64,000 nt of DNA from a bacterium (lineage in GTDB: Bacteria > UBP15 > UBA6099): positions 1 through 64,000 of the forward strand of contig JAKQPS010000051.1 in NCBI GenBank assembly GCA_029564595.1. The letters run 5' to 3'. Numbering within the stretch: position 1 is the stretch's first letter; each line of letters starts with the position of its first letter. The notes beneath the pieces are model-generated. The model did no database searches, was not told the DNA's origin, and was given only the letters and a program-made list of their open reading frames with translations. The position numbers and the translations under genes are program-made. Below are positions 1-64,000 of this stretch, in pieces.

Positions 1-131
1 TGTTGAGCCTCTCACAGACATGCCGCCTCAACGGCGTCAGCTTCGTTCCGTTCCTCCTCAAAGCTCTCCGTCATCATCTATGCAATTTTCAAGGTTCTGT
101 GCTCTGTGATACACTTGTTTCACAAAGCTAA

Positions 132-665
132 ATGCTTACAATCGGCGATATACAGTTGATATCTCATGATCTGGCGGTTGCCATCGCCGCTGTGATAGTA
201 GTAAGCTTCGCCGCCACGACTCTTGACACCGCCACTCGAATACAACGCTATGTGGTTGAGGAACTGGCAGGAGATTTCAACGTGAAATTCCTGACCAAAA
301 GACATCCGGCGACATTTGTGGCGGCAGGCTCGGCGGGTCTTCTCGCCCTCGCCAAAGGCGGCGGCGCGGGCGGCATGATCCTTTGGCCCGTCTTCGGCAC
401 AACCAACCAGCTTCTCGCCGGCCTCGCTCTCATGGTTATCACTGTGTATCTTTTCCGCAAAGGAAAAGGCGCCGTCTACACCTTCATCCCGATGGTTTTC
501 ATGATGTTCGTCACGGGATGGGCGGGGATTGTCGGACTGAAAAATTTCATAGGCAAGCAGGACTGGCTGCTGACGGGCATATCAGGAGCTATCATGCTCC
601 TTGAGGTATGGCTGATAATCGAGGCCGTCAAGGTGTTCGTCAACCTTAAAAAGGGCAAGGCCTGA
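132..665 (+). pseudogene. cstA: CstA (peptide/pyruvate transporter) C-terminal fragment
   Basis: The 177-residue product matches the C-terminal third of carbon starvation protein A, an inner-membrane transporter for peptides or pyruvate. The signature segment SFAATTLDTATRIQRYVVEEL and the following ATNQLLAGLAL-like stretch (here GTTNQLLAGLAL) are typical, and hydrophobic segments follow to the end. A full CstA is roughly 500-700 residues. Upstream of base 132 all three forward frames hit stops (TAA at 129-131 in this frame) and the preceding 130 bases do not encode CstA sequence, so the N-terminal two thirds are missing. This is either a true truncation or a contig-edge or assembly artefact; the window edge prevents a decision. 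The first codon is arbitrary. Confidence 0.75.
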
Positions 666-700
666 AAAAGAGTTTTCGTTTGCGGAAAAATGGCGCGGCG

Positions 701-1132
701 ATGTTCAAATCCAGAAAATTGACGGATGATGAAATCCGTCTTCTCAAAAGCGTCTTCGGCGACGCTATTGCGTATGGCAGAGTTAGAATCCATGACGGCC
801 ATTGGACTGCCCGGATCCCCGGAATCGGCGCTTTTGTATTCGGCGACAATATTCAACTGGCTGGAAAATACGTGGGCGATCCCTCAATACTGATCCATGA
901 AGCGGCGCATGTTTGGCAGTTTCAGAATGAATGGGGATGGTTATATTTCTTCAACGCTCTGGGCCATCAAATTGCCAGATTCGTAGACGGCCATAATCCT
1001 TATGACTACTCAAAAGTTGAAGGCGTCAAGCCGTGGCGAAACTGGAATCCCGAACAGCAGGCTCAATGGATACAGGACAACAGGCGTTTGCCCGGCGAAG
1101 ACATCCGCAATCCGCGAAAACCATCAGCATGA
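701..1132 (+). CDS. small HExxH metallopeptidase-like protein (DUF4157-like)
   Basis: The 143-residue protein carries LIHEAAHVWQFQ with an HExxH zinc motif (H66, E67, H70) and, later, NPEQQAQWIQD, where E118 could be a third metal ligand. The arrangement resembles short gluzincin-like domains of the DUF4157/vgr-related type, often found beside or inside secreted-effector proteins. There is no signal peptide and no membrane segment. An ATG at 701 was preferred over an in-frame TTG at 680; neither has a strong ribosome site. It lies 35 bases after the cstA fragment and converges with the plsC-like gene, so no partner is evident. The metal-binding fold is inferred from the motif; the substrate is unknown. 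Confidence 0.65.
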   Translation: MFKSRKLTDDEIRLLKSVFGDAIAYGRVRIHDGHWTARIPGIGAFVFGDNIQLAGKYVGDPSILIHEAAHVWQFQNEWGWLYFFNALGHQIARFVDGHNPYDYSKVEGVKPWRNWNPEQQAQWIQDNRRLPGEDIRNPRKPSA

Positions 1133-1150
1133 TTTGAATTGATATATTGT

Positions 1151-1852
1151 TTATCTCATTGCGTAAGCTTTGGGGCGGTCGTTTTGCAGCAGTTGAAGAA
1201 CCGCTGTCCGGATTTTTTCGGCTTCGGCCCGCAACGCGTCTTTGTCTTCAATTTGTTCCGGGCGCAGTTTGACGTCAATAGGATTTCCTATACGCACGGT
1301 GACTTTTGTGGGGAAGAGCGCGGGCAGGGCGAAAAGTTCTGAAGGAGCCTCGCCGTCAGCTTCGCCGATCCAGAATATAGGGCTTGCCTCCTCGACCCCG
1401 GCGACCGAAACGGGAAGTATGGGCGCGCCGGCCATTGCGGCAAGTTTCACGCATCCGGGGATGAATGGCCTCAGTCTGTACCAGTCGAAAACCGTGTTGT
1501 TGGAGCCTTCAGGGAACATTCCGACCACGCCGCCGCCGGACACTTCGGCGCTTATTTGCTCGTATGGGAACTTCATTTTTTTGTTGTGGACAATGCAGTC
1601 GAACGCCATGACCTGTTTGTGCCAGCCCGGCATTTTTTCAGGGTCGCTCCATGCGACCCACTTGATTTTCCGGTCGGGCATGGACGCGCTTATCATCATT
1701 GCGTCCCAGCCGAACCAGTTCGTGTGGTTAGCGGCGATGACGAATCCTGTTGCGTTCGTGGGGATATTCTCTAAGCCGCGCGTTTCAAGTCTGTGATAAA
1801 TCTGAGCGAAAGGCCTGATGATTTTGACGGCTGTTTCATAAACGCTCATCAT
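1151..1852 (-). CDS. plsC: PlsC-family 1-acylglycerol-3-phosphate acyltransferase-like
   Basis: The 233-residue product looks like a lysophosphatidate acyltransferase, a membrane-associated enzyme of phospholipid synthesis. It has the acceptor-side block FPEGSNN (113-119), matching the family FPEG(T/S) motif. The catalytic block reads ANHTNWFGWDA, so His43 and Asp50 are separated by six residues rather than the usual four of HX4D. The start has GGAG five bases upstream. It is the last gene of a leftward trio with a Cys-rich small protein and an amidohydrolase, with gaps of about 40 and 20-30 bases, so co-transcription is likely. Family assignment is good; exact acyl acceptor is not determined. 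Confidence 0.8.
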   Translation of the reverse strand: MMSVYETAVKIIRPFAQIYHRLETRGLENIPTNATGFVIAANHTNWFGWDAMMISASMPDRKIKWVAWSDPEKMPGWHKQVMAFDCIVHNKKMKFPYEQISAEVSGGGVVGMFPEGSNNTVFDWYRLRPFIPGCVKLAAMAGAPILPVSVAGVEEASPIFWIGEADGEAPSELFALPALFPTKVTVRIGNPIDVKLRPEQIEDKDALRAEAEKIRTAVLQLLQNDRPKAYAMR

Positions 1853-1894
1853 CCGTCTCCAGAATTCAATCTCTGCGCGCTGCTTGCAAAAGAA

Positions 1895-2164
1895 TCATCC
1901 TTCGCCGCGGCCGGTTTTTTTAAGCGCGTCGAGGATGACTTCCAATTTTCCTTTTGCCTGCGCGCCGAAAGCTTTTTGAAGCTCTTCGGGGGTGTAGTTG
2001 CTCGTCAGGAATCCGGGCGCGTCCAAGATGTTTTCCCAGCAGACAAGCAATTTAGGGCAGGGCAGGGAGTCGTTCGCCTTGCGGCAGTGTTTGAAAGTCA
2101 CAGGGCCGCCCAGAGACGGACAACGCCAGTGGGTCATCTCATCATGTTCTGAAATATCGGGCAT
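1895..2164 (-). CDS. small cysteine-rich protein, unknown function
   Basis: About 89 residues with four to five conserved-looking cysteines in the order CPSLGG-x-VTFKHCRK then LPCPKLLVCW. The pattern (C, then F-x-x-C-R, then LPC and a final CW) resembles a short cytosolic protein common in anaerobic delta-type bacteria and is compatible with metal or Fe-S binding, but I know no function. The C-terminus (PEELQKAFG...KGKLEVILDALKKT) is helical and charged. ATG at 2164 is preceded by GGGGAAAG at a good distance; an in-frame ATG at 2176 is the alternative. It sits between the deacylase and plsC-like genes on the same strand. Confidence 0.7.
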   Translation of the reverse strand: MPDISEHDEMTHWRCPSLGGPVTFKHCRKANDSLPCPKLLVCWENILDAPGFLTSNYTPEELQKAFGAQAKGKLEVILDALKKTGRGEG

Positions 2165-2196
2165 AGCTTTCCCCATTTGCTCGCGGGAACGCGGAC

Positions 2197-3924
2197 TTAT
2201 CTTTTAAGCGTCCTTCCCGGCATAGCGTCAGGAAGCAATTCGCCGTCTTTCACTGTATGGCAACCGTTTATAAACACGTGTTCGACGCCGGATGGATTTC
2301 CTGTCGGGTTTACGAACGAGCAGTTGGGAGCGATGGTGTTCAAATCCATCACCAGAACGTCCGCGAACCATTTTTCTTTCAGCAGGCCGCGGTCTTTGAG
2401 TTGGAAGTGCTCCGCCGCAAGCCCGGTCATCTTCCTGACGCCCAGTTCGAGGGGCAGCAGTTTCATGTCTCTGACGTACCGGCTGATGAATTTCGGGTAG
2501 CAGCCGTGGAATAGGTACGAGGGTTTGCCGAAGCCCATCAGGATGGTGTCCGTGCTTATCGAGACGTTCGGGTCTTTCAGAGCTGCGAAGAGGGAGCGCT
2601 CGGTGAACCTGTCTTCGGGTTCTCCCATAGACTCGAACACCAGCACGCAGCCGTCTTCTTCGACAAGCAGGTCGCACGCGGCGTCGAACGGGTGTTTGCC
2701 CTGTTCTCGGGCGATGGTCACAAGCTGCATGCCCTCGTATCTCTTGTTCTTTTCAGAGACGACGGCCATGATGCGGGCGCAGCCCCAGCCCATTATTTTG
2801 AACAGGTTGAGAGACCATGTGTTTTTGCCTGTGTGCGGCCATATCAGTTTGCCGTGAGTGATGTCGTAAAGCATTTCTTTCCGGGTTTCGGGGTCTTTGC
2901 AGCGTTTGATAATTTCCTCTTTGCCGCCTGTCAAAGCCCACGGCGGGAAGAACGCGAACAGGTGGGTGAATCCTGTTGTGGTCGGCATGGCGTCCACGCT
3001 TATTTTCACGCCCTGTTCCCGCAGTTTGTCCAGCTTCTTGAACTGTTTGCCCTCCTCGCCGTCGAGCGGGATAGGGAGAGACCAGTATTTCGACATCTTT
3101 ATGAGCGCGCCTGCGAACATTCTGAAGACGCCGCCGAACCATCCCATGTCCGGGACCCAGAATATGTGAGATATCTGAGCGCGGATGTCGTTTGTCCGGG
3201 CGACTTCCACCACTTCATCCACAGCTTCCGGAAGGGTGTTCATATAACTGCGCAGGTGGCTGGTGAAAATGCCGTCGTATTTGGAAAGAACTTTTCCGAG
3301 CGCGACGAGTTCGCGGGTGTCGCTCTGGAGGCCGGGCATGTATTGAAGACCGGTCGAAAGCCCGATTGCGCCCTCTTCGAGCGATTTTTCGAGCGTGCGC
3401 GACATCTTTCCCACCTCGGCGTCGGTGGCGGATCTGGTGTCCATTCCCATAGCGTCGATGCGAAGCAGGCCGTGAGGGGCCAACAGGCCCATATTGAGCA
3501 GCATCCCGTTCTTCTCTATGTGGGAGATGAATTCGCCCGTGCTGTTCCACTTGACCGCCGCCTCGATGTCCATGCCCGTGAACGCCGCCAGATAGTCTCT
3601 GATCAGGTTCTGGTTTTCGCCGCCGTACGGGGCCATGGACATTCCGCAGTTTCCGCCGATGAATGTGGTGATTCCCTGTTTGACCAGCGGCGCGAGTATA
3701 TCCCGGTGGTCTTCCCGGAATATCGTCATATCCGCGTGAGAGTGCGGGTCGACTATCCCCGGACACACTATTTTTCCGGTGGCGTCTATGGTTTTGCAGC
3801 CGTTGACCTTTTCAAATTTTCCTATAGCCTCGATTTTATCTCCTGTGATGGCGACGTCCGCGACGAATCCCGGCGCGCCCGTTCCGTCCACAACTGTTCC
3901 ATTCTTGATGATGATGTCTGGCAT
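2197..3924 (-). CDS. N-acyl-D-amino-acid deacylase / D-aminoacylase-type amidohydrolase
   Basis: The 575-residue protein belongs to the D-aminoacylase branch of metal-dependent amidohydrolases, which hydrolyse N-acyl-D-amino acids or related amides. The N-terminal beta-sandwich is followed by the metal motif DPHSHADM (H61, H63) and GGNCGMS with Cys93, the cysteine that serves as a metal ligand in this branch. Further barrel motifs (TSHLRSY, ISHIFW, VSTDTI) are in the expected order. The start at 3924 was chosen because MPDIIIKNG is the family N-terminus and GGGAGAA lies seven bases upstream; a longer reading to 4068 adds sequence unlike the family. First gene of the leftward trio. Substrate not resolvable by eye. 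Confidence 0.85.
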   Translation of the reverse strand: MPDIIIKNGTVVDGTGAPGFVADVAITGDKIEAIGKFEKVNGCKTIDATGKIVCPGIVDPHSHADMTIFREDHRDILAPLVKQGITTFIGGNCGMSMAPYGGENQNLIRDYLAAFTGMDIEAAVKWNSTGEFISHIEKNGMLLNMGLLAPHGLLRIDAMGMDTRSATDAEVGKMSRTLEKSLEEGAIGLSTGLQYMPGLQSDTRELVALGKVLSKYDGIFTSHLRSYMNTLPEAVDEVVEVARTNDIRAQISHIFWVPDMGWFGGVFRMFAGALIKMSKYWSLPIPLDGEEGKQFKKLDKLREQGVKISVDAMPTTTGFTHLFAFFPPWALTGGKEEIIKRCKDPETRKEMLYDITHGKLIWPHTGKNTWSLNLFKIMGWGCARIMAVVSEKNKRYEGMQLVTIAREQGKHPFDAACDLLVEEDGCVLVFESMGEPEDRFTERSLFAALKDPNVSISTDTILMGFGKPSYLFHGCYPKFISRYVRDMKLLPLELGVRKMTGLAAEHFQLKDRGLLKEKWFADVLVMDLNTIAPNCSFVNPTGNPSGVEHVFINGCHTVKDGELLPDAMPGRTLKR

Positions 3925-4149
3925 GGTCGCTTCTCCCAGTTGTTTTAAATTCATTACATTATCCATCATTAATGTATAAACATAAGCCTTTTTTTCAAAT
4001 AATGAGGGAAAAGCGAAGATGTCTGGGGACGGACGCTGACTGTCCGGGATGGGGCTCGGCGGGGTCAAAAATATCGCCGATGTTGGATTTTATATTAATT
4101 GGACTAATATGTATGTCTGTAGTGAATATATGATGGAAGCGGGAGAAAT

Positions 4150-6438
4150 ATGGGAAAGAAACCGACAGGCGGCGCAGGACCGGCGAAAAGGCCGGTGAAG
4201 AAAGCGGCGGCGGGCCCGGCAAGGAAACCGGCAAAACGCGCTTCTAAGAAAAAATCGGGCGGCGGCCCTTCCTGTTTTATGATAGCCGCCGGATTCATAG
4301 TCACACTCATTGTCTTCATCATCACTATGGCATTTGTGGTGGTCGGCGTGGTGGCGAAATACACCCGCGAACTGCCTGAACTTCAGCAGATTGTTATGCC
4401 TGATGTGAAAAAAACGTCCATCGTGTACGCGTCCGGCGGAGAAGTGCTTGCCGAGTTGTATGAGGAAAACAGGGAGTACGCTCCGTTGTATGAGATACCC
4501 GACAGCGTGAAACTAGCGTTCATAGCGACTGAGGACGAGCGTTTCTTCTCCCACCGAGGATTGGACCTCAAGGGACTGGTTCGCGTGGGAACGAATTTCA
4601 TAACGTCTTTCGGCAAAAAACGCCCCGGCGCGAGCACGATAACGCAGCAACTTGCCAGAAACACCTATCTCACTCAGGAACTCAAGATGGAATCCTCCCT
4701 GAGCGACAAGATAACAAGGAAAATCAAAGAGATTCTGCTGTCGATAACGATTGAGAAGAAATATTCCAAAGAAGAGATACTTGAGCAATATTTGAATCTG
4801 ATTTATATGGGCAACGGGGCGCACGGGGTGAAAACGGCGAGCAGAATCTATTTCGGCAAGCGCATGGAAGATGTCACTCTCGCTGAAGCGGCCATGCTCG
4901 CGGCGACGATCAAGGCTCCGACCATCTACAATCCTTACAAACATCCTGAACGCGTGGTTAGAAGGAAAAACGCGATTCTCGGCAACATGAGGCGGCTGCA
5001 TTTCATCACAGAGCAGGAATACAACAATTCAGTCGCCGAGGACATAAAACTGGCAAAGCGCACAGGCCCCGGATACGAGAATTACCGCGCGCCGTGGTTC
5101 GTCACGTATCTGCTTGAACAGCTTCAGGACCCGAACGGGCCGTATCCGATGACCGCGACGCAGATATACAGGGGCGGGTTCAGGATATACACCACGTTGG
5201 ATATGAAGACGCAGAACTATGCGGACGAAGCGGTGGCGCACGGGTTTGAGCTTGCTTCAAAGAGAGGCAAGCAGGGATGCAACATGACGCAGGGCGCGCT
5301 TCTGGCTATGCGGCCGCAGACAGGCGAAATTCTCGCAATGGTAGGCGGCAAGGACTATAAACAGTCAAAATTCAACCGCGCGTGGCAGGCGCTTCGCCAG
5401 CCCGGCTCTTCGTTCAAGCTCTTCGTCTATGCCACAGCTCTTAAAAAAGGCTTTTCGATGGAAAGCAAGATATCCGACACTTCGATTTGCTATAAACCGG
5501 ACGGATACAACTTGCTCAAGATGTATTGTCCCGGCAACTACGACAACAAATATCATGGCACGATGACGCTGCACCGGGCGCTAGTGATGTCGCGGAACAT
5601 CCCGGCGGTAAAGATAGGCCGGATGGTCGGCGAGAAGAACGTGGCCGAAACCGCCAGAGAAATGGGCATAACAACGAATATGTACATAGGTCCGTCGCTG
5701 TCTCTCGGAACGGCGGAAGTGACAATTCTCGACATGGCGGTCGCCTACTCGACAGTCGCCAACAACGGGTTCAGAAACACCCCGATAGCAATAAAAAGAA
5801 TCGAGACGCACGACGGCAGGGTGGTGTACCAACACAGAATAAAAACCGGCGTAAAAGTGTTGGGAGACAACGAGATAGCTCGATTAGTGCCGTCGCTGAA
5901 GGGCGTGATCAATGAGTCGGGCGGCACGGGCGGGCGCGCGCGCATCGATCGGCCCGCCGCCGGTAAAACAGGAACCACCAGCGACTACCGCGACGCTTGG
6001 TTCTGCGGCTTCGTTCCTCAGATGACGACTATTGTTTGGGTTGGAAACGACAACAACTCGCCCCTTCGCGATTTAGTGGGCGGAAAACCCACAGGCGCAG
6101 GCATAACAGGCGGCGTTCTTCCCGCTCCAGTTTGGGCGCATTTCATGAAGAAGGCTCTGAAAAACGAGCCGGTCAGGGATTTCGTTCTGCCTGATGTCTC
6201 TCCGCTGAAAGGCATTCAGCTTGACTCCGCCGCGCGCGCTTCCGGAACGACTTATCTTGATTTTCTGGATTCAAAAGAGAGTTCCGGCAAGACGTCGAAA
6301 CCTTCTTCAGACAGAAACCTAGAACCGGAATTCTTCGAATTCGAGGAAAGAGAAAAGAACCGTCAAAGAGGCGGCGGCGGTCTTCTTCTTGAACCCGAAG
6401 TAGTGTCTCCCGACGATAGTCAAGACAATTTGTTCTAG
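4150..6438 (+). CDS. mrcA: penicillin-binding protein 1A, bifunctional glycosyltransferase/transpeptidase
   Basis: The 762-residue class A PBP polymerises lipid II and cross-links peptidoglycan at the inner membrane. A Lys/Pro/Ala-rich cytosolic head (1-40) precedes one membrane segment (about 42-68). The glycosyltransferase domain shows IATEDERFFSHRG with catalytic Glu128 and STITQQLARN. The transpeptidase domain has GSSFK (nucleophile Ser420, Lys423), SRN (481-483) and KTGTT (606-610), so all active-site motifs are intact. The C-terminal tail is charged and low complexity, ending near a Gly-rich stretch. Length is normal for PBP1A. Transcribed alone, followed by a hairpin-T terminator. Confidence 0.95.
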   Translation: MGKKPTGGAGPAKRPVKKAAAGPARKPAKRASKKKSGGGPSCFMIAAGFIVTLIVFIITMAFVVVGVVAKYTRELPELQQIVMPDVKKTSIVYASGGEVLAELYEENREYAPLYEIPDSVKLAFIATEDERFFSHRGLDLKGLVRVGTNFITSFGKKRPGASTITQQLARNTYLTQELKMESSLSDKITRKIKEILLSITIEKKYSKEEILEQYLNLIYMGNGAHGVKTASRIYFGKRMEDVTLAEAAMLAATIKAPTIYNPYKHPERVVRRKNAILGNMRRLHFITEQEYNNSVAEDIKLAKRTGPGYENYRAPWFVTYLLEQLQDPNGPYPMTATQIYRGGFRIYTTLDMKTQNYADEAVAHGFELASKRGKQGCNMTQGALLAMRPQTGEILAMVGGKDYKQSKFNRAWQALRQPGSSFKLFVYATALKKGFSMESKISDTSICYKPDGYNLLKMYCPGNYDNKYHGTMTLHRALVMSRNIPAVKIGRMVGEKNVAETAREMGITTNMYIGPSLSLGTAEVTILDMAVAYSTVANNGFRNTPIAIKRIETHDGRVVYQHRIKTGVKVLGDNEIARLVPSLKGVINESGGTGGRARIDRPAAGKTGTTSDYRDAWFCGFVPQMTTIVWVGNDNNSPLRDLVGGKPTGAGITGGVLPAPVWAHFMKKALKNEPVRDFVLPDVSPLKGIQLDSAARASGTTYLDFLDSKESSGKTSKPSSDRNLEPEFFEFEEREKNRQRGGGGLLLEPEVVSPDDSQDNLF

Positions 6439-6441
6439 GAC

Positions 6442-6467
6442 CGAAGCTCCGCAGGCTCGTTTTTTTT
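6442..6467 (+). terminator. rho-independent terminator after PBP1A
   Basis: The bases CGAAGC and GCTCG pair with one bulge around a short loop and run straight into eight T residues (6460-6467), immediately after the PBP1A stop codon. Confidence 0.65.
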
Positions 6468-6493
6468 CATCTTCATATTGCCGGAGCGTTTTG

Positions 6494-7111
6494 TCACTCT
6501 ACGTTTAGCTTTTTCAAAAGAGCTTTGTATGCTTCATCGTCGAGTTCCAAACGCGTTCGCAATTCATCGGCAAATTCCTTATTCAGCGCGTTCATCTCTT
6601 TAACCATGTCCGGTATGAATGAAGACATGATTTTGTTCATGGCTTCAGCGGTTATCGCCGGCGCGGCTTCTATAGTTTTCCTTCCGGCGGGCGTCTTGTA
6701 AAAATCGTTTATCGCCATGATTTCTTCAATGGAAAAGTATTTTGCGTAAAGCGGCACGTAAACTTCTTCGACCATCTTGTTGATATTTAAAGCCTTCATC
6801 GCTCTTGTCAGCGCCTTCTCCATATATTCAGGCATGATTTCGTTGATAAGAATGGATTTTTTGTCATCGGGCATGGAATCTCCCAATCCCCCGGCGGCGT
6901 TCTTCATCATTGTCGGTATTTGAGATTTCATGTTTCCAACCATCATAGTCGTCATTTGGTCGAACATTTTATCCATTTCCATCAGGTCGAACATTTCTTT
7001 TATAAGGGCGGTTTTTTCCGCGTCGATTTCTTCGCCCTGCGCAGAGGCTCCTACCTGAAACCCGCAAACCAAAAGGAACATCGCCGCAAACGCTATCGCC
7101 GTCTTTTTCAT
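6494..7111 (-). CDS. secreted DUF2059-domain protein
   Basis: A 205-residue protein with a clear signal peptide (MKKTAIAFAAMFLLVCGFQVGASAQ, cleavage after ASA) and a helical, Met-rich body. The block NDFYKTPAGRKTIEAAPAI is the hallmark of DUF2059, a family of exported proteins of unknown function found across diderm bacteria. The start at 7111 has GGAGG seven bases upstream; an upstream in-frame start adds only MPRRQV. It converges with PBP1A and appears to be a single-gene unit. The periplasmic location is an inference from the signal peptide. Confidence 0.8.
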   Translation of the reverse strand: MKKTAIAFAAMFLLVCGFQVGASAQGEEIDAEKTALIKEMFDLMEMDKMFDQMTTMMVGNMKSQIPTMMKNAAGGLGDSMPDDKKSILINEIMPEYMEKALTRAMKALNINKMVEEVYVPLYAKYFSIEEIMAINDFYKTPAGRKTIEAAPAITAEAMNKIMSSFIPDMVKEMNALNKEFADELRTRLELDDEAYKALLKKLNVE

Positions 7112-7215
7112 GACTTGCCTCCGTGGCACAAAAAATTTATTGAAATAATATCACTCAAAAAACTAAAAAAGCAACGTTATTATTGCCGTTAAAAGAGATT
7201 CGCTCTCAGCATTTA

Positions 7216-7854
7216 TCAGAAGAAGCTGAATCCGCCGGTGAGGAACGGGTTATGCGCTTTTTCGTGCCCGATGGTGGTGGCGGGGCCGTGGCCGCAGTAC
7301 ACCACCGTCTGCGGGGGCAGCGTCAGAAGCTTGTTCTTTATGTTGTCCAGCAGCAACTGTTGGCTGCCGCCGGGAAGGTCCGTCCTCCCTATCGAGCCGT
7401 TGAAAAGCGTGTCTCCCGCGAACACCCTCTCTCCAAAATTAAAGCAGAGACCTCCGGGCGAGTGGCCGGGGGTGAAGATAACTGTCGCTTTGAGATTGCC
7501 GACCTCTATGATGTCCCCCTCTTTGAGGAAGCCATCAATCTCCGGCTTGTCGCCGAACCTTACTCCGAAGAACTGGCATTGCCTTTCGTAGCCTTCCACA
7601 AAGGGAGCCTCGGTTTCGTGGAGCAGGAATTTTGCTCCTTTAGCGACCCGGATCGCCTGAACCGCGCCGATGTGGTCTATGTGCGCGTGCGTGTTGATTA
7701 TGCGCGATACGTTCAGCCCCCGCTTGTCTATGGCGGCCAATATACGCTCCGGCTCCGCTCCGGGGTCTATCACAACTGCTTCTTTGGTCTCTTCGCAACC
7801 GACGACGAAGGTGTTTTCCATGAACGGCCCGACTTCAAGCGTCTCTACTATCAT
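7216..7854 (-). CDS. MBL-fold metallo-hydrolase (glyoxalase II-like)
   Basis: The 212-residue single-domain hydrolase has the dinuclear zinc signature THAHIDHIG, then TPGHSPGG, FAGDTLF and a final GHGPATTIGHEK, all in family order. Such proteins hydrolyse thioesters such as S-lactoylglutathione or related compounds; without the C-terminal glyoxalase II domain the exact substrate is open. Cytosolic, no signal peptide. GGAGG lies seven bases before the start. It is divergent from the FAD oxidoreductase at 7992, with a TATAAT-like box between them. Confidence 0.85.
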   Translation of the reverse strand: MIVETLEVGPFMENTFVVGCEETKEAVVIDPGAEPERILAAIDKRGLNVSRIINTHAHIDHIGAVQAIRVAKGAKFLLHETEAPFVEGYERQCQFFGVRFGDKPEIDGFLKEGDIIEVGNLKATVIFTPGHSPGGLCFNFGERVFAGDTLFNGSIGRTDLPGGSQQLLLDNIKNKLLTLPPQTVVYCGHGPATTIGHEKAHNPFLTGGFSFF

Positions 7855-7991
7855 TTAGCGTCCTCCGGGGCGGGCGGCGGCCCTTCGCTGCCGCCTCGTC
7901 CTTGCTCGTTGTATGATGCTATAATAATGACAGGGCATGGATGAGTCAAACTGTGGGATAGCGGCGTCGGCCCTGAAAGGCGGATGACGCC

Positions 7992-9380
7992 ATGTCTGTG
8001 GGACACAAAATGAAAGTCGATGTTTTTGTTCTTGGGGGAGGATTGTCAGGGGCGGCTGCTGCTTTCGAGGCGGCTCGGAACGGTGCCACTGTCGCTCTGG
8101 CAGAGCGCTCCTTCATGCTCGGCGGCGCGGCAACTCTTTCTCTTGTCAATCCGTGGCAGACGTTCCACTCGCCCTCCGGCAGGGTCATCGGCGGCTTCGC
8201 TCAGGAACTGACCGAGAAGTTGCGCGCTCGCGGTCACTCTCTCGGCCACTTGCCCGACCCGGTGGGGTTTGCCACATCGGTCACGCCGATCGACCCTGAC
8301 GGCTTGCGCTCGGCTCTCGACGAAGAGGCGAAGGAGCGCGGAGTCGCCATCCTTTACGGACACAGGCTTCGAGACGCTGAGGCGGCGGAGAACCGTTTGC
8401 GCTCCGTCACCCTCGAAGACGAACACTTGGGAACTATCTGCGTCAGGGCGTCCGTCTTCATAGACGCCACCGGGAACGGAGACCTGACGAACATGGCGGG
8501 TTGCCGGATGGAAATTGACGCCGACTGCCAACCGATGACTCTCATCTTCACGATGGACAACGTTGATATCGAGGCGGTGGCGGCATATCATCGCGAGCAT
8601 CCTGAAGAATTCTACGATGGCGCGGCGAAAGACGGCCCGCTCAGGGGCGGCTACATCGGCGTCTCAGGGTTCTTCGAGCATGTCCGCCGCGCGCGCGAGT
8701 CCGGGCGGCTGTCGGTTCCGCGAGACCGCGTTTTGTTTTTCGGCAACACTCGCCCCGGCCAAGTCGTCGTCAACGCCACCCGCGTTACCGGAAAAAACGG
8801 CGCGTCCGGAACAGAACTTTCCGAGGCTATGCGCGAGGGGCTTGCGCAGACCAAGAACCTTGCGGACTTCATGACTTCCGAGCTTCCCGGTTTTGCGCGC
8901 GCGCGCGTCGCGCGCATAGCCGACCAGATTGGAGTGCGCGAAACCCGGCGGCTCATCGGCCGCTACGTGATGGACGAAAACGACATTCACGCCAACGCGA
9001 ATTTCGACGACGCCATCGCGAAGGGCGCTTTCCCTCTCGACATTCATTCCGGCGCGGACGCCTCACTTTCCTATGAAAAGGTGTCCGGCAATGGCCGTTA
9101 CGACATACCACTGCGCTGTCTGCTCAACTCGGAGGTCGAAAACTTGTTGACGGTCGGCAAATGCATGTCCGTCACGCACAAAGGTTTTTCGTCCACGCGC
9201 GTGATGCCGACATGCATGGCGGTCGGCCAAGCCGGAGGGGCGGCGGCCGCGCTCTCCGCCAAGATGAAGCGAGACCCGGAGGAAATCTATCCGCTCATCA
9301 GAGACGCGCTCAGGTTCGCCGGAGCCATCATCTCAGAGGAGGATATCGTAAACGACATCGACGCTCTCGCGCTCGGTTAA
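7992..9380 (+). CDS. FAD-dependent oxidoreductase (FAD_oxidored family)
   Basis: The 462-residue protein begins with a Rossmann dinucleotide-binding loop, FVLGGGLSGAAAAFEAARNG, followed by an acidic-Arg end of strand two (LAERS) and the GGAATLSLVNPWQ block typical of FAD-dependent dehydrogenases of the FAD_oxidored type. A second FAD-contacting segment (NLLTVGKCMSVTHKGFSSTR then MAVGQAGGAAAAL) closes the domain near the C-terminus. These enzymes are cytosolic and mostly uncharacterised. An alternative start (MKVDVF) lies at 8010. The next gene, hemW, follows after 65 bases. Confidence 0.8.
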   Translation: MSVGHKMKVDVFVLGGGLSGAAAAFEAARNGATVALAERSFMLGGAATLSLVNPWQTFHSPSGRVIGGFAQELTEKLRARGHSLGHLPDPVGFATSVTPIDPDGLRSALDEEAKERGVAILYGHRLRDAEAAENRLRSVTLEDEHLGTICVRASVFIDATGNGDLTNMAGCRMEIDADCQPMTLIFTMDNVDIEAVAAYHREHPEEFYDGAAKDGPLRGGYIGVSGFFEHVRRARESGRLSVPRDRVLFFGNTRPGQVVVNATRVTGKNGASGTELSEAMREGLAQTKNLADFMTSELPGFARARVARIADQIGVRETRRLIGRYVMDENDIHANANFDDAIAKGAFPLDIHSGADASLSYEKVSGNGRYDIPLRCLLNSEVENLLTVGKCMSVTHKGFSSTRVMPTCMAVGQAGGAAAALSAKMKRDPEEIYPLIRDALRFAGAIISEEDIVNDIDALALG

Positions 9381-9445
9381 ATCATCTGGAGAGCGCGCGA
9401 ACCGGCTTTTTATCGCGCCGCGCTCCGAACACGGTTTGCTCTGAT

Positions 9446-10579
9446 ATGTTTTCTATCTATATCCATTATCCTTTCTGCGCGAGCAAATGCGCGTACTGCG
9501 ATTTTGTGTCCCGCCCCGGAGCTTCTCATGAAGAGCGCGCGGCTTACGATGATCTGGTTTTAGCGGAAATCGCCGGCGCGGCGGCGCGCGCTCCTATTTC
9601 GTCGCGACACGCGGCGGACACCATATTCTTCGGCGGCGGAACTCCGTCTTTGATGGATCCGCGCGCGGTCGCGCGGATAATTAAAGAAATAGATTTGCGT
9701 TTCGGTATCCGTCAGGGCGCGGAAATATCCATGGAGAGCAATCCTGCGTCGCGGAACGCGGACGAGTGGCTGGAGGGCGCGCGCGCGGCGGGCGTGAACC
9801 GGCTGGTCGTCGGCGTTCAATCCCTCGATGATAAAGAACTTGCTTTTCTGGGCAGGGCGCACAACGCGCGGCAGGCCTCTTCGTTCTTTGCCAAAGCGCG
9901 CGCCGCAGATTTTTATTCCGTCGGCATCGACCTGATATACGGCTTGCCCGGACAGCGCTTGACGGACTGGAAGAAGACTCTCGAAGAGGCTGTCGCCATG
10001 AATCCCGACCATGTCTCTCTTTATTGCCTCGAAGCGCCGCCGGGGACGAGGCTTGCCGCCGATATCGAATCTGGAAAAATTAAACCTCTCGACGGGGACG
10101 CTCAGGCGGATATGTATTTCGCCGCCGCTCGCGCTCTAGAATCGTCTGGACGAGCGTGTTATGAAATCTCAAACTTCTCGCTCCCCGGAAGCGAATGCCG
10201 CCATAATCTGGTTTACTGGCTCGGCGGCGACTATCTCGGAGTCGGACTTTCCGCTTGCTCTTGCATCGGCGGCGAGCGAGTGGAGAACGAGAGGGATTTC
10301 TCAAGATATAAAGAAAAAGTTGAACGCGGCGAACGCCCCGCGCGCTGCTCCGAACGGCTCAGTTATCCTCGGCGGCTCAGGGAGTCGGCGGCTATGGCGT
10401 TGCGGACTTCGGCGGGCTTTGTTTCGCCGGACATCCACTCGGTTCACGGGCGCGCCCTTGAAGCCGACCTAGCCGCTTTGGAGCGCGACGGGTTTATCGA
10501 AACCAAGCCCTCCGGCGCCCGCGCTCTTTTGCCGGATAAGCGTTTTGTGAGCGACACCGCGTTTTCCCGCCTGATATGA
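9446..10579 (+). CDS. hemW: HemW-like radical SAM protein
   Basis: The 377-residue protein opens with the family start MFSIYIHYPFCASKCAYCDF, giving the radical SAM CxxxCxxC cluster (C11, C15, C18). Next come FFGGGTPS and a SAM-binding stretch around SMESNPASRN, then YEISNFSLPGSECRHNLVYW, which is characteristic of the HemN/HemW clade. HemW binds haem and is thought to act as a haem chaperone rather than coproporphyrinogen oxidase. The start was set at the ATG at 9446, since the longer upstream reading is Arg-rich and unlike any family. It is followed by a glycosyltransferase in the same direction. Confidence 0.9.
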   Translation: MFSIYIHYPFCASKCAYCDFVSRPGASHEERAAYDDLVLAEIAGAAARAPISSRHAADTIFFGGGTPSLMDPRAVARIIKEIDLRFGIRQGAEISMESNPASRNADEWLEGARAAGVNRLVVGVQSLDDKELAFLGRAHNARQASSFFAKARAADFYSVGIDLIYGLPGQRLTDWKKTLEEAVAMNPDHVSLYCLEAPPGTRLAADIESGKIKPLDGDAQADMYFAAARALESSGRACYEISNFSLPGSECRHNLVYWLGGDYLGVGLSACSCIGGERVENERDFSRYKEKVERGERPARCSERLSYPRRLRESAAMALRTSAGFVSPDIHSVHGRALEADLAALERDGFIETKPSGARALLPDKRFVSDTAFSRLI

Positions 10580-10685
10580 GCGCGCCTGCTCTTGACGCGG
10601 ACTCCCTTTTGCGGCGAAACTTGTTTGTGGCGGTTGCGCCCGGCTGGGCGGACCCGCGACGATGCATCGAAACCGGAAATCGATT

Positions 10686-11393
10686 ATGGCTCAAAAGAAA
10701 AAACTCTCCGTCGTCATCCCCGTTTACAACGAACGCGACACCCTGCGGGAGATTGTTTCGAGAGTCAAATCCGTCGCAGTCGATGGCGTGGACATCGAAA
10801 TTGTTCTTGTCGACGATTTTTCCACAGACGGCACAAGAGACCTGATAAAGAATGAGATAACCGGCGAAGTCGGCGCTGTGGAGTTCCATGACAAGAACAT
10901 GGGAAAAGGGGCGGCGCTCCGCACAGGCTTCAAACGCGCCTCCGGCGATTTCATCATAGTTCAGGACGCCGACCTCGAATACGACCCTTCCGAATATTCC
11001 AAACTGCTCGTCCCTCTGCTCGACGGCCGAGCCGATGTCGTTTACGGCTCCCGCTTCAAAGGCGAGGGCGCTCACCGCGTCCTTTACTTCTGGCACTACG
11101 TCGGCAACGTCGCCCTCACTCTCATCTCTAACATGTTCACCAACCTCAACTTGTCCGACATGGAAACATGCTACAAAGCGTTTCGCGCCGAAGTCATAAA
11201 AAAAATCGACATCGAACAGAATCGGTTCGGTTTCGAGCCTGAAGTCACCGCCAAAGTTGCGAAGATGAAATGCCGCGTGTACGAGGTTGGCATTTCCTAC
11301 AGCGGGCGCACCTATGAAGAGGGCAAGAAAATCGGCTTCAAGGACGCCGTCGTCGCCCTCTGGTGCATCGTCAAATATAGATTCAAGAAATGA
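10686..11393 (+). CDS. family 2 glycosyltransferase, dolichyl-phosphate-mannose synthase-like
   Basis: The 235-residue GT-A enzyme begins [15 protein letters not shown], continues with [11 protein letters not shown] and [13 protein letters not shown] (the DxD metal motif), and SRFKGEG. It lacks C-terminal membrane helices, so it resembles the soluble polyprenyl-phosphate mannose/glucose synthase type that charges a lipid carrier. The ATG at 10686 matches the family N-terminus. It starts a rightward run ending near 12581 (VOC protein, GDT1-like protein, helical protein) with short gaps, so an operon is plausible though the functions do not obviously connect. Confidence 0.85.
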
Positions 11394-11436
11394 GCGTCGC
11401 AACCGGCCCGCTTTTTCAGTCTCCGGAGAACAAGAC

Positions 11437-11847
11437 ATGAAAACGGAATCGAATACCGAATCGGCGGAACTCCTCCACTGCGCGGTCGCGACAAGCTCGG
11501 TAGAAAACGCCGACGCGGTGTTCAGGCGGCTGTTCGGGATGAGCGTGGTCAAGGAGTTCATGGTCGGGGAAGAGCTTGGCCGGGCTTTGTTCGGGTTCGG
11601 CGGGCAGGCCAAAGTCATTGTCTATTCGGCGGGCGGCGCGACAATCGAGGCGTTTATCAGTCCCGAACGTTCCGGCGCTCTCGACCGCTACGACCATATT
11701 TGCCTTGCGACGCGAAACAGGCGCGACCTCATTGAGCGCGCATCCCGGATGGGAATGAGCGTCTCCTCGTTCGCTCGCGAGGGCGGCGATGTGATTTTTA
11801 TCAGAGACGCGGACGGCAACTTTTACGAGATTAAAGAAAAAGAATGA
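11437..11847 (+). CDS. VOC-superfamily (glyoxalase/bleomycin resistance-like) protein
   Basis: A 136-residue single VOC domain made of two beta-alpha-beta repeats. The first half carries LLHCAVATSSVENADAVFRRLFG; the second carries YDHICLATRNRRDLIERA and the end motif IRDADGNFYEIKE, where the Glu is a usual metal ligand. Members include glyoxalase I-like, dioxygenase and methylmalonyl-CoA epimerase-type enzymes; this one cannot be assigned further. The start at 11437 has GGAGAA eight bases upstream. Confidence 0.75.
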   Translation: MKTESNTESAELLHCAVATSSVENADAVFRRLFGMSVVKEFMVGEELGRALFGFGGQAKVIVYSAGGATIEAFISPERSGALDRYDHICLATRNRRDLIERASRMGMSVSSFAREGGDVIFIRDADGNFYEIKEKE

Positions 11848-11916
11848 GCGGCCGCGCCCGGCGGCGCGCAGCCATCGGGCTTCGGCCATTTCGGACTATC
11901 AGGAGCGGAGGCGGCT

Positions 11917-12207
11917 ATGGACTGGAAAATATTCGCAATGTGCTTCGGCGCGGTGTTCCTCGCCGAACTGGGCGACAAAACGCAACTCGCAACCATGATG
12001 TTCAGCGCGCAGGTCAAAAGCCCGTGGCTCATATTCGCGGCGTCCTCTCTGGCTCTCGTGACTTCAAGCCTGATAGCCACGACGGTCGGCTGCGCCGCCG
12101 GCAGATGCCTTCCCGAGACGCCGATAAAGATTGCCGCGGGCGCGTTGTTTCTGATAATCGGCGCGGTAATGCTCTACACCGCATTCGCGGGCGGACGCGC
12201 GGCATGA
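11917..12207 (+). CDS. half-size GDT1/TMEM165 (UPF0016) family cation transporter
   Basis: The 96-residue membrane protein has three hydrophobic segments and one copy of the family motif E-x-G-D-K-T (AELGDKTQLATMM). Typical bacterial members (MneA-like Mn2+ exporters) have about 190 residues and two such motifs; this is a single-repeat form that would need to pair as a dimer. GGAGG sits six bases before the start. Its stop overlaps the start of the next gene (ATGA at 12204-12207), implying translational coupling. Confidence 0.8.
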   Translation: MDWKIFAMCFGAVFLAELGDKTQLATMMFSAQVKSPWLIFAASSLALVTSSLIATTVGCAAGRCLPETPIKIAAGALFLIIGAVMLYTAFAGGRAA

Positions 12208-12581
12208 GCGCAGAAGATAAAATCGCCCTCCTCTGCGACGAACTTCAGGTTCTCGCCTTCAACATGGCTGAGGAAGTGGACACTCTCAACTTCCATTCCC
12301 AGAGAGAAGCCGCCGCGGATATGCGACGCCGAGGCGTCTTCGACTCTCTGGATGAAATGAGAGACAAAATACGAAGGCTCGAACGCGAATTGCGCTCCTG
12401 TGGCCGCGACGCCCAAGCGGAAGACGTCGTCGAGATGGACGCCCTGCTGGAAGTAATGCATAAATGCGGCGGCGAGCCGGACAACTTCCGCCAGTTCGTT
12501 TCCGAGCTTATCCCTCTGATAAGAATGCTCGACAAATGGGGAGAACGCGGCCCCATCGACGGCTGCGGCTTCCCTATGTAA
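12204..12581 (+). CDS. helical protein of unknown function coupled to GDT1-like gene
   Basis: I do not recognise this 125-residue protein. It is acidic and mainly helical, with heptad-like stretches (DEMRDKIRRLERELRSC and MDALLEVMHKCG) suggesting a coiled coil, and has no signal peptide or membrane segment. It starts inside the stop of the GDT1-like gene (ATGA overlap). Codon third positions are strongly G/C, as in neighbouring real genes, which favours this strand over the long antisense reading. A cytosolic regulator or partner of the half-size transporter is possible but is only inferred from the overlap. Confidence 0.6.
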   Translation: MSAEDKIALLCDELQVLAFNMAEEVDTLNFHSQREAAADMRRRGVFDSLDEMRDKIRRLERELRSCGRDAQAEDVVEMDALLEVMHKCGGEPDNFRQFVSELIPLIRMLDKWGERGPIDGCGFPM

Positions 12582-12704
12582 TCCTCGCGCGCATGCCCTG
12601 CCGTTATGAATATAAACAGCCCCGCTTTCGGCTGCTTCGACACAAGTTCCGCAGCCGAGGCATCTTTCGGCGTCAATCTTGAGGCTTTTATTAATCGCCG
12701 CCAT
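12582..12704 (-). pseudogene. degenerate ferredoxin-like fragment after the NapH-like gene
   Basis: On the minus strand an ATG at 12704 has AGAGGAG eight bases upstream and overlaps the end of the NapH-like gene. It encodes IDAERCLGCGTCVEAAESGAVYI, clearly a 4Fe-4S ferredoxin half, but the fourth cysteine of the usual CVEACP is replaced (CVEAAES) and there is no second cluster. The frame stays open to 12174, running antisense through the helical-protein gene, with sequence that no longer looks like a ferredoxin. I mark only the recognisable part and think it is a decayed or truncated ferredoxin gene, though it could be expressed as a C-terminally extended protein. Confidence 0.45.
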
Positions 12705-13923
12705 TCGGCGACTCCTCTTGCGCGCCCGGCTCAGGCATATTCGCGCCATCCTTGAACCGGGGCAAATCATAATGATGGGGCGGCAATCCCTGCGGCATTT
12801 CCGGGTAACGCTCTCGGAATTCCGGGAGGTCGTAGTGATGCTCCGGTAGGCTCTCCGGCATCTCAGACGGCAGCCCGCCGACTCCCGGATGGCCTATATT
12901 TCCCACGATGCTGTTCAACTGCCGGTACATCTCCGGCGTGGTCTCCGGTCTCCAGTAATTGAACGCGGACGCCGCGTTTGCCGCCACGATGAACGCCGCC
13001 ACTGTGATGAAACCGTAAACCGCCGCGCTTATCGGCTTTGGAACAAACGCCGCGCGAACCCTTAGCGCGTTCTTCACCCGGCACGCGCCGACGCAACTGT
13101 AGCACGCCATACACTCCGGGGCGTTAACTCTTCTTTTTTTATCAACCTTTATCATGTTCGGGCAAGCGGCCGCGCATTTGCCGCAACCGACGCATTTTTC
13201 CGCGTCTCTGCTCACCGCCGTAGGACTCGCCAGCGAGACCAACCCCAGCAGCGCCCCGTACGGACACAGATATCTGCACCAGAAATTCTTGAAAACCACC
13301 GACAACGCGAAAAGGACGAATACCACTATCAACGCGGTCCGGCTGATGTTTGCGAAAAACAGATACATCTTTACATCCGCCATCCGGTTGTACGGACTAT
13401 GAATGAAAGACTCCAAACCTCGCAAAGGCATTCGCAGAATGTGAAAGGCGAAAAAACCTAGCAGAAAATACTTCAAACCCTGAAGGGGAACATCAAGCCA
13501 CGCCGGAATTCGCGGATTGCGGCCGAATATCCACTTGCCCAATTTGTGCGCCCACTCAGACGCGAATCCGATAGGGCACACCCATGAGCAGAACCCGCGC
13601 CTCAACGCCAGCGCGAGAAACAGCGTCAGCGAGAATATCACAAGCCCCGCCGGATGAATCCTGTTGGCGACCCCGCTCTTAGCCAGATAAACCAAGCTCA
13701 TCAGAGAGCTTATCGGAAGAAACCCCTCCACGCCCGGAGGACGCGAAGCCACAGCTTCTGCCGGAGACCCGGACAATGATTTTACAAACGCCCCGAATTC
13801 AATCCCTATCAGGATGATGACAACCGCGAATAGAGACTGGACGGCAGGGCGCAGCCATCGCAAACTATTTGAGCGCGATGTCTTCGCATCGGCCGTCTCG
13901 CCGTTGTTGTTATTCTCTGCCAT
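12691..13923 (-). CDS. NapH/CcoG-like polyferredoxin membrane protein with HHYDLP repeat tail
   Basis: The 410-residue inner-membrane protein has about five membrane helices, two CxxxC-P loops (CSWVCP at 112-117, CRYLCP at 216-221) and two 4Fe-4S clusters (C244, C247, C250, C254 and C271, C274, C277, C281). This is the architecture of NapH/NosR-C/CcoG electron-transfer proteins, which pass electrons from quinol to periplasmic or copper-handling partners. After a last helix (about 300-320) the C-terminus holds two copies of a (S/G)LPxHHYDLPxF unit (358-369 and 379-390). A ferredoxin-like remnant overlaps its 3' end. No cognate reductase is in the window, so its partner is unknown. Confidence 0.8.
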   Translation of the reverse strand: MAENNNNGETADAKTSRSNSLRWLRPAVQSLFAVVIILIGIEFGAFVKSLSGSPAEAVASRPPGVEGFLPISSLMSLVYLAKSGVANRIHPAGLVIFSLTLFLALALRRGFCSWVCPIGFASEWAHKLGKWIFGRNPRIPAWLDVPLQGLKYFLLGFFAFHILRMPLRGLESFIHSPYNRMADVKMYLFFANISRTALIVVFVLFALSVVFKNFWCRYLCPYGALLGLVSLASPTAVSRDAEKCVGCGKCAAACPNMIKVDKKRRVNAPECMACYSCVGACRVKNALRVRAAFVPKPISAAVYGFITVAAFIVAANAASAFNYWRPETTPEMYRQLNSIVGNIGHPGVGGLPSEMPESLPEHHYDLPEFRERYPEMPQGLPPHHYDLPRFKDGANMPEPGAQEESPNGGD

Positions 13924-14058
13924 ATAAGCCCCCCGGCGTCACGACAATAATAAACAAGTACCACAATGCCATTATACCGGGCCGATACGCCCGCGTCAAG
14001 TCATTCAAACATGTGTATGAGATCTTCAATGTTTTCCATCCGCGATCTGATAATCCAT

Positions 14059-14112
14059 CGAAAAACGGGGACTGGCAACGCGTCTTTTGCGACTGCCTGT
14101 ACCCGCTTTTCG
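14059..14112. repeat. REP-like palindromic element, family A, copy 1
   Basis: A 54-base imperfect inverted repeat. The 19-base arms, starting CGAAAAACGGGGACTGGCA and ending with the near-complement finishing CCCGCTTTTCG, pair at 16 of 19 positions around a 16-base loop. The arms are shared with copies at 25107-25160 and 27612-27664, while the loop differs. It lies in the 326-base gap 13924-14249, where I see no gene; the rest of the gap holds a TATAAT box (14193-14198) likely serving the downstream acyltransferase. Confidence 0.75.
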
Positions 14113-14249
14113 TCAACTGACAATCCATAATTTTGGCAGACGAAAAACCGCGCAGTCGCCGCCGCCGCTTTTTCAAGTTGCGGAACTTCGTTTATAATGA
14201 ACATTGACGCGAAGGGAGTTCGGTATGGTTCCGCCGCCGGAGGGATACG

Positions 14250-15050
14250 ATGGCTGCTGACAGCCGCAAAGGATACACGCTTGAGCGCTTTCCGAGCGTG
14301 CGGCGCCTGACCGTTGACGCCGGGTGGATAGTTTCGCGCAGGCACAATGTTCACGGCTTGTTCGAAATAGACGTCACGGAAGCGCGAAGGATAATCAAGG
14401 AGCTGCGGGCGGCGACGAGCGAGTCGATTTCGTTCACCGGATTCATGGTTTACTGCATAGCGCGAGCGGCGGGAGCCGCTCCTCATATACACGCCTGCCG
14501 CGATTGGTTGGGCCGTCTGGCGGTGTTTCACGACGTTAATGTGAACACCATGATCAGCGCGGAGATAGACGGCAATCTGACGGTAGTCCCCCTCATCATC
14601 CGCGCGGCGGACAAGAAGAGCGTCAAGCAGGTCAGCGACGAGATTCGCGCGGCGCAGGAAAGCCACAAGTCGGGGCGCGGCGGGCCGGAAGCAAAATACA
14701 TTAGCCGGTTCGTGACGCTTCCCTCGGCATTGCGGCGATTGTTCTACCGTTGGCTGTACAGGAAACCCGCGTTGTTGCACGATATGTTCGGGACGGTCGC
14801 CGTCACCGCCATCGGGATGTTCGCGGGCGGCGGCGGATGGGGCATCCCCTTCGGCAACCATACTCTCAGCGTCGCGCTGGGCGGCGTCGCCAGAAAACCC
14901 GCCGTCGTCGGCGACGATATTATTATCCGCGAATACCTGTCCGTGACGATAACTATCGATCACGACATAGTGGACGGCGCTCCCGCCGCGAGGTTCGTCC
15001 GCGAACTCAGGGAATCAGTCGAATCCGCAAGCGGCCTCAGCGAACTCTAG
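14250..15050 (+). CDS. stand-alone 2-oxoacid dehydrogenase-type (E2) acyltransferase catalytic domain
   Basis: The 266-residue protein consists only of the catalytic domain of lipoyl acyltransferases (related to chloramphenicol acetyltransferase). The active-site motif HDIVDG (His238, Asp242, Gly243) and the preceding substrate-channel strand GGGGWGIPFGNHTLSVALGG are present. There is no lipoyl or E1/E3-binding domain, and no E1 or E3 gene nearby, so it cannot be a normal dehydrogenase subunit. Free-standing members exist and may acylate small molecules. A good ribosome site (GGAGGG) precedes the start. Substrate unknown. Confidence 0.75.
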   Translation: MAADSRKGYTLERFPSVRRLTVDAGWIVSRRHNVHGLFEIDVTEARRIIKELRAATSESISFTGFMVYCIARAAGAAPHIHACRDWLGRLAVFHDVNVNTMISAEIDGNLTVVPLIIRAADKKSVKQVSDEIRAAQESHKSGRGGPEAKYISRFVTLPSALRRLFYRWLYRKPALLHDMFGTVAVTAIGMFAGGGGWGIPFGNHTLSVALGGVARKPAVVGDDIIIREYLSVTITIDHDIVDGAPAARFVRELRESVESASGLSEL

Positions 15051-15133
15051 CGTTAATCGCGACAGCGCTTCATTGAAATATTTATCGACGACTGGAATGA
15101 TAAACATGCCATTTTTGCCTCAAAAATAAATTA

Positions 15134-15162
15134 TTGCCATTGGGAGAGTTTTGCCGTATAAA
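15134..15162 (+). promoter_or_regulatory. sigma70-like promoter for the diacylglycerol kinase-like gene
   Basis: TTGCCA at 15134-15139 and TATAAA at 15157-15162 with a 17-base spacer, about 90 bases before the start codon at 15251 and in an otherwise empty 200-base gap. Confidence 0.55.
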
Positions 15163-15250
15163 TATGCGGTCGTTCGGGGAATGCCGTCATCAGAAACTTG
15201 GCGGAGGCGGTCGGGACGGACAAAATGGCAAAAGGGAGCATTATTCGATC

Positions 15251-16225
15251 ATGGCGGAAATGATTGTTTTGCACAGCATGGTTTCAGGCAAAGCTGGAGC
15301 GGATGCCGGAATGAAAAGAATCTCCGATATCGTAAAAAAAGCGCTCGGTCTCGACACGCTCATTGAAAACACCACAATCGCTTGCGTTTCGACGGTCGAA
15401 GAGATTAAGGCCGCGTTAACGAAGATGATAGAGACGCGCGCCCCCAAGATCGCCATCAGCGGCGGCGACGGCTTCTCCGCCTTGTTCGCTAAATGCTTCT
15501 TCCAACTCAGGGAATCGATGAAGAGGGACGATTACAATCCCGACGTGCTTTTTCTGGCGAGCGGCACCGGCAACGCCATATCATATTGCGCCCGCTTCAA
15601 AAACCCGATTGTCGCATTGAGGAACTTCTACGAGGGCCACTATAAGACCGAGAAGCTCAACATGCTCGAAGTGTCGTTCAACAAACTCAAAGAGATAACT
15701 CATTTCGTGAGTTTCGGCGCGGACGGGGAGATTCTTGAGATATACAAGAATCAACAGCGCAAAGGTCTTATCGGATACATCGGAGCCGTGTTAAAATACT
15801 CCTTCAGCCGCAAGCTTTACAACCCGTTCAGCAAGAACGACGCGAACTACACGCTCGACATCGCCAGCGACGGCAAACACATATTCAGGGGCAGATACGA
15901 AGGCGGAGGCGTTTCCAGTATTCCGTATGTCGGCTACGGGTTCAGGCCGTACCCGCTCGCGACAGGGGGCGACGCCCACATGCGGTTTGTTCTATTCGGC
16001 GCCATACTCATGCCCACATTGTTCAAGTTCACCAAACTGGCGTTTCCGAAGCGCCCCAACCGGTTGATATACGACAACAAGTTGAACGTCCCGGCGGTGC
16101 TGGATTTCGCGTTCGACCGGGACGTCCACGTCCAGACATCCGGAGACAACATCGGAAAACAGTCCCGCGTCCGCGTGGTGTTCTCCAAAAAACTAACCCT
16201 CAACATCGCCACAAGAGCGAAATAA
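15251..16225 (+). CDS. diacylglycerol/lipid kinase-like protein (DAGK catalytic domain)
   Basis: The 324-residue protein shows the nucleotide-binding GGDG motif (71-74, IAISGGDGFSALFA) and the downstream LASGTGNA block (102-109) of the DAGK/YegS/sphingosine kinase family, which phosphorylate lipids at the membrane surface. The C-terminal half is the beta-sandwich of this family, though divergent. The start at 15251 was chosen since upstream sequence is not conserved-looking; GGGAG lies about 12 bases before it. It stands as a single gene. Lipid substrate unknown. Confidence 0.75.
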   Translation: MAEMIVLHSMVSGKAGADAGMKRISDIVKKALGLDTLIENTTIACVSTVEEIKAALTKMIETRAPKIAISGGDGFSALFAKCFFQLRESMKRDDYNPDVLFLASGTGNAISYCARFKNPIVALRNFYEGHYKTEKLNMLEVSFNKLKEITHFVSFGADGEILEIYKNQQRKGLIGYIGAVLKYSFSRKLYNPFSKNDANYTLDIASDGKHIFRGRYEGGGVSSIPYVGYGFRPYPLATGGDAHMRFVLFGAILMPTLFKFTKLAFPKRPNRLIYDNKLNVPAVLDFAFDRDVHVQTSGDNIGKQSRVRVVFSKKLTLNIATRAK

Positions 16226-16328
16226 TAGCGCGGACCGCTTCGCGTACGGTGTCATCGGCAGAACTCGTCGATATAAACCCCGGCGTAAGTCAATAACTCT
16301 TCAATTATTTACGGACTTAATGATGATT

Positions 16329-17021
16329 TCAGGACGGATTATCCCACACGACATACATAAAACACTCATGCCAACCTATCTGGCATCCCGGCAGCGCGCA
16401 AGAATAAACTTCGCGAAACTCATCTGCCGTCATGTAACGGTCGGAAGCCAAGTGATCCAACCACGGTTTTGACAGGCGGAAGCGAAACACTTTCCACGTG
16501 GCTGATAGCCCGATGCGAAACGCGTTTTTAAGCGCTTCCATAAACGGAAACACCCGGTACCACGCTTGATGCCGGACGTTTTCTTTCCACGCGCAATCAA
16601 GTATGACAATCCTGCCTTCGGGGTTGAGCATCTTTTGCAAACGCCGCAACAGGCTCGGAATATCGTCAATATGATGAAACGTGGTTCGGCTGACGATGTA
16701 GTCGTATTTTTCGCCTTCCGGCAGTTCGACAGCGTCTAATTTAAGATAGCGGATATTCGGAAGGTTCCTTAAACGCTTTGCTATATCAAGCATCGCCTGC
16801 GAGATGTCTACGCCTACCACCTCGACGAAACTCCCGGCGAGCGCGGAAGCCATAATACCCGAACCGCAACCGATGTCCAGCGCCCTGTTCCGGTTGCGCG
16901 GCATCCAAGAAAGAAAAAAATCATTGTTATGGAAGAGCGATTCCATGAAGTCGTAACCTACGGCCACTCTGTCGAATTGGCCGCCGGTGTCATCCGCTTT
17001 GATATATCCTTTTTTTGCCAT
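16329..17021 (-). CDS. class I SAM-dependent methyltransferase
   Basis: The 230-residue enzyme has motif I LDIGCGSGIMASALAG, the acidic end of strand two VVGVDIS, and VSRTTFHHIDDIPSLLRRL with the post-II/III strands (GRIVILDCAWKE). The fold is that of UbiE/Methyltransf_11 enzymes acting on small molecules or lipids. The substrate cannot be named. It is transcribed alone, and a 120-base AT-rich gap separates it from the HExxH gene on the same strand. Confidence 0.85.
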   Translation of the reverse strand: MAKKGYIKADDTGGQFDRVAVGYDFMESLFHNNDFFLSWMPRNRNRALDIGCGSGIMASALAGSFVEVVGVDISQAMLDIAKRLRNLPNIRYLKLDAVELPEGEKYDYIVSRTTFHHIDDIPSLLRRLQKMLNPEGRIVILDCAWKENVRHQAWYRVFPFMEALKNAFRIGLSATWKVFRFRLSKPWLDHLASDRYMTADEFREVYSCALPGCQIGWHECFMYVVWDNPS

Positions 17022-17143
17022 GACGCGCTATGCGCCTCCTCGCACAGACCAGTACAGCCAAATGCCAATATCAACATTCAGCAAATATAATATAGCATTA
17101 TCCGAATAAACGTCTATTTAGAAACTAAATATAAACAACAACA

Positions 17144-17983
17144 TCAAGGCGAAAACCATTCTGGCTTCATTCCTTGCTCTCTAATTTTCTCGACATCAAG
17201 AATTCTTGGGAATGGCAATACCCCTTTCTGTTTCATCTCTGAATAAAAACCGTTCGCGTATTTGTTTGCATAAGCTTCAACATCTCTCAGGCTTTTTGCA
17301 AAATATTGTTTTTCCCAGATTTCTTTGTTGCCATGATTGGTCTCATGCCGAATAGGGTCTGCCACGCATTCGATGTAATGAACATAGTGGCCCACTTCGT
17401 GCGGTACGGTAAAATAGAGTTGTGTGTTGCGGCAAGATTCAATAGTTGTTTTTATGATGATATTTCTCTTGTCCGATGATATGGCGTGTCCGTGTTCTCT
17501 CAGCAACAGCAATTCTTTTTCAGCCTCTGGCGTTAAGGATTTCGCCCATTTTACTTTTAAGCCCGGTTGACAAGCATTGAGAAATATGCCCGGTCCTGAA
17601 TAAACTCCCAGATTCGCAAAGTATGACATGCGCCCCCACGCAGGCCTTAAAACCTCCTCTTTCTTTGTCGGCTGCCTCAGAACGATGATTTTAATATCTT
17701 TTGTGTGCGATTCTGGAATTAGAGAAAGCACATTCATTATGTCATCAGGTGTGCATGGATGTGCGAAACCATTATTGGTCGGTTCAACAAAAAGTCTAAA
17801 ATCACAGTGGCCATTGCAGATATGTATTACGACAGCATTGCGTAAATACTCATAAAAAACCCGCCCATCTTTCCATCTGCAGCTTTGTGGGACGACATAT
17901 TTATTGTCGCTACCGTGCCCCTGCTTTGAAGTTCCAATGTTTCTGTTGCGTCGTAGCGGATTGACGTATTGTTTCGATTGCAT
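17144..17983 (-). CDS. HExxH protein of unknown function, IrrE/ImmA-like peptidase arrangement
   Basis: I do not recognise a named family for this 279-residue protein. It carries VPHEVGHYVHYIE, an HExxH zinc motif (H195, E196, H199), followed 37 residues later by DVEAYANKYANGF. That order is reminiscent of ImmA/IrrE (DUF955) proteases, whose third ligand lies in an E-x-x-A-N-x-F-A helix. The N-terminal half is unlike that family. Base composition is AT-richer than the flanking genes and the gaps on both sides (about 120 and 190 bases) are AT-rich, suggesting recent acquisition. No signal peptide. No antitoxin or regulator adjoins it. Confidence 0.6.
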   Translation of the reverse strand: MQSKQYVNPLRRNRNIGTSKQGHGSDNKYVVPQSCRWKDGRVFYEYLRNAVVIHICNGHCDFRLFVEPTNNGFAHPCTPDDIMNVLSLIPESHTKDIKIIVLRQPTKKEEVLRPAWGRMSYFANLGVYSGPGIFLNACQPGLKVKWAKSLTPEAEKELLLLREHGHAISSDKRNIIIKTTIESCRNTQLYFTVPHEVGHYVHYIECVADPIRHETNHGNKEIWEKQYFAKSLRDVEAYANKYANGFYSEMKQKGVLPFPRILDVEKIREQGMKPEWFSP

Positions 17984-18174
17984 AAAAAATGTCCAATAGA
18001 CTCAAAGAGATATTGTCATCTTACCCCGGAACAAATAATTAAAACAAGGAAAGAACAAAGAAAAGAAAAACTGCACATCGTGATTTCTGCAATGCCAAGA
18101 TGAATTATTCAGCAAAAAATAGACCGAATGCGCATGCGCTTTGATACAGACAAGCCCCCGCGCGGCGGCAGGGG

Positions 18175-20088
18175 TCACCATTCGGCTTTGAGGCCGAAGA
18201 AGAGGGGGCCGCCGACCCGGATGTGGTTGTGCCTCTTCTGGATGAAGTCGTACGCGGCGTCGGGTATCTTGACGTTTATCTGCTGTGGCCGTTTGGCTAT
18301 TTTCCAGCGCTCTTCGAGCGGGGCTTGTTTGCCGTCGCGGACGGCGGACTCGACGTCGGCGGCGAATCCGGCGATGACGGCGTCGATAAAGCGAACGCCT
18401 GAGCGCGCGCCTTCGTCGTATATCGGCGCGTATTTGTCGCCGAGGGCCATCCTGTCCTGCGGCAGGCCGAGGACTTCTCCTTCGTGCGCGTAGATGGCGT
18501 TCATGGCGGCCAAGCTGAGCATGGGTTTGCCGGCGTCCCAGTTGAATACGGAAATTTTTACTTTTTTGCCGAGGACGTCGCCGTCGAAGAGGGGGACTTC
18601 TGCGGGGCCGGGGGTGTCTTTGGCGGCGACGGCTTTGGCGGTCATGGATTCGAGGGCGGAGGCGAGGGCGGCGGATTCGGGCCGCCGGTCGAACGTTATC
18701 ATTGCGGCTATCTCGGCGTCCGTGAACTCGACTTCTTCGTAGAACTGCGGGAACACGAGCGCTCTGAGGTCGGACGCGCCTGTGAGTATCATCGCCATCC
18801 GCTCGACGCCGAATCCGATGTTGAAGACAGGGAGGTCGATGTTGTAGTTGCGGAGCGCGGCGGGGGCGTAGAAGCCGAGGTTGCCGACTTCGATCTGTTC
18901 GCCTTTGTATTTGACGAACACTTCGGTGTCCGTTTCGGGGTCGTAGTATCTGCTGGCGATTTTTTTCTTCTGGAAGTTGCACTCGTCGAAACCGAGGCGT
19001 TTGAGCACGTCGATGGTGAGGCGTTTGCCGTCTTCCATAGTGAGTTTTTCGTCCATTACGACGACGGAGGCGGATGTGCTTTCAAAGAGGTGGCGGGGGT
19101 CCTGCCGTTGTTCGCGCCTGAAACGGGAGCCGACGGAGAACAGCCTGACTGGCAGGGGCATCTTGTGGCGCATGCGTTCGAGCACGGGGAACCAGTTGCT
19201 GGTCATGTGCGAGCGCAGGGTTTTCTTAGTGACGACAGGCTTGAGTTCCTTGAATTCCGGGAAAACGCGTTCGAGGATTTCCGCGGCTTGGTCGCCGGTT
19301 ATTTTCAGCCTGAGGGCGAGTTCTTCCAAGAAGTCGTCGGCTTCGATGGCGGCCTCTTTGTATTCGCGCAGGAGTATGCGGAGGTCCTGTTCGCGGTCGA
19401 AGCCGGGGACGATTGCGTTGATGAGTTCGAGTTTGGGTTTGCTGAGTCCGATGTCGGCGCGGTCGAGTCCGGCGATGTAGAAAACGCGGTCGAGGATGAG
19501 CGGGGCTTCGGGGCCGTATTGTTTGTAGACGTGTAGGTCGTCGACGATGGCCGGGTTGATCATTTCGTCGAGGCCGAGGTCGAGGAAGGCTTCGCGGAAG
19601 CGCTGGTTGAGGGCGGCGACGGGGTGCTCGCGCCCGGTTTTCATGGCGAACGCGAGGGCTTCGGCGGCCCCGATTTCGATGGAGCGGCTCAGTTCGCTCA
19701 TGGGGTGTCCGCGCCCGGTCATCTCAAATGATTTATACCAGCCGAAGGGACACCGGATGATGGGAAGGTCTTCCATGGCGGCCCTCATCATGCGGATGAT
19801 GCGCAGCGAGTTTTCGGGGCGGCCGAGGTTGTTCGACAGATGGGAGTATGGATAGAGGACGATGGATTTCGCGCCTGTCTGCTGGAATACTTTTTGGATT
19901 TCCTCGCGGGCGCGGGCGACCACCGCGTCGGCGGTTTTCTCGTCGTTCTTTTCGGCGGCTATCATGATAACCAGAGCGTCGTCTACGGCTGCTTCGCGGA
20001 CGACGGGCGGCTCTATTTTTTCAGCAAACTTGGTCTGTTCGGTCGCCCTGAAGGAAAACGGGGCGGAATGTATCATAAGCAGTTTCAT
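18175..20088 (-). CDS. sepS: O-phosphoseryl-tRNA synthetase (SepRS) fused to archaeal-type ThrRS editing domain
   Basis: The 637-residue protein has two parts. Residues 1-140 match the editing domain of archaeal threonyl-tRNA synthetase: MKLLMIHS start, VLYPYSHLSNNLGRP, and FGWYKSFEMTGRGHPMSELSR, keeping equivalents of the His, Tyr, Lys and Glu used for proofreading (H83, Y118, K119, E132 here). Residues 150-637 match SepRS, which loads phosphoserine onto tRNA-Cys for later conversion to cysteine: MINPAIVDDLHVYKQYGPEA, RSHMTSNWF, class II motif 2 (SVGSRFRREQ) and motif 3 (GFGVERMAM). The phosphate-binding positions H294, T296, S339 and S341 are retained. Archaeal SepRS is about 535 residues and lacks this N-terminal domain. 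ATG at 20088 follows GGGAG. The SepCysS partner is not in the window. Confidence 0.9.
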   Translation of the reverse strand: MKLLMIHSAPFSFRATEQTKFAEKIEPPVVREAAVDDALVIMIAAEKNDEKTADAVVARAREEIQKVFQQTGAKSIVLYPYSHLSNNLGRPENSLRIIRMMRAAMEDLPIIRCPFGWYKSFEMTGRGHPMSELSRSIEIGAAEALAFAMKTGREHPVAALNQRFREAFLDLGLDEMINPAIVDDLHVYKQYGPEAPLILDRVFYIAGLDRADIGLSKPKLELINAIVPGFDREQDLRILLREYKEAAIEADDFLEELALRLKITGDQAAEILERVFPEFKELKPVVTKKTLRSHMTSNWFPVLERMRHKMPLPVRLFSVGSRFRREQRQDPRHLFESTSASVVVMDEKLTMEDGKRLTIDVLKRLGFDECNFQKKKIASRYYDPETDTEVFVKYKGEQIEVGNLGFYAPAALRNYNIDLPVFNIGFGVERMAMILTGASDLRALVFPQFYEEVEFTDAEIAAMITFDRRPESAALASALESMTAKAVAAKDTPGPAEVPLFDGDVLGKKVKISVFNWDAGKPMLSLAAMNAIYAHEGEVLGLPQDRMALGDKYAPIYDEGARSGVRFIDAVIAGFAADVESAVRDGKQAPLEERWKIAKRPQQINVKIPDAAYDFIQKRHNHIRVGGPLFFGLKAEW

Positions 20089-20267
20089 TGAGGCTCTCCC
20101 CCGCCGGGCCGACTGTGGTTTCCGCGCCCGGCGCACCTGTAATGTTAATACATAAGGGCGAAGAATTAAAGGAGCGCTGGCGTTCGCGGCGTCGCGCGTC
20201 GGGGGCCTGCGGGTTTTCGGGCGGAGCGCGGCGGGTCTGCGGCGGCCGCAGAGCGCGCGTCTTCAAG

Positions 20268-20296
20268 TTGTGATTTGCGGGAGCCGTATATATAAT
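20268..20296 (+). promoter_or_regulatory. sigma70-like promoter of the glycyl radical enzyme
   Basis: TTGTGA at 20268-20273, a 17-base spacer, then a perfect TATAAT at 20291-20296, ending 28 bases before the GRE start codon. The sequence lies between the divergent SepRS and GRE genes. Confidence 0.65.
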
Positions 20297-20324
20297 CAGA
20301 AATAACATATTTTGGGAGACGGAT

Positions 20325-22721
20325 ATGGACTGCGATTGCGGCTCGACCGGCACGATGATATGGAAAGAGGCGGATACGCTTCCTCCGCGCGTCAAAAGGC
20401 TCCGGGACGAGTATTTCTCGTTCTACGAGCGGGACTATTTCCGCAACGAGGCGCTCGGGTTCTCCACGGGCGCGCAATGGGACGTGCTGTGGCGGTCATA
20501 TAACTGGGGCATCAATCCTGAAATTTTCCCGTTTTTCGCGGCGATAGAGGACTCTCTGCTCGCGTCGGCGGTCATTGTGAAAACGCCTGAAAGTTTCTGG
20601 AAGCTGCCGCTTGTCCGGCGGCGGTCGCTGTTCTTTTCCGAAGTTTTAAGAAAGCATTTGCCGGCGCAGATACTTGAGGGCGAGTTGATTGTGGGCGCGC
20701 AGTTCAACAACGCGATGTCCCTGTGCCTGAACAAGGCGGAGGCGAAGGGGTTCCGGGCGGCGCAGAAGAAGTGGTGGGACGCCGCGCAGGTTCTGAACGA
20801 CACCGGCGTGGGCAACTGCGGGGCGGTGCCGGGGCATCTGATTCCGAACTACAAAAAAGCCGTTGAGATAGGATTCGCCGGGTACGCCGAGGAGATAAAA
20901 GCGGAACTGAGGAAGCAGCCGGATGAGAGGAAGCGGGCGCAGTTGCAGGCGATGCTGGAGTGTTGCGAGGCCGTTCCGGATTTCACGTCGCGGTATGCGG
21001 CGGAGGCGGAAAGGCTGGCGGCAGCCGAGGGCGACGCGGCGCGCCGCGCGGAGCTTGCCGAGATAGCGCGCGTCTGCCGCAAGGTTCCGTGGAACCCGCC
21101 GGAAACGTTCGCGGAGTCCCTGCAGGCGGTGTGGTTCACGCACATGCTGGCGATGTTCTCCGAGTCCTATCCGGGGCCGGGCGTCTCGCACGGGCGCATC
21201 GACCAATACCTGTTCCCGCTGTACAAGAAGAGCGTCGAGCAGGGAATGACGAGGGAGCAGGCGCGCGAGTTGCTGATGTGTTTCTGGATTAAACACAATT
21301 ACGCTTATGATTTCATGGGCCGCGTCGGGGCCAATCAGGGAATAAATTCAGGGTTCGGGCAGTTGGTCACGTTGAGCGGGTGCGGGCCTGACGGCTCAGA
21401 CCTGACGAACGAGCTGACGATGCTCATGCTGGACGTTATCGAGGAAATAAACATGCTGGAGCCGAAGCCGAACGTTAGGCTTCACAGGAACTCGCCGCCG
21501 GAACTGGTGGAGCGGGTGGGCGGGATGTTGTCCAAGGCGCAGGGAGCGCCCGTGCTGCTCAACTTCGACGAGGCGTCCATGCGCGGCCTCAAGTGGCAGG
21601 GCATGCCGGAGGGCGAGCTGTGGGACTACGCGCCCGTCGGATGCCTAGAAAACGCGTTTCAGGGCTGCGATCGCTCCGGCACGGTGGACGTCAACCTCAA
21701 CTTGGCCAAAGCGGTTGAACTTACGCTCAACGACGGTTGCGATTTGGCTACCGGACGGCGAATCGGCCCGAAGACGGGCGACCCGGCGGCTTTCGACTCG
21801 TTCGACAAATTCTACGCCGCCTTCAACGCGCAGCTTGACGCCCTGCTGGACGTCATCTGCGAGTGCGTCGAGACGGCGGACTTCGTCCGCTCCAAATACG
21901 AGTTCATCCCTTATCTGTCCGTCCTTGTGGACGGTTGCATGGAGAACGGCAGGGACATCAACGAGGGCGGCGCGAAATACAACTACATAACTGTCGAGGG
22001 CATCGCGTTCGGCACGACGGTAGACTCCGTCGCGGCTGTGAAGAAGGTGGTGTTTGAGGAGGGCAGGGTGTCGATGCCCGACCTTGTGGCGGCCATCAAG
22101 TCAAACTACGAGGGACACGAAAAGACGCGCCAGTTCATGATGAACCGCGCGCCGAAATACGGCACTGACGACAACGAGGCAGATGCGCTGGCGGCTGAGA
22201 TTAACAAGCGGTGGACGGAGCGCGCGTTCGCTCGCGTCTCCCCGCACACCGGCAAACGGTTCCGGGGCGGCTACCTTTCGTGGAACTACTGGATAGCGTA
22301 CGCGCCTTTCACCGCCGCCACGCCAGACGGCAGAAAGCGCGGCTCGTTCCTGTCCAACGGCATAGGCCCGGTAAACGGGATGGACCGCAAAGGGCCGACC
22401 GCCAACATCCGCTCCGTAGGCAAGGTCGGGCTTGAGTCCGCTCCCAACGGCGCGTCGCACACCATCAGCGTCAGCCCGTCGCTGTTGCGCGACCCCGAAC
22501 ACGTGACGAAACTTTCGTCCATGCTGCGGGCGTACGCGCTCGAAGGCGGCACCGCGCTTCAGGTGAATGTGCTCGACCCCGACACTCTCCGGCGCGCTCA
22601 GAAAAATCCAGAAGAATACCGCAACCTGCTGGTAAGGGTCACGGGCTACAACGCGTATTTCGTGAACCTCGGCAGAGAGATTCAGGACGAGATAATCGCG
22701 CGCGAGGCGGGGGTTCTCTGA
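20325..22721 (+). CDS. glycyl radical enzyme of unassigned substrate (PFL-like superfamily)
   Basis: The 798-residue protein is an oxygen-sensitive glycyl radical enzyme. The thiyl-radical cysteine lies in APVGCLEN (Cys440) with Glu442 two residues later; the C-x-E pattern occurs in eliminases (diol, choline, hydroxyproline and isethionate type) and in arylacetate decarboxylases, whereas PFL itself has adjacent cysteines. The radical-bearing Gly774 sits in RVTGYNAYFVNLG, and the end QDEIIARE is standard. Length fits the superfamily. GGGAG precedes the ATG. The activase follows after 47 bases. No microcompartment, transporter or downstream enzyme adjoins, so the substrate cannot be read from context. 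Confidence 0.9.
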   Translation: MDCDCGSTGTMIWKEADTLPPRVKRLRDEYFSFYERDYFRNEALGFSTGAQWDVLWRSYNWGINPEIFPFFAAIEDSLLASAVIVKTPESFWKLPLVRRRSLFFSEVLRKHLPAQILEGELIVGAQFNNAMSLCLNKAEAKGFRAAQKKWWDAAQVLNDTGVGNCGAVPGHLIPNYKKAVEIGFAGYAEEIKAELRKQPDERKRAQLQAMLECCEAVPDFTSRYAAEAERLAAAEGDAARRAELAEIARVCRKVPWNPPETFAESLQAVWFTHMLAMFSESYPGPGVSHGRIDQYLFPLYKKSVEQGMTREQARELLMCFWIKHNYAYDFMGRVGANQGINSGFGQLVTLSGCGPDGSDLTNELTMLMLDVIEEINMLEPKPNVRLHRNSPPELVERVGGMLSKAQGAPVLLNFDEASMRGLKWQGMPEGELWDYAPVGCLENAFQGCDRSGTVDVNLNLAKAVELTLNDGCDLATGRRIGPKTGDPAAFDSFDKFYAAFNAQLDALLDVICECVETADFVRSKYEFIPYLSVLVDGCMENGRDINEGGAKYNYITVEGIAFGTTVDSVAAVKKVVFEEGRVSMPDLVAAIKSNYEGHEKTRQFMMNRAPKYGTDDNEADALAAEINKRWTERAFARVSPHTGKRFRGGYLSWNYWIAYAPFTAATPDGRKRGSFLSNGIGPVNGMDRKGPTANIRSVGKVGLESAPNGASHTISVSPSLLRDPEHVTKLSSMLRAYALEGGTALQVNVLDPDTLRRAQKNPEEYRNLLVRVTGYNAYFVNLGREIQDEIIAREAGVL

Positions 22722-22768
22722 GAGATGCGCCGAACCGCCACCATGACCGCGCTTCCGGCGGCGCGCCG

Positions 22769-23710
22769 ATGAGCCGCGAAGCTGTCATCTTCAACGTCCA
22801 ACGATTCAGCACCGAGGACGGCCCCGGCATCCGCACGACGTGCTTTTTTAAGGGCTGCCCGCTGTCCTGCCTGTGGTGCCACAACCCCGAAGGCATATCT
22901 CCGCGCCCCCAGACGATGTGGTACGACGTCAGATGCATCGGCTGCCGCAGTTGCGTGGATGTCTGCCCGGTGGGCGCGCTCACGGCGGGCGACAAAGGCA
23001 TTAAGATTAACCGCTCCACATGTTCGGCGTGCGGCAAATGCGCGGACGCCTGCCCGGCGGCGGCCATAGAGATTATCGGCAAAAGCTGGACGCCGGAGGC
23101 TCTTACGGACGAGGTTCTGCGGGACTCCGCGTTCTATGAAACATCGGGCGGCGGGGTGACGATATCCGGCGGCGAGCCTCTGGCGCAACACGAGTTCGTT
23201 ATGGATTTCATCAGCAGATGCAAAGGGGCCGGACTGCATGTCGCGCTGGACACCTCCGGCTACGCCGCTCCCGCCGTGTTCGACCCCGCCGCCGACGCCG
23301 CAGACATGGTTCTGCTTGACCTCAAGACGCTCAACCCCGAAGCGCATCTCGCGTGGACGGGCGTTCCTCTGGAGCCAGTGCTGCGCAGCGCCCGCAGACT
23401 CGGAGAAACCCGCAAGCGCGTGTGGGTCCGCACCCCCGTTATCCCCGGCGCCACAGACTCGCCCGAAAATATCGCCGCTGTCGCCCGCTTCATCGCCGAC
23501 AACCTTCCCGGCTGCGACCGCTACGACATATTGCCATTCAGCAATTTGTGCGCGTCAAAATACGAAAGGCTGGGCATGGAGTTCAGGTTCAAGGAAACCC
23601 CGCTCGTGCCGATGGAACGGATGGAAGAGTTAAAAGCCGCCGCCGAACGCGCCGGCGCCCCCAACGTCGTAATCCAAGGTCTCACCACAAGAAAATCCCA
23701 ACCGGAATAA
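22769..23710 (+). CDS. glycyl-radical-enzyme activating enzyme (radical SAM)
   Basis: The 313-residue protein installs the glycyl radical in the preceding GRE using S-adenosylmethionine. The radical SAM cluster motif is GCPLSCLWCHNPE (C30, C34, C37), followed by two 4Fe-4S inserts (CIGCRSCVDVCP and CSACGKCADACP) typical of activases for eliminase-type GREs rather than for PFL. SGGGVTISGGEPL is the SAM-contacting strand. It lies 47 bases after the GRE gene on the same strand, so co-transcription is very likely. The next gene is convergent and AT-rich. Confidence 0.92.
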   Translation: MSREAVIFNVQRFSTEDGPGIRTTCFFKGCPLSCLWCHNPEGISPRPQTMWYDVRCIGCRSCVDVCPVGALTAGDKGIKINRSTCSACGKCADACPAAAIEIIGKSWTPEALTDEVLRDSAFYETSGGGVTISGGEPLAQHEFVMDFISRCKGAGLHVALDTSGYAAPAVFDPAADAADMVLLDLKTLNPEAHLAWTGVPLEPVLRSARRLGETRKRVWVRTPVIPGATDSPENIAAVARFIADNLPGCDRYDILPFSNLCASKYERLGMEFRFKETPLVPMERMEELKAAAERAGAPNVVIQGLTTRKSQPE

Positions 23711-23773
23711 AAACAGTTTTTTAGACGAAATTGTTGAATTGTATAAATGCAAAAACAAAGAGAAGAAGATAGT

Positions 23774-23808
23774 ATTTGCGGGAAAACCATTTTTATGCAA
23801 AAAACAGG
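23774..23808. repeat. dispersed repeat family C, partial copy
   Basis: A 35-base stretch from ATTTGCGGGAAAACC to GCAAAAAACAGG differs at only two positions from bases 29516-29550. Here the right arm of the hairpin found at 29549-29559 is missing, so this is a truncated copy between two convergent genes. Confidence 0.6.
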
Positions 23809-23811
23809 AAA

Positions 23812-24939
23812 TTATAGATAGAAATAAAGCTGATCCAAGATAAGAATCATTTGAAGAGCTCTAATTTTCGTGTAATCATCGGGTTTTGCTACGCCATGAG
23901 ATGAGCTATGTCTCGATAATGCAACATTGTTTTTTTCCAAGTCAAACTGTGAAAATATTACGTTGTTCAGATAATTAAAAAAACTATTCGTGAATAACAA
24001 AGAATCTTTATGTCCAAACTTGGCATCACACTTATTCACAAGATAATTCAATAAGTCTTTTATTTTAATCCTTCCTTTATTTGTTTCTTGGTAATAATTC
24101 AAGCGCAATATACCTTCAACCTCAGTAATTATGTTTTTAATGCAACTTATATATCCTTCTTTATTCAATAAAAGATAAGAATTTATGCCTGCTTTGATTA
24201 TAGATTGTTTATTAAAATAATATTCGTTATTCCACCATTTATCTGTGATACTTTCAATACGTTCTTTATCAAAGCGAGAAACTATATTGTCTATTCGTTC
24301 TTCAAATCCGATTTTGTCTTTGTAAATGCCCATCAAATCTTTGAATTCTGTATTCATTATTTCGACAAATGGGAACCAACCATCATTTTGCATTTCTTCG
24401 AGCATATTTTGCGAATCAAGCAATTTGTATAGGTGACAATACAAGAGCTTTCTTTCTAGTTTGCCAATATCTAAATAGGCTTTATCTAAATCCATCAAGC
24501 CGTCCCCAGCAAGATCAAAAAACAATCCGAATTTCCATCCGACTTTGAAGCAGTATACCATCTTGTCTGTTTCTAATATCTCAATTTCAGGAAATCTAAT
24601 TCTTCTAATATCAAGGATATCGTTCTTTTGTATAAGTTGTCCCTTTTCAACATTGCATTTTGGACATATTTCCATTTCTGTTTTAAATTCATTCAAGTAA
24701 ATATCGGCTGAAAAATCTTTATGAATCAGTATCAAAAAACGATTAATAGTGTCTATAATGATGTTGTTTGCAGTCAAAAATATATCAGAAAGCTGATCAG
24801 TGTAGTTGTAGAATTCTTGTTCGTCTGAAGTGAATGTTGCTCTAGTTAGGACTTTGCAGATGCCTTCATTTATTTTTGTTTCAGTAGCAAAACCCATGAT
24901 ACTTCCAGAGTTATCTAAATGGTCAACATGGATATGCAT
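23812..24939 (-). CDS. AT-rich orphan gene with C-terminal HEPN-like RX4H motif
   Basis: I do not recognise the full-length family. The 375-residue cytosolic protein is rich in Ile, Asn, Lys and Phe, and its base composition is far more AT-rich than neighbours, a sign of horizontal transfer. The C-terminus reads LSRHSSSHGVAKPDDY followed by a helix RALQMILILDQLYFYL; Arg343-x4-His348 fits the RX4-6H active site of HEPN ribonucleases, and a helix following a (N/S)RHxxxHG motif is common in HEPN-like defence proteins. A single CPKC pair occurs near residue 95. AAAGGAG lies seven bases before ATG. There is no nucleotidyltransferase-type antitoxin beside it. Function as an RNase is inference. Confidence 0.55.
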   Translation of the reverse strand: MHIHVDHLDNSGSIMGFATETKINEGICKVLTRATFTSDEQEFYNYTDQLSDIFLTANNIIIDTINRFLILIHKDFSADIYLNEFKTEMEICPKCNVEKGQLIQKNDILDIRRIRFPEIEILETDKMVYCFKVGWKFGLFFDLAGDGLMDLDKAYLDIGKLERKLLYCHLYKLLDSQNMLEEMQNDGWFPFVEIMNTEFKDLMGIYKDKIGFEERIDNIVSRFDKERIESITDKWWNNEYYFNKQSIIKAGINSYLLLNKEGYISCIKNIITEVEGILRLNYYQETNKGRIKIKDLLNYLVNKCDAKFGHKDSLLFTNSFFNYLNNVIFSQFDLEKNNVALSRHSSSHGVAKPDDYTKIRALQMILILDQLYFYL

Positions 24940-25070
24940 TATTATCTCCTTTATTACACTTCAAAGAATTCATAAAATGAACAGAACATAAATAATATAT
25001 TTATCGTAAATATTTAGTCAAGATAGATACGATGTCATGACGAGAAAATAAGGGAAATAGGGAAAATAGA

Positions 25071-25160
25071 AAATACAGTCACCTATTTATGGTGTTGTAT
25101 TTTCGGCGAAAAGCGGGTACAGGCATCGCTGGGATGCGCGCTGCCAGTCCCCGTTTTTCG
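25071..25160. repeat. composite palindromic repeat (degenerate B plus A, copy 2)
   Basis: Bases 25071-25102 contain CAGTCACCTATTTATGGTGTTGTATT, shared with 27577-27602, with a degenerate left arm of the B hairpin. It is followed by a 54-base family A element (25107-25160) with CGAAAAGCGGGTACAGGCA and its imperfect complement around the loop TCGCTGGGATGCGCGC. The A part is identical to 27612-27663. It sits directly upstream of a small membrane-protein gene. Confidence 0.75.
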
Positions 25161-25180
25161 AAGGATAAAGCGCAAAACTT

Positions 25181-25621
25181 ATGCCTGACAAAAAAACAAA
25201 CTCCTTAAAAATATGCATAGCGATGTTCGCTGGTTTTTTCTTTGTTGTCATTCTTGTCGTGGTTTCCGGTTTTATTTGCATGGGAGAAACGCGCAGATTT
25301 ATAAGCGTCTCTGATGATATAGTCCGCTCAAACGAGAATGGTTTCCAGATGCGTGTGCGTTATGTCGCAGAGGATAATATCATGTTTAACGCTTGTTCCT
25401 TTGAAAGACCAGAATCATTTGCTGATGACGCAATAAAGACAGTCAAGGCAAATATCAATAAACAGGTTGACGCGGCAGTCGCAAAGGAGCTAACAGAAGA
25501 TGATGAGGAAAAGCTCAAACATGATATTGTTAATATAGTGGAGGCGGTGGTTTGCCAAAACGGATGCGACAAGGGGCCTCTAGTTGAAATCTATCAACTT
25601 GAAAACAGGCATGAGGAATAA
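25181..25621 (+). CDS. small single-pass membrane protein, unknown
   Basis: This 146-residue protein has one N-terminal membrane segment (about 11-34, ICIAMFAGFFFVVILVVVSG) and a charged extracytoplasmic or cytosolic tail with two later cysteines in VVCQNGCDKG. No family is recognised. It starts 20 bases after the composite repeat at 25071-25160, has AAGGAT about 13 bases before ATG, and is somewhat AT-richer than the chromosome around it. It converges with the zinc-ribbon/NHL gene. Real coding status is likely but not certain. Confidence 0.5.
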   Translation: MPDKKTNSLKICIAMFAGFFFVVILVVVSGFICMGETRRFISVSDDIVRSNENGFQMRVRYVAEDNIMFNACSFERPESFADDAIKTVKANINKQVDAAVAKELTEDDEEKLKHDIVNIVEAVVCQNGCDKGPLVEIYQLENRHEE

Positions 25622-25666
25622 CCCTTATAGCTTTTTGAGTCGGGCCGGCAGGTTGTTTTTTTCGCT

Positions 25667-27358
25667 TTATTTCTCAGCGACGATTATCACGTGGATTATG
25701 CTCACAATATACATGTATGCAATCAGCCATATCAGGACGGTTTTTATCGGAATCCACACGATGGGAAACCATCCGAGTGAATATATGTTCATGTAATCGC
25801 AATAAATGGGAATAAGAAATAGGACTGTGAGCGACGCGAGAATTAAGCCAAATATGAAATGCCGGGTGTAGAATTGTCCGGCGCACGGGAACAATAGTGA
25901 AATCAACAGCGAAGGAACCAGTTTTCGTGGAGCCGGTTGTGTCCGTGAGGAGCGGGTTGCCGCGCTGACAACATAGCCTCGCGTCTTCATATCGTCCCAT
26001 AAAAACACCGAGTACGCCAGAACCGCCAGCAGGGCCATGAGGCATGCCGCGAACAGGCTGCGTCCTATCCCGCCAAGCCTCCTGTTGCTTTTCACTATCC
26101 CTGCCAGACGAGTCATTTCATCATTGATTTCGGTCTCAGGCGCCGCGACGACTTCATCCGTGTCCGGGTTCCATATCCCCGCAAAGCACTCGTCGATGTC
26201 GGTGAAAGAAACCATCCCGTCAGGAGTCATTTTCATTTTGCGAGCGTCGATATGGCTTCCATCGGGCAAACTCAGGAACGCGGGTCTGATGAATTCGCCA
26301 TTGAAATCGAACACACCCACATAGCCGTCCGGGGTTACGAAATCGTCCGCGTACGCCACATACAGCCTTTCGCGAAACGCATCCGCCACCATGCGCGTCG
26401 GCCACGATTTGACTTCCCAGTTTATCGGTCTCAGGGAAGAAGACATTTCACGAGGGGAAGCCGCCCATCCTCTCAGAGAAAAAGCGCGCGATGCCGGATT
26501 GGCGGCCCGTTCGTCGAGAGTCTGCGCGCGCAAATTGTTGGTCTCGGCTATCAGCGCGGAGCCGTCCGGCAACTGTTCCACCCCGTTCGGAAAATCGAAC
26601 TCCCCATCATGCATGCCGCGTTTGCCTATGGTCTTAATCAAATCCCCTTCCGCGCTGAAAAGTTTCAGGTTGTGTTTCCCGGCGTCCGCCACCAGCACGT
26701 CTCCGTTCCTCAACGTCTTCAGAGTGAACGCGCCGCTTAACGAGTCTTCTCCGAAACCTGATATCCAATTGCCGTCTTCGTCGAACACCTCAATGCGGTT
26801 GCGGCCTGTGTTAGCCGCATAGATGTTTCCGTTCGCGCCGAATTCGAAATCCAGCATGCCGTTCAGAGTTCTTTCGCCCGCGCGTTCGGCCTTCCACAGC
26901 AGCGATCCGCTCGCGTCGTAGCGGGACAGCGATTTCATGGTTGACAGGTAAACTCCGTCATGCGTCGGCTGATATTGAATCGGTCGCTCAAGGAATGGCT
27001 TCTTCGAGTCGGCGGTGATGAAACATAATATGGAAACTACCATGACGATAAAAACCGCGACAAGCGGCCCTTTGTGTCTTTCCTGCATTTCTTTGAAGAC
27101 TTCGGAAAAAGGCAACTGCGGGGGGACGATATAAGGAGGTTGGGGAACGGAGGAATCGGCGGTGGGCCTAGCGGCGTTCTGGCGCGCCACGCTTGATGAG
27201 TCCGCGATTTCCCCGCCGGATGATATCTGAGGCGCCGGTTTGCGGGGGGATTCATTTGAGGCTTGATACGTCGCGCGCGAGGCGTTTCTGCTGCCGCATC
27301 TGGGGCAAAACTTAGCGCCCTGCGCCTGTTCAGCGCCGCAATTATGGCAAAAGCTCAT
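25667..27358 (-). CDS. zinc-ribbon / NHL-propeller membrane protein (paralogue 1)
   Basis: The 563-residue protein opens with a double-CxxC zinc ribbon (CHNCG, CPRCG; C4, C7, C18, C21), a Pro/Ser-rich linker, one membrane segment (about 98-116), then NHL-like repeats forming a propeller (phrases such as NGNIYAANTGRNRIEVFD and LPDGSALIAETNNLRAQ). Three more hydrophobic segments follow near the C-terminus, including LLFPCAGQFYTRHFIFGL, which resembles the PGxGQxYxG helix of small TM2-like domains. The same order recurs in the protein at 53839-56385. The propeller probably faces the periplasm. Sensor or scaffold roles are conceivable; nothing specific is known. Confidence 0.7.
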   Translation of the reverse strand: MSFCHNCGAEQAQGAKFCPRCGSRNASRATYQASNESPRKPAPQISSGGEIADSSSVARQNAARPTADSSVPQPPYIVPPQLPFSEVFKEMQERHKGPLVAVFIVMVVSILCFITADSKKPFLERPIQYQPTHDGVYLSTMKSLSRYDASGSLLWKAERAGERTLNGMLDFEFGANGNIYAANTGRNRIEVFDEDGNWISGFGEDSLSGAFTLKTLRNGDVLVADAGKHNLKLFSAEGDLIKTIGKRGMHDGEFDFPNGVEQLPDGSALIAETNNLRAQTLDERAANPASRAFSLRGWAASPREMSSSLRPINWEVKSWPTRMVADAFRERLYVAYADDFVTPDGYVGVFDFNGEFIRPAFLSLPDGSHIDARKMKMTPDGMVSFTDIDECFAGIWNPDTDEVVAAPETEINDEMTRLAGIVKSNRRLGGIGRSLFAACLMALLAVLAYSVFLWDDMKTRGYVVSAATRSSRTQPAPRKLVPSLLISLLFPCAGQFYTRHFIFGLILASLTVLFLIPIYCDYMNIYSLGWFPIVWIPIKTVLIWLIAYMYIVSIIHVIIVAEK

Positions 27359-27542
27359 CTATGCCGCTCCGTTTATGTTTGCTTATAGTCAAGTCAATGT
27401 TGATCGTTTTATTATACGCTATTTTTGCTGCTGAGCCAGAGTTTTTATGATATTTGTCAAAATAGGAAATAAAGAAATAAAACAGGCGCATGATTATTTG
27501 CGTTGAGGGCGAAAAGCGGAAATAAAAATAGAAAAATAGAAA

Positions 27543-27588
27543 AATAGGGACAGTCACCTATTAGAAAAATAGGGACAGTCACCTATTT
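27543..27588. repeat. tandem B hairpins (AATAGGGACAGTCACCTATT)
   Basis: Two copies of a 20-22 base hairpin, AATAGG-GACAGTCA-CCTATT at 27543-27562 and AAATAGG-GACAGTCA-CCTATTT at 27567-27588. Arms are perfect complements around an 8-base loop. They precede family A copy 3 by 23 bases. The 328-base gap 27359-27686 holds these repeats and no gene I can support. Confidence 0.75.
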
Positions 27589-27611
27589 ATGGTGTTGTAT
27601 TCCCGGGGTGG

Positions 27612-27664
27612 CGAAAAGCGGGTACAGGCATCGCTGGGATGCGCGCTGCCAGTCCCCGTTTTTC
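27612..27664. repeat. REP-like palindromic element, family A, copy 3
   Basis: Same 19-base arms and loop as 25107-25160, ending one base earlier and followed by a second CCCGTTTTTCG. It lies just beyond the 3' end of the MFS transporter gene. Confidence 0.75.
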
Positions 27665-27686
27665 CCGTTTTTCGCGGCGAGGGCTG

Positions 27687-29306
27687 CTATGAGCGGCGGA
27701 CGCCTAGCGTTTTTTTGCCGGCTTTGATAAGGTCGGTCACCGTCGGGTCCGTCGCTTTGGGTATGTAAGTGACTTTGCACAGGGCGATTATGGCGAGGAC
27801 GACGAAAACGGCTCCCTGAACGAAAAGCCAACGGTATCCGAAAGCGGGGATGGATGCGGCGAGTGTTCTGTCGATGACGAATCCGGCGAGCACGCCGCTG
27901 ATGAGTTGTCCGATGCCGGTGATGGTGGAGTAAAGGCCCATGTAGAGGCCCATTTTGTCTTCGTTCATGAGTGTGGGCAGGACGGTGGCGGTGATGATGA
28001 AGCAGATGGTGAGGCCGAGGGCGGTGAATCCGATGACGAGGAGCATGATTTTGAGGACTTTGCCTGTCTCGGCGTCGATTTTCGGTCTGATGGCTTTGAC
28101 TGCGGCGGCTGTGGAGGCGAGGGCCGGGTTGTCGTCGCCCATGACTGCTGCGATGGCTGTTTCGCATTTGTCGGGTTCGAGTTCTCCGTTTAGGCACCAG
28201 CGGAGGGCGTCTGATTTTTTGTCGTCGAGCATCTTGTCTTCATTGATGTCGCGCGGAGGGCTGAGCAGTTCGGGCAGGAACAAAGAGAAGTCGGCTTGGG
28301 ATACGTCGATGCCGTAGTTGTCTGCGGCGGCGCGGACGTCTTTTTCCGTTCCGAGGTTCAGCCCGGAGACTGAGGAGGTGGGGCCGACGACGAAGTATCC
28401 GGTGGTGAGGCCGACAGCGATAAGGATTAGGCCGGCCATGAGGATGGCTTTGCGGCTGACCTTGTCTCCGAGCATGCCGACCGGCACGGCGAGGATGACT
28501 GAAATGACGACTACGATGCCGAGCACGAGGCCGCCCTGAGTTCCGGGGATGTTGATGTAGTATTCGGTAAGTTTGGTGAAGAAGGAGATGAAAGCGCCGA
28601 GGGCCAGCCAGAAGAAGAAGTCCATGACGAGGAACCAAGTAAGTTCTTTAAGGGAAGGCATTTCGGCGATGATGTCTTTAGTGAAGTTCCAGCCGAGGCG
28701 CAGCTTGTTGCCCTTTTCGGGCGGAGGGGCGGGAAGCTCTTTTATCGACACGACGGTGACTATCGTTCCGGCGAGGTGGACGACGGCCAGAATATAGAAA
28801 GAGAGAGGTTTGTTGACGGAGTAGACGACCATGAGAAGGACGGCGTAGGCGACCATAGTGCCGATGCCGCCGAACGCGCTGAAGAACGCATTGACAGTGC
28901 CGAGTTTCTCGTTGGGCGTGACTTCCGGCACGAGCGCGAAGTAGGGGACGGCGGCGAACTGGATGAAGAAATAGATGAAGGTCATCAGTATGATGAGGAC
29001 CCACACGGAGGGCATGTGGGGGATGAGCGCGATAAGGGGGGCGGAGACGATGCCGCCGATGAGCATGAGGGGCCTGCGCTTGCCCCATTTGGCTTGAGTC
29101 AGATCGGAGTAGATACCGAAGAACAGAGACAGGCCGATCATGAGTTTGCCGATGCCGATGATGGCGCCTATCTGGGTGTTGGTCAGCCCGAATTTGGAGG
29201 TGAGCAGCAGTGGCATGGCCGCGCCGTCGAAACTCCAGAAGCAGACAAGTCCGAAGTTGATGACGTTGAGAAGAATCATCTGGGGGAGCGTGATTTGTTT
29301 CTTCAT
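27687..29306 (-). CDS. MFS transporter, SLC45/sugar-cation symporter-like
   Basis: The 539-residue inner-membrane protein has about twelve hydrophobic segments. The signature GIYSDLTQAKWGKRRPLMLIGG between helices 2 and 3 is the D-x-x-x-x-x-x-G-(K/R)-R-(K/R)-P loop seen in the MFS_2/SLC45 sugar transporters, and GMLGDKVSRKAILMAG repeats it in the second half. A roughly 90-residue insertion (about 320-410, charged, with KSDALRWCLNGELEPDKCETA) interrupts the second half and is unusual. GGAG lies about 14 bases before the start. No catabolic genes adjoin; the substrate is unknown. Confidence 0.8.
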   Translation of the reverse strand: MKKQITLPQMILLNVINFGLVCFWSFDGAAMPLLLTSKFGLTNTQIGAIIGIGKLMIGLSLFFGIYSDLTQAKWGKRRPLMLIGGIVSAPLIALIPHMPSVWVLIILMTFIYFFIQFAAVPYFALVPEVTPNEKLGTVNAFFSAFGGIGTMVAYAVLLMVVYSVNKPLSFYILAVVHLAGTIVTVVSIKELPAPPPEKGNKLRLGWNFTKDIIAEMPSLKELTWFLVMDFFFWLALGAFISFFTKLTEYYINIPGTQGGLVLGIVVVISVILAVPVGMLGDKVSRKAILMAGLILIAVGLTTGYFVVGPTSSVSGLNLGTEKDVRAAADNYGIDVSQADFSLFLPELLSPPRDINEDKMLDDKKSDALRWCLNGELEPDKCETAIAAVMGDDNPALASTAAAVKAIRPKIDAETGKVLKIMLLVIGFTALGLTICFIITATVLPTLMNEDKMGLYMGLYSTITGIGQLISGVLAGFVIDRTLAASIPAFGYRWLFVQGAVFVVLAIIALCKVTYIPKATDPTVTDLIKAGKKTLGVRRS

Positions 29307-29515
29307 AATAGTGAGCCGTCTCCGTTGATTTTAGAAGTTCCGATTCTGGCGGAACTGTCATTATTGAAAAACCGCGCCTTCTGTGCCGGATTGGCCGTTC
29401 GGGGCGCGATACGTAACAATAGCATACACGCGGAGTTTCGCACAAGAAAATAATAAGGTCGCGTGTGCTGATTACTGATTAAGGGTTAAACAGCCGCTTA
29501 AAAGATTTGTCCGGA

Positions 29516-29559
29516 ATTTGCGGGGAAACCATTTTTTTGCAAAAAACAGGTTTCCCCGC
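29516..29559. repeat. family C palindrome, full copy
   Basis: GCGGGGAAACC (29520-29530) and GGTTTCCCCGC (29549-29559) are perfect 11-base complements. The loop itself contains the palindrome TTTTTTGCAAAAAA, so nearly the whole unit can fold. Bases 29516-29550 recur at 23774-23808. Confidence 0.75.
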
Positions 29560-29585
29560 GCCCCTTCCGAAAAAAACTCCCGGCG

Positions 29586-29624
29586 CGCCGGTTTTGCTGA
29601 ACTGCGTTCAACGCAAAACCGGCG
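29586..29624. repeat. 17-bp hairpin D
   Basis: CGCCGGTTTTGC (29586-29597) pairs perfectly with GCAAAACCGGCG (29613-29624). Inside, TGAAC and GTTCA extend the stem past a two-base bulge to a three-base loop. Confidence 0.75.
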
Positions 29625-29715
29625 GTTTTTGCAAAACAGCGAAATGCGGGCAAAGGCAACAGCGAAAGAGGATAAAAGCGAAAAACGGCTTAAAAAGGTT
29701 TTCGCCTTCGGCGAT

Positions 29716-29751
29716 TGGGAAAAAACCCTTTGAAAAGGGTTGTTTCCCCAA
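29716..29751. repeat. long hairpin E
   Basis: The left arm TTGGGAAAAAACCCTTT pairs with the right arm AAAGGGTTGTTTCCCCAA with one mismatch and one extra base, around a very short loop. Confidence 0.65.
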
Positions 29752-29838
29752 ACCCCTTTTCCAAAACTTTTCGGGTTTGTTCCGAACATTTCACAGGATA
29801 CGGGCTGCGGATTTCTATCAAGCATCACAACAAACGGT

Positions 29839-29844
29839 TATAAT
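29839..29844 (+). promoter_or_regulatory. -10 box placing the archease transcript start at its ATG
   Basis: A perfect TATAAT ends seven bases before the archease ATG at 29851, and no ribosome-binding site is present between them. No good -35 match was found. The spacing suggests a leaderless transcript. Confidence 0.45.
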
Positions 29845-29850
29845 AAAAAA

Positions 29851-30261
29851 ATGGCGCCATACAGGATTGTGGAACATACGGCGGATGCCGGGATACATGT
29901 GACGGGCGGGACGCTGGAGGAGTTGTTTGCGGACGCCGCGCGGGGGATGATGAGCGTGATATGCGAGGTCCCGCCGGAAGGATGGCCGGAAACGCATGTT
30001 GTGGAGTTGTCCGCGCCGGATGCGGAATCGCTGATAGTGGACTGGCTGGCGGAGCTGCTGTATCTGCTTGAGGTGAAGAATTTTTTCACGACCGACCCGC
30101 GAGTGGAGAAAGTGGAGGGGGGAGCGATGAGGTCGGTGGTCGGCGGGGCGAGGCTGCGCGGCGTGGTTCACGCCACCGAAATCAAGGCTGTCACCCACCA
30201 CATGATAAGCGTTGACCGCACGTTGAACGGTTTCGAGACCACGATATATTTCGATCTTTGA
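29851..30261 (+). CDS. archease, RtcB-activating chaperone
   Basis: The 136-residue protein begins YRIVEHTADAGIHVTG, has DWLAELLYLLEVKNF, and ends HMISVDRTLNGFETTIYFDL; these match archease, including the acidic metal-site residues and the conserved C-terminal Asp. Archease speeds guanylation and turnover of the RNA ligase RtcB, whose gene follows 20 bases downstream, so this is a functional pair for RNA repair or tRNA ligation. The ATG at 29851 fits the family N-terminus. There is no ribosome site, but a TATAAT box ends seven bases upstream. Confidence 0.92.
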   Translation: MAPYRIVEHTADAGIHVTGGTLEELFADAARGMMSVICEVPPEGWPETHVVELSAPDAESLIVDWLAELLYLLEVKNFFTTDPRVEKVEGGAMRSVVGGARLRGVVHATEIKAVTHHMISVDRTLNGFETTIYFDL

Positions 30262-30281
30262 AGCGAGCCGAGGAGGCGGGC

Positions 30282-31736
30282 ATGCCGGACTGGACGAAAT
30301 GCTTCGACAGCGTTTCCGACTACAAGATAAAGATACCAAGAACCTGTTTTGAAGGGATGAGGGTTCCGGGGATAATTTACGCCGGGCCGGAACTGCTGGA
30401 CGACCTGAAGAGCGACGACGCGCCGCAACAGGTGGCGAATGTGGCGACGCTGCCGGGGATTGTGGAGTATTCGCTCGCCATGCCCGACATCCATTACGGG
30501 TACGGGTTTCCCATTGGCGGGGTAGCGGCGATGTCAGTGGAGGAAGGCGTGATATCGCCGGGCGGGGTGGGGTTCGACATCAATTGCGGGGTGAGGCTGC
30601 TGGCGTCCGCGATAGAAGCGGGCGACGCGAGGGCAAAGGCGGACGAACTGGCGACCAAACTGTTCCGGGACGTGCCGACAGGGGTAGGCTCGACGAGCGA
30701 CATACGTCTGCGCGGCGGGGACATGGATAAGGTTCTGCAAAGGGGAGCGGCGTGGGCGGCGCGCAACGGTATGGGATGGGATGAGGACTTGGAATACTGC
30801 GAGTCCGGCGGGGCGTTGGAAGACGCCGATCCGGGGGAGGTCGGCCGCAGGGCGAGGGAGCGCGGCGCGAACCAGTTGGGCACGCTCGGCGCGGGCAACC
30901 ACTTCATCGAAGTTCAGGAAGTGGAGGAAATATTCGACGACAGGGCGGCGCGGGCGTTCGGGCTTGAAAAGGGCATGGCGGCGGTGATGATACATTCGGG
31001 GTCGCGCGGGCTGGGGCATCAGGTGTGCGACGACGCCATCCGAACGATGCGGGAGGCTGTTGTCAGATATGGATACGAGCTGCCCGACAGGCAACTGGCC
31101 TGCGCGCCGGTGGAGTCTCCGGAGGGGCGGGCTTACTATGCGGGGATGTGCGCGGCGGCCAACTTCGCGTGGGCCAACCGGCAGTGTCTGGCGCACACCG
31201 TGAGGGGGACGATGGAGCGAGTGTTCGGGGCGTCGGCGGAGCGGCTGGGGCTTAGGCTGGTGTATGACGTGGCGCATAACATCGCCAAATTCGAGGAGCA
31301 TGAGGTCGGCGGGAAGAAGCGGCGGCTGTGCGTGCATAGGAAAGGGGCGACGCGGGCGTTTGCGGCGGGACATCCCGAACTGGCTCGAAGGCATGCCGGG
31401 GTGGGCCAGCCGGTAATTGTGCCGGGAGACATGGGCAGCGCGTCTTATGTTATGGCGGGAACGCCACAGGCGATGGCCGAAACTTGGGGGTCGGTGTGCC
31501 ACGGGGCGGGCCGGGTGAAAAGCAGGACTTCCGCGAAAAAGGAGTTCAATGCGGCCACCGTGCTCGAAGAGCTGGCGGCGCACGGCGTGACCGTGCGGGC
31601 GGGGTCGAAGAAGTCGCTGTTGGAGGAAGCGCCCGGAGCGTACAAAAATGTGGACCATGTGGTCAACACATGCGTGAACGCGGGGCTGGCGACGATTGTC
31701 GCGAGGCTGCGCCCGATTGTGGTGATAAAAGGATAA
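30282..31736 (+). CDS. rtcB: RNA-splicing/repair ligase RtcB
   Basis: The 484-residue ligase joins 2',3'-cyclic phosphate or 3'-phosphate RNA ends to 5'-OH ends using GTP and Mn2+. Family blocks are intact: MPDIHYGYGFPIGGVA, GGVGFDINCGVRLL with the metal-bridging Cys, LGAGNHFIE, MIHSGSRGLGH, and the guanylated His in SVCHGAGR. AGGAGG lies five bases before the ATG at 30282, which was preferred to an upstream in-frame start. It pairs with archease. No Rtc regulator (RtcR) or cyclase (RtcA) is nearby. Confidence 0.95.
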   Translation: MPDWTKCFDSVSDYKIKIPRTCFEGMRVPGIIYAGPELLDDLKSDDAPQQVANVATLPGIVEYSLAMPDIHYGYGFPIGGVAAMSVEEGVISPGGVGFDINCGVRLLASAIEAGDARAKADELATKLFRDVPTGVGSTSDIRLRGGDMDKVLQRGAAWAARNGMGWDEDLEYCESGGALEDADPGEVGRRARERGANQLGTLGAGNHFIEVQEVEEIFDDRAARAFGLEKGMAAVMIHSGSRGLGHQVCDDAIRTMREAVVRYGYELPDRQLACAPVESPEGRAYYAGMCAAANFAWANRQCLAHTVRGTMERVFGASAERLGLRLVYDVAHNIAKFEEHEVGGKKRRLCVHRKGATRAFAAGHPELARRHAGVGQPVIVPGDMGSASYVMAGTPQAMAETWGSVCHGAGRVKSRTSAKKEFNAATVLEELAAHGVTVRAGSKKSLLEEAPGAYKNVDHVVNTCVNAGLATIVARLRPIVVIKG

Positions 31737-31857
31737 TCCGGACAAAATTCGGATATGCGCGAAAACAACGTATCGCGCGCGCGATTTAACCGCGACATAG
31801 ATGAATGCCATTGATTTTATAGCGTTAAAAGAATATGAAAATGAATATATTATGACT

Positions 31858-31885
31858 TTGACAAAAAGAACGCATAGCATATAAT
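31858..31885 (+). promoter_or_regulatory. consensus sigma70 promoter for the outer-membrane-type protein
   Basis: Perfect TTGACA at 31858-31863 and perfect TATAAT at 31880-31885 with a 16-base spacer, 33 bases before the start codon at 31918. The best promoter in the window, suggesting an abundant product. Confidence 0.8.
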
Positions 31886-31917
31886 ACATTCGAATTTTTA
31901 AGAATGGGGAGAGCAAG

Positions 31918-33408
31918 ATGCAAAGCAAACACATCGGCGGGGGCGTCATCTTCGCGGCGGCGCTTGCGTTTATAGTGGTAATATTCGCCGGGCATGCGGC
32001 GCGCGCGCAGGAGGCAAAGAGCCTAAAAATCAACCTTGCCGTGAGCGATGAAAGGCTCCTCATTTACGCCGGAAGCTCGGCGGGGGTGAAAATCGGACAG
32101 AAATTCACTGTGGTCCGCGACGGCAAGAGCATCGGTTCCATAGTTGTCGCGGAAGTAAAACCGACATATTCAATCGCGAAAGTAGTGGAAAAGACAGTTG
32201 AAATGCGGGATATGGATGAACTGGTCGAGTTTGGAAAGGAACCATCGGCGGCGGCGATTTCCGCAGTTGAGCAACCGACAAAGAGGGGAATGAAGGAAGT
32301 TGCCCCGGCGGCGACAGCGACTGCTCCGGCGGCTGAAGAGAAGAAAGAAGAATCGGCGCCTGCGGCTTCATCAAGGGGCCGAAGAGGAAGCGCCGAACCT
32401 GCGGCGGAGGCAGCTCCTGCGGCTGCGGCGGAACAGCCTGCGGCAGCAGCGGAAGGGACTTCATCAAGAAGACGCGGAAGGGCTTCTGCCTCGGAAAGTC
32501 CGGCGGCGGCGGAATCCGCGCCGGCAGCCGAATCCGCTCCTGCAGCGGCGGAATCCACTTCGGGCAGAAAAAGAGGCCGCGCTTCCGGCGGCTCCGCTGA
32601 ACCTCTGGGAGATGAACCTGCGGCGGCTGAAGAAAAGAAATCAGCTCCTGAAAAAAAGAAAATCAACTCGCCAATGGATCTGTCGTTCGCCACAACCGGC
32701 GGAATGTCCGGTCTTTGGATGGTTCCCACTACGGATGTGCTCGAAAACCGAAAATTTGCTATTGGCTTGTACGCCTCAAGCTATTCGGAATCCATGACAG
32801 TAAAAGTCTTGAGTCCCATGTCGAATGTCGACACATCATATTATGGTTATTGGATGGATCTGAAAGATGAAACCATCGGCCTTTCGTACGGGCTGGGAAA
32901 AGGATTGGAAGTCGCTTTTAGTCAAACCAGATATCATGGCTCGGCAATGGTGTATTTCGAAGGCGATTCGGAAAGCGTTAACTACGATGAAAACAACACG
33001 TCCATAGCGTTGAAGTACAATCCGCAAAAGCATTTTCTTCTATCTGAATCGACGAATAAAAAATGGGACACGGCGTTTGCAGTCGAGAGATATGAAATGG
33101 GAAGCGATGATGGCACGACGATCTACGGGCTGGTTAATTTTCCATACGACAAGTTTGACCTTCACGGCGGAATATTCCACATGAGCCAGCAGGGACGGAC
33201 CGGAAAAAAATTCGGAACCCTCGCCGGAGTAGGCATGGACATATCCCCTGAATTGCTTTTCATCGGAGAAGTCATGTTGTATCAGGCGCAATACACGTGG
33301 AACTATGCTGTCAGATACATATACGAGAATAAAGGTTCCGTGATGCTCGGCATAGCCGACGCGGACGATGTTAGACGCCTGACGCTGGGGGCGGCGTATC
33401 AATTCTGA
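31918..33408 (+). CDS. exported beta-barrel-like protein with Ala/Pro/Arg low-complexity linker
   Basis: The 496-residue protein has a signal peptide (about 1-31, ending ARAQ), a small N-terminal beta domain with VGVKIGQKFTVVRDGKSIGSIVV-like strands, a linker of about 150 residues made of Ala/Pro/Glu with three SRGRRGSAEP-like basic units (for example SSRRRGRAS and SGRKRGRAS), and a C-terminal region of alternating strands ending in GAAYQF, an aromatic C-terminus as in outer-membrane barrels. The linker could cross or bind peptidoglycan. GGGGAGAG precedes ATG and the promoter is consensus. No family name is recognised. Confidence 0.65.
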   Translation: MQSKHIGGGVIFAAALAFIVVIFAGHAARAQEAKSLKINLAVSDERLLIYAGSSAGVKIGQKFTVVRDGKSIGSIVVAEVKPTYSIAKVVEKTVEMRDMDELVEFGKEPSAAAISAVEQPTKRGMKEVAPAATATAPAAEEKKEESAPAASSRGRRGSAEPAAEAAPAAAAEQPAAAAEGTSSRRRGRASASESPAAAESAPAAESAPAAAESTSGRKRGRASGGSAEPLGDEPAAAEEKKSAPEKKKINSPMDLSFATTGGMSGLWMVPTTDVLENRKFAIGLYASSYSESMTVKVLSPMSNVDTSYYGYWMDLKDETIGLSYGLGKGLEVAFSQTRYHGSAMVYFEGDSESVNYDENNTSIALKYNPQKHFLLSESTNKKWDTAFAVERYEMGSDDGTTIYGLVNFPYDKFDLHGGIFHMSQQGRTGKKFGTLAGVGMDISPELLFIGEVMLYQAQYTWNYAVRYIYENKGSVMLGIADADDVRRLTLGAAYQF

Positions 33409-33426
33409 TCGGCGGGGTGAAAGCGG

Positions 33427-33846
33427 ATGAGCGAAAAGAAGATACGGGTGATAGTGGCGAAGCCGGGTCTTGACGGACATGACAGAGGCGCGAAAGTGGT
33501 TGCGCGCGCGCTCAGGGACGCCGGCATGGAAGTCATATATCTTGGATTGCAGCAGACGCCCGAAGACATCGTCAATTCCGCCATTCAGGAAGACGCCGAT
33601 TTCATAGGGATAAGCTCGCTGGCGGGCGCGCACATGACGCATTTTACGCGCGTGCTGCAACTGCTCAAGGATAAAGAGTCCGAAGACATCCTCGTCATCG
33701 GAGGCGGAATAATTCCGGAAGACGACCGGGAAAAACTTCTCGAAGCGGGCGTGGCGGCGCTGTTCGAGCCGGGCGCCCCAACTCAAACAATCATAGACGA
33801 AATCAAAAAAATAAAAGAGGCGTCAGCAGCGGCGGCCGCGTCCTGA
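33427..33846 (+). CDS. cobalamin-binding domain protein (methylmalonyl-CoA mutase C-terminal type)
   Basis: The 139-residue protein is a B12-binding Rossmann domain with the DxHxxG motif (LDGHDRG; Asp16, His18, Gly21) that supplies the lower cobalt ligand, then GISSLAGAH and [11 protein letters not shown]. It corresponds to the small or C-terminal domain of acyl-CoA mutases (methylmalonyl-, isobutyryl- or hydroxyisobutyryl-CoA mutase). The catalytic barrel subunit is not in the window, so it must be encoded elsewhere. It lies 18 bases after the barrel-like protein gene and before a HIT gene. Confidence 0.9.
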
Positions 33847-33891
33847 CGAGCCGAGCGCGCGAACCGTTCGTCAGCGAACGGGGGAGAAATC

Positions 33892-34329
33892 GTGTCGGAA
33901 AAAACCGGATGTGTTTTTTGCGATTTCGACAGCCGGCATATCATTGCGGAAAGCGAGTTAGCTTTTGCCGCGCATTTTGATTGCGCCATCAAACCCGGCC
34001 ACATAGTGGTGGCGCTCAAAGAGCATGTCGAGTCTCTTGCCGCGATGTTGCCTGAGCAGGCGGCGGACATCATGAGACTGGCGGCGCGAGTGGCGAGAGC
34101 GGCGGAGCGTGTTGCGGGGTGTGAGAAGTTCTATCTGGTTTCTATTGCGGACGCGGTTCCCCATTATCACATGCATCTGCTTCCGCTAATGAGGGGAGAG
34201 GCTCCGCTTGGGCCGTGTATCATGGGAGATTCGGGGTGGAAGGGAGAAGTCGGCGCGGCGGTCGGGGAAGAAGAAATCGCCCGGTTCATCTCGTCATGCC
34301 GGGAAGCGCTGTCGGAACAGAGGCGTTGA
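33892..34329 (+). CDS. HIT-family nucleotide hydrolase/transferase
   Basis: The 145-residue protein has a CVFC pair near the N-terminus (7, 10) and the histidine triad HYHMHLL (His91, His93, His95) that gives the family its name. HIT proteins hydrolyse or transfer nucleoside monophosphates, for example AMP-lysine or ADP-linked substrates. It starts with GTG, supported by GGGAGAA at the right spacing. Length and fold are normal. Genes on either side are not clearly related. Confidence 0.85.
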   Translation: MSEKTGCVFCDFDSRHIIAESELAFAAHFDCAIKPGHIVVALKEHVESLAAMLPEQAADIMRLAARVARAAERVAGCEKFYLVSIADAVPHYHMHLLPLMRGEAPLGPCIMGDSGWKGEVGAAVGEEEIARFISSCREALSEQRR

Positions 34330-34386
34330 AGCTATGCCGCATAGCGCGAAAGCGCCGCGCGGGTTGTTCCCGATTAGGAAAAAAGA

Positions 34387-35766
34387 ATGGGAAAAGACAT
34401 AAAAAAGAGAAGAAAACCAAAGCGGACGAAGTCGCCGCAGGCAATATTGGTGTGGGGATTCGCCGGAGCTATAGCAATCGGGACGATTCTTCTATGGCTT
34501 CCTTTCGCGCATCAGCCGGGCCGGGTGGGTTTGCTTGACGCGCTGTTCACCGCGACATCCGCAGTTTGCGTGACCGGGCTTGCAGTGGTGGACACCGGGT
34601 CGGATTTCACGTTGTTCGGACAGATAGTGATACTTCTGCTGATACAACTGGGCGGCCTTGGCGTGATGACGTTCGCGGTGATAGCTTTCAAGGCGTTGGG
34701 GATGAGGTTGTCTCTAGTGTCTCAGGCAGCCGTTCAGGACTCGATGTTCCAGAAGGATGTAGCCGTTTTATTCAAAAGCGTTTTTGGCGGGATTTTGGCG
34801 CTTACGTTGATAATTGAATTCATCGGGGCTGCCGTGTTGTTCGCGTTTCTTGCTCCTTTGAAGGGGGCGTCCGGGGCCGCGTTCACTTCTGTTTTTCATT
34901 CCGTGTCGGCATTCTGCAACGCGGGTTTTTCTTTATATCCGGATAGTCTTATCGGATTGCGAGGGACAGGAGGATTGGCGGCGGTGGTGGCGGCGCTTAT
35001 TGTGCTTGGCGGATTGGGCCATACGACGCTGTATGAGATATTCGGGCTAGTAAAAAGAAAATTGACGGGAAAGAGAAGCGTTGGAAAAATTGCGCGCCTG
35101 TCGCTACACGCCGCGACGGCGCTATGGATGTCGGCGGGGCTAATCATCGCGGGAGCTGTTATGCTCATGATTTTCGGGCTGACAACTGGCGAAAAAAACG
35201 CTTGGGAGATAGTCGGGAACGCCCTGTTTCAGTCAGTGACGTCGAGGACTGCCGGGTTCAATACGATAGATATTGGAGCGCTACCGGTCGCGTCGCTTTT
35301 TCTGCTGACGACGCTCATGTTTGTTGGAGGGTCTCCGGGGTCTTGTGCCGGCGGCGTGAAGACGACGACTCTGGCGGTGTGGCTTGCGAGAATTAAGTCC
35401 AGTCTGGCAGGGGAAAAAGAAGTCAGCATACTTGGCAGGAGGCTGCCTGATGAAACAGTGTCTCGGGCGGGTTTGCTGATGGGGCTTGCGATTCTTTGGA
35501 ATATCGCGGGAGTGATGATTCTCAGCGCAACGGAGCCGGGCGTCAACGGAGCAGGCTTGAGCCAGATTGTTTTTGAACAGGTGTCGGCGTTCGGAACGGT
35601 CGGATTGTCTACGGGAATAACCCCGTCGTTGTCCGTGTCGGGACGCTTGTGGATTATCCTGACGATGTTCGTGGGAAGGCTGGGGCCTCTCACAATGGCG
35701 GTATGGATAGTGAATAAAAAACGGGTCAATGTGCATTATCCGAAGGGCGAGGTGATGATAGGATGA
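34387..35766 (+). CDS. trkH: potassium uptake channel subunit TrkH/KtrB (system 1)
   Basis: The 459-residue membrane protein has four repeated pore units. Selectivity-filter segments are visible: TSAVCVTGLAVVDT, SVSAFCNAGFS, SVTSRTAGFNTIDIG and VSAFGTVGLSTG, each with the key Gly. A Lys/Arg-rich N-terminus precedes the first helix. It forms a K+ or Na+/K+ channel opened by an RCK ring protein. Its stop overlaps the start of the TrkA-like gene (ATGA at 35763-35766), so the two are translationally coupled. AGGAAA precedes the start. Size resembles KtrB. Confidence 0.92.
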   Translation: MGKDIKKRRKPKRTKSPQAILVWGFAGAIAIGTILLWLPFAHQPGRVGLLDALFTATSAVCVTGLAVVDTGSDFTLFGQIVILLLIQLGGLGVMTFAVIAFKALGMRLSLVSQAAVQDSMFQKDVAVLFKSVFGGILALTLIIEFIGAAVLFAFLAPLKGASGAAFTSVFHSVSAFCNAGFSLYPDSLIGLRGTGGLAAVVAALIVLGGLGHTTLYEIFGLVKRKLTGKRSVGKIARLSLHAATALWMSAGLIIAGAVMLMIFGLTTGEKNAWEIVGNALFQSVTSRTAGFNTIDIGALPVASLFLLTTLMFVGGSPGSCAGGVKTTTLAVWLARIKSSLAGEKEVSILGRRLPDETVSRAGLLMGLAILWNIAGVMILSATEPGVNGAGLSQIVFEQVSAFGTVGLSTGITPSLSVSGRLWIILTMFVGRLGPLTMAVWIVNKKRVNVHYPKGEVMIG

Positions 35767-36422
35767 AGAAAAACAGGAAGCAGATATGCGTGATAGGCCT
35801 CGGGCAGTTCGGGGCGGAACTAGCGAGCGATCTGGCTAAGCACAGCGACGTTCTGGCGATTGACAGCAGCGAGGAGAGGGTGAACACGGTGAGCGATACG
35901 GTGCAGCGCGCCATGATGCTGGACGCGAGGGATTTCAGCGCGTTGCGCTCGGTAGTCACGGCGGACTTCGACGAAGCGATAGTGAGCCTCGGAGAGACGC
36001 TGGAGGCAAGCGTCCTCTGCACTCTGCATCTAAAAAAGATAGGTGTCGGCAATATCCGCTGCAAAGCGCTGAACGAGGACCACGCGGAGATACTGGAGGC
36101 GATAGGGGCGAACGAAATAATTTTTCCGGAGAGGGAAACAGCGCGCCGGGTCGCCGCGCATATAATAAATCCAAACCTTCTCGATTTCGTGCCGATAGAG
36201 GAGGATTACCGGGTGATGGAAGTGTCGCCGCCGGAAAGTTTCATCGGCCGCACGTTGATGGAACTGAATGTCAGAGGGCGTTTCGGAATATTTGTGATGG
36301 CTGTCAAAAGAGAAAACGGGGGAGGCTTCGTTTTTTTGCCGGGGCCGGATTACAGGGTGAGCGGAGGCGATAGTCTGGTGATGATAGGAAAAGAGAAGGA
36401 TTTGCTAAGTATAAAAAGCTAG
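35763..36422 (+). CDS. KtrA/TrkA-like RCK regulator (single unit, system 1)
   Basis: The 219-residue cytosolic protein has one RCK-N Rossmann domain (ICVIGLGQFGAELASDLAKH, then LAIDSSEERVN) and one RCK-C domain (about 140-219). This single-unit form is the KtrA type and would form an octameric ring on the TrkH/KtrB dimer, gating it with nucleotides. It overlaps the upstream channel gene by four bases. Confidence 0.92.
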   Translation: MKKNRKQICVIGLGQFGAELASDLAKHSDVLAIDSSEERVNTVSDTVQRAMMLDARDFSALRSVVTADFDEAIVSLGETLEASVLCTLHLKKIGVGNIRCKALNEDHAEILEAIGANEIIFPERETARRVAAHIINPNLLDFVPIEEDYRVMEVSPPESFIGRTLMELNVRGRFGIFVMAVKRENGGGFVFLPGPDYRVSGGDSLVMIGKEKDLLSIKS

Positions 36423-36461
36423 AAAAGATGAAAGGCGTCGGGCAGAGCGAGGAGAAAATAG

Positions 36462-37799
36462 ATGAGAATCACAATAGCGGGTTGCGGAGCGGTAGGCCGC
36501 AATTTGGCGGGAATTCTTGTTCGGGAGGGCAACAACGTCACCGTCATCGACCGGGACAGGGCGAATCTGGACGCGGTCGAGGAACGGTTGGATGTTGCGG
36601 CTGTGGAAGGCCCTTGCACGGACATTAAAACGCTGAAACTGGCCGGGGTCGTCAACTGCGATGTTTTTGTGGCGGCGACCGACGACGATGAAAAGAATGT
36701 GCTGTCCGCTGCGGCGGCAAAAAAACTTGGCGCGGGCAGGACGATTGCCAGATGCAGAAACCCGATCTACACCTCAGGCGGGCGCAACAAGGCATACGCC
36801 GAGTTAATGGATATCGATCTGGTGGTGAACCCCGAGGATCTGACCGCTCTAGAAATTGTCAAACTGTTGAAAGCTCCGGGCGCGTTAGTGATAGAGAACT
36901 TCGCGATGGGAAAAGCGCAGGTTCGGGAAATAGTGGTCGGAGCGGGAAGCGATGCGGCGGAAAAAACGCTGGCTCAACTCTCACTCAGCAAACTGGGGCT
37001 GGTGGCCGCAATATCGCGCGCCGGGGGCATCATAATTCCTAAAGGCGACACCCGGATTCTTCCGGAAGATAAAGTATTCATCATCGGAAAACAGGAGAAT
37101 CTTACCAAGCTTATGAGCGCCTTTGGCGGCGCGCGCCCGAAGGGCAGAAAAATTATTATCCTCGGCGGCGGAAAAGTCGGACTTGCCGCTTCTCAACTAG
37201 TCGAGAAAGAGAACCTCAATCTTATCGTCATTGAGAAGGACAGGGAGCGGGCGCTCACGGTCAGCGAAAACCTGAAAAAAGCCCTCGTCCTTGTCGGCGA
37301 CGGAACCGACATCGATTTGCTAAAGGAAAAGGACATTGAAAACACGGATTACTTCGTGGCGCTGAGCGGCGACGATGAAGACAACATAGTATCGGGTCTG
37401 CTCGCCAAAGATCTCGGAGCCAAGTCGAGCATAGTGATGGTGGAAAGGCCGGAATATGTGGCGATTGTCGAGAGGCTGGGCATCGACCATGCGGTAAGCC
37501 CGCGCCTTCTGACAGTGACGGAGATTTTGAGGTTCCTGAAAAAAGGCAGGTTTGCGTCCGTCGCGATGCTCGAAAACGAGGGCGCTGAGCTTGTCGAGGC
37601 GAGGATTCATCCGGGTTCCAAGATAGCCGGAAAAAGGTTGAGCGAGGCGGGGATCCCTAGCGGAACCATCATTGGAGCCATAGTAAGGGGAGAGAGCGTA
37701 ATCGTGCCGACGGGGGCCGATTCGGTCATGTCGGGAGACACGCTTATTGTGTTTACCGCGCAGGAGAACATTCCGAAGCTGGAAAATCTGATGGGATGA
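36462..37799 (+). CDS. trkA: TrkA, double-RCK potassium channel regulator (system 2)
   Basis: The 445-residue protein has two tandem RCK units: ITIAGCGAVGRNLAGILVREG with VIDRDR in the first, and IIILGGGKVGLAASQLVEKE with VIEKDRER in the second, each followed by RCK-C. This is the Trk-type regulator, distinct from the single-unit protein just upstream. GAGGAG precedes the start. The next gene is a second TrkH, and the four genes run in one direction with gaps of about 40 bases. Confidence 0.93.
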   Translation: MRITIAGCGAVGRNLAGILVREGNNVTVIDRDRANLDAVEERLDVAAVEGPCTDIKTLKLAGVVNCDVFVAATDDDEKNVLSAAAAKKLGAGRTIARCRNPIYTSGGRNKAYAELMDIDLVVNPEDLTALEIVKLLKAPGALVIENFAMGKAQVREIVVGAGSDAAEKTLAQLSLSKLGLVAAISRAGGIIIPKGDTRILPEDKVFIIGKQENLTKLMSAFGGARPKGRKIIILGGGKVGLAASQLVEKENLNLIVIEKDRERALTVSENLKKALVLVGDGTDIDLLKEKDIENTDYFVALSGDDEDNIVSGLLAKDLGAKSSIVMVERPEYVAIVERLGIDHAVSPRLLTVTEILRFLKKGRFASVAMLENEGAELVEARIHPGSKIAGKRLSEAGIPSGTIIGAIVRGESVIVPTGADSVMSGDTLIVFTAQENIPKLENLMG

Positions 37800-37834
37800 A
37801 AGGCGGAGACGCAGCGGTTCCGCGTCGCGAATAA

Positions 37835-39295
37835 ATGAGCTGGAAGCCTGTAGTAAAACTTATGGGATATTTCGCGCTGGCGCTTGGCGCGATGATGGCG
37901 TTGCCGGCCGTTCTCGGCTTCTGTTTCGGAGAAGAGGACGCGTATGCTTTCCTGAAGTCGATGGCGGTGTGCGGGGGGGCGGGCGGCATAATGACGCTCG
38001 CCTGCCGGAAGGAATCTGTGAGTTCTCTGACTCGGCGCGAAAGCATCCTTTTCGTCTCTCTCGGATGGATTGTCGGCGCGGTTTTCTGCGCATTGCCGTA
38101 CATGTTTGCGACGGCGTCTCCGGGTTTCAACGGGTTCGCTGACGCGTATTTCGAGGCAATGAGCGGACTGACCACAACAGGAGCTTCCGTGCTCAGAGAC
38201 GTTGAAGCGGTGGCAAAATGCCTGCTGTTCTGGCGCTCGTTCACGCAGTGGATAGGCGGGATGGGAATAATCGTGTTGTTCGTGGCGGCGCTGCCTTATC
38301 TGGGCATTTCAGGCAAACAGATGATGAAATCGGAAGTGCCCGGCCCTGAAAAGGACGGTCTGAGGCCGAGGGTAATACAGACTGCAAGAACGCTCTGGCT
38401 TGTTTACACGGCAATATCGGCGGTTGAAGTAATCGCTCTGATGCTTTGCGGTATGAATTTGTTCGATTCGGTTTGTCACATGTTTTCCACGATGTCCACA
38501 GGGGGGTTCTCGCCGAAGAATGCGTCGGTCGGACATTATAACAGCGCGCCGATAGCTCTTGTGATATCGCTGTTCATGATTCTGGCGGGAGTGAATTTCT
38601 CGTTGTATTACATGGCGATAACCGGGCGTTGGCGGACAATGCTGAGAGACCCGGAGTTGAGGGGATATCTTCTTTTTATTGCGGGTTCGATGGCCTTGAT
38701 TGTGGCGAGCCTTTATGGAACCGGTTTTTTCGGAAATATCAAAGACCTCGCAGTTCATTCTTTGTTCCAAGTTGTTTCAATAATGACGACGACGGGGTTT
38801 GCGACAACTGATTTCGACGCGTGGCCGTCTTTTTCACGAAAGCTTCTGCTGCTGCTTATGTTTATCGGCGGGTGTTCAGGAAGCACGGGTGGAGGCCTGA
38901 AGGTTATAAGGGTGATGGTAATAGCGAAGCACGCCTCCCAATCTATTTTTAAGACAGTGCATCCGGAGGCGGTTGTGTCGATGCGGGTGGGCAGCAGGCT
39001 GATGAAGCCGCAGGTGGTGAGCCAGATTTTGGGTTTTTTCGCTATAACGGCGGGGATTTTTCTTGGAGGATCGCTAGTCATACTGGCGTTCGGGCACGAT
39101 ATAGAAAGTTCCGTTTCAGCGGCGGCGGCTACTTTAATGAACATAGGGCCGGGACTTGGTTTTGTCGGACCTACGCAGAACTATGCTTTTTTCTGCCCGT
39201 TTCTCAAGCTTTTCCTGTCATTCCTGATGGTGGCGGGAAGACTGGAGTTTTTCACTGTGCTTGTGTTGTTCAGCAGGGCTTTCTGGAAGAAATAG
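37835..39295 (+). CDS. trkH: TrkH potassium uptake protein (system 2)
   Basis: The 486-residue channel subunit has the four filter loops AMSGLTTTGASVL, MFSTMSTGGFS, IMTTTGFATTD and TLMNIGPGLGFVG, and the QWIGGMGIIV helix typical of TrkH rather than KtrB. It should work with the double-RCK TrkA immediately upstream. No clear ribosome site was seen, so coupling with the upstream gene is possible. Confidence 0.93.
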   Translation: MSWKPVVKLMGYFALALGAMMALPAVLGFCFGEEDAYAFLKSMAVCGGAGGIMTLACRKESVSSLTRRESILFVSLGWIVGAVFCALPYMFATASPGFNGFADAYFEAMSGLTTTGASVLRDVEAVAKCLLFWRSFTQWIGGMGIIVLFVAALPYLGISGKQMMKSEVPGPEKDGLRPRVIQTARTLWLVYTAISAVEVIALMLCGMNLFDSVCHMFSTMSTGGFSPKNASVGHYNSAPIALVISLFMILAGVNFSLYYMAITGRWRTMLRDPELRGYLLFIAGSMALIVASLYGTGFFGNIKDLAVHSLFQVVSIMTTTGFATTDFDAWPSFSRKLLLLLMFIGGCSGSTGGGLKVIRVMVIAKHASQSIFKTVHPEAVVSMRVGSRLMKPQVVSQILGFFAITAGIFLGGSLVILAFGHDIESSVSAAAATLMNIGPGLGFVGPTQNYAFFCPFLKLFLSFLMVAGRLEFFTVLVLFSRAFWKK

Positions 39296-39406
39296 TCGGC
39301 GGTCAAATTTTACTCTCGCTCTGTTAACAATGACAAACCGATTATAATGTTGTTTATTAGATGAGATTGACCAGAGAGGGCGGGGCGAGCGGTCCCGCGA
39401 CTGAAT

Positions 39407-40378
39407 ATGCCGGATCAGGTTCAAAAACTTATTGAAAAACTAAAATCGAGCGACAGGGATGTAGTCAAAGCTAGCATAATAGAGGAGCTTGGCAACACAG
39501 GGGATCACCGCGCGCTAAAGCCGCTTGTGGAGTCGCTCAACGACGGCGACGCGCTTGTTAGGTGGAACGCGATAAGGGCGGTGGCGGGGTTCGGAGCGGA
39601 CTCGGTGGCGCTTCTTTTCAGGACTATCGAGAGCGGCGACAGGTTTGCCCGGCGAAACGTGGTGCAGGTTCTGGGCGAAGTTGGCGGCGAGGATGTCGTG
39701 GACAGGCTCATCAAAATGCTGATGTTCGACGAGTCGGATCACGATGTGATGATTGAGATTATACGAGCGATGCACAAGCTCCGCCCGGAAAGAGCGGTCG
39801 AGCCGCTAATAACTGTTTTGAAAATGAGCGACTGGGAGATGCGCTGGCGGGCGATCAACACTCTCGGACACATCGGAGACCCGCGCGCGCTGGAGCCTTT
39901 GCTGGCCGTGATGGAGGACGAGGACCCGGATATCAGATGGGCGGCGGCGATTGCTGTCGAAAACATAAAGAACCGGGCGTTGAAGCGCGACGCTGAGCCT
40001 GATTCACAGCCGAGGGCGTCAGACACTCTGCCGCCGGCCTCTATGCCTTCTGAAAGAAAAAAACCGGCGCGCGACTTAGCCGTTTCGGCTTCTCAGAAAA
40101 ACGGATGGACGGTCGTGAAGGTGGAAGGGGAGATGATTTCCACCAACTCCGCTTCGTTCAGGTCATACATGGACGGCGTTGTTTCCGTCTCATCAGGCCC
40201 GGTGGAGATTGATTTGTCTGACTGTGATTTCGTCGATTCGCTGGCTCTGGGCCATTTCAACGCGATTCGCAAAAAACTGAAATCGAAAAACCGCAAGATG
40301 AAAATATCCGGCATGAACCCGAATCTTAAACAGATGTTCAAGGCGACAAAACTAGACGAGTTGTTCGCTATCGAATAA
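39407..40378 (+). CDS. HEAT-repeat / STAS fusion protein
   Basis: The 323-residue cytosolic protein has about five HEAT-like repeats (residues 1-190; RALKPLVESLNDGDALVRWNA and RALEPLLAVMEDEDPDIRW are typical), a short Ser/Pro-rich linker, and a C-terminal STAS domain (about 225-323) with EIDLSDCDFVDSLALGHF, where the Asp-Ser pair matches the phosphorylated serine of anti-anti-sigma factors. STAS proteins are switched by serine kinases and phosphatases. The repeat module may recruit a partner. No kinase or phosphatase gene adjoins; an ECF sigma operon lies on the opposite strand beyond it. Confidence 0.8.
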   Translation: MPDQVQKLIEKLKSSDRDVVKASIIEELGNTGDHRALKPLVESLNDGDALVRWNAIRAVAGFGADSVALLFRTIESGDRFARRNVVQVLGEVGGEDVVDRLIKMLMFDESDHDVMIEIIRAMHKLRPERAVEPLITVLKMSDWEMRWRAINTLGHIGDPRALEPLLAVMEDEDPDIRWAAAIAVENIKNRALKRDAEPDSQPRASDTLPPASMPSERKKPARDLAVSASQKNGWTVVKVEGEMISTNSASFRSYMDGVVSVSSGPVEIDLSDCDFVDSLALGHFNAIRKKLKSKNRKMKISGMNPNLKQMFKATKLDELFAIE

Positions 40379-40386
40379 CAGGCGCG

Positions 40387-40929
40387 CTATTTGGTTTCCT
40401 GAGGCTTATTCTTCTTTTCGGCTTCCTCAAGTTTTTGAAGCGCTTCGTTTATCTTCTGGGCTTTCTCGAAGGCTTTAAGCGCGTCGTTGGTCTTTTTCAG
40501 ATTTTTATAAGCATGGCCGAGAGTCATGTAAAGCTGATATGTTTCCGTGGCGACATCGGGGGCCAGCTTGATTCCGGCGTTAAGAGTTTCGACAGCTTTA
40601 TCAAAATGTTTTTTCTCTATCTGCAGTTCGGCGAGAAAACCGTAAGAGTACAACTGAAGCCGCCGCCCGTCTCTGTTTTCAGTTCCTTTCGGGAACGAAA
40701 TAGAGACGAGCGATTCGAGTTGTTTCATCGCCTCGTCGACTTTTTTATCATTGTAAAGAAGGGCTGCTTTTTCGTGGTGGATAAGAGCCGCCTCAAATGC
40801 CAGTTCGTATTTTTTCTCGTCTTCTTTCGATAGTTTCGCCGATTTCTGCTCCTGAGCCGAAAGCGATGGGGCAAGAATGAAGATGATGGCGGCGAACACC
40901 GGCAGCGTTTTTAGTAGAATGGACCTCAT
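40387..40929 (-). CDS. exported TPR protein in the ECF sigma operon
   Basis: The 180-residue protein has a signal peptide (LLKTLPVFAAIIFILAPSLSAQ) and tetratricopeptide-like repeats (FDKAVETLNAGIKLAPDVA, TYQLYMTLGHAYKNLKKTNDALKAFEKA). It is probably periplasmic or lipid-anchored by location, a scaffold for protein contacts. ATG at 40929 has AAGGAG ten bases upstream and overlaps the stop of the anti-sigma-like gene (ATGA), so the two are coupled. Confidence 0.75.
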   Translation of the reverse strand: MRSILLKTLPVFAAIIFILAPSLSAQEQKSAKLSKEDEKKYELAFEAALIHHEKAALLYNDKKVDEAMKQLESLVSISFPKGTENRDGRRLQLYSYGFLAELQIEKKHFDKAVETLNAGIKLAPDVATETYQLYMTLGHAYKNLKKTNDALKAFEKAQKINEALQKLEEAEKKNKPQETK

Positions 40930-41459
40930 TTGCCGGAACTCCTTTCCCAACTATTGTTGATGAAGAACCGTTCGGCCCGGCGGGAGTTCCACTGCCGGGC
41001 GATGTCTTCGGTGGCCTCAACGCGGCGTCTGGACAGCGCTTGCAGAGTGTCTGGCTCTCCAGAGCCTTCCGCCACCCGATTCTTGTAAGGCATATACATA
41101 CTATCATATTTTTCGACAAGTTCCATCTTGAGTTTTTCCTGTCTGTCCATGAATGTCCAGATTCCGGTCGGCGCAATTGAGAAGAATAGAACCGCGGCAA
41201 CGGCGTATCTGACCCATATCGAGCGGGAAGCGCGGCGGGAGGGGAGGGAGCGAGGGCGCGAGGAACTTCTTACGATGCGGGCGCGCAGGGTGTCCGAGAA
41301 TGCAGGGTTAAGTTCGGGGCCTCCGCCGAGGGCAACGTCAATGAGCAGGGCTGTCTCAGCGGCTTCCGCCAACTCGGAGGCGGCTCCCGGCCCGACTGTG
41401 CCAGCGCCGTCCATCCAATCGCCCAGCATAGCGGCCATCTGTTTTTCTTGTTCATCCAT
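40926..41459 (-). CDS. single-pass membrane anti-sigma-factor-like protein
   Basis: The 177-residue protein has an acidic N-terminal cytosolic part (MLGDWMDGAGT), a basic patch, one membrane segment (about 90-108, VRYAVAAVLFFSIAPTGIW) and a charged outer part. Its place directly after an ECF sigma gene and this topology suggest a membrane anti-sigma factor, but a zinc-type ASD motif (HxxxCxxC) is absent, so the assignment is by context. ATG at 41459 has GGAG seven bases upstream; GTG at 41471 is an alternative. Confidence 0.6.
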   Translation of the reverse strand: MDEQEKQMAAMLGDWMDGAGTVGPGAASELAEAAETALLIDVALGGGPELNPAFSDTLRARIVRSSSRPRSLPSRRASRSIWVRYAVAAVLFFSIAPTGIWTFMDRQEKLKMELVEKYDSMYMPYKNRVAEGSGEPDTLQALSRRRVEATEDIARQWNSRRAERFFINNSWERSSGK

Positions 41460-41476
41460 GCCTGACTCCACGCGCG

Positions 41477-42064
41477 TTATGCCTCTTCTCCATATTTCTC
41501 TATGAATGCTTTTCTAAAAGACTTACACGCCCTGAAAAAAACGACGTCGAATGTTTCGACGGTCACGCCTATCGATTTTGCGCTTTCCTCACGGGATTTC
41601 TTTTCCACCAGCCTGAGTTTTATAGCTTCACGGTAACGTTCGTTTATGTCGTTCAGAACATCCTTGATGCGGCCGGCAAGCTCTTTCGCGTAGTCGGACG
41701 CAAGGGCGGCTTTTTCCGGCTGATATGAATTGTCCGGAAAGAAATCGAGGGTGACGTTGTCAACGGGGCGGTGGCGGGCGGCGGCGGACATAAGCTCGCG
41801 GGATTTGTTGATGGCTATCATGCGGAGCCAGAAAAAGACGCTTCTGTCCGTCCACTCGAAGTCCGAAATTTTTTCGAGGGCAAGCATGAAGGTGTCCTGA
41901 AGGACGTCCTGAGCGAGCGCTTCGTCTCTGACGCGCGGATAGATGACAGTGCGGTAGAGGGGTGTCTTGAACGCGTCGTAAATCGCGGCGAACGCTTCCG
42001 AGTCGCCTCGTTTCGCTCTTGCGACGAGTTGTTCTTCTTCTTTCAGGTCAAGCTCATAAGGCAT
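41477..42064 (-). CDS. ECF-type RNA polymerase sigma factor
   Basis: The 195-residue protein has sigma region 2 (AFAAIYDAFKTPLYRTVI, DEALAQDVLQDTFMLALEKI, and the -10-contacting SVFFWLRMIAINKSRELM) and a shortened region 4 helix-turn-helix (NERYREAIKLRLVEKKSREESAKSIG). It would direct a stress or envelope regulon. MPYELD at 42064 is the family-like start. A TATAAT box on this strand (42080-42075) ends ten bases before it, so a longer start to 42184 is not supported. First gene of a three-gene operon with the anti-sigma-like and TPR genes. Confidence 0.85.
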   Translation of the reverse strand: MPYELDLKEEEQLVARAKRGDSEAFAAIYDAFKTPLYRTVIYPRVRDEALAQDVLQDTFMLALEKISDFEWTDRSVFFWLRMIAINKSRELMSAAARHRPVDNVTLDFFPDNSYQPEKAALASDYAKELAGRIKDVLNDINERYREAIKLRLVEKKSREESAKSIGVTVETFDVVFFRACKSFRKAFIEKYGEEA

Positions 42065-42074
42065 AACGCTAAAC

Positions 42075-42080
42075 ATTATA
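42075..42080 (-). promoter_or_regulatory. -10 box of the ECF sigma operon
   Basis: TATAAT on the minus strand, ten bases before the chosen ATG at 42064, giving a very short leader. The upstream TTCACC at 15-base spacing is a poor -35 match. Confidence 0.4.
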
Positions 42081-42304
42081 ACGCAACGACGGAGCGGTGA
42101 ACAGAAAAGAGACGCGAAGCATTTGGCGTCGCGGGTGGCGGCGCGCCGCCGGGAATCCGTATTCGCGTAAATAGTCGTTGTCATGCCGGAATCCCCGGCT
42201 CATTTTTTTGTTTTCCGCTCTCGGCGAGAGGGATATGAGACTATAATTAAAAATTGTCGAACGGGCGGCGCGGTTGAGCGCGCCCGGCGCGGGGAGGAAT
42301 CGGG

Positions 42305-42751
42305 ATGTCCGATAGCGGAAAAAGAATAGCGATGGCGTGCGACCACGCAGGATTGGCTCTGAAGAAGATACTTGCTGAAAAGCTCTCTGCGGAAGGGTAC
42401 GAGGTTGTGGATGTCGGGACGCACACTGCGGAGTCGGTGGACTATCCGGTGTACGGAAAGGAAGCGGCCAAGCTGGTGGCGTCGGGCGACTGCGGGCGGG
42501 GGATACTTGTCTGCGGGTCGGGAATCGGCATGAGCATAGCCGCGAACAAGACGCCGGGAGTGAGGGCGGTGGTGTGCACGGAGCCTGTTAGCGCGCGGAT
42601 GTCGCGTCTGCACAACGACACGAATGTGCTGTGTGTAGGAGAGCGGCTTGTAGGCGCGGGCATGGCGTGGGAGATCGCGAGCGTGTGGCTGGCGACGGCG
42701 TATGAGGGCGGAAGACACGCTAAAAGAGTGGCTATGCTGGAGAACGACTGA
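42305..42751 (+). CDS. rpiB: ribose-5-phosphate isomerase B
   Basis: The 148-residue enzyme interconverts ribose 5-phosphate and ribulose 5-phosphate in the pentose phosphate pathway. It begins IAMACDHAGLALK, has GTHTAESVDYPVYG, GILVCGSGIGMSIAANK with the catalytic Cys, and RLHNDTNVLCVGERL. Length is normal. GGGGAGGAA precedes ATG, and a TATAAT box is at 42242-42247. The next gene, an NAD(P)HX repair enzyme, follows after about 60 bases with its own TATAAT box at 42775-42780. Confidence 0.93.
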   Translation: MSDSGKRIAMACDHAGLALKKILAEKLSAEGYEVVDVGTHTAESVDYPVYGKEAAKLVASGDCGRGILVCGSGIGMSIAANKTPGVRAVVCTEPVSARMSRLHNDTNVLCVGERLVGAGMAWEIASVWLATAYEGGRHAKRVAMLEND

Positions 42752-42815
42752 ACCGGATTCGAATATTGAAAAGATATAATTGCTTAATTGTCAGCGTTTT
42801 GAAGGAGGCCGAAGA

Positions 42816-44375
42816 ATGAAGCTGTTGGACGCGGAGAGCATGCGCGAACTCGACAGGAGAACCATCGAGAAGACGGGGATTCCGGGCATCGTGCTGATGG
42901 AGAACGCGTCGCGGAGGGTGTTCGATGCGATTGAGGCGATTGTCGGAGAGCTTGAAGGAAAAAGGGCTTTGGTGGTTTGCGGAAAAGGGAATAACGGGGG
43001 CGACGGTTTTGCCGTGGCGAGATATCTGATGAACGCAGGCGTCGACACGACAGCCGCGTTGGCGGCGGCGCGCAAGGAAGTGAAAGGCGACGCGGCTGTG
43101 AATATGAACGCGTTTCTGAACATGGGAGGCGAACTGAAGCCGGCGACTGACGCAAAGGGGCTGGCAGAGTTGAAGAGAGCGGCCGCTGCTTCCGATTTTA
43201 TTGTGGACGCGCTGTTGGGCACGGGGGTCAAAGGGCCTGTGAGCGCGCCGTATAAAAAGGTCATTGAAATTATTAACAGGAGCGGGTGTCCGGTGTTCGC
43301 GGTGGACGCGCCGTCCGGAGTGAGCGTGGACGACGGGCGGGTTTTCAACTGCGCGGTGAACGCGGATCACACCGTAACGTTCGGCGAGGCGAAGATTGGG
43401 TTGTTCGTGTGGCCGGGATCGGAGAAGGCCGGAGAGGTGTACGTAGCCGACATAGGGATACCCGCGTCGCACAGCCGGGAGACACGCTCGAAAGTATATC
43501 TGACGCAGCCGGGGTATGTGAGGGAGCATGTCAAAGAGCGCCCGATGGGGGCGCACAAGGGGGATTGCGGGAAGCTGCTCATTGTGGGCGGCTCGAGAGG
43601 GATGTCGGGCGCGCCTGCGCTTGCCGGCATGGCCGCTCTGAAAATAGGGGCCGGATTGGTCTATCTTGCCGTTCCGAAGTCGGTCGCCTCGAACGTCGAG
43701 CGAAAATTGACAGAGGGCATAACGATAAGCTTGCGCGAGGACGGGCGGGGTAGGATTTCGGCATCCGAGTTGGAAGAAATAATCGCAAGGTCTGCCGCTG
43801 CGGGCGCGGTGGCGCTGGGGCCGGGACTGGGCGTGTCTCCGGACACGAGAAAATTGACTTTCAAAATGATAGAGAGCGTATCGGTTCCTCTGCTGTTGGA
43901 CGCCGACGCGTTAAACTGTGTGGCGGTAGATCCGGAAATATTGAAGGCGGCGGCAGGCCCGGTTGTGGTCACTCCGCATCCGGGAGAGATGGCGCGGCTT
44001 GCGAAGGCGAAGACGGCGGACGTTCAGGCGGCGCGGCTGGACACGGCGCGCTCTTTTGCGGCGGAGTACGGCGTAACGGTCGTCCTGAAAGGGGCGGGGG
44101 CCATTGTGGCGTCTCCTGACGGATGCGTCAGGGTGAACCCGACGGGCAATCCCGGAATGGCCACCGCCGGGAGCGGGGATGTGCTGACTGGTATGACGGG
44201 GGCGCTAATGGCGGAGGGAGTGGATGTTTTTGCGGCGGCGGCGTGCGCGGCGTATCTGCACGGGCTGGCCGGAGACCTTGCTGCGGAGAAACTCACCCGC
44301 CGAGCGGTGACAGCCTCTGATATCGTGCGTTTCGCTCCGGCGGCGTTGAACGAGACTCTTTCAGAAGAATGCTGA
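42816..44375 (+). CDS. nnr: bifunctional NAD(P)HX epimerase/dehydratase
   Basis: The 519-residue protein repairs hydrated NADH and NADPH. The N-terminal YjeF_N epimerase domain has MENASRRVFDAIE and CGKGNNGGDGFAVARYL; the C-terminal ADP-dependent dehydratase domain has VTPHPGEMARL and NPTGNPGMATAGSGDVLTG. Length is normal for the fused form. AAGGAGG lies before the ATG at 42816. It is followed by alanine racemase in the same direction, a common neighbour in many bacteria. Confidence 0.93.
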   Translation: MKLLDAESMRELDRRTIEKTGIPGIVLMENASRRVFDAIEAIVGELEGKRALVVCGKGNNGGDGFAVARYLMNAGVDTTAALAAARKEVKGDAAVNMNAFLNMGGELKPATDAKGLAELKRAAAASDFIVDALLGTGVKGPVSAPYKKVIEIINRSGCPVFAVDAPSGVSVDDGRVFNCAVNADHTVTFGEAKIGLFVWPGSEKAGEVYVADIGIPASHSRETRSKVYLTQPGYVREHVKERPMGAHKGDCGKLLIVGGSRGMSGAPALAGMAALKIGAGLVYLAVPKSVASNVERKLTEGITISLREDGRGRISASELEEIIARSAAAGAVALGPGLGVSPDTRKLTFKMIESVSVPLLLDADALNCVAVDPEILKAAAGPVVVTPHPGEMARLAKAKTADVQAARLDTARSFAAEYGVTVVLKGAGAIVASPDGCVRVNPTGNPGMATAGSGDVLTGMTGALMAEGVDVFAAAACAAYLHGLAGDLAAEKLTRRAVTASDIVRFAPAALNETLSEEC

Positions 44376-44450
44376 AAAGCAATTCAGCGGCAAATATTGC
44401 AGAGGCGGCGGACCGCCCTGATTACAACTAAGGAAAAGGAAAAGCCAGAG

Positions 44451-45605
44451 ATGAAGATTTTTAGGCCGATATGGGCGGAGATTGACTGCGACGCGCTGGA
44501 GCACAACGTGAGATTGATGAGGGAGAAAGTCGGGGCGGCGACGAAACTGATGGCTGTCGTCAAGGCGGACGCATACGGTCACGGCGCGGTGGCGGTGTCG
44601 AAATCGGCTTTGCACGCCGGATCGGACTGTCTGGCTGTGGCGTCGGTCGAAGAAGCGTTCGAGTTGAGGGACGCTGGAATCGCGGCTGACATTTTGATCC
44701 TCGGCTATACGCAACCGAACTGGGCTTCGGCGGTTGTGGAGGGGGGATTCACACAGACGATATATCATCTGAATCTGGCGCGCGCTCTGTCGGTGGAAGC
44801 GGAAAAGCAGAAGAAAACGGTGAAAGCCCATATAAAGATAGACTCCGGGATGGGTAGAATAGGGGTGGAGCCTGAACGTGCGGCGCACCTGATAAGAGAG
44901 GTCGCGGGGCTTGAAGGCATAGAGGTCGAGGGCGTATACACGCATCTGGCGACTGCGGACGAGCCGGAGAACGACGCGCACACGGACAGGCAGCTCGAAA
45001 GGTTCGGCGCGTTGCTGGCGGAGTTGGAAAAAGAAGGAATCCGGCCTCCTGTGGCGCACGCGGCCAACAGCGCCGCCGCGGCAAGAAGACCGGACGCGTT
45101 GTTCAATCTCGCGAGGCCGGGGATACTTCTCTACGGTCTTTCCCCGTCTTCGCAGATGAAGCCGGAAGTGTCGGATTTCAGGCCCGTGATGTCGGTTAAA
45201 ACGACGATAGTCGAGATAAAGACCGTGTCGCCGGGAACGAGAATCAGCTACAGCGGGACGTTTACCGCAAAGAGGCCGACGCGGGTGGCTACGCTTCCGG
45301 CGGGTTACGCGGACGGTTTCAGCAGGCGGCTTTCGAACAAGGGGACGGCGCTGGTCGAGGGAACCCGCGCGCCGATTATCGGCAACGTGTGCATGGATTT
45401 CATGATGGCGGACGTGACGGACGCGCCGGGCGCGAAGATAGGAGACGAGGCGGTTCTTATCGGGCGGCAGGGCGGCGACGAGATTCATGTGGACGACATC
45501 GCGGGGATTCTCGGCACGATAAACTACGAAGTGGTATCGCTAATCGGCAAGCGCGTAGCCCGCGTCTTTACCAACTACATGGCTGGCAGCCCGAACGAAG
45601 TGTAA
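44451..45605 (+). CDS. alr: alanine racemase
   Basis: The 384-residue PLP enzyme supplies D-alanine for peptidoglycan. The PLP lysine is in MAVVKADAYGHG (Lys38), the substrate strand HIKIDSGMGRIGV and the second catalytic base Tyr in GTRISYSGTF are present, and NVCMDFMMADVTD is the subunit-contact region. The start at 44451 gives MKIFRPIWAEID, the usual N-terminus; an upstream reading adds unrelated residues. Runs with the NAD(P)HX repair gene 5' of it. Confidence 0.94.
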   Translation: MKIFRPIWAEIDCDALEHNVRLMREKVGAATKLMAVVKADAYGHGAVAVSKSALHAGSDCLAVASVEEAFELRDAGIAADILILGYTQPNWASAVVEGGFTQTIYHLNLARALSVEAEKQKKTVKAHIKIDSGMGRIGVEPERAAHLIREVAGLEGIEVEGVYTHLATADEPENDAHTDRQLERFGALLAELEKEGIRPPVAHAANSAAAARRPDALFNLARPGILLYGLSPSSQMKPEVSDFRPVMSVKTTIVEIKTVSPGTRISYSGTFTAKRPTRVATLPAGYADGFSRRLSNKGTALVEGTRAPIIGNVCMDFMMADVTDAPGAKIGDEAVLIGRQGGDEIHVDDIAGILGTINYEVVSLIGKRVARVFTNYMAGSPNEV

Positions 45606-45632
45606 AACTCTTTGGCGCGGCCCGATGATTGA

Positions 45633-46811
45633 ATGAAAACTGGCACGATTAGAAAAGCGACGGTTTTTGCGCCTCTCGCGCTGGCGGCTGTTTTCGCGGC
45701 CTTGGCGTTTTCAACGCCTTGCAGGGCGGCGATTGTTTTCGCTTCCGACGAAGGCAAGTTCAGGCATCTGTATTCGGTGGAACTTGGAGGCGAGCCTGAA
45801 CTGCTCACCAAGAACGAAGACCCTGATCTGATGGTCATGCTCAACACGCATCCGGCTGTGTCGTCTGACGGGAGGAGGCTCGCGTACGCTTCTTACAGGA
45901 TATATGTGGACGAAGGGCTGCGCCAGTGGAAACAGTGGAATGGTTTGCCGCTTTTCACTATGGAGTTCGATCTTTATTTCTACAGCTATTTCCCGTCGCG
46001 CACTTATTACACGAGGCATAAAAGCCTGAACTGGTCGATATATATGCTCGACTTGGAGACTAGAAGGGAAAAGAAGATAACGAATTTTCTCTGGGACGAG
46101 GCGACGCCGCAGTTCATGCCGCGAGGCTCGGATTTTATTTATACTCTTACGGCGAACAAAAGCGTGTTCGTGCTCCGCAGCGGATGGTCGACTCCGGGGT
46201 TCAAACAGATAACTCTGGACGATAGTCAGGCCGAAAGCCCCATGTTGTCTCCGGACGGAAGGTTTCTGCTGTATCATTCCTTCCGAGGCTGGAACTGGGA
46301 TATTTACAAGTTGAAGATGGCGGACCTGCCGTCGGGCAGAGAGGAAACGCGACTGACCGCGACGAGCGGCGTCAATGAAATGTTTCCGCAGTGGGCTTCC
46401 GACGGAAAAAAGATATTTTTCATATCAAACGATGTGTCGAGCAGAGGGAAGTACGACCTCTATTCGATGGATGTGGAAACAGGCGAGAGAAAGCGTCTCA
46501 CTCAGGGAGACAACGTGGGAGCGGATTTCGCGGTGTCTCCGGACGGTTCGAAAATAGCGTATCTGACCGCCGACAGGAAAAGCGGAAGCTCTCTTGCGGT
46601 GATAGACGCAGACGGAGCGAACAAGTTTTTTTTGACAGGCGGTTCGGAAATAGCGAGACATCCCGCATGGTCGCCGGACGGTTCACAATTGGCGTTTCTC
46701 GTTGCGGGCAAGGGTCGGCGATTCATGCTGAACGTGTCCGACGCGGACGGCTCGAACCGCAATCCGGTGTCGGATATGTTATGCGCGCCTTCGCCGATTG
46801 TGTGGTATTGA
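45633..46811 (+). CDS. exported TolB-like WD40/PD40 beta-propeller protein
   Basis: The 392-residue protein has a signal peptide (ending near CRAA) and repeats of the PD40 type: AVSSDGRRLAYASY, MLSPDGRFLLYHSF, WASDGKKIFFISND, AVSPDGSKIAYLT and AWSPDGSQLAFLV. This gives a six-bladed periplasmic propeller like TolB, but the TolB N-terminal domain is missing, and an aromatic insert (about 95-135) interrupts an early blade. It follows alr by 27 bases. A binding or scaffold role is likely; the partner is unknown. Confidence 0.8.
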   Translation: MKTGTIRKATVFAPLALAAVFAALAFSTPCRAAIVFASDEGKFRHLYSVELGGEPELLTKNEDPDLMVMLNTHPAVSSDGRRLAYASYRIYVDEGLRQWKQWNGLPLFTMEFDLYFYSYFPSRTYYTRHKSLNWSIYMLDLETRREKKITNFLWDEATPQFMPRGSDFIYTLTANKSVFVLRSGWSTPGFKQITLDDSQAESPMLSPDGRFLLYHSFRGWNWDIYKLKMADLPSGREETRLTATSGVNEMFPQWASDGKKIFFISNDVSSRGKYDLYSMDVETGERKRLTQGDNVGADFAVSPDGSKIAYLTADRKSGSSLAVIDADGANKFFLTGGSEIARHPAWSPDGSQLAFLVAGKGRRFMLNVSDADGSNRNPVSDMLCAPSPIVWY

Positions 46812-46858
46812 TGTTTTACTGGCAATAACTACAATGCGCGACTTTATGGAGGAGAGAA

Positions 46859-47587
46859 ATGTTTGACGATTTCATGGCTAAAGTGGCAGAGGCTCTCGAA
46901 AAAATACGGCTGACGCAGAAAGCCGCGATAGAAGAGGCCGGGCGTTTTGTCGCTGAGACGATAAAGAAGGACGGGATGGTGCGCCCTATGGGAACGGGGC
47001 ATTCGCATCTGGTGGCCACCGAGATGTATCAGCGGGCGGGCGGACTGGCTTGCGTGTCTCCTCTGATGGAAGGCAACCTGATGATGCACGAGGGCGGACG
47101 CAAGAGCGGCGCGCTCGAGCGCCTTCCCGGATATGCCGCCGCAATTCTGGCTTACAACGACGTCGAAAGCCGGGACCTTTTGTTGATTATCTCTCAGTCT
47201 GGAAGGAATGCTGTGCCGGTGGAAACCGCGATAGAGGGAAAGCGGCGCGGTATGAAGACTGTGGCGATAACATCGCTGGCGCACTCCAAGAGCGTGCTGT
47301 CCCGCGCGCCGTCGGCGTTGCGGCTTTTTGAGGTCGCCGACGTCGTGATCGACAACTGTTCGCCGATAGGCGACGCGTGCGTCGAGCTTCCGGGGCTGAA
47401 CGACAGTGTAGCTCCGTTGTCGACCATTACCGGGGTTTTCATCTGGCATCAGATAGAAATAGCCGCCGTCAGCGCGCTGCTGGCCGAGGGATTGAAGCCG
47501 CCAGTGTTCGTGAGCGGCAACGCTCCGGGCGGAGAGGCGCGCAATCTTGAGATTTATATGAAATACAAGAACCGGGTCCGCTTTTAG
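46859..47587 (+). CDS. SIS-domain sugar-phosphate-binding protein (UPF0309-like)
   Basis: The 242-residue cytosolic protein is a single SIS domain. It carries MVRPMGTGHSHLVATEMYQRAGG at the start, LIISQSGRNAVPVETAIEGKRRG as the phosphosugar-binding loop, and VAITSLAHSKSVLSR. This matches the UPF0309 group, thought to bind sugar phosphates such as N-acetylglucosamine derivatives, with no proven reaction. GGAGGAG precedes the start. A short hairpin follows its stop. Confidence 0.8.
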   Translation: MFDDFMAKVAEALEKIRLTQKAAIEEAGRFVAETIKKDGMVRPMGTGHSHLVATEMYQRAGGLACVSPLMEGNLMMHEGGRKSGALERLPGYAAAILAYNDVESRDLLLIISQSGRNAVPVETAIEGKRRGMKTVAITSLAHSKSVLSRAPSALRLFEVADVVIDNCSPIGDACVELPGLNDSVAPLSTITGVFIWHQIEIAAVSALLAEGLKPPVFVSGNAPGGEARNLEIYMKYKNRVRF

Positions 47588-47594
47588 GAATCAC

Positions 47595-47610
47595 ACGGCG
47601 AGTTCGCCGT
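47595..47610 (+). terminator. possible terminator after the SIS gene
   Basis: ACGGCGA-GT-TCGCCGT is a perfect stem, followed by TTTCTCCTTT. The pyrimidine tract is broken, so efficiency is uncertain. Confidence 0.4.
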
Positions 47611-47764
47611 TTCTCCTTTGATTTGATAAAATGATAGCGTTACGGAATTGTATCCGCATATTTCACCGCGCGGGATAACGGCGCGCGCCGGAACCATCGC
47701 CGTCCGGGACTGTCTTATTAAATGACGGGCGCGGCTCGGATTAGATGAATGAGGAGTCGAGAGC

Positions 47765-50700
47765 ATGAGAAAAAACAAGTTGAGAATGTTTCTGATCGCT
47801 GTCGCGGCGATGTCCGCGGCATTTTTCCCCGGACATCTTCAGAGCAGGCAGACGGAAACGCTTTATATCTCGATGCAGGGAGATTTCGAGCCGGGCGAGG
47901 AGATGCGGGGCGATTTAAGCGGCAACGTGTCGTCGGCGGAATTTGCTCTGTACAAAATCGATATTTATGAGGCGCTTGAGAAGAGCGATGGCTCCGGATG
48001 GGCCGATAACTCCGAATTGAAGCTCAAAAAGGCCGAACTTGTTCGAAAATGGACAGTTCAGTTGCGAGGCAGGGGGGAGAGGAACGAGTGGCGGAGCGCG
48101 GAAATCAGCATGGACAATCCGGGGCCGGGGGCGTACGCGCTTCAGGCGACGGGGGGAACGGCCGCGTCGTATAAGTTGCTGATAGTCAGCGATATCGCGA
48201 TGCTCGTCAGATGGGACGATGAGAAGGCGGTCGTGTTTGTTGCGGACAGGCGGACGGGCGCTGGCGCGGCTGGCGCGGCGGTTTCCGCCTTTATCGACGG
48301 CAAGTGGATCAGACTCGCGTGCGACAACAATGGAATGACGGAATTTGAAGCGCCCGGCTCCGGCTCGATCCCGGTTGTGGCGGAAAAGAGCGGCAGTTTC
48401 GCAGCGTCGAATTTTTACTCGTACGGAGAATCGCCTTACGAAAAACAGAAAGTCTATATTTACACCGATAGGCCGGTCTACAGGCCGGGACAGAAGGTGA
48501 ATATCAAGGGCGTCGCAAGGCTCCGGGACGGCTCGGAATATTCGCTTCCATCGGCTGGTTCCGTGAGGGTGTTTATCGACGATCCGCGCGGCAACAAGGT
48601 GTTCGATGAAGAGGCCGGTCTTTCTGAATTCGGGACGTTCTCGGCGGCTTATTCCCCGAAAGGCGGCGCTCCGCTGGGCCATTACTCGATAAGAGTTGAG
48701 TTCGCGGGCGTTGTTCAATACCACAACTTCTTGGTTGAGGAATACAGAAAGCCGGAACATGAGATAACTGTTGTCGCCGCGAGGGACAGGATAGTCATGG
48801 GAGAGCCTCTCGAATTCTCAATAAAAGCGCATTATTACTTCGGCGAGCCTGTGAAAAACGCCGAAGTTTCTTACGAGATATACGGGCGGAGGATATGGGA
48901 GGCCGGGATATTGAGGGGCGGGGCGGCGGAGTACCAGTGGTACTATGACCAAGACCGGGGAGGCTCCCGATGGTGGGGGTATCGAGGCGAACAGGTGGCT
49001 TCAGGCGGCGGAACAACGGACGAGAACGGCGCGATGGAGGTAGTGTTCGCGGACACGAACGCCGAGCAGGACATGGAGTACACTCTCGTCGCGCGGGTGA
49101 CGGAGGCCGGAAGGAGAGAGGCGCAGGGAGAAGGCTCGGCGCGCGTTTACAGAGGCGAATACAAGCTGTCTGTCCGCCCCGACCGTTATATGGCGAGGCC
49201 CGGAGATAAAGCGAGCGCGCTTGTGGGCGCGACGGACCTTTTCGGCGCTCCGGTTTCCCGCAAGGTCGATGTGAGGATTGATATAGTGTCATGGGAGGAC
49301 GGCGCGCGCTCGGTGAAGAATGTTGCGCAAACGCAAGTTGAGACGTCTTCCGCCACCGGCGAGGCGTCAATTGAATTCACGCCTGACGAACCGGGATACT
49401 ACGAGATAACCGCGTCCGGAAAGAGCGCGGCGGGGTATGTGTTCTCGGAGACAGCCGGACTCTACGTGTCCGACAGGGGCGCGCGCTACAGGTGGGGGGC
49501 GTCTCGCGATATTGAAATTATCCTCGACAAGGACAGCTATGCGGAAGGGGAGGAAGTCAACGCGCTGATAATATGGAGCGCGGGGGACGCGGACGCGCTT
49601 GCGACGCTAGAGGCGGAAGGCATCATCGACAGCAAGGCGCTGAAGTTCGAGAACGGCGCGGCGCATTACTCTTTTAAAGTCGGGCCAGAACACAAACCCA
49701 ATGTTTATCTGACTGTCTCAGCGTTCAGGGACAACAATCTTCTGACGCAGACGATGAATATCGTGTGCCCGCCCACAGAGAATTTTTTGGATTTAAAAAT
49801 CATCTCGGACAAGGCCGTCTATAAGCCGGGAGAACTCGCCCGCGTCACAGTGGAGGCGCGAGACAGAGACGGAAATCCTGTGTCTGCCGAACTCTCCATT
49901 GGAGTTGTGGACGAGTCGATCTACGCGGTCAGGCCGGACGACACGACGGACATTCGCGAGTTTTTCTATGGAAGGCGATACTCGAGGGTAGGCATGGCAT
50001 CGTCCTTGTGGTTCATGGGGGGCGGCCGGGGAATGGTGGCGGACATGGCGGCTCCGGCGGCGGCTCCCCAAGCGGAGGGGAATCTGGCGTTCGCGGGAAG
50101 GGCTAAGAGCGAGAAGTCGGCAGGCGGCGAGTTCGCGCCCGCGCAGATTCGCAGTTATTTTCCGGACACCGCGCACTGGGCCGCGCATCTGATAACAGAT
50201 GAGGAAGGCCGGGCGACGGCCGAGTTCATGATGCCGGACTCGCTCACTTCATGGAGAGTGGCCACAAGGGCGGCGACCGCGCAAACGGCGGTCGGCCAAA
50301 CAACGTCCGACGTCGCGACCCGGAAAAACCTTATGGTTCGCCTCAGGACGCCGCGATTCTTCACTCAGGGCGACAAGTTGCGCGTGACTGCGCTGATTGA
50401 CAACTATCTCGACGCCGACAAGGAAGTCCTCGCGGTTCTGAACGCCACTGGTTTGAGGCTGCTGGAAAAGAACGAGAAGACAGTCCGGGTAAAAGCAGTA
50501 GGAAACGCGCTCGTGGAATGGAGCGCGGTCGTGGAGACGCCCGGCTCCGCTTGGGTGACGGCCAAGGCTCTCTCAGACGAGGAATCCGACGCTATGCAGT
50601 TGACCATCCCTGTGTTGCCCAGAGGCGCGAGGGGCGGAGAAACGGCGGCGGGCGAGGCGGGCGCGCGCGCGGCTCTGTCTCTGAAGCTTCCTCAAAACCG

Positions 50701-52222
50701 CATCGCGGGCACGGAGAGCCTGAAGATAAAACTCGCTCCTTCGTTGACCGGAGGCATGTTCGCCGCGTTTGAGTATCTGGCGGACTATCCTTACGGATGC
50801 GTGGAACAGACTATGAGCCGGTTTTTGCCGAACGCGGTTATGGCGGAGGCTCTTCAGAAGGCCGGAAAGCCTCTTACGGGCAAGCTTAAAGAGCTGCCGG
50901 ACATGGCGGCGAAGGGCTATGAGCGTCTCGCGGATATGCAGAACGAGGACGGGAGCTGGGGATGGTGGAAGGGCGACGAGCGGAACGCGATGATAACCGC
51001 TTACGTGGTGTTCGGTCTTGCGCGGGCGGCAAGGGCGGATTTTACTCCGCCGGAAGGAATGCTGCCGAGGGGCGCGGCCGCTCTTGAGAATATGTTCGGG
51101 GCGCTGAAAGACCCTGACGAGAAAGCTTACGTCCTGTTTGCTCTGGCGCAGGCGGGATACGCGGAAGGCGAACGAGGAACCATCCGCATGAATAACGGCA
51201 TGGACAGGGCGGGCGAAGCTAAAAAACTTTACTCGTCGCGGGAAAAGCTGACACACTACGGAAAGGCTCTACTGGGGATAGCCTGTTCGGAACTCGGCAT
51301 GAAAGACGAGGCGAAAAAGATAGCGGGCGAGCTTGCGAAGTCTGCTGAGGTCACGGCTTCCGCCGCAAGCTGGAAGACGAAAACGGACAGATACAGATGG
51401 ACGGACAACGCGGTGGAGACTGCGGCGTTCGCCTTGATGGCGATACTCGAAGCCGACGCGAAAAATCCCGTCGCGTCGAAGGCGGCGAACTTCATAAACA
51501 TGTCGCGGATGGGCGACGGATGGCGCTCGACAAGAGACACCGCCGCCGCTCTTCTCGCTCTGACGATGTTCATGGAAAAGCGCGAATCTGGCGCGACGAA
51601 TTTCAGCTATGTCGTCACCGTGAACGGAGTTGAGGCGGGAAAGGGAGAAATGACCGCCGCAGACATCGACGGCGAAGGCGTTGTGATCGACGCCACGCGC
51701 CTCGCCGCTCCGGGAAACAACAAAATCGTTATCGAAAAGTCGGGCGAGGGAAATCTTTATTACAACGCGGCTTTGAACTACCACGAGGCGGCGGACTTCC
51801 TGAAGTCGAAGGACAACGGCATCAAAGTGGAAAGATGGTATTCTTGGGACGCCGAAGGAAAGAAAAAACTCGGAGCCTCGACAAGATTGAGAACCGGGGA
51901 TCGGATATGGTCGCACGTCAGAATCCGGCCCCGCGCGGCTTTCGACTATGTGATGGTGGAGAACTACCTTCCCAGCGGTTTCGAAGTGGACAGGGACGAA
52001 CGCGGATTTCCCGGCTATTATTACTGGACCAACCGGGAGATTAGAGACGACCGCGTCGTGGCGTTTCTGACGCGAATGTGGGACAGGGAATATGTCATGA
52101 GCGTGTCGATGCGGGCGGAGACTCCGGGCGAGGTGACGGCGATGCCTTGCGCCGCCGAACTAATGTACTTTCCGGAAGTTAACGGCAGGTCGTCGGAAGC
52201 CAAGTTTATCATTGAGGAATAG
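47765..52222 (+). CDS. bacterial alpha-2-macroglobulin with intact thioester
   Basis: The 1485-residue exported protein is a protease-trapping alpha-2-macroglobulin. After a signal peptide (about 1-28) come macroglobulin domains with YIYTDRPVYRPGQKVNIKG and further beta-sandwich domains, then the bait-type MG7 entry (AHLITDEEGRATAEFMMPDS) and the thioester PYGCVEQTMSRFLPN (Cys1012, Gln1015), so covalent trapping is possible. The following alpha/alpha barrel (WGWWKGDERNAMITAY) is complete. Location is periplasmic, probably lipid-free. GAGGAG precedes ATG. A PBP1C partner, common for this family, is absent; instead a glycyl-radical activase gene lies 10 bases downstream. Confidence 0.92.
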   Translation: MRKNKLRMFLIAVAAMSAAFFPGHLQSRQTETLYISMQGDFEPGEEMRGDLSGNVSSAEFALYKIDIYEALEKSDGSGWADNSELKLKKAELVRKWTVQLRGRGERNEWRSAEISMDNPGPGAYALQATGGTAASYKLLIVSDIAMLVRWDDEKAVVFVADRRTGAGAAGAAVSAFIDGKWIRLACDNNGMTEFEAPGSGSIPVVAEKSGSFAASNFYSYGESPYEKQKVYIYTDRPVYRPGQKVNIKGVARLRDGSEYSLPSAGSVRVFIDDPRGNKVFDEEAGLSEFGTFSAAYSPKGGAPLGHYSIRVEFAGVVQYHNFLVEEYRKPEHEITVVAARDRIVMGEPLEFSIKAHYYFGEPVKNAEVSYEIYGRRIWEAGILRGGAAEYQWYYDQDRGGSRWWGYRGEQVASGGGTTDENGAMEVVFADTNAEQDMEYTLVARVTEAGRREAQGEGSARVYRGEYKLSVRPDRYMARPGDKASALVGATDLFGAPVSRKVDVRIDIVSWEDGARSVKNVAQTQVETSSATGEASIEFTPDEPGYYEITASGKSAAGYVFSETAGLYVSDRGARYRWGASRDIEIILDKDSYAEGEEVNALIIWSAGDADALATLEAEGIIDSKALKFENGAAHYSFKVGPEHKPNVYLTVSAFRDNNLLTQTMNIVCPPTENFLDLKIISDKAVYKPGELARVTVEARDRDGNPVSAELSIGVVDESIYAVRPDDTTDIREFFYGRRYSRVGMASSLWFMGGGRGMVADMAAPAAAPQAEGNLAFAGRAKSEKSAGGEFAPAQIRSYFPDTAHWAAHLITDEEGRATAEFMMPDSLTSWRVATRAATAQTAVGQTTSDVATRKNLMVRLRTPRFFTQGDKLRVTALIDNYLDADKEVLAVLNATGLRLLEKNEKTVRVKAVGNALVEWSAVVETPGSAWVTAKALSDEESDAMQLTIPVLPRGARGGETAAGEAGARAALSLKLPQNRIAGTESLKIKLAPSLTGGMFAAFEYLADYPYGCVEQTMSRFLPNAVMAEALQKAGKPLTGKLKELPDMAAKGYERLADMQNEDGSWGWWKGDERNAMITAYVVFGLARAARADFTPPEGMLPRGAAALENMFGALKDPDEKAYVLFALAQAGYAEGERGTIRMNNGMDRAGEAKKLYSSREKLTHYGKALLGIACSELGMKDEAKKIAGELAKSAEVTASAASWKTKTDRYRWTDNAVETAAFALMAILEADAKNPVASKAANFINMSRMGDGWRSTRDTAAALLALTMFMEKRESGATNFSYVVTVNGVEAGKGEMTAADIDGEGVVIDATRLAAPGNNKIVIEKSGEGNLYYNAALNYHEAADFLKSKDNGIKVERWYSWDAEGKKKLGASTRLRTGDRIWSHVRIRPRAAFDYVMVENYLPSGFEVDRDERGFPGYYYWTNREIRDDRVVAFLTRMWDREYVMSVSMRAETPGEVTAMPCAAELMYFPEVNGRSSEAKFIIEE

Positions 52223-52232
52223 CAGGCAATAA

Positions 52233-53150
52233 ATGAACGCGCGCAATGCGGGACAGGCTTTGATTCTCAACATCCGGAGGAACTCGCTCGACGACGGGCC
52301 GGGCATACGCACGACGGTGTTTTTCAAGGGCTGCCCGCTGAACTGTATTTGGTGTCACAACCCGGAGAGCAAAAAGGCGAAACCGGAGCTTTCTTATGAC
52401 GCTGCCGTCTGCGTGGGTTGCGGAACCTGCGCGTGGGGGTGTCCCGAATCGGCGATAAGCGAAAACAATCCTTATTTCGTCGACCGCGAAAAATGTTCGC
52501 TGTGTTTCAAGTGCGCGGAGGCATGTCCGTCACGCGCCCTGAAAAGAATGGGAACTCCGATGACTGTGGCCGAAGTCGTGGAGTCGGCGCTGAAAGACGC
52601 CGCTTTCTACCGTTCATCCGGTGGCGGAGTCACACTGTCGGGCGGCGAGCCGACGGCGTATATGGAGTTCTGCTCCGAATTGATGAGCGAGCTTTGCAGC
52701 GCGGGCGTCGACACTCTTGTCGAGACTTGCGGCCTGTTCGACTTCGACCGTTTTTCTTTGCTCATCCTGCCTTACGCATCCCGGATATTCATTGATATCA
52801 AGTTGATGGACTCGGCGCGGCATAAGGAGATGTGCGGCGCGGACAACAGAGTTATACTGAGCAACGCGAGGCGTCTTATTGAGGCTTCGGCGCAAGGCGG
52901 GCCGGAAATTCTGCCAAGGATTCCCCTTATTCCGGGCGCGACTGACACGGATGAAAATCTGGCGGCCTCCGCCGCATTTCTGATGGACTGCGGCGCGACG
53001 CGTGTTTCTCTTCTGTCTTACAATCCCACATGGACGGACAAGATGAGAATGCTGGGCGAAGAAACAAAGTTCGCCGCCTCTTCATGGACTTCCGCCGAGA
53101 AGATGGAAAGCTGCCGCGCATTCTTCAAAGACTTTGAAATCGTCCGCTGA
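52233..53150 (+). CDS. orphan glycyl-radical-enzyme activase (radical SAM)
   Basis: The 305-residue protein has the activase core FFKGCPLNCIWCHNPE (C34, C38, C41), two 4Fe-4S inserts (CVGCGTCAWGCP and CSLCFKCAEACP) and SGGGVTLSGGEPTAY. It is similar in layout to the activase at 22769-23710 but clearly divergent in sequence. No glycyl radical enzyme lies nearby; the gene starts 10 bases after the alpha-2-macroglobulin stop. Its GRE must be elsewhere, or it acts on a different glycyl target. Next gene is convergent. Confidence 0.88.
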   Translation: MNARNAGQALILNIRRNSLDDGPGIRTTVFFKGCPLNCIWCHNPESKKAKPELSYDAAVCVGCGTCAWGCPESAISENNPYFVDREKCSLCFKCAEACPSRALKRMGTPMTVAEVVESALKDAAFYRSSGGGVTLSGGEPTAYMEFCSELMSELCSAGVDTLVETCGLFDFDRFSLLILPYASRIFIDIKLMDSARHKEMCGADNRVILSNARRLIEASAQGGPEILPRIPLIPGATDTDENLAASAAFLMDCGATRVSLLSYNPTWTDKMRMLGEETKFAASSWTSAEKMESCRAFFKDFEIVR

Positions 53151-53207
53151 CGGCAGAAAAAAGCAAACAACCGAAAAACTGAAAAAACGATATGCGTGGC
53201 GATGGCA

Positions 53208-53762
53208 TTAACCGCGCTGGAAGCAGTTCCAGAAGCGGTTTTTCTTAATCGCTCGGATTATGGAGTCTTTCGAGCGGCGGCAGTCGAGTTCGATCCATGC
53301 GCGGCCGCAGCCGATTCGAGTGTGAGAGTCGTCGGACGCGATCCTCGGCAATCCCAGTTCATCAGTGTTGAACTCATTGTCCGGAAACCCCTTGGTCGTG
53401 AATTCCACCGCGTCGAGCGGGTATTTCAGGGCGACAGCCGCGACGCGCTCTTTCGCCTGTTCTAGGGTCAGGTCATACTCTCCGATGTGATTGAGAATAT
53501 GAAGCGTCTCTTCTTCGCCCCATATTTTGTTCACGTGCACGTAGCCTTTCTCGAAGACAGTCAACTCGACGCCTTTGAATATGATGAGGTCGGATTTGAC
53601 TGACGCGTAAGTGTCGTCGCTGGAGGACTTCAGCAGATAGTCGTGGTCGGTGAAAGCGATGAAGTCATAGCCAAGTTCAGAGTATATATCGGCGGCTTCC
53701 TGAGGAGAGAGTTTTCCGTCGGAGCAGGTGGTATGGACATGGAGACAGCCTTTGAGAAGCAT
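53208..53762 (-). CDS. PHP-domain phosphoesterase-like protein
   Basis: The 184-residue protein has the metal-binding motifs of the PHP family in order: HVHTTCSDGKLSP, FIAFTDHDY, an internal FKGVELTVFE with a metal-ligand Glu, HILNHIG and IASDDSHTR. It is a short stand-alone form, likely a phosphoesterase or nuclease-like hydrolase of unknown substrate. There is no convincing ribosome site at 53762. Divergent from nothing; the next gene upstream on this strand is the zinc-ribbon/NHL paralogue. Confidence 0.8.
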   Translation of the reverse strand: MLLKGCLHVHTTCSDGKLSPQEAADIYSELGYDFIAFTDHDYLLKSSSDDTYASVKSDLIIFKGVELTVFEKGYVHVNKIWGEEETLHILNHIGEYDLTLEQAKERVAAVALKYPLDAVEFTTKGFPDNEFNTDELGLPRIASDDSHTRIGCGRAWIELDCRRSKDSIIRAIKKNRFWNCFQRG

Positions 53763-53838
53763 GGGAAGGGGCGAGCGGCCTCCCGAACCGCGACAACGCG
53801 CATAATAACAGAGGCGGGACTAAAAGGCAAATGAAGCG

Positions 53839-56385
53839 TCAGCCTCTAGCGGAGAGATATTTTGCGTCTGACACAGCGCGGTTGACGCTGAGGGCGTGGA
53901 AGAACAAACACTGCGCGGCGGCGGGAGCCAGCCACAGCGGGTCAGTGAACGCGAACCCTGAGAAGTGGGCGGCGCAAACAAGACCGAGAGCGGCTGCGGC
54001 CCCGAAATATTGCAGCGCGTGTATATTCTGTCCGTTGTAAAGCTGTCCGAGTCCCGGCATAAGAACAGAAAGGACGCCGGCCAGCGCGGGTTTTTTGAAC
54101 ACTACGCCGCACTGTTGGCACGACGTCGAATCAGGCGGCACGGGCTGGCAGCAATTCGGGCAGAGCGGGCGAATCGTGCGTTGGGGCGCTGTCTTGGGCA
54201 GCGCGTTTAATCTGTTCACAAGCCAATCCATGCGGGCGGCGAACGCCGCCGCTCCCCAATAATGCGGAGTCAGAACCCTGACGGGGCCTCCGGCAACCGG
54301 TTGCAGGTCGAACGTCCAGTACGATTGTAGAAACGGCGAGCGCAGTTCCGCGCCTTGGAAGTCCCTAAGCGGTCTGGCCCTGACCAGAGGCGATTTAGCA
54401 AACAGTCCGCCTTTTCCTCCGGCGTCTATCCACACCAGCCTGTATTCGGTGAGCAGAAGCAGCCCTTGCCTGCGGCTCGGCATTCTGCACAGAAGCGCGT
54501 CCACCAGCTTTTCTTTCGGCGACACACTCTGCGATATTTCAGGCCCCAGCAACCTGAAAAGCTGGTCTCTGTGGCGCAGGTGTTTCTGTTCTGAAAGGCC
54601 TTCGGCCGACCATTTTTTCGTCAGGATGAATGAAACGATAAACCCTGACCATACCAGCAGAGCCGCGACGGCAGCCGGGATGTAAAGTGCGAGATGGGGG
54701 GTGGATGTCCTTATCAATATTAGGCGGATGATAAACGAGATAATGATTGCTACGGGCACGACTGCGGCTGTTATCGCGTCAGACAGAGTCCCGCGCCACT
54801 GCCGGGATGGAGAGACATTTTCCGGCCCCGGGATGTGGAATATGATTTCGGTGCTGAAAGACTGCGCGCGGCGGCGGGTGTACCTGTGTTCCGCGTCCTG
54901 CCCCAGCCATGCGGCTCTCTGCTTTGAGCCGACAAGCGACATAAGCCCGGCAAGGCCCGCGATACCCAGCATCGTGAACGCGCTCCCGCAGTATCTCAGG
55001 ACAGTGTTAATTGCCGACGAACGTTTCATCCCCGCCACAAGATCCGAAATCTCCTGATAGTGGACATCGACGAAGAACCCCGATTCCGGGTCCCACTCCC
55101 CGGCGATATAAGCGTCTGGGTCAACGATTGTCAACAGGCCATCGGGGGTTGCGGTTATTGAGCGAGGGTTTACGCGCTGTCCGCTCCTAGTGGCGATTTC
55201 AGACGACGAGATTGTGTTTCCGTTAAAATCCATCGTTATGATTATCCCGGGGCGTTTGCCGGACGCGCTGAGCATCGACACGTATACTAGGCCCCGCTTC
55301 GCGTCCACCGCCAGACTATCTGGAAAAAATCTCGCTCCCAGAGAAATCTCATGTCCGGGATGGTTCACCGCGACCTTCTCCGTCCGATTGTCGCCGGGTA
55401 TGACCGCGTTGTGCGGGAAGTTCCATGTTTCGACGAATTTATACTCCCGGTCGAGAACCTGTATTCGCAGATTCAGCGTGTCGGCAACTAGGAGATACCC
55501 GTCGGGCAGTTCGGCGACGCCGCCCGGCGATCTTAAATCGGCGAAACCGGAGCCGTATCCTCCTGCAGAAGCCACAAGCTTGCGCGACATATCTATAACA
55601 TCCACGCGGTTGTCATCCCGGATAGATATAGCCACATTTCCGTCGCTGAGAGCGGAGAACCTGTAGTCTCGTCCGAGTTTGCCGAGGCCGAACTGGTCTA
55701 GCCATTTTCCGCTCTGCTCCAGAAGATCCACCGTGCCTCTGAACGGATTTGCAATCCAGATATTTCCGTTCGGGGCGATGTCGAAAAAAACCATCCCTCG
55801 AAGCATCCAGCTTCCAGATTCTTTTTTGACCCAGCTTGAGCGGCCCGACGTGTCGAACCGGCATAGCTTTCTGGTGGTTGAAAAATAGAAGCTGTCGCGT
55901 GTTATAGTGTATTGAACAGGTCTTTCCAGCCTCGGTCGGCGTATGGCGGAGACCGCTAGAAAGACCAGTCCTGCCGTCGCCACCGCCACGGCCGCTATGA
56001 AAAGATTCCAATATTTGCTTCTTACCTCCGCCGCAAAGTTGGCGCGAGGCGGTTCGGCAGGCTCTACTCTAGGCAGGTCCGCCGCGGCAACTTCTTCGAC
56101 CGTGCCGCCTTCCGTCACCACTGCCCGGAAAGTGTCAGCAAGAACCGGCGTAGTGTCGCCGGACTTGTCCCGGAGCGCTATTTTTCTTCGAGCCTCCTCG
56201 CTTCTGTTGACCCGTTGCGCAGGCTCAGACGACGAGTCCGGCGGGGTAGTCCGGGCGGTTTGCGGAGAGGGCGGAGACTTAAGCGAGGCCGCCTCGCGCG
56301 CCTCGCCGGGCATCTTTGCCCCGCACCCGTTGCAGAACTTCGCTCCGGTCTTCAATTCTTTTCCGCATTCAGGACAAGTCGTCAT
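53839..56385 (-). CDS. zinc-ribbon / NHL-propeller membrane protein (paralogue 2, long form)
   Basis: The 848-residue protein starts with a zinc ribbon (CPECG, CNGCG), a Ser/Thr/Pro-rich linker, one membrane segment (about 130-148), an NHL-type propeller (NGNIWIANPFRGTVDLL, LPDGYLLVADTLNLRIQVLD), several membrane segments (about 450-600), a PH-like or GRAM-like stretch (GLLLLTEYRLVWIDAGG), a second zinc ribbon (CPNCC, CQQCG), and a final SVLMPGLGQLYNGQ helix pair. The N-terminal 450 residues parallel the protein at 25667-27358. Both appear to be membrane-anchored propellers with cytosolic zinc ribbons. Function unknown. Confidence 0.7.
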   Translation of the reverse strand: MTTCPECGKELKTGAKFCNGCGAKMPGEAREAASLKSPPSPQTARTTPPDSSSEPAQRVNRSEEARRKIALRDKSGDTTPVLADTFRAVVTEGGTVEEVAAADLPRVEPAEPPRANFAAEVRSKYWNLFIAAVAVATAGLVFLAVSAIRRPRLERPVQYTITRDSFYFSTTRKLCRFDTSGRSSWVKKESGSWMLRGMVFFDIAPNGNIWIANPFRGTVDLLEQSGKWLDQFGLGKLGRDYRFSALSDGNVAISIRDDNRVDVIDMSRKLVASAGGYGSGFADLRSPGGVAELPDGYLLVADTLNLRIQVLDREYKFVETWNFPHNAVIPGDNRTEKVAVNHPGHEISLGARFFPDSLAVDAKRGLVYVSMLSASGKRPGIIITMDFNGNTISSSEIATRSGQRVNPRSITATPDGLLTIVDPDAYIAGEWDPESGFFVDVHYQEISDLVAGMKRSSAINTVLRYCGSAFTMLGIAGLAGLMSLVGSKQRAAWLGQDAEHRYTRRRAQSFSTEIIFHIPGPENVSPSRQWRGTLSDAITAAVVPVAIIISFIIRLILIRTSTPHLALYIPAAVAALLVWSGFIVSFILTKKWSAEGLSEQKHLRHRDQLFRLLGPEISQSVSPKEKLVDALLCRMPSRRQGLLLLTEYRLVWIDAGGKGGLFAKSPLVRARPLRDFQGAELRSPFLQSYWTFDLQPVAGGPVRVLTPHYWGAAAFAARMDWLVNRLNALPKTAPQRTIRPLCPNCCQPVPPDSTSCQQCGVVFKKPALAGVLSVLMPGLGQLYNGQNIHALQYFGAAAALGLVCAAHFSGFAFTDPLWLAPAAAQCLFFHALSVNRAVSDAKYLSARG

Positions 56386-56406
56386 ATTATCCGAAAAGCC
56401 GCGCCG

Positions 56407-57276
56407 TCACGCTTTTAGGGAGGCTTCAAGAGCCTCGATCACGCGCCGCGTCTGCTCTTTCTTCGCTTTCTTAATGCCTTCGGCGTCGAACACCTTCGCG
56501 CCTGTCACGATTATGAAGTCAGTTACCGTCACATCCTGATCAAGTCCGAGCTGTTTGCCTACCGCCCGCATTATGATGTCGCCTATCAGCAACCCGGCGA
56601 AAGCGCGGCGCATCAGGGCGACGAAGCCGAGTTTGTTCATCGCGAAGCGGGCAAGTTCCAGAAGGGAGTCGCCCGTTTTCGCGTTGCTCTCAGCCGCGCG
56701 GGCCAGCGACAGCGCGTCCGTCAGTATCTTTTCCATATCGGCGTCCGACAGTCTCTCGCAGAACGCCGCCGCCGCCGCGCTCCCAAGCTCGACGACAGCC
56801 TCGATAAGCTCGTCGTCCGTGTAGTCCGGCCCGTCGTAAGCCTTCTCTTCCAGCCGCTCCAGAATCCCGCCGTCGCCCGTGATTTTTTCGAGAGCGTCAG
56901 CGTCCATGTTTATCCAGCTTCCGACCAGCTCAGCCGCAAGCATCTCCGCGAGCGCCTCTTTCTGGTTTTTGCCGACAATCTTCTCCCGTATCAGCTTCAT
57001 CGACTGCTTAAGAGTTTCATCGCTTACTTCGCGCTCATAGTCGATGTCGAAAACGCCGAGAAGGAACTTCTTTATCCTGCGCTCCATTTTCTTTCTGTCT
57101 TCTGAGCCATCTGCGATGTCGTAAAAAGTGTTGGACACAAGATCGAGAAGCTCTGAGAATTCCTTTTTCGGGGCCACCCCGTCAAGAAGAGCCTCCCGCA
57201 GAGGCTCGGTGAATTCCTGCGAAAGCTTTTCGGCCAGAATGGCTAGTTTCCTGCTTTTAGACGACGAATCGGACAT
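56407..57276 (-). CDS. helical protein of unknown function
   Basis: I do not recognise this 289-residue protein. It is almost wholly helical and acidic, with repeated charged helices (DRKKMERRIKKFLLGVFDIDY, LEEKAYDGPDYTDDELIEAVVEL) and one hydrophobic helix (LMRRAFAGLLIGDIIMRAVG) that could be amphipathic. There is no signal peptide. It starts at 57276 with GGAGG about 12 bases upstream and ends 21 bases before the zinc-ribbon/NHL gene, so the two are probably co-transcribed. A cytosolic partner of that membrane protein is one possibility, by position only. Confidence 0.6.
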   Translation of the reverse strand: MSDSSSKSRKLAILAEKLSQEFTEPLREALLDGVAPKKEFSELLDLVSNTFYDIADGSEDRKKMERRIKKFLLGVFDIDYEREVSDETLKQSMKLIREKIVGKNQKEALAEMLAAELVGSWINMDADALEKITGDGGILERLEEKAYDGPDYTDDELIEAVVELGSAAAAAFCERLSDADMEKILTDALSLARAAESNAKTGDSLLELARFAMNKLGFVALMRRAFAGLLIGDIIMRAVGKQLGLDQDVTVTDFIIVTGAKVFDAEGIKKAKKEQTRRVIEALEASLKA

Positions 57277-57398
57277 ATCAGGTTCGAACCTCCACGAGAG
57301 CGCCGGAATGCGCAGGCGCATATTTCAAATCACAATTATACAGCATCAAGGCTGACGGTCGATAGACGGTGTTAAGCAAAGAACTAAACGAGCAAGTA

Positions 57399-58769
57399 TC
57401 AGAATATCAATTTGCCGAAAAGGTCGTATTCATCCGAGCGGGTGATTTTGACATTGACGAAGGTTCCGGGAGCAGCGTTGCCTTCGAAACGCACGACGCC
57501 GTCGATTTCGGGGGCGTCTCGCTCCGAGCGGCCACAGCACAGCGCGACTCGATTTTTTCCGGCGCTCTTCATGGGCTTCAAGACGCTCTCGGCGAGAACT
57601 TTCAACGTTTTGCCGCGCAACTCGCGGTTCTTTTCAGCGGATATTTTCTGTTGCAGTTCCATCGCCGCCGCGAGCCGCTCAGCTTTGATTTCTTCCGGGA
57701 CAGCGTTTTTCATTGACGCGGCCGGCGTTCCGGTTTCGGGAGAAAAGGCGAAAGCTCCCAGCTTGTCGAAACGGGCTTCGGCGATGAAGTCGAGCAATCG
57801 CCGGAATCTGGTTTCCGTTTCTCCCGGGAATCCTACAATCACGGAACTTCTTATTGAAATATCCGGAACGGCGCTTCGAAGCAACGATATTGAGCGTTTA
57901 ACCGCCGCCGCTCCTCCGCGCCTGTTCATCGCTTTTAGAATCGCGTTGTCGATATGTTGAACGGGCAGGTCTATGTAGCGGCAGACTTTCGGGTTGGACG
58001 CTATCGCTTTCGCCAGTCTCTCGTCCACGAGGTCGGGATACGCGTACATCACCCTAATCCATTCTATGCCATCAATGTCGGCGAGGCGGGAAAGAAGTTG
58101 AGGCAGCGCGCCGGGCGACGCGTCGGACGAGCCGAACCTCGTGGTGTCCTGCGCCACCAGCACGAGTTCGCGGACGCCTATGGCAGCAAGGTCGGACGCT
58201 TCGCGCTCTATGGACGCGGCGGTCCTGCTTCTGAAAGGCCCGCGCAGTTTCGGTATCGCGCAGTATGAACATCTATTCGAACACCCTTCGGCTATCTTCA
58301 GGTATGCCGTCCACGGCGGAGTGGCGAGCAGGCGGGGGTGAGTGTGATTGTGAATGAAAGTGGTCTTAGCGAAGTGACTGGAGGCGGAGCTTTGCAGCAA
58401 ATCGACAATCTTCGGATATGATGACGTTCCTATGAGCAGGTCGATTTCAGGGAAAGATTTCGAGAGGGCTGAGCGCTCTTTTTGCGCGAGGCATCCGGCC
58501 ACCACCAGCGTTATCTCGGGGCGGGCGCGTTTCAGTTCCGCCATCTCGCCGATGACCGACGCCGACTCTTCCGCCGCCGGCTTGATGAATCCGCATGTGT
58601 TGACGATTATGATGTCCGCGGACGCGGGGTCGGCGGAGAAGTCGCATCCGGCGACGGCTAGCGCTCCGAGCATCACTTCGGTGTCCACTGTGTTTTTCGG
58701 GCAGCCGAGGCTGACGGCCGCCACCATAGGCGCTCTCGGTTTACTCTTGACTGTTTTCCCTTTCGGCAT
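57399..58769 (-). CDS. rimO: ribosomal protein S12 methylthiotransferase RimO
   Basis: The 456-residue enzyme thiomethylates Asp88 (E. coli numbering) of ribosomal protein S12. It has the N-terminal UPF0004 domain with MVAAVSLGCPKNTVDTE, NTCGFI and AGCLAQ cysteines for the second cluster, the radical SAM motif EGCSNRCSYCAIPKLRG, and a C-terminal TRAM-like domain. The SLGCPKN and IP(K)LRG(P)FRSR blocks favour RimO over MiaB. GGGAGG precedes the start. Monocistronic. Confidence 0.92.
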   Translation of the reverse strand: MPKGKTVKSKPRAPMVAAVSLGCPKNTVDTEVMLGALAVAGCDFSADPASADIIIVNTCGFIKPAAEESASVIGEMAELKRARPEITLVVAGCLAQKERSALSKSFPEIDLLIGTSSYPKIVDLLQSSASSHFAKTTFIHNHTHPRLLATPPWTAYLKIAEGCSNRCSYCAIPKLRGPFRSRTAASIEREASDLAAIGVRELVLVAQDTTRFGSSDASPGALPQLLSRLADIDGIEWIRVMYAYPDLVDERLAKAIASNPKVCRYIDLPVQHIDNAILKAMNRRGGAAAVKRSISLLRSAVPDISIRSSVIVGFPGETETRFRRLLDFIAEARFDKLGAFAFSPETGTPAASMKNAVPEEIKAERLAAAMELQQKISAEKNRELRGKTLKVLAESVLKPMKSAGKNRVALCCGRSERDAPEIDGVVRFEGNAAPGTFVNVKITRSDEYDLFGKLIF

Positions 58770-58861
58770 AAATCCTCCCGGCGCAGGGCATAATAGGCAA
58801 AGCGCATTCTAGCGGCAGGGGGCGATTCTGGTCAAACTCAGACCGAGCGGCGCGGCCCCGG

Positions 58862-60271
58862 CTATTTCTTCAGCGCCACATTTTTTACCGTCGCAATAAT
58901 GTCGAAAATTGTGAGAATTACGATTTTAAAGTCGAACCAGATAGACCAGTTTTCGATATAGTAGAGGTCGTATTGAAGGCGTTCGGAAATAGAAGTGTCG
59001 CCGCGAAGGCCGTTCACCTGCGCCCATCCGCTCATTCCGGATTTTACCTTGTGGCGCTCCATGTAACGGGGGATGCCTTTTTCAAATTTCTCGACGTAGA
59101 AAGGGCGTTCGGGTCGCGGCCCGACGAGGCTCATTTCGCCTTTCAGCACATTGATAAGCTGGGGGACTTCGTCGAGGGACGACTTGCGGAGCATGTCTCC
59201 CAACCGGGTTACCCTCGGGTCTTCCTCTTTCGACCATCCGGGGCCGGACTCCGCCTCCGCTTTCATCGTCCTGAATTTGAACATCCAGAACACGCGTCCG
59301 TCCATGCCGACCCTTTTCTGCATGTAGAATATCGGGCCGGGCGAATCCATCCTGATTAGAACCGCGACAAGGAAAAAGAAGGGAGAAAGAGCTATCAGCG
59401 CCGGTATGGAGATAGCGATATCCACAGCCCGCTTGACGGCCGCGTTGAACCCCCTGATTCGCAGCCCTTTGACTCGGATTAGAGGAGAGCCGCAAACCTC
59501 CTCGAAAAATCTCGGCCCGACCAGCAGTTCTACCATGTCGGGGTCTATCAGGCACTCGATGGCCCGCTTGTCGCACAAATCCACTATGTCTTTCATCCTG
59601 TCGTGGTAGCCTGACTCAAGGGAAACCACCACCATGTCTATCCCATGCGTGACTATGATTTCTTCCATTTCGTCCAGAGAGCCGAGCAGAGGCGCGCTTC
59701 CGAGCGCGCCGGCTTTCTCTTCTTCAACGTAGCCGACAAGTTTGTAGCCGAGGTCGGCCCTGCCCGTGAACTTTTCAGCGATCCTCTCAAAATTCCGGCC
59801 TGTTCCTATCAGGAGGACTCTTTTCTGTCCTTTACCCCTTCGAAGCAGGGCGCGCTCGAAAGACACAACGACGATCCTGCCCGATGAAAGAAGGATGTAG
59901 CCGATAATCGCCGCGTAACCTATCGTCAGCCGGGAGTATGAAAAGTCGCGGTAGAAGAAAGATAAAGCCAGCAGAATGACGAGGCTGATTGAGGAAGCCC
60001 GGATGGCTCCGAAAACGATGTCGATACGGGAAGCTCCGCGCATCGGCCTGTACATGCCCGACACAGCCATGAAATAAATGTTTAGAACGGTGAAAAGAAT
60101 CGCTAACGCGATATAGTTTTCCTGTGGAGGAATCTCGGTTTCTTTAGATATCTCCGCGAATCTTATTTGATACGCGATGATGAAAGTCGCGACTGAACAC
60201 GCCACATCGGCGACCGCGCGCAAGGCTAGCATGGCCCCTTGAAAAACATTCGCGGGAGACGACCTTCTCAT
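58862..60271 (-). CDS. exopolysaccharide initiating sugar-phosphate transferase (WbaP/CpsE-like)
   Basis: The 469-residue membrane enzyme transfers the first sugar phosphate to undecaprenyl phosphate. It has four to five N-terminal helices, a CoA-binding-like Rossmann stretch (VLLIGTGRNFERIAEKF), and the C-terminal bacterial sugar transferase domain with PGPIFYMQKRVGMDGRVFWM, FKFRTM, SLDEVPQLINVLKGEMSLVGPRPE. The start at 60271 overlaps the upstream gene's stop (ATGA) and has AAGGAGAG at good spacing. It is the last gene of a leftward glycosyltransferase operon. Confidence 0.9.
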   Translation of the reverse strand: MRRSSPANVFQGAMLALRAVADVACSVATFIIAYQIRFAEISKETEIPPQENYIALAILFTVLNIYFMAVSGMYRPMRGASRIDIVFGAIRASSISLVILLALSFFYRDFSYSRLTIGYAAIIGYILLSSGRIVVVSFERALLRRGKGQKRVLLIGTGRNFERIAEKFTGRADLGYKLVGYVEEEKAGALGSAPLLGSLDEMEEIIVTHGIDMVVVSLESGYHDRMKDIVDLCDKRAIECLIDPDMVELLVGPRFFEEVCGSPLIRVKGLRIRGFNAAVKRAVDIAISIPALIALSPFFFLVAVLIRMDSPGPIFYMQKRVGMDGRVFWMFKFRTMKAEAESGPGWSKEEDPRVTRLGDMLRKSSLDEVPQLINVLKGEMSLVGPRPERPFYVEKFEKGIPRYMERHKVKSGMSGWAQVNGLRGDTSISERLQYDLYYIENWSIWFDFKIVILTIFDIIATVKNVALKK

Positions 60272-61368
60272 CCCGCGCTCTCCTTGCGCAGGCGGTGTTT
60301 TTCTTCCACAAAGTCCGCGATTTTTCTTTTGAAAACGGAGACGTCGAAAGTCTCCGCGTGGGCGCGTATCCTTTGCGGATCCACAGCCTGCCAGTCGAAA
60401 CGCCGCACTGCCTCTTCGAGCGCGTCTGGAGTTTGCCGGTCGAAAAACGCGCCGGTTGCGCTGCTCGCCACCGTTTCGAGCGCGCCTCCCGCTCCATACG
60501 CGATGACGGGCCGGCCCGATGCTTGCGCCTCCAGTGGTGTGATGCCGAAGTCCTCTTCGCCCGGAAAAATGAACGCGCGGCATTTCGAATACAAATCAGG
60601 TATTTTTTCGTCCGGCACGAATCCCAGAAACTCTATATTCGGCTTGGCTTTGGATTTAAGCCTTTCCATTTCCGGCCCTGAACCTGCGATAAGCAACTTG
60701 TGTCCCAGCCTGTTGAACGCCTCGACCGCCAAGTCCACGCGCTTGTACGGCACGAGTCGAGAAACGACAAGGTAGTAGTCTTCAACCCCGTCCGAAACCG
60801 CGAATCTGGACGCTTGCACCGGAGAGTGTATCACCGCGGCTTCTCTTCTGTAGTGTTTCATTATGCGTCGGGCGACATTTCGAGAATTGGCGACAAACCA
60901 GTCCACACGGTTCGCCGCGGCGACATCGTGCGCTCTGAGGTAGTGGAACAGCAGCCGCATCGGCCATCGGGAGACCCTGCCGAACCCGGCTATGTATTCA
61001 TGGTAGAAATCCCAAGCGTATCTCATCGGTGTGTGGACGAAACAGACGTGGCATGTCGTCGCCGGAGTTATCACGCTTTTGGCCGACATGTGGTGGCTGC
61101 TCAGAACCACGTCGTATCCGCTCAAGTCGAAGCTCTCGAACGCCATAGGAAAAAACGGCATGAACAGGCGATGCTTTTTTAGAGCAAATGGGGCTTTCTG
61201 CAGAAATGAGGAGATGACCGTCCTATCAGAAAACCGGTCGCCCAATGCCGCGCGGTCATAGAGCGCGGTGTAAATCGGCGCTTCCGGGTACACGTCCGCG
61301 AATTCCCTGACAACTAGGTCCGAGCCTCCCCATGTCACGAGGAACTCGTGGACCAGAGCGACCTTCAT
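60268..61368 (-). CDS. GT-B glycosyltransferase (WbaZ-like mannosyltransferase type)
   Basis: The 366-residue enzyme starts MKVALVHEFLVTWGGSDLVV, has CFVHTPMRYAWDFYHEY, and the donor-binding EX7E block FPGEEDFGITPLEAQASGRP. This combination is seen in mannosyl- or related transferases of O-antigen and exopolysaccharide clusters. Cytosolic or membrane-associated. The start codon overlaps the stop of the next upstream gene by one base (TGATG). Sugar specificity unknown. Confidence 0.85.
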   Translation of the reverse strand: MKVALVHEFLVTWGGSDLVVREFADVYPEAPIYTALYDRAALGDRFSDRTVISSFLQKAPFALKKHRLFMPFFPMAFESFDLSGYDVVLSSHHMSAKSVITPATTCHVCFVHTPMRYAWDFYHEYIAGFGRVSRWPMRLLFHYLRAHDVAAANRVDWFVANSRNVARRIMKHYRREAAVIHSPVQASRFAVSDGVEDYYLVVSRLVPYKRVDLAVEAFNRLGHKLLIAGSGPEMERLKSKAKPNIEFLGFVPDEKIPDLYSKCRAFIFPGEEDFGITPLEAQASGRPVIAYGAGGALETVASSATGAFFDRQTPDALEEAVRRFDWQAVDPQRIRAHAETFDVSVFKRKIADFVEEKHRLRKESAG

Positions 61369-62519
61369 CAAAGCCTCCAGAGAATATCCTCTATCCTCCT
61401 GATGTGGGAGTCCATCATGTGGCGCTCCCGTACGGCGTCGGCGGCGTTGTCGCCGAAAACCTTCGTCACGTCCGGATTCTCCAGCATCTCCACCAGAGCG
61501 CCCGCCATCGCCGCCGAGTTCCCCGGCGGAATAATAATCCCGGATTCCCCATGCCTTATCAATTCCGGAATCGCTCCGCATCTTGTGGCGACAATCGGTT
61601 TTCCGAGAGCCATCGCGTCTAGAGCTTCGAGAGCGTCCGAATCGCGAGAGCAGGATGCGCAAACATAAACGTCTGACGTGTCGATAATGTCGTATCTGTC
61701 GTCGCGCACCTGAGCCACCGTCACATGTTCAGCGATTCCGATGTCTTCGGCCACTGCTTCCACGTCCTCTTTTACCATTTCGGATGAAGAGTAAAAGTCT
61801 GCGGCAAAAATGAAATGGATGTTGGAAGTCTTTTCAAGAGTGAGAGCGGCCGCCTCCATGAAAATGTCCGCCGTGTCGAAGTCCGCAGAAGACGGAGCCG
61901 CGCAGACAACGCGCGCGTCGAGCGGCGCTCCGAGCGCGTCCCGCACTGATTCCCACCGCCTTCGCGTGCGCACTATCTCCATGTCAACGCCGTCCGGCAC
62001 GACTACGACTCGGGAAGAATTGCCGAATTGACCTGCCGACAGATTCGTATTGCACACGATTTTGCTCGGCCCCCACAGCGCGGCGCTTGTGAAAACAAGG
62101 CTCATCGGAGGCCGGATATAGTCTCTGAAATGCCAGACGACTTTAACCCCGGCGAGCCTGCCTGCAACAGCTCCGACTATGTGAGACAGCGCGGAAGCGG
62201 TGTACACAGCCGCCGGCTTCGTTTCCTTCATAAGCGCCGCCGCCCGGCCTATCACCGGAAGCGATCTGTAGATGTCTATTAGCCCGGAAGGCCTGAAAAA
62301 AACGCCTTCTTTCAAGTTCATAAGCTCGGGGTTTATCTCTATCTTCGCGACATCTATTTCTGCCCGCTCCATGCGGCCAGCCATAACTCCGTCCGAAAGG
62401 TCTAGAAAAACAGGCTGAAACCTATCCCTGTCCATTCCTGAGACAAGCCCGAACACCGCGTCGCTGCGCCTGTCCATTCCGTCTCTGTCTGATATGAATA
62501 GTATCTTTTTTTTAAACAT
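61368..62519 (-). CDS. family 4 glycosyltransferase
   Basis: The 383-residue GT-B enzyme begins MFKKKILFISDRDGMDRRSD and has a central VVVVPDGVDMEIVRTRR and the donor site SRDSDALEALDAMALGKPIVAT, with the family Glu pair. It heads the leftward exopolysaccharide set and is coupled to the next glycosyltransferase by a one-base overlap. The N-terminal acceptor half is divergent, so the acceptor is unknown. The start at 62519 was preferred over a TTG at 62537. Confidence 0.85.
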   Translation of the reverse strand: MFKKKILFISDRDGMDRRSDAVFGLVSGMDRDRFQPVFLDLSDGVMAGRMERAEIDVAKIEINPELMNLKEGVFFRPSGLIDIYRSLPVIGRAAALMKETKPAAVYTASALSHIVGAVAGRLAGVKVVWHFRDYIRPPMSLVFTSAALWGPSKIVCNTNLSAGQFGNSSRVVVVPDGVDMEIVRTRRRWESVRDALGAPLDARVVCAAPSSADFDTADIFMEAAALTLEKTSNIHFIFAADFYSSSEMVKEDVEAVAEDIGIAEHVTVAQVRDDRYDIIDTSDVYVCASCSRDSDALEALDAMALGKPIVATRCGAIPELIRHGESGIIIPPGNSAAMAGALVEMLENPDVTKVFGDNAADAVRERHMMDSHIRRIEDILWRL

Positions 62520-62705
62520 CAGTCGGTCGCCGGACAACGAATAATGAACTCTCTTTTATAAATAATAGAACAAAAAGCGCGCGCGATAAAGGGTTTGCGC
62601 CAATTGCCGGGAGAATAGAACCGATGAACGTCGGATTAGATTGCGCCGGGAATTCAAAAAAAAAGCGCAAGAGGCTATATTATAATTAAAAAGGAAAATT
62701 TCAAG

Positions 62706-63710
62706 ATGACTGAAAACAATGGACGGGAAGCGGCCGCCGCGTTGCCGGACGCAAGCGCCCATCAAGTAAACAAAGACCTTAAGGAACTCCGAAGAAAAGA
62801 CAATAGAGAAATGCCCGCGCGCCAACGCATAAAGTATTTTTTATTGCGGGCGGCGGTTTTCGCTATGGGTAAAATAGCGTCCATAGCGCCGGAAAAGCTC
62901 ACTTACGGCGTCTGTGTGAAACTCGCGTTGATAGCCGAAAAGCGGCTGCCCAGATTCCGCAAGCTTGCGCGGGAACACTTGGAGATAGCCTTCGGCGCGG
63001 AAAAATCGCCGGAGGAAATCGACGACATTCTCCATAGGACTTATATCAACTACGGCATGAATCTCGCCGAATTCTTCATGATTCCGCACAAAAGCAAGGA
63101 ATGGATCGAGAAAAAGGTCAACTTCCACGACCCCGACTGGATTATCAGAACCCATCACCAGCAGGGCAAAGGCATAGTGTCGCTGGCAGGGCATTTCGGG
63201 AGCTGGGAGCTTGTCGGAGCGCGGCTGGGCATTTACCATTACCCTATAGTCGCGGTCGTGCGCGCTCAGAAAGACGCTCTTTTCTCTAAATTCATGATGG
63301 AGACAAGAAACAAATGGGGAAACGAATATATTTTCAGGGAGCGCGGCGTAAAAGAGGAATGCTTCAGGCAGTTGGACCAGAATAAAATCCTCGGATTGAT
63401 GGCTGACCAGAATTCGAACAGGGGCGTGTTCGTGAGTTTTTTCGGCAGGGAAGCCTGCACCGCGACCGGCCCTTCGGAGATAGCCATGACCCGCGGGATT
63501 CCGGTCATTCCCGGATTCCCGGCGCGAAATCCCGATGGGACGATAACCCTGTATATCAAAGAGCCGATTCAGATGAGGAACACAGGAGACTGGCAAGCCG
63601 ACATCGCGTATAACACACAAAGGTGCAACGACGTTCTCGAAGCTTTTGCGCGGGAGCATCCTACCGAGTATTTTTGGTGGCACAAGAGATGGAAAAAGAA
63701 GAGACCGTAA
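62706..63710 (+). CDS. LpxL/HtrB-family lipid A acyltransferase-like
   Basis: The 334-residue membrane protein has the HX4E catalytic block LAGHFGSWELVG (His163, Glu168), LGLMADQNSNRGVFVSFFG, and the C-terminal EYFWWHKRWK, all typical of late lipid A acyltransferases. This implies a lipopolysaccharide-type outer membrane. A charged N-terminal extension of about 40 residues precedes the first helix and is unusual. AAGGAAA precedes ATG, and a TATAAT box is at 62681-62686. Acyl chain not known. Confidence 0.88.
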   Translation: MTENNGREAAAALPDASAHQVNKDLKELRRKDNREMPARQRIKYFLLRAAVFAMGKIASIAPEKLTYGVCVKLALIAEKRLPRFRKLAREHLEIAFGAEKSPEEIDDILHRTYINYGMNLAEFFMIPHKSKEWIEKKVNFHDPDWIIRTHHQQGKGIVSLAGHFGSWELVGARLGIYHYPIVAVVRAQKDALFSKFMMETRNKWGNEYIFRERGVKEECFRQLDQNKILGLMADQNSNRGVFVSFFGREACTATGPSEIAMTRGIPVIPGFPARNPDGTITLYIKEPIQMRNTGDWQADIAYNTQRCNDVLEAFAREHPTEYFWWHKRWKKKRP

Positions 63711-63758
63711 ATGACGGCTGGCGGCCGGACCGAGCCGCTTTAGGGGGGGAACTGTTCT

Positions 63759-64000
63759 ATGACCGACAATTGCGGCTTCGACATCGAAAACCTTAAGGCG
63801 AGATATCCCGGAAAATTTGCGGACGAAAAAGAGATATTCGGGCGCATAAACAGAGGCGACCGCATCTTCATCGGAACCGCTTGCGGAGAGCCTCAATATC
63901 TGGCGGGCGCTCTGATAAGGTTCGTAGACGAAAACCCCAAGGCGTTTTTTGACGCCGAAGTCTTTCAGGTATGGTCTCTCGGAATAGCCCCGTACACGGA
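63759..64000 (+). CDS. acetyl-CoA hydrolase/transferase family protein, N-terminal part
   Basis: Cut by the window edge; 80 residues are visible. GDRIFIGTACGEPQYLAGALIRF matches the start of the acetyl-CoA hydrolase/transferase (4-hydroxybutyrate CoA-transferase-like) domain, in particular the long form that carries a C-terminal acetyltransferase domain in many anaerobes. The C-terminus is out of the window so the fusion cannot be confirmed. A GGGGGGA stretch precedes the ATG at 63759. Confidence 0.75.
   Translation, partial: MTDNCGFDIENLKARYPGKFADEKEIFGRINRGDRIFIGTACGEPQYLAGALIRFVDENPKAFFDAEVFQVWSLGIAPYT

Follow-up and report, generated by a model that had tools for sequence, protein, structure and literature searches.

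The window, a 64,000-nucleotide stretch of a contig from a 4.40-Mb, 97% complete genome (G000), carries a gene (P0001) encoding a 637-amino-acid (aa) protein in a single uninterrupted frame, in which an archaeal ThrRS-type editing domain (ED) precedes an O-phosphoseryl-tRNA synthetase (SepRS).

18175..20088, minus strand, ED-SepRS fusion gene (637 aa), with the same full architecture in L003/G004 (99% identity) and L005/G002 (64% identity)
19678..20088, minus strand, archaeal ThrRS-type editing domain (tRNA-Thr_ED), residues 1 to 137, from PF08915 (E = 1.2e-38) and PDB 4rrf/1y2q alignments
19645..19677, minus strand, linker, residues 138 to 148, lying between the matches to PF08915 and TIGR00470
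18181..19644, minus strand, SepRS body, residues 149 to 636, from TIGR00470 and alignment to 2du7/5x6c/2du5/2odr
19198-19209, minus strand, HMTS motif of the SepRS body, from alignment to solved SepRS
19066-19080, minus strand, STSAS motif of the SepRS body, from alignment to solved SepRS

The first possible start of the frame is a GTG at 20136, but translation probably begins at the ATG at 20088, which coincides with residue 1 of the PF08915 profile and has GGAG 7 nt before it. The coordinates 18175-20088 given in a preliminary description of this DNA were borne out, on the minus strand, and its motifs were all found where it had placed them: SHLSNN (residue 82), WYK (117 to 119), GHPMSELSR (127), HMTS (294) and TSAS (within STSAS, 337). 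A 279-aa protein without a match in an NCBIfam search is encoded just downstream (17144-17983, minus strand). On the other side, divergent from the fusion gene, lie a glycyl radical enzyme of the PFL2 group and its activase (20325-23710, plus strand); the enzyme scores below every equivalog cut-off.

PF08915 is matched over the whole profile (positions 1 to 137 of 137) by residues 1 to 137 at 132.8 bits (E = 1.2e-38), against a cut-off of 30.2 bits, and solved ThrRS editing domains align to the same residues (4rrf, E = 7e-29). The preliminary description, which had suggested such profile searches, was therefore right to assign residues 1 to 140 to this family. The editing pocket of Pyrococcus abyssi is lined by His83, Tyr120, Lys121 and Glu134 (PMC4491819), and the window protein keeps His83, Tyr118, Lys119 and Glu132. 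In editing domains that have been studied, the Tyr and Glu are dispensable, whereas loss of the Lys severely compromises activity (PMC4491819). The pocket His/Tyr/Lys/Glu motifs are also kept in the 64% identical relative, and the pocket residues, including Lys, are conserved among relatives 55% identical in the domain. Position 82 is Ala in archaeal domains and Ser in the fusion; this genome's ThrRS has Val there.

The remainder of the protein belongs to the SepRS family by sequence, as the preliminary description had also proposed for residues 150 to 637. Residues 149 to 636 match the SepRS equivalog TIGR00470 (NCBIfam; profile positions 41 to 531, E = 5.3e-136) at 454.2 bits, above its cut-off of 380.65 bits, and the solved archaeal SepRS chains 2du7, 5x6c, 2du5 and 2odr align over residues 150 to 636 (E = 1e-101 to 1e-109). 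Class II motifs and the phosphoserine (Sep) phosphate-contact motifs HMTS and STSAS are kept in this alignment. The agreement of both halves with their families is much too strong to be fortuitous. The first 40 positions of the profile are absent from the fusion; the missing region is the canonical SepRS N-terminal extension (PMC8762117).

Because the SepRS half is similar to archaeal enzymes and the source of the contig is a metagenome-assembled genome (MAG), a chimeric assembly or a contaminating gene foreign to this bacterium had to be considered. However, the gene is one stop-free frame, and the full fusion, identically arranged from residue 1 on, recurs in assemblies of two further species: bacterium ADurb.Bin236 (contig MWCD01000035.1; same genus, 99% identity) and Dive96_bin1.91 (same order but different family, 64% identity). 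RA.bin91 (L004/G003) has the same protein on a contig whose end cuts inside the editing domain. Furthermore, the fusion was found independently in 2017. These assemblies indicate that the gene is not an artefact; they refute a chimera or frame error, dispose of the chimeric contig that the preliminary description had raised, and leave a foreign origin with a negligible probability.

The preliminary description linked the fusion to RNA-dependent cysteine synthesis and named SepCysS, CysRS and tRNA-Cys as genes to look for. All three are present. SepCysS (C97:26010-27092, 504 bits) supports the cysteine-pathway reading, and it is preceded by an overlapping 65-aa open reading frame (ORF), located where SepCysSn was reported in ADurb.Bin236 (PMC5424206). 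An NCBIfam search gave no match for this ORF; its position and that report suggest that it is SepCysSn. A normal CysRS (C137, 509 bits) has intact HIGH and KMSKS motifs, and the genome also encodes cysteine synthase (C15, 447 bits) and an archaeal-type ThrRS (C138) that itself carries a complete editing domain. Among the seven genomes of the phylum examined, CysRS occurs in all, SepCysS in six and full SepRS in four. Because a normal CysRS is also present, the Sep route supplements the supply of Cys-tRNA and does not provide all of it; in organisms where SepRS and CysRS coexist, the main use of SepRS may be to make cysteine (PMC8762117).

Two relatives encode a further SepCysS that is more divergent and scores under the family cut-off (L077, G001:C2; L076, G002:C121). 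By visual inspection, the ORFs before it resemble a ThiF/MoeB-type enzyme and a DUF169-type protein; a TusA-like frame follows it in G001, and the locus is possibly a sulfur-transfer operon.

The three tRNA-Cys genes (L042, L053 and L101) fall into two sequence classes and all have anticodon GCA, A37 and U73. U73 also ends every tRNA-Thr and tRNA-Gly gene recovered in this genome, three of each, as read by eye from ARAGORN sequences. The discriminator base of archaeal tRNA-Thr is U73, on which the ThrRS editing domain is reported to rely (PMC8762117), and U73 on all three tRNA-Thr (L029, L041, L045, L052 region) agrees with the archaeal type of ThrRS found in this bacterium. Since tRNA-Gly shares this base, a free-floating editing domain could threaten Gly-tRNA(Gly), which has been suggested as the reason for tethering it (PMC8762117).

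Class A (GGCGACG...) and class B (GGCCGYG...) tRNA-Cys occur together in G000, G004, G006, G001 and G002, while G003 has one class B-like and one intermediate tRNA-Cys. G005 has class B only, and SepRS, SepCysS and any editing domain were all not found there; at 67% completeness, this joint absence of class A and the Sep route is a hint. It is conceivable, if improbable, that two partly separate cysteine-encoding lines exist, CysRS serving one tRNA-Cys class and a self-proofreading SepRS with SepCysS serving the other, and that class A and the Sep route are gained or lost together.

The most probable reading, to which we assign a probability of about 0.68, is that the fusion is a SepRS in which a serine-editing domain replaces the N-terminal extension and clears Ser-tRNA(Cys). 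The SepRS part would attach O-phosphoserine to tRNA(Cys), giving Sep-tRNA(Cys), which SepCysS, the product of a gene elsewhere in the genome, would turn into Cys-tRNA(Cys). Ser-tRNA(Cys) could arise if Sep-tRNA(Cys) were dephosphorylated or serine mischarged; its CCA end would then swing to the fused domain, where the seryl ester would be hydrolysed. Both activities, Sep charging and Ser hydrolysis, are predicted from the known families. In support of editing, the PF08915 and TIGR00470 matches span nearly the whole protein, the pocket keeps its His/Tyr/Lys/Glu set, including the Lys whose loss cripples studied domains (PMC4491819), and the phosphate-contact motifs align to solved SepRS. In addition, SepCysS is present here and in most of the phylum, all tRNA-Cys genes end in the base on which the ThrRS editing domain is reported to rely (PMC8762117), and two publications reached the same hypothesis independently (PMC5424206 and PMC8762117). 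The normal CysRS counts against this reading, as does the presence of U73 on tRNA-Gly and tRNA-Thr, by which U73 alone is not specific to tRNA(Cys). A literature search for an experimental test of the editing activity of the fusion found none.

Replacement of the canonical N-terminal extension (PMC8762117) would also be expected if the added domain were mainly an acceptor-stem binding or dimerization module, with editing secondary or lost. This is unlikely, as a module of that kind accords poorly with the retention of every pocket residue, including Lys, among relatives 55% identical in the domain. Moreover, pocket residues have been lost from stand-alone paralogues within the order, whereas the fusions retain them. 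These editing-like proteins, of 141 to 163 aa, occur in G002 and G001.

G002:C22:42358-42771, stand-alone editing-like protein (L092), on the same contig as the G002 SepRS fusion
G001:C261:13181-13594, stand-alone editing-like protein (L088)

In them, WYK has become WFN and the pocket Glu has become Arg, and their own activity is doubtful because the key Lys is lost. Which misacylated species is the substrate was a question raised by PMC8762117 itself, and the fused domain might instead edit Ser-tRNA(Thr) in trans, D-aminoacyl-tRNA or, as a brake, Sep-tRNA(Cys). We consider another substrate improbable: the ThrRS of the same genome has a complete editing domain, which would make a second one for Ser-tRNA(Thr) redundant, and the covalent link to SepRS suggests tRNA(Cys).

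A recent internal copy of the ThrRS editing domain is an unlikely origin of the fused domain: within this genome the two share 38% identity, and each sits on a long branch of its own in a tree of 22 rows, which is too small to name the donor. An archaeal fusion was sought in 100 genomes from one phylum of methanogen-related archaea, where editing domains were found only in ThrRS-length ORFs, apart from one 384-aa frame.

Should editing of Ser-tRNA(Cys) be the true role of the domain, the fusion would stand as the first aminoacyl-tRNA synthetase with proofreading for an amino acid that is not genetically encoded, and the indirect cysteine route would be shown to face a real danger from dephosphorylation of Sep-tRNA(Cys) or from mischarging. 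The preliminary description regarded the architecture as new; however, it and its proposed role were already known. Mukai et al. described the fusion in bacterium ADurb.Bin236 in 2017 and proposed clearance of Ser-tRNA(Cys) (PMC5424206), and a 2022 follow-up gave it a section of its own, with three such variants listed and a structural model (PMC8762117). The mechanism put forward in the preliminary description is the one proposed in these publications. The present analysis contributes one more close relative of the published sequence, placed in its complete genomic context, together with smaller points: CysRS alongside in 7/7 phylum genomes, two tRNA-Cys classes and, in two relatives, Lys-less stand-alone editing-like proteins.

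The SepRS of ADurb.Bin236 (OQA87054.1; PMC5424206) is the closest known counterpart, with the same architecture, 99% identity and the same editing hypothesis, and a SepCysSn-SepCysS operon was reported there as well (PMC5424206); the window fusion comes from a different genome of that genus and differs by few substitutions. The HyVt-268 fusion is similar by description, its ED replacing the canonical SepRS N-terminal extension and its serine-recognition motif being conserved. With the published SepRS-ED fusions (PMC5424206 and PMC8762117), the window protein shares the N-terminal ED, a short linker and a SepRS without the N-terminal extension, although the gap between profile matches here is 11 residues and the published linker is ~20 aa. 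Archaeal ThrRS editing domains (PDB 4rrf, 1y2q and 2hl1) share the sequence family and pocket residues but belong to a different host enzyme and have Ala82 in place of Ser82. Archaeal SepRS (PDB 2du7, 2du5, 5x6c and 2odr) has the aminoacylation and C-terminal regions and Sep-contact motifs in common with the fusion, which carries an editing domain instead of the N-terminal extension and whose cognate tRNA-Cys bears A37 rather than m1G37. In archaea, stand-alone tRNA-Thr-ED proteins associated with clade VII SepCysS (PMC5424206) likewise tie an editing-type domain to the SepRS/SepCysS route, but they are encoded by separate genes and would act in trans, if at all.
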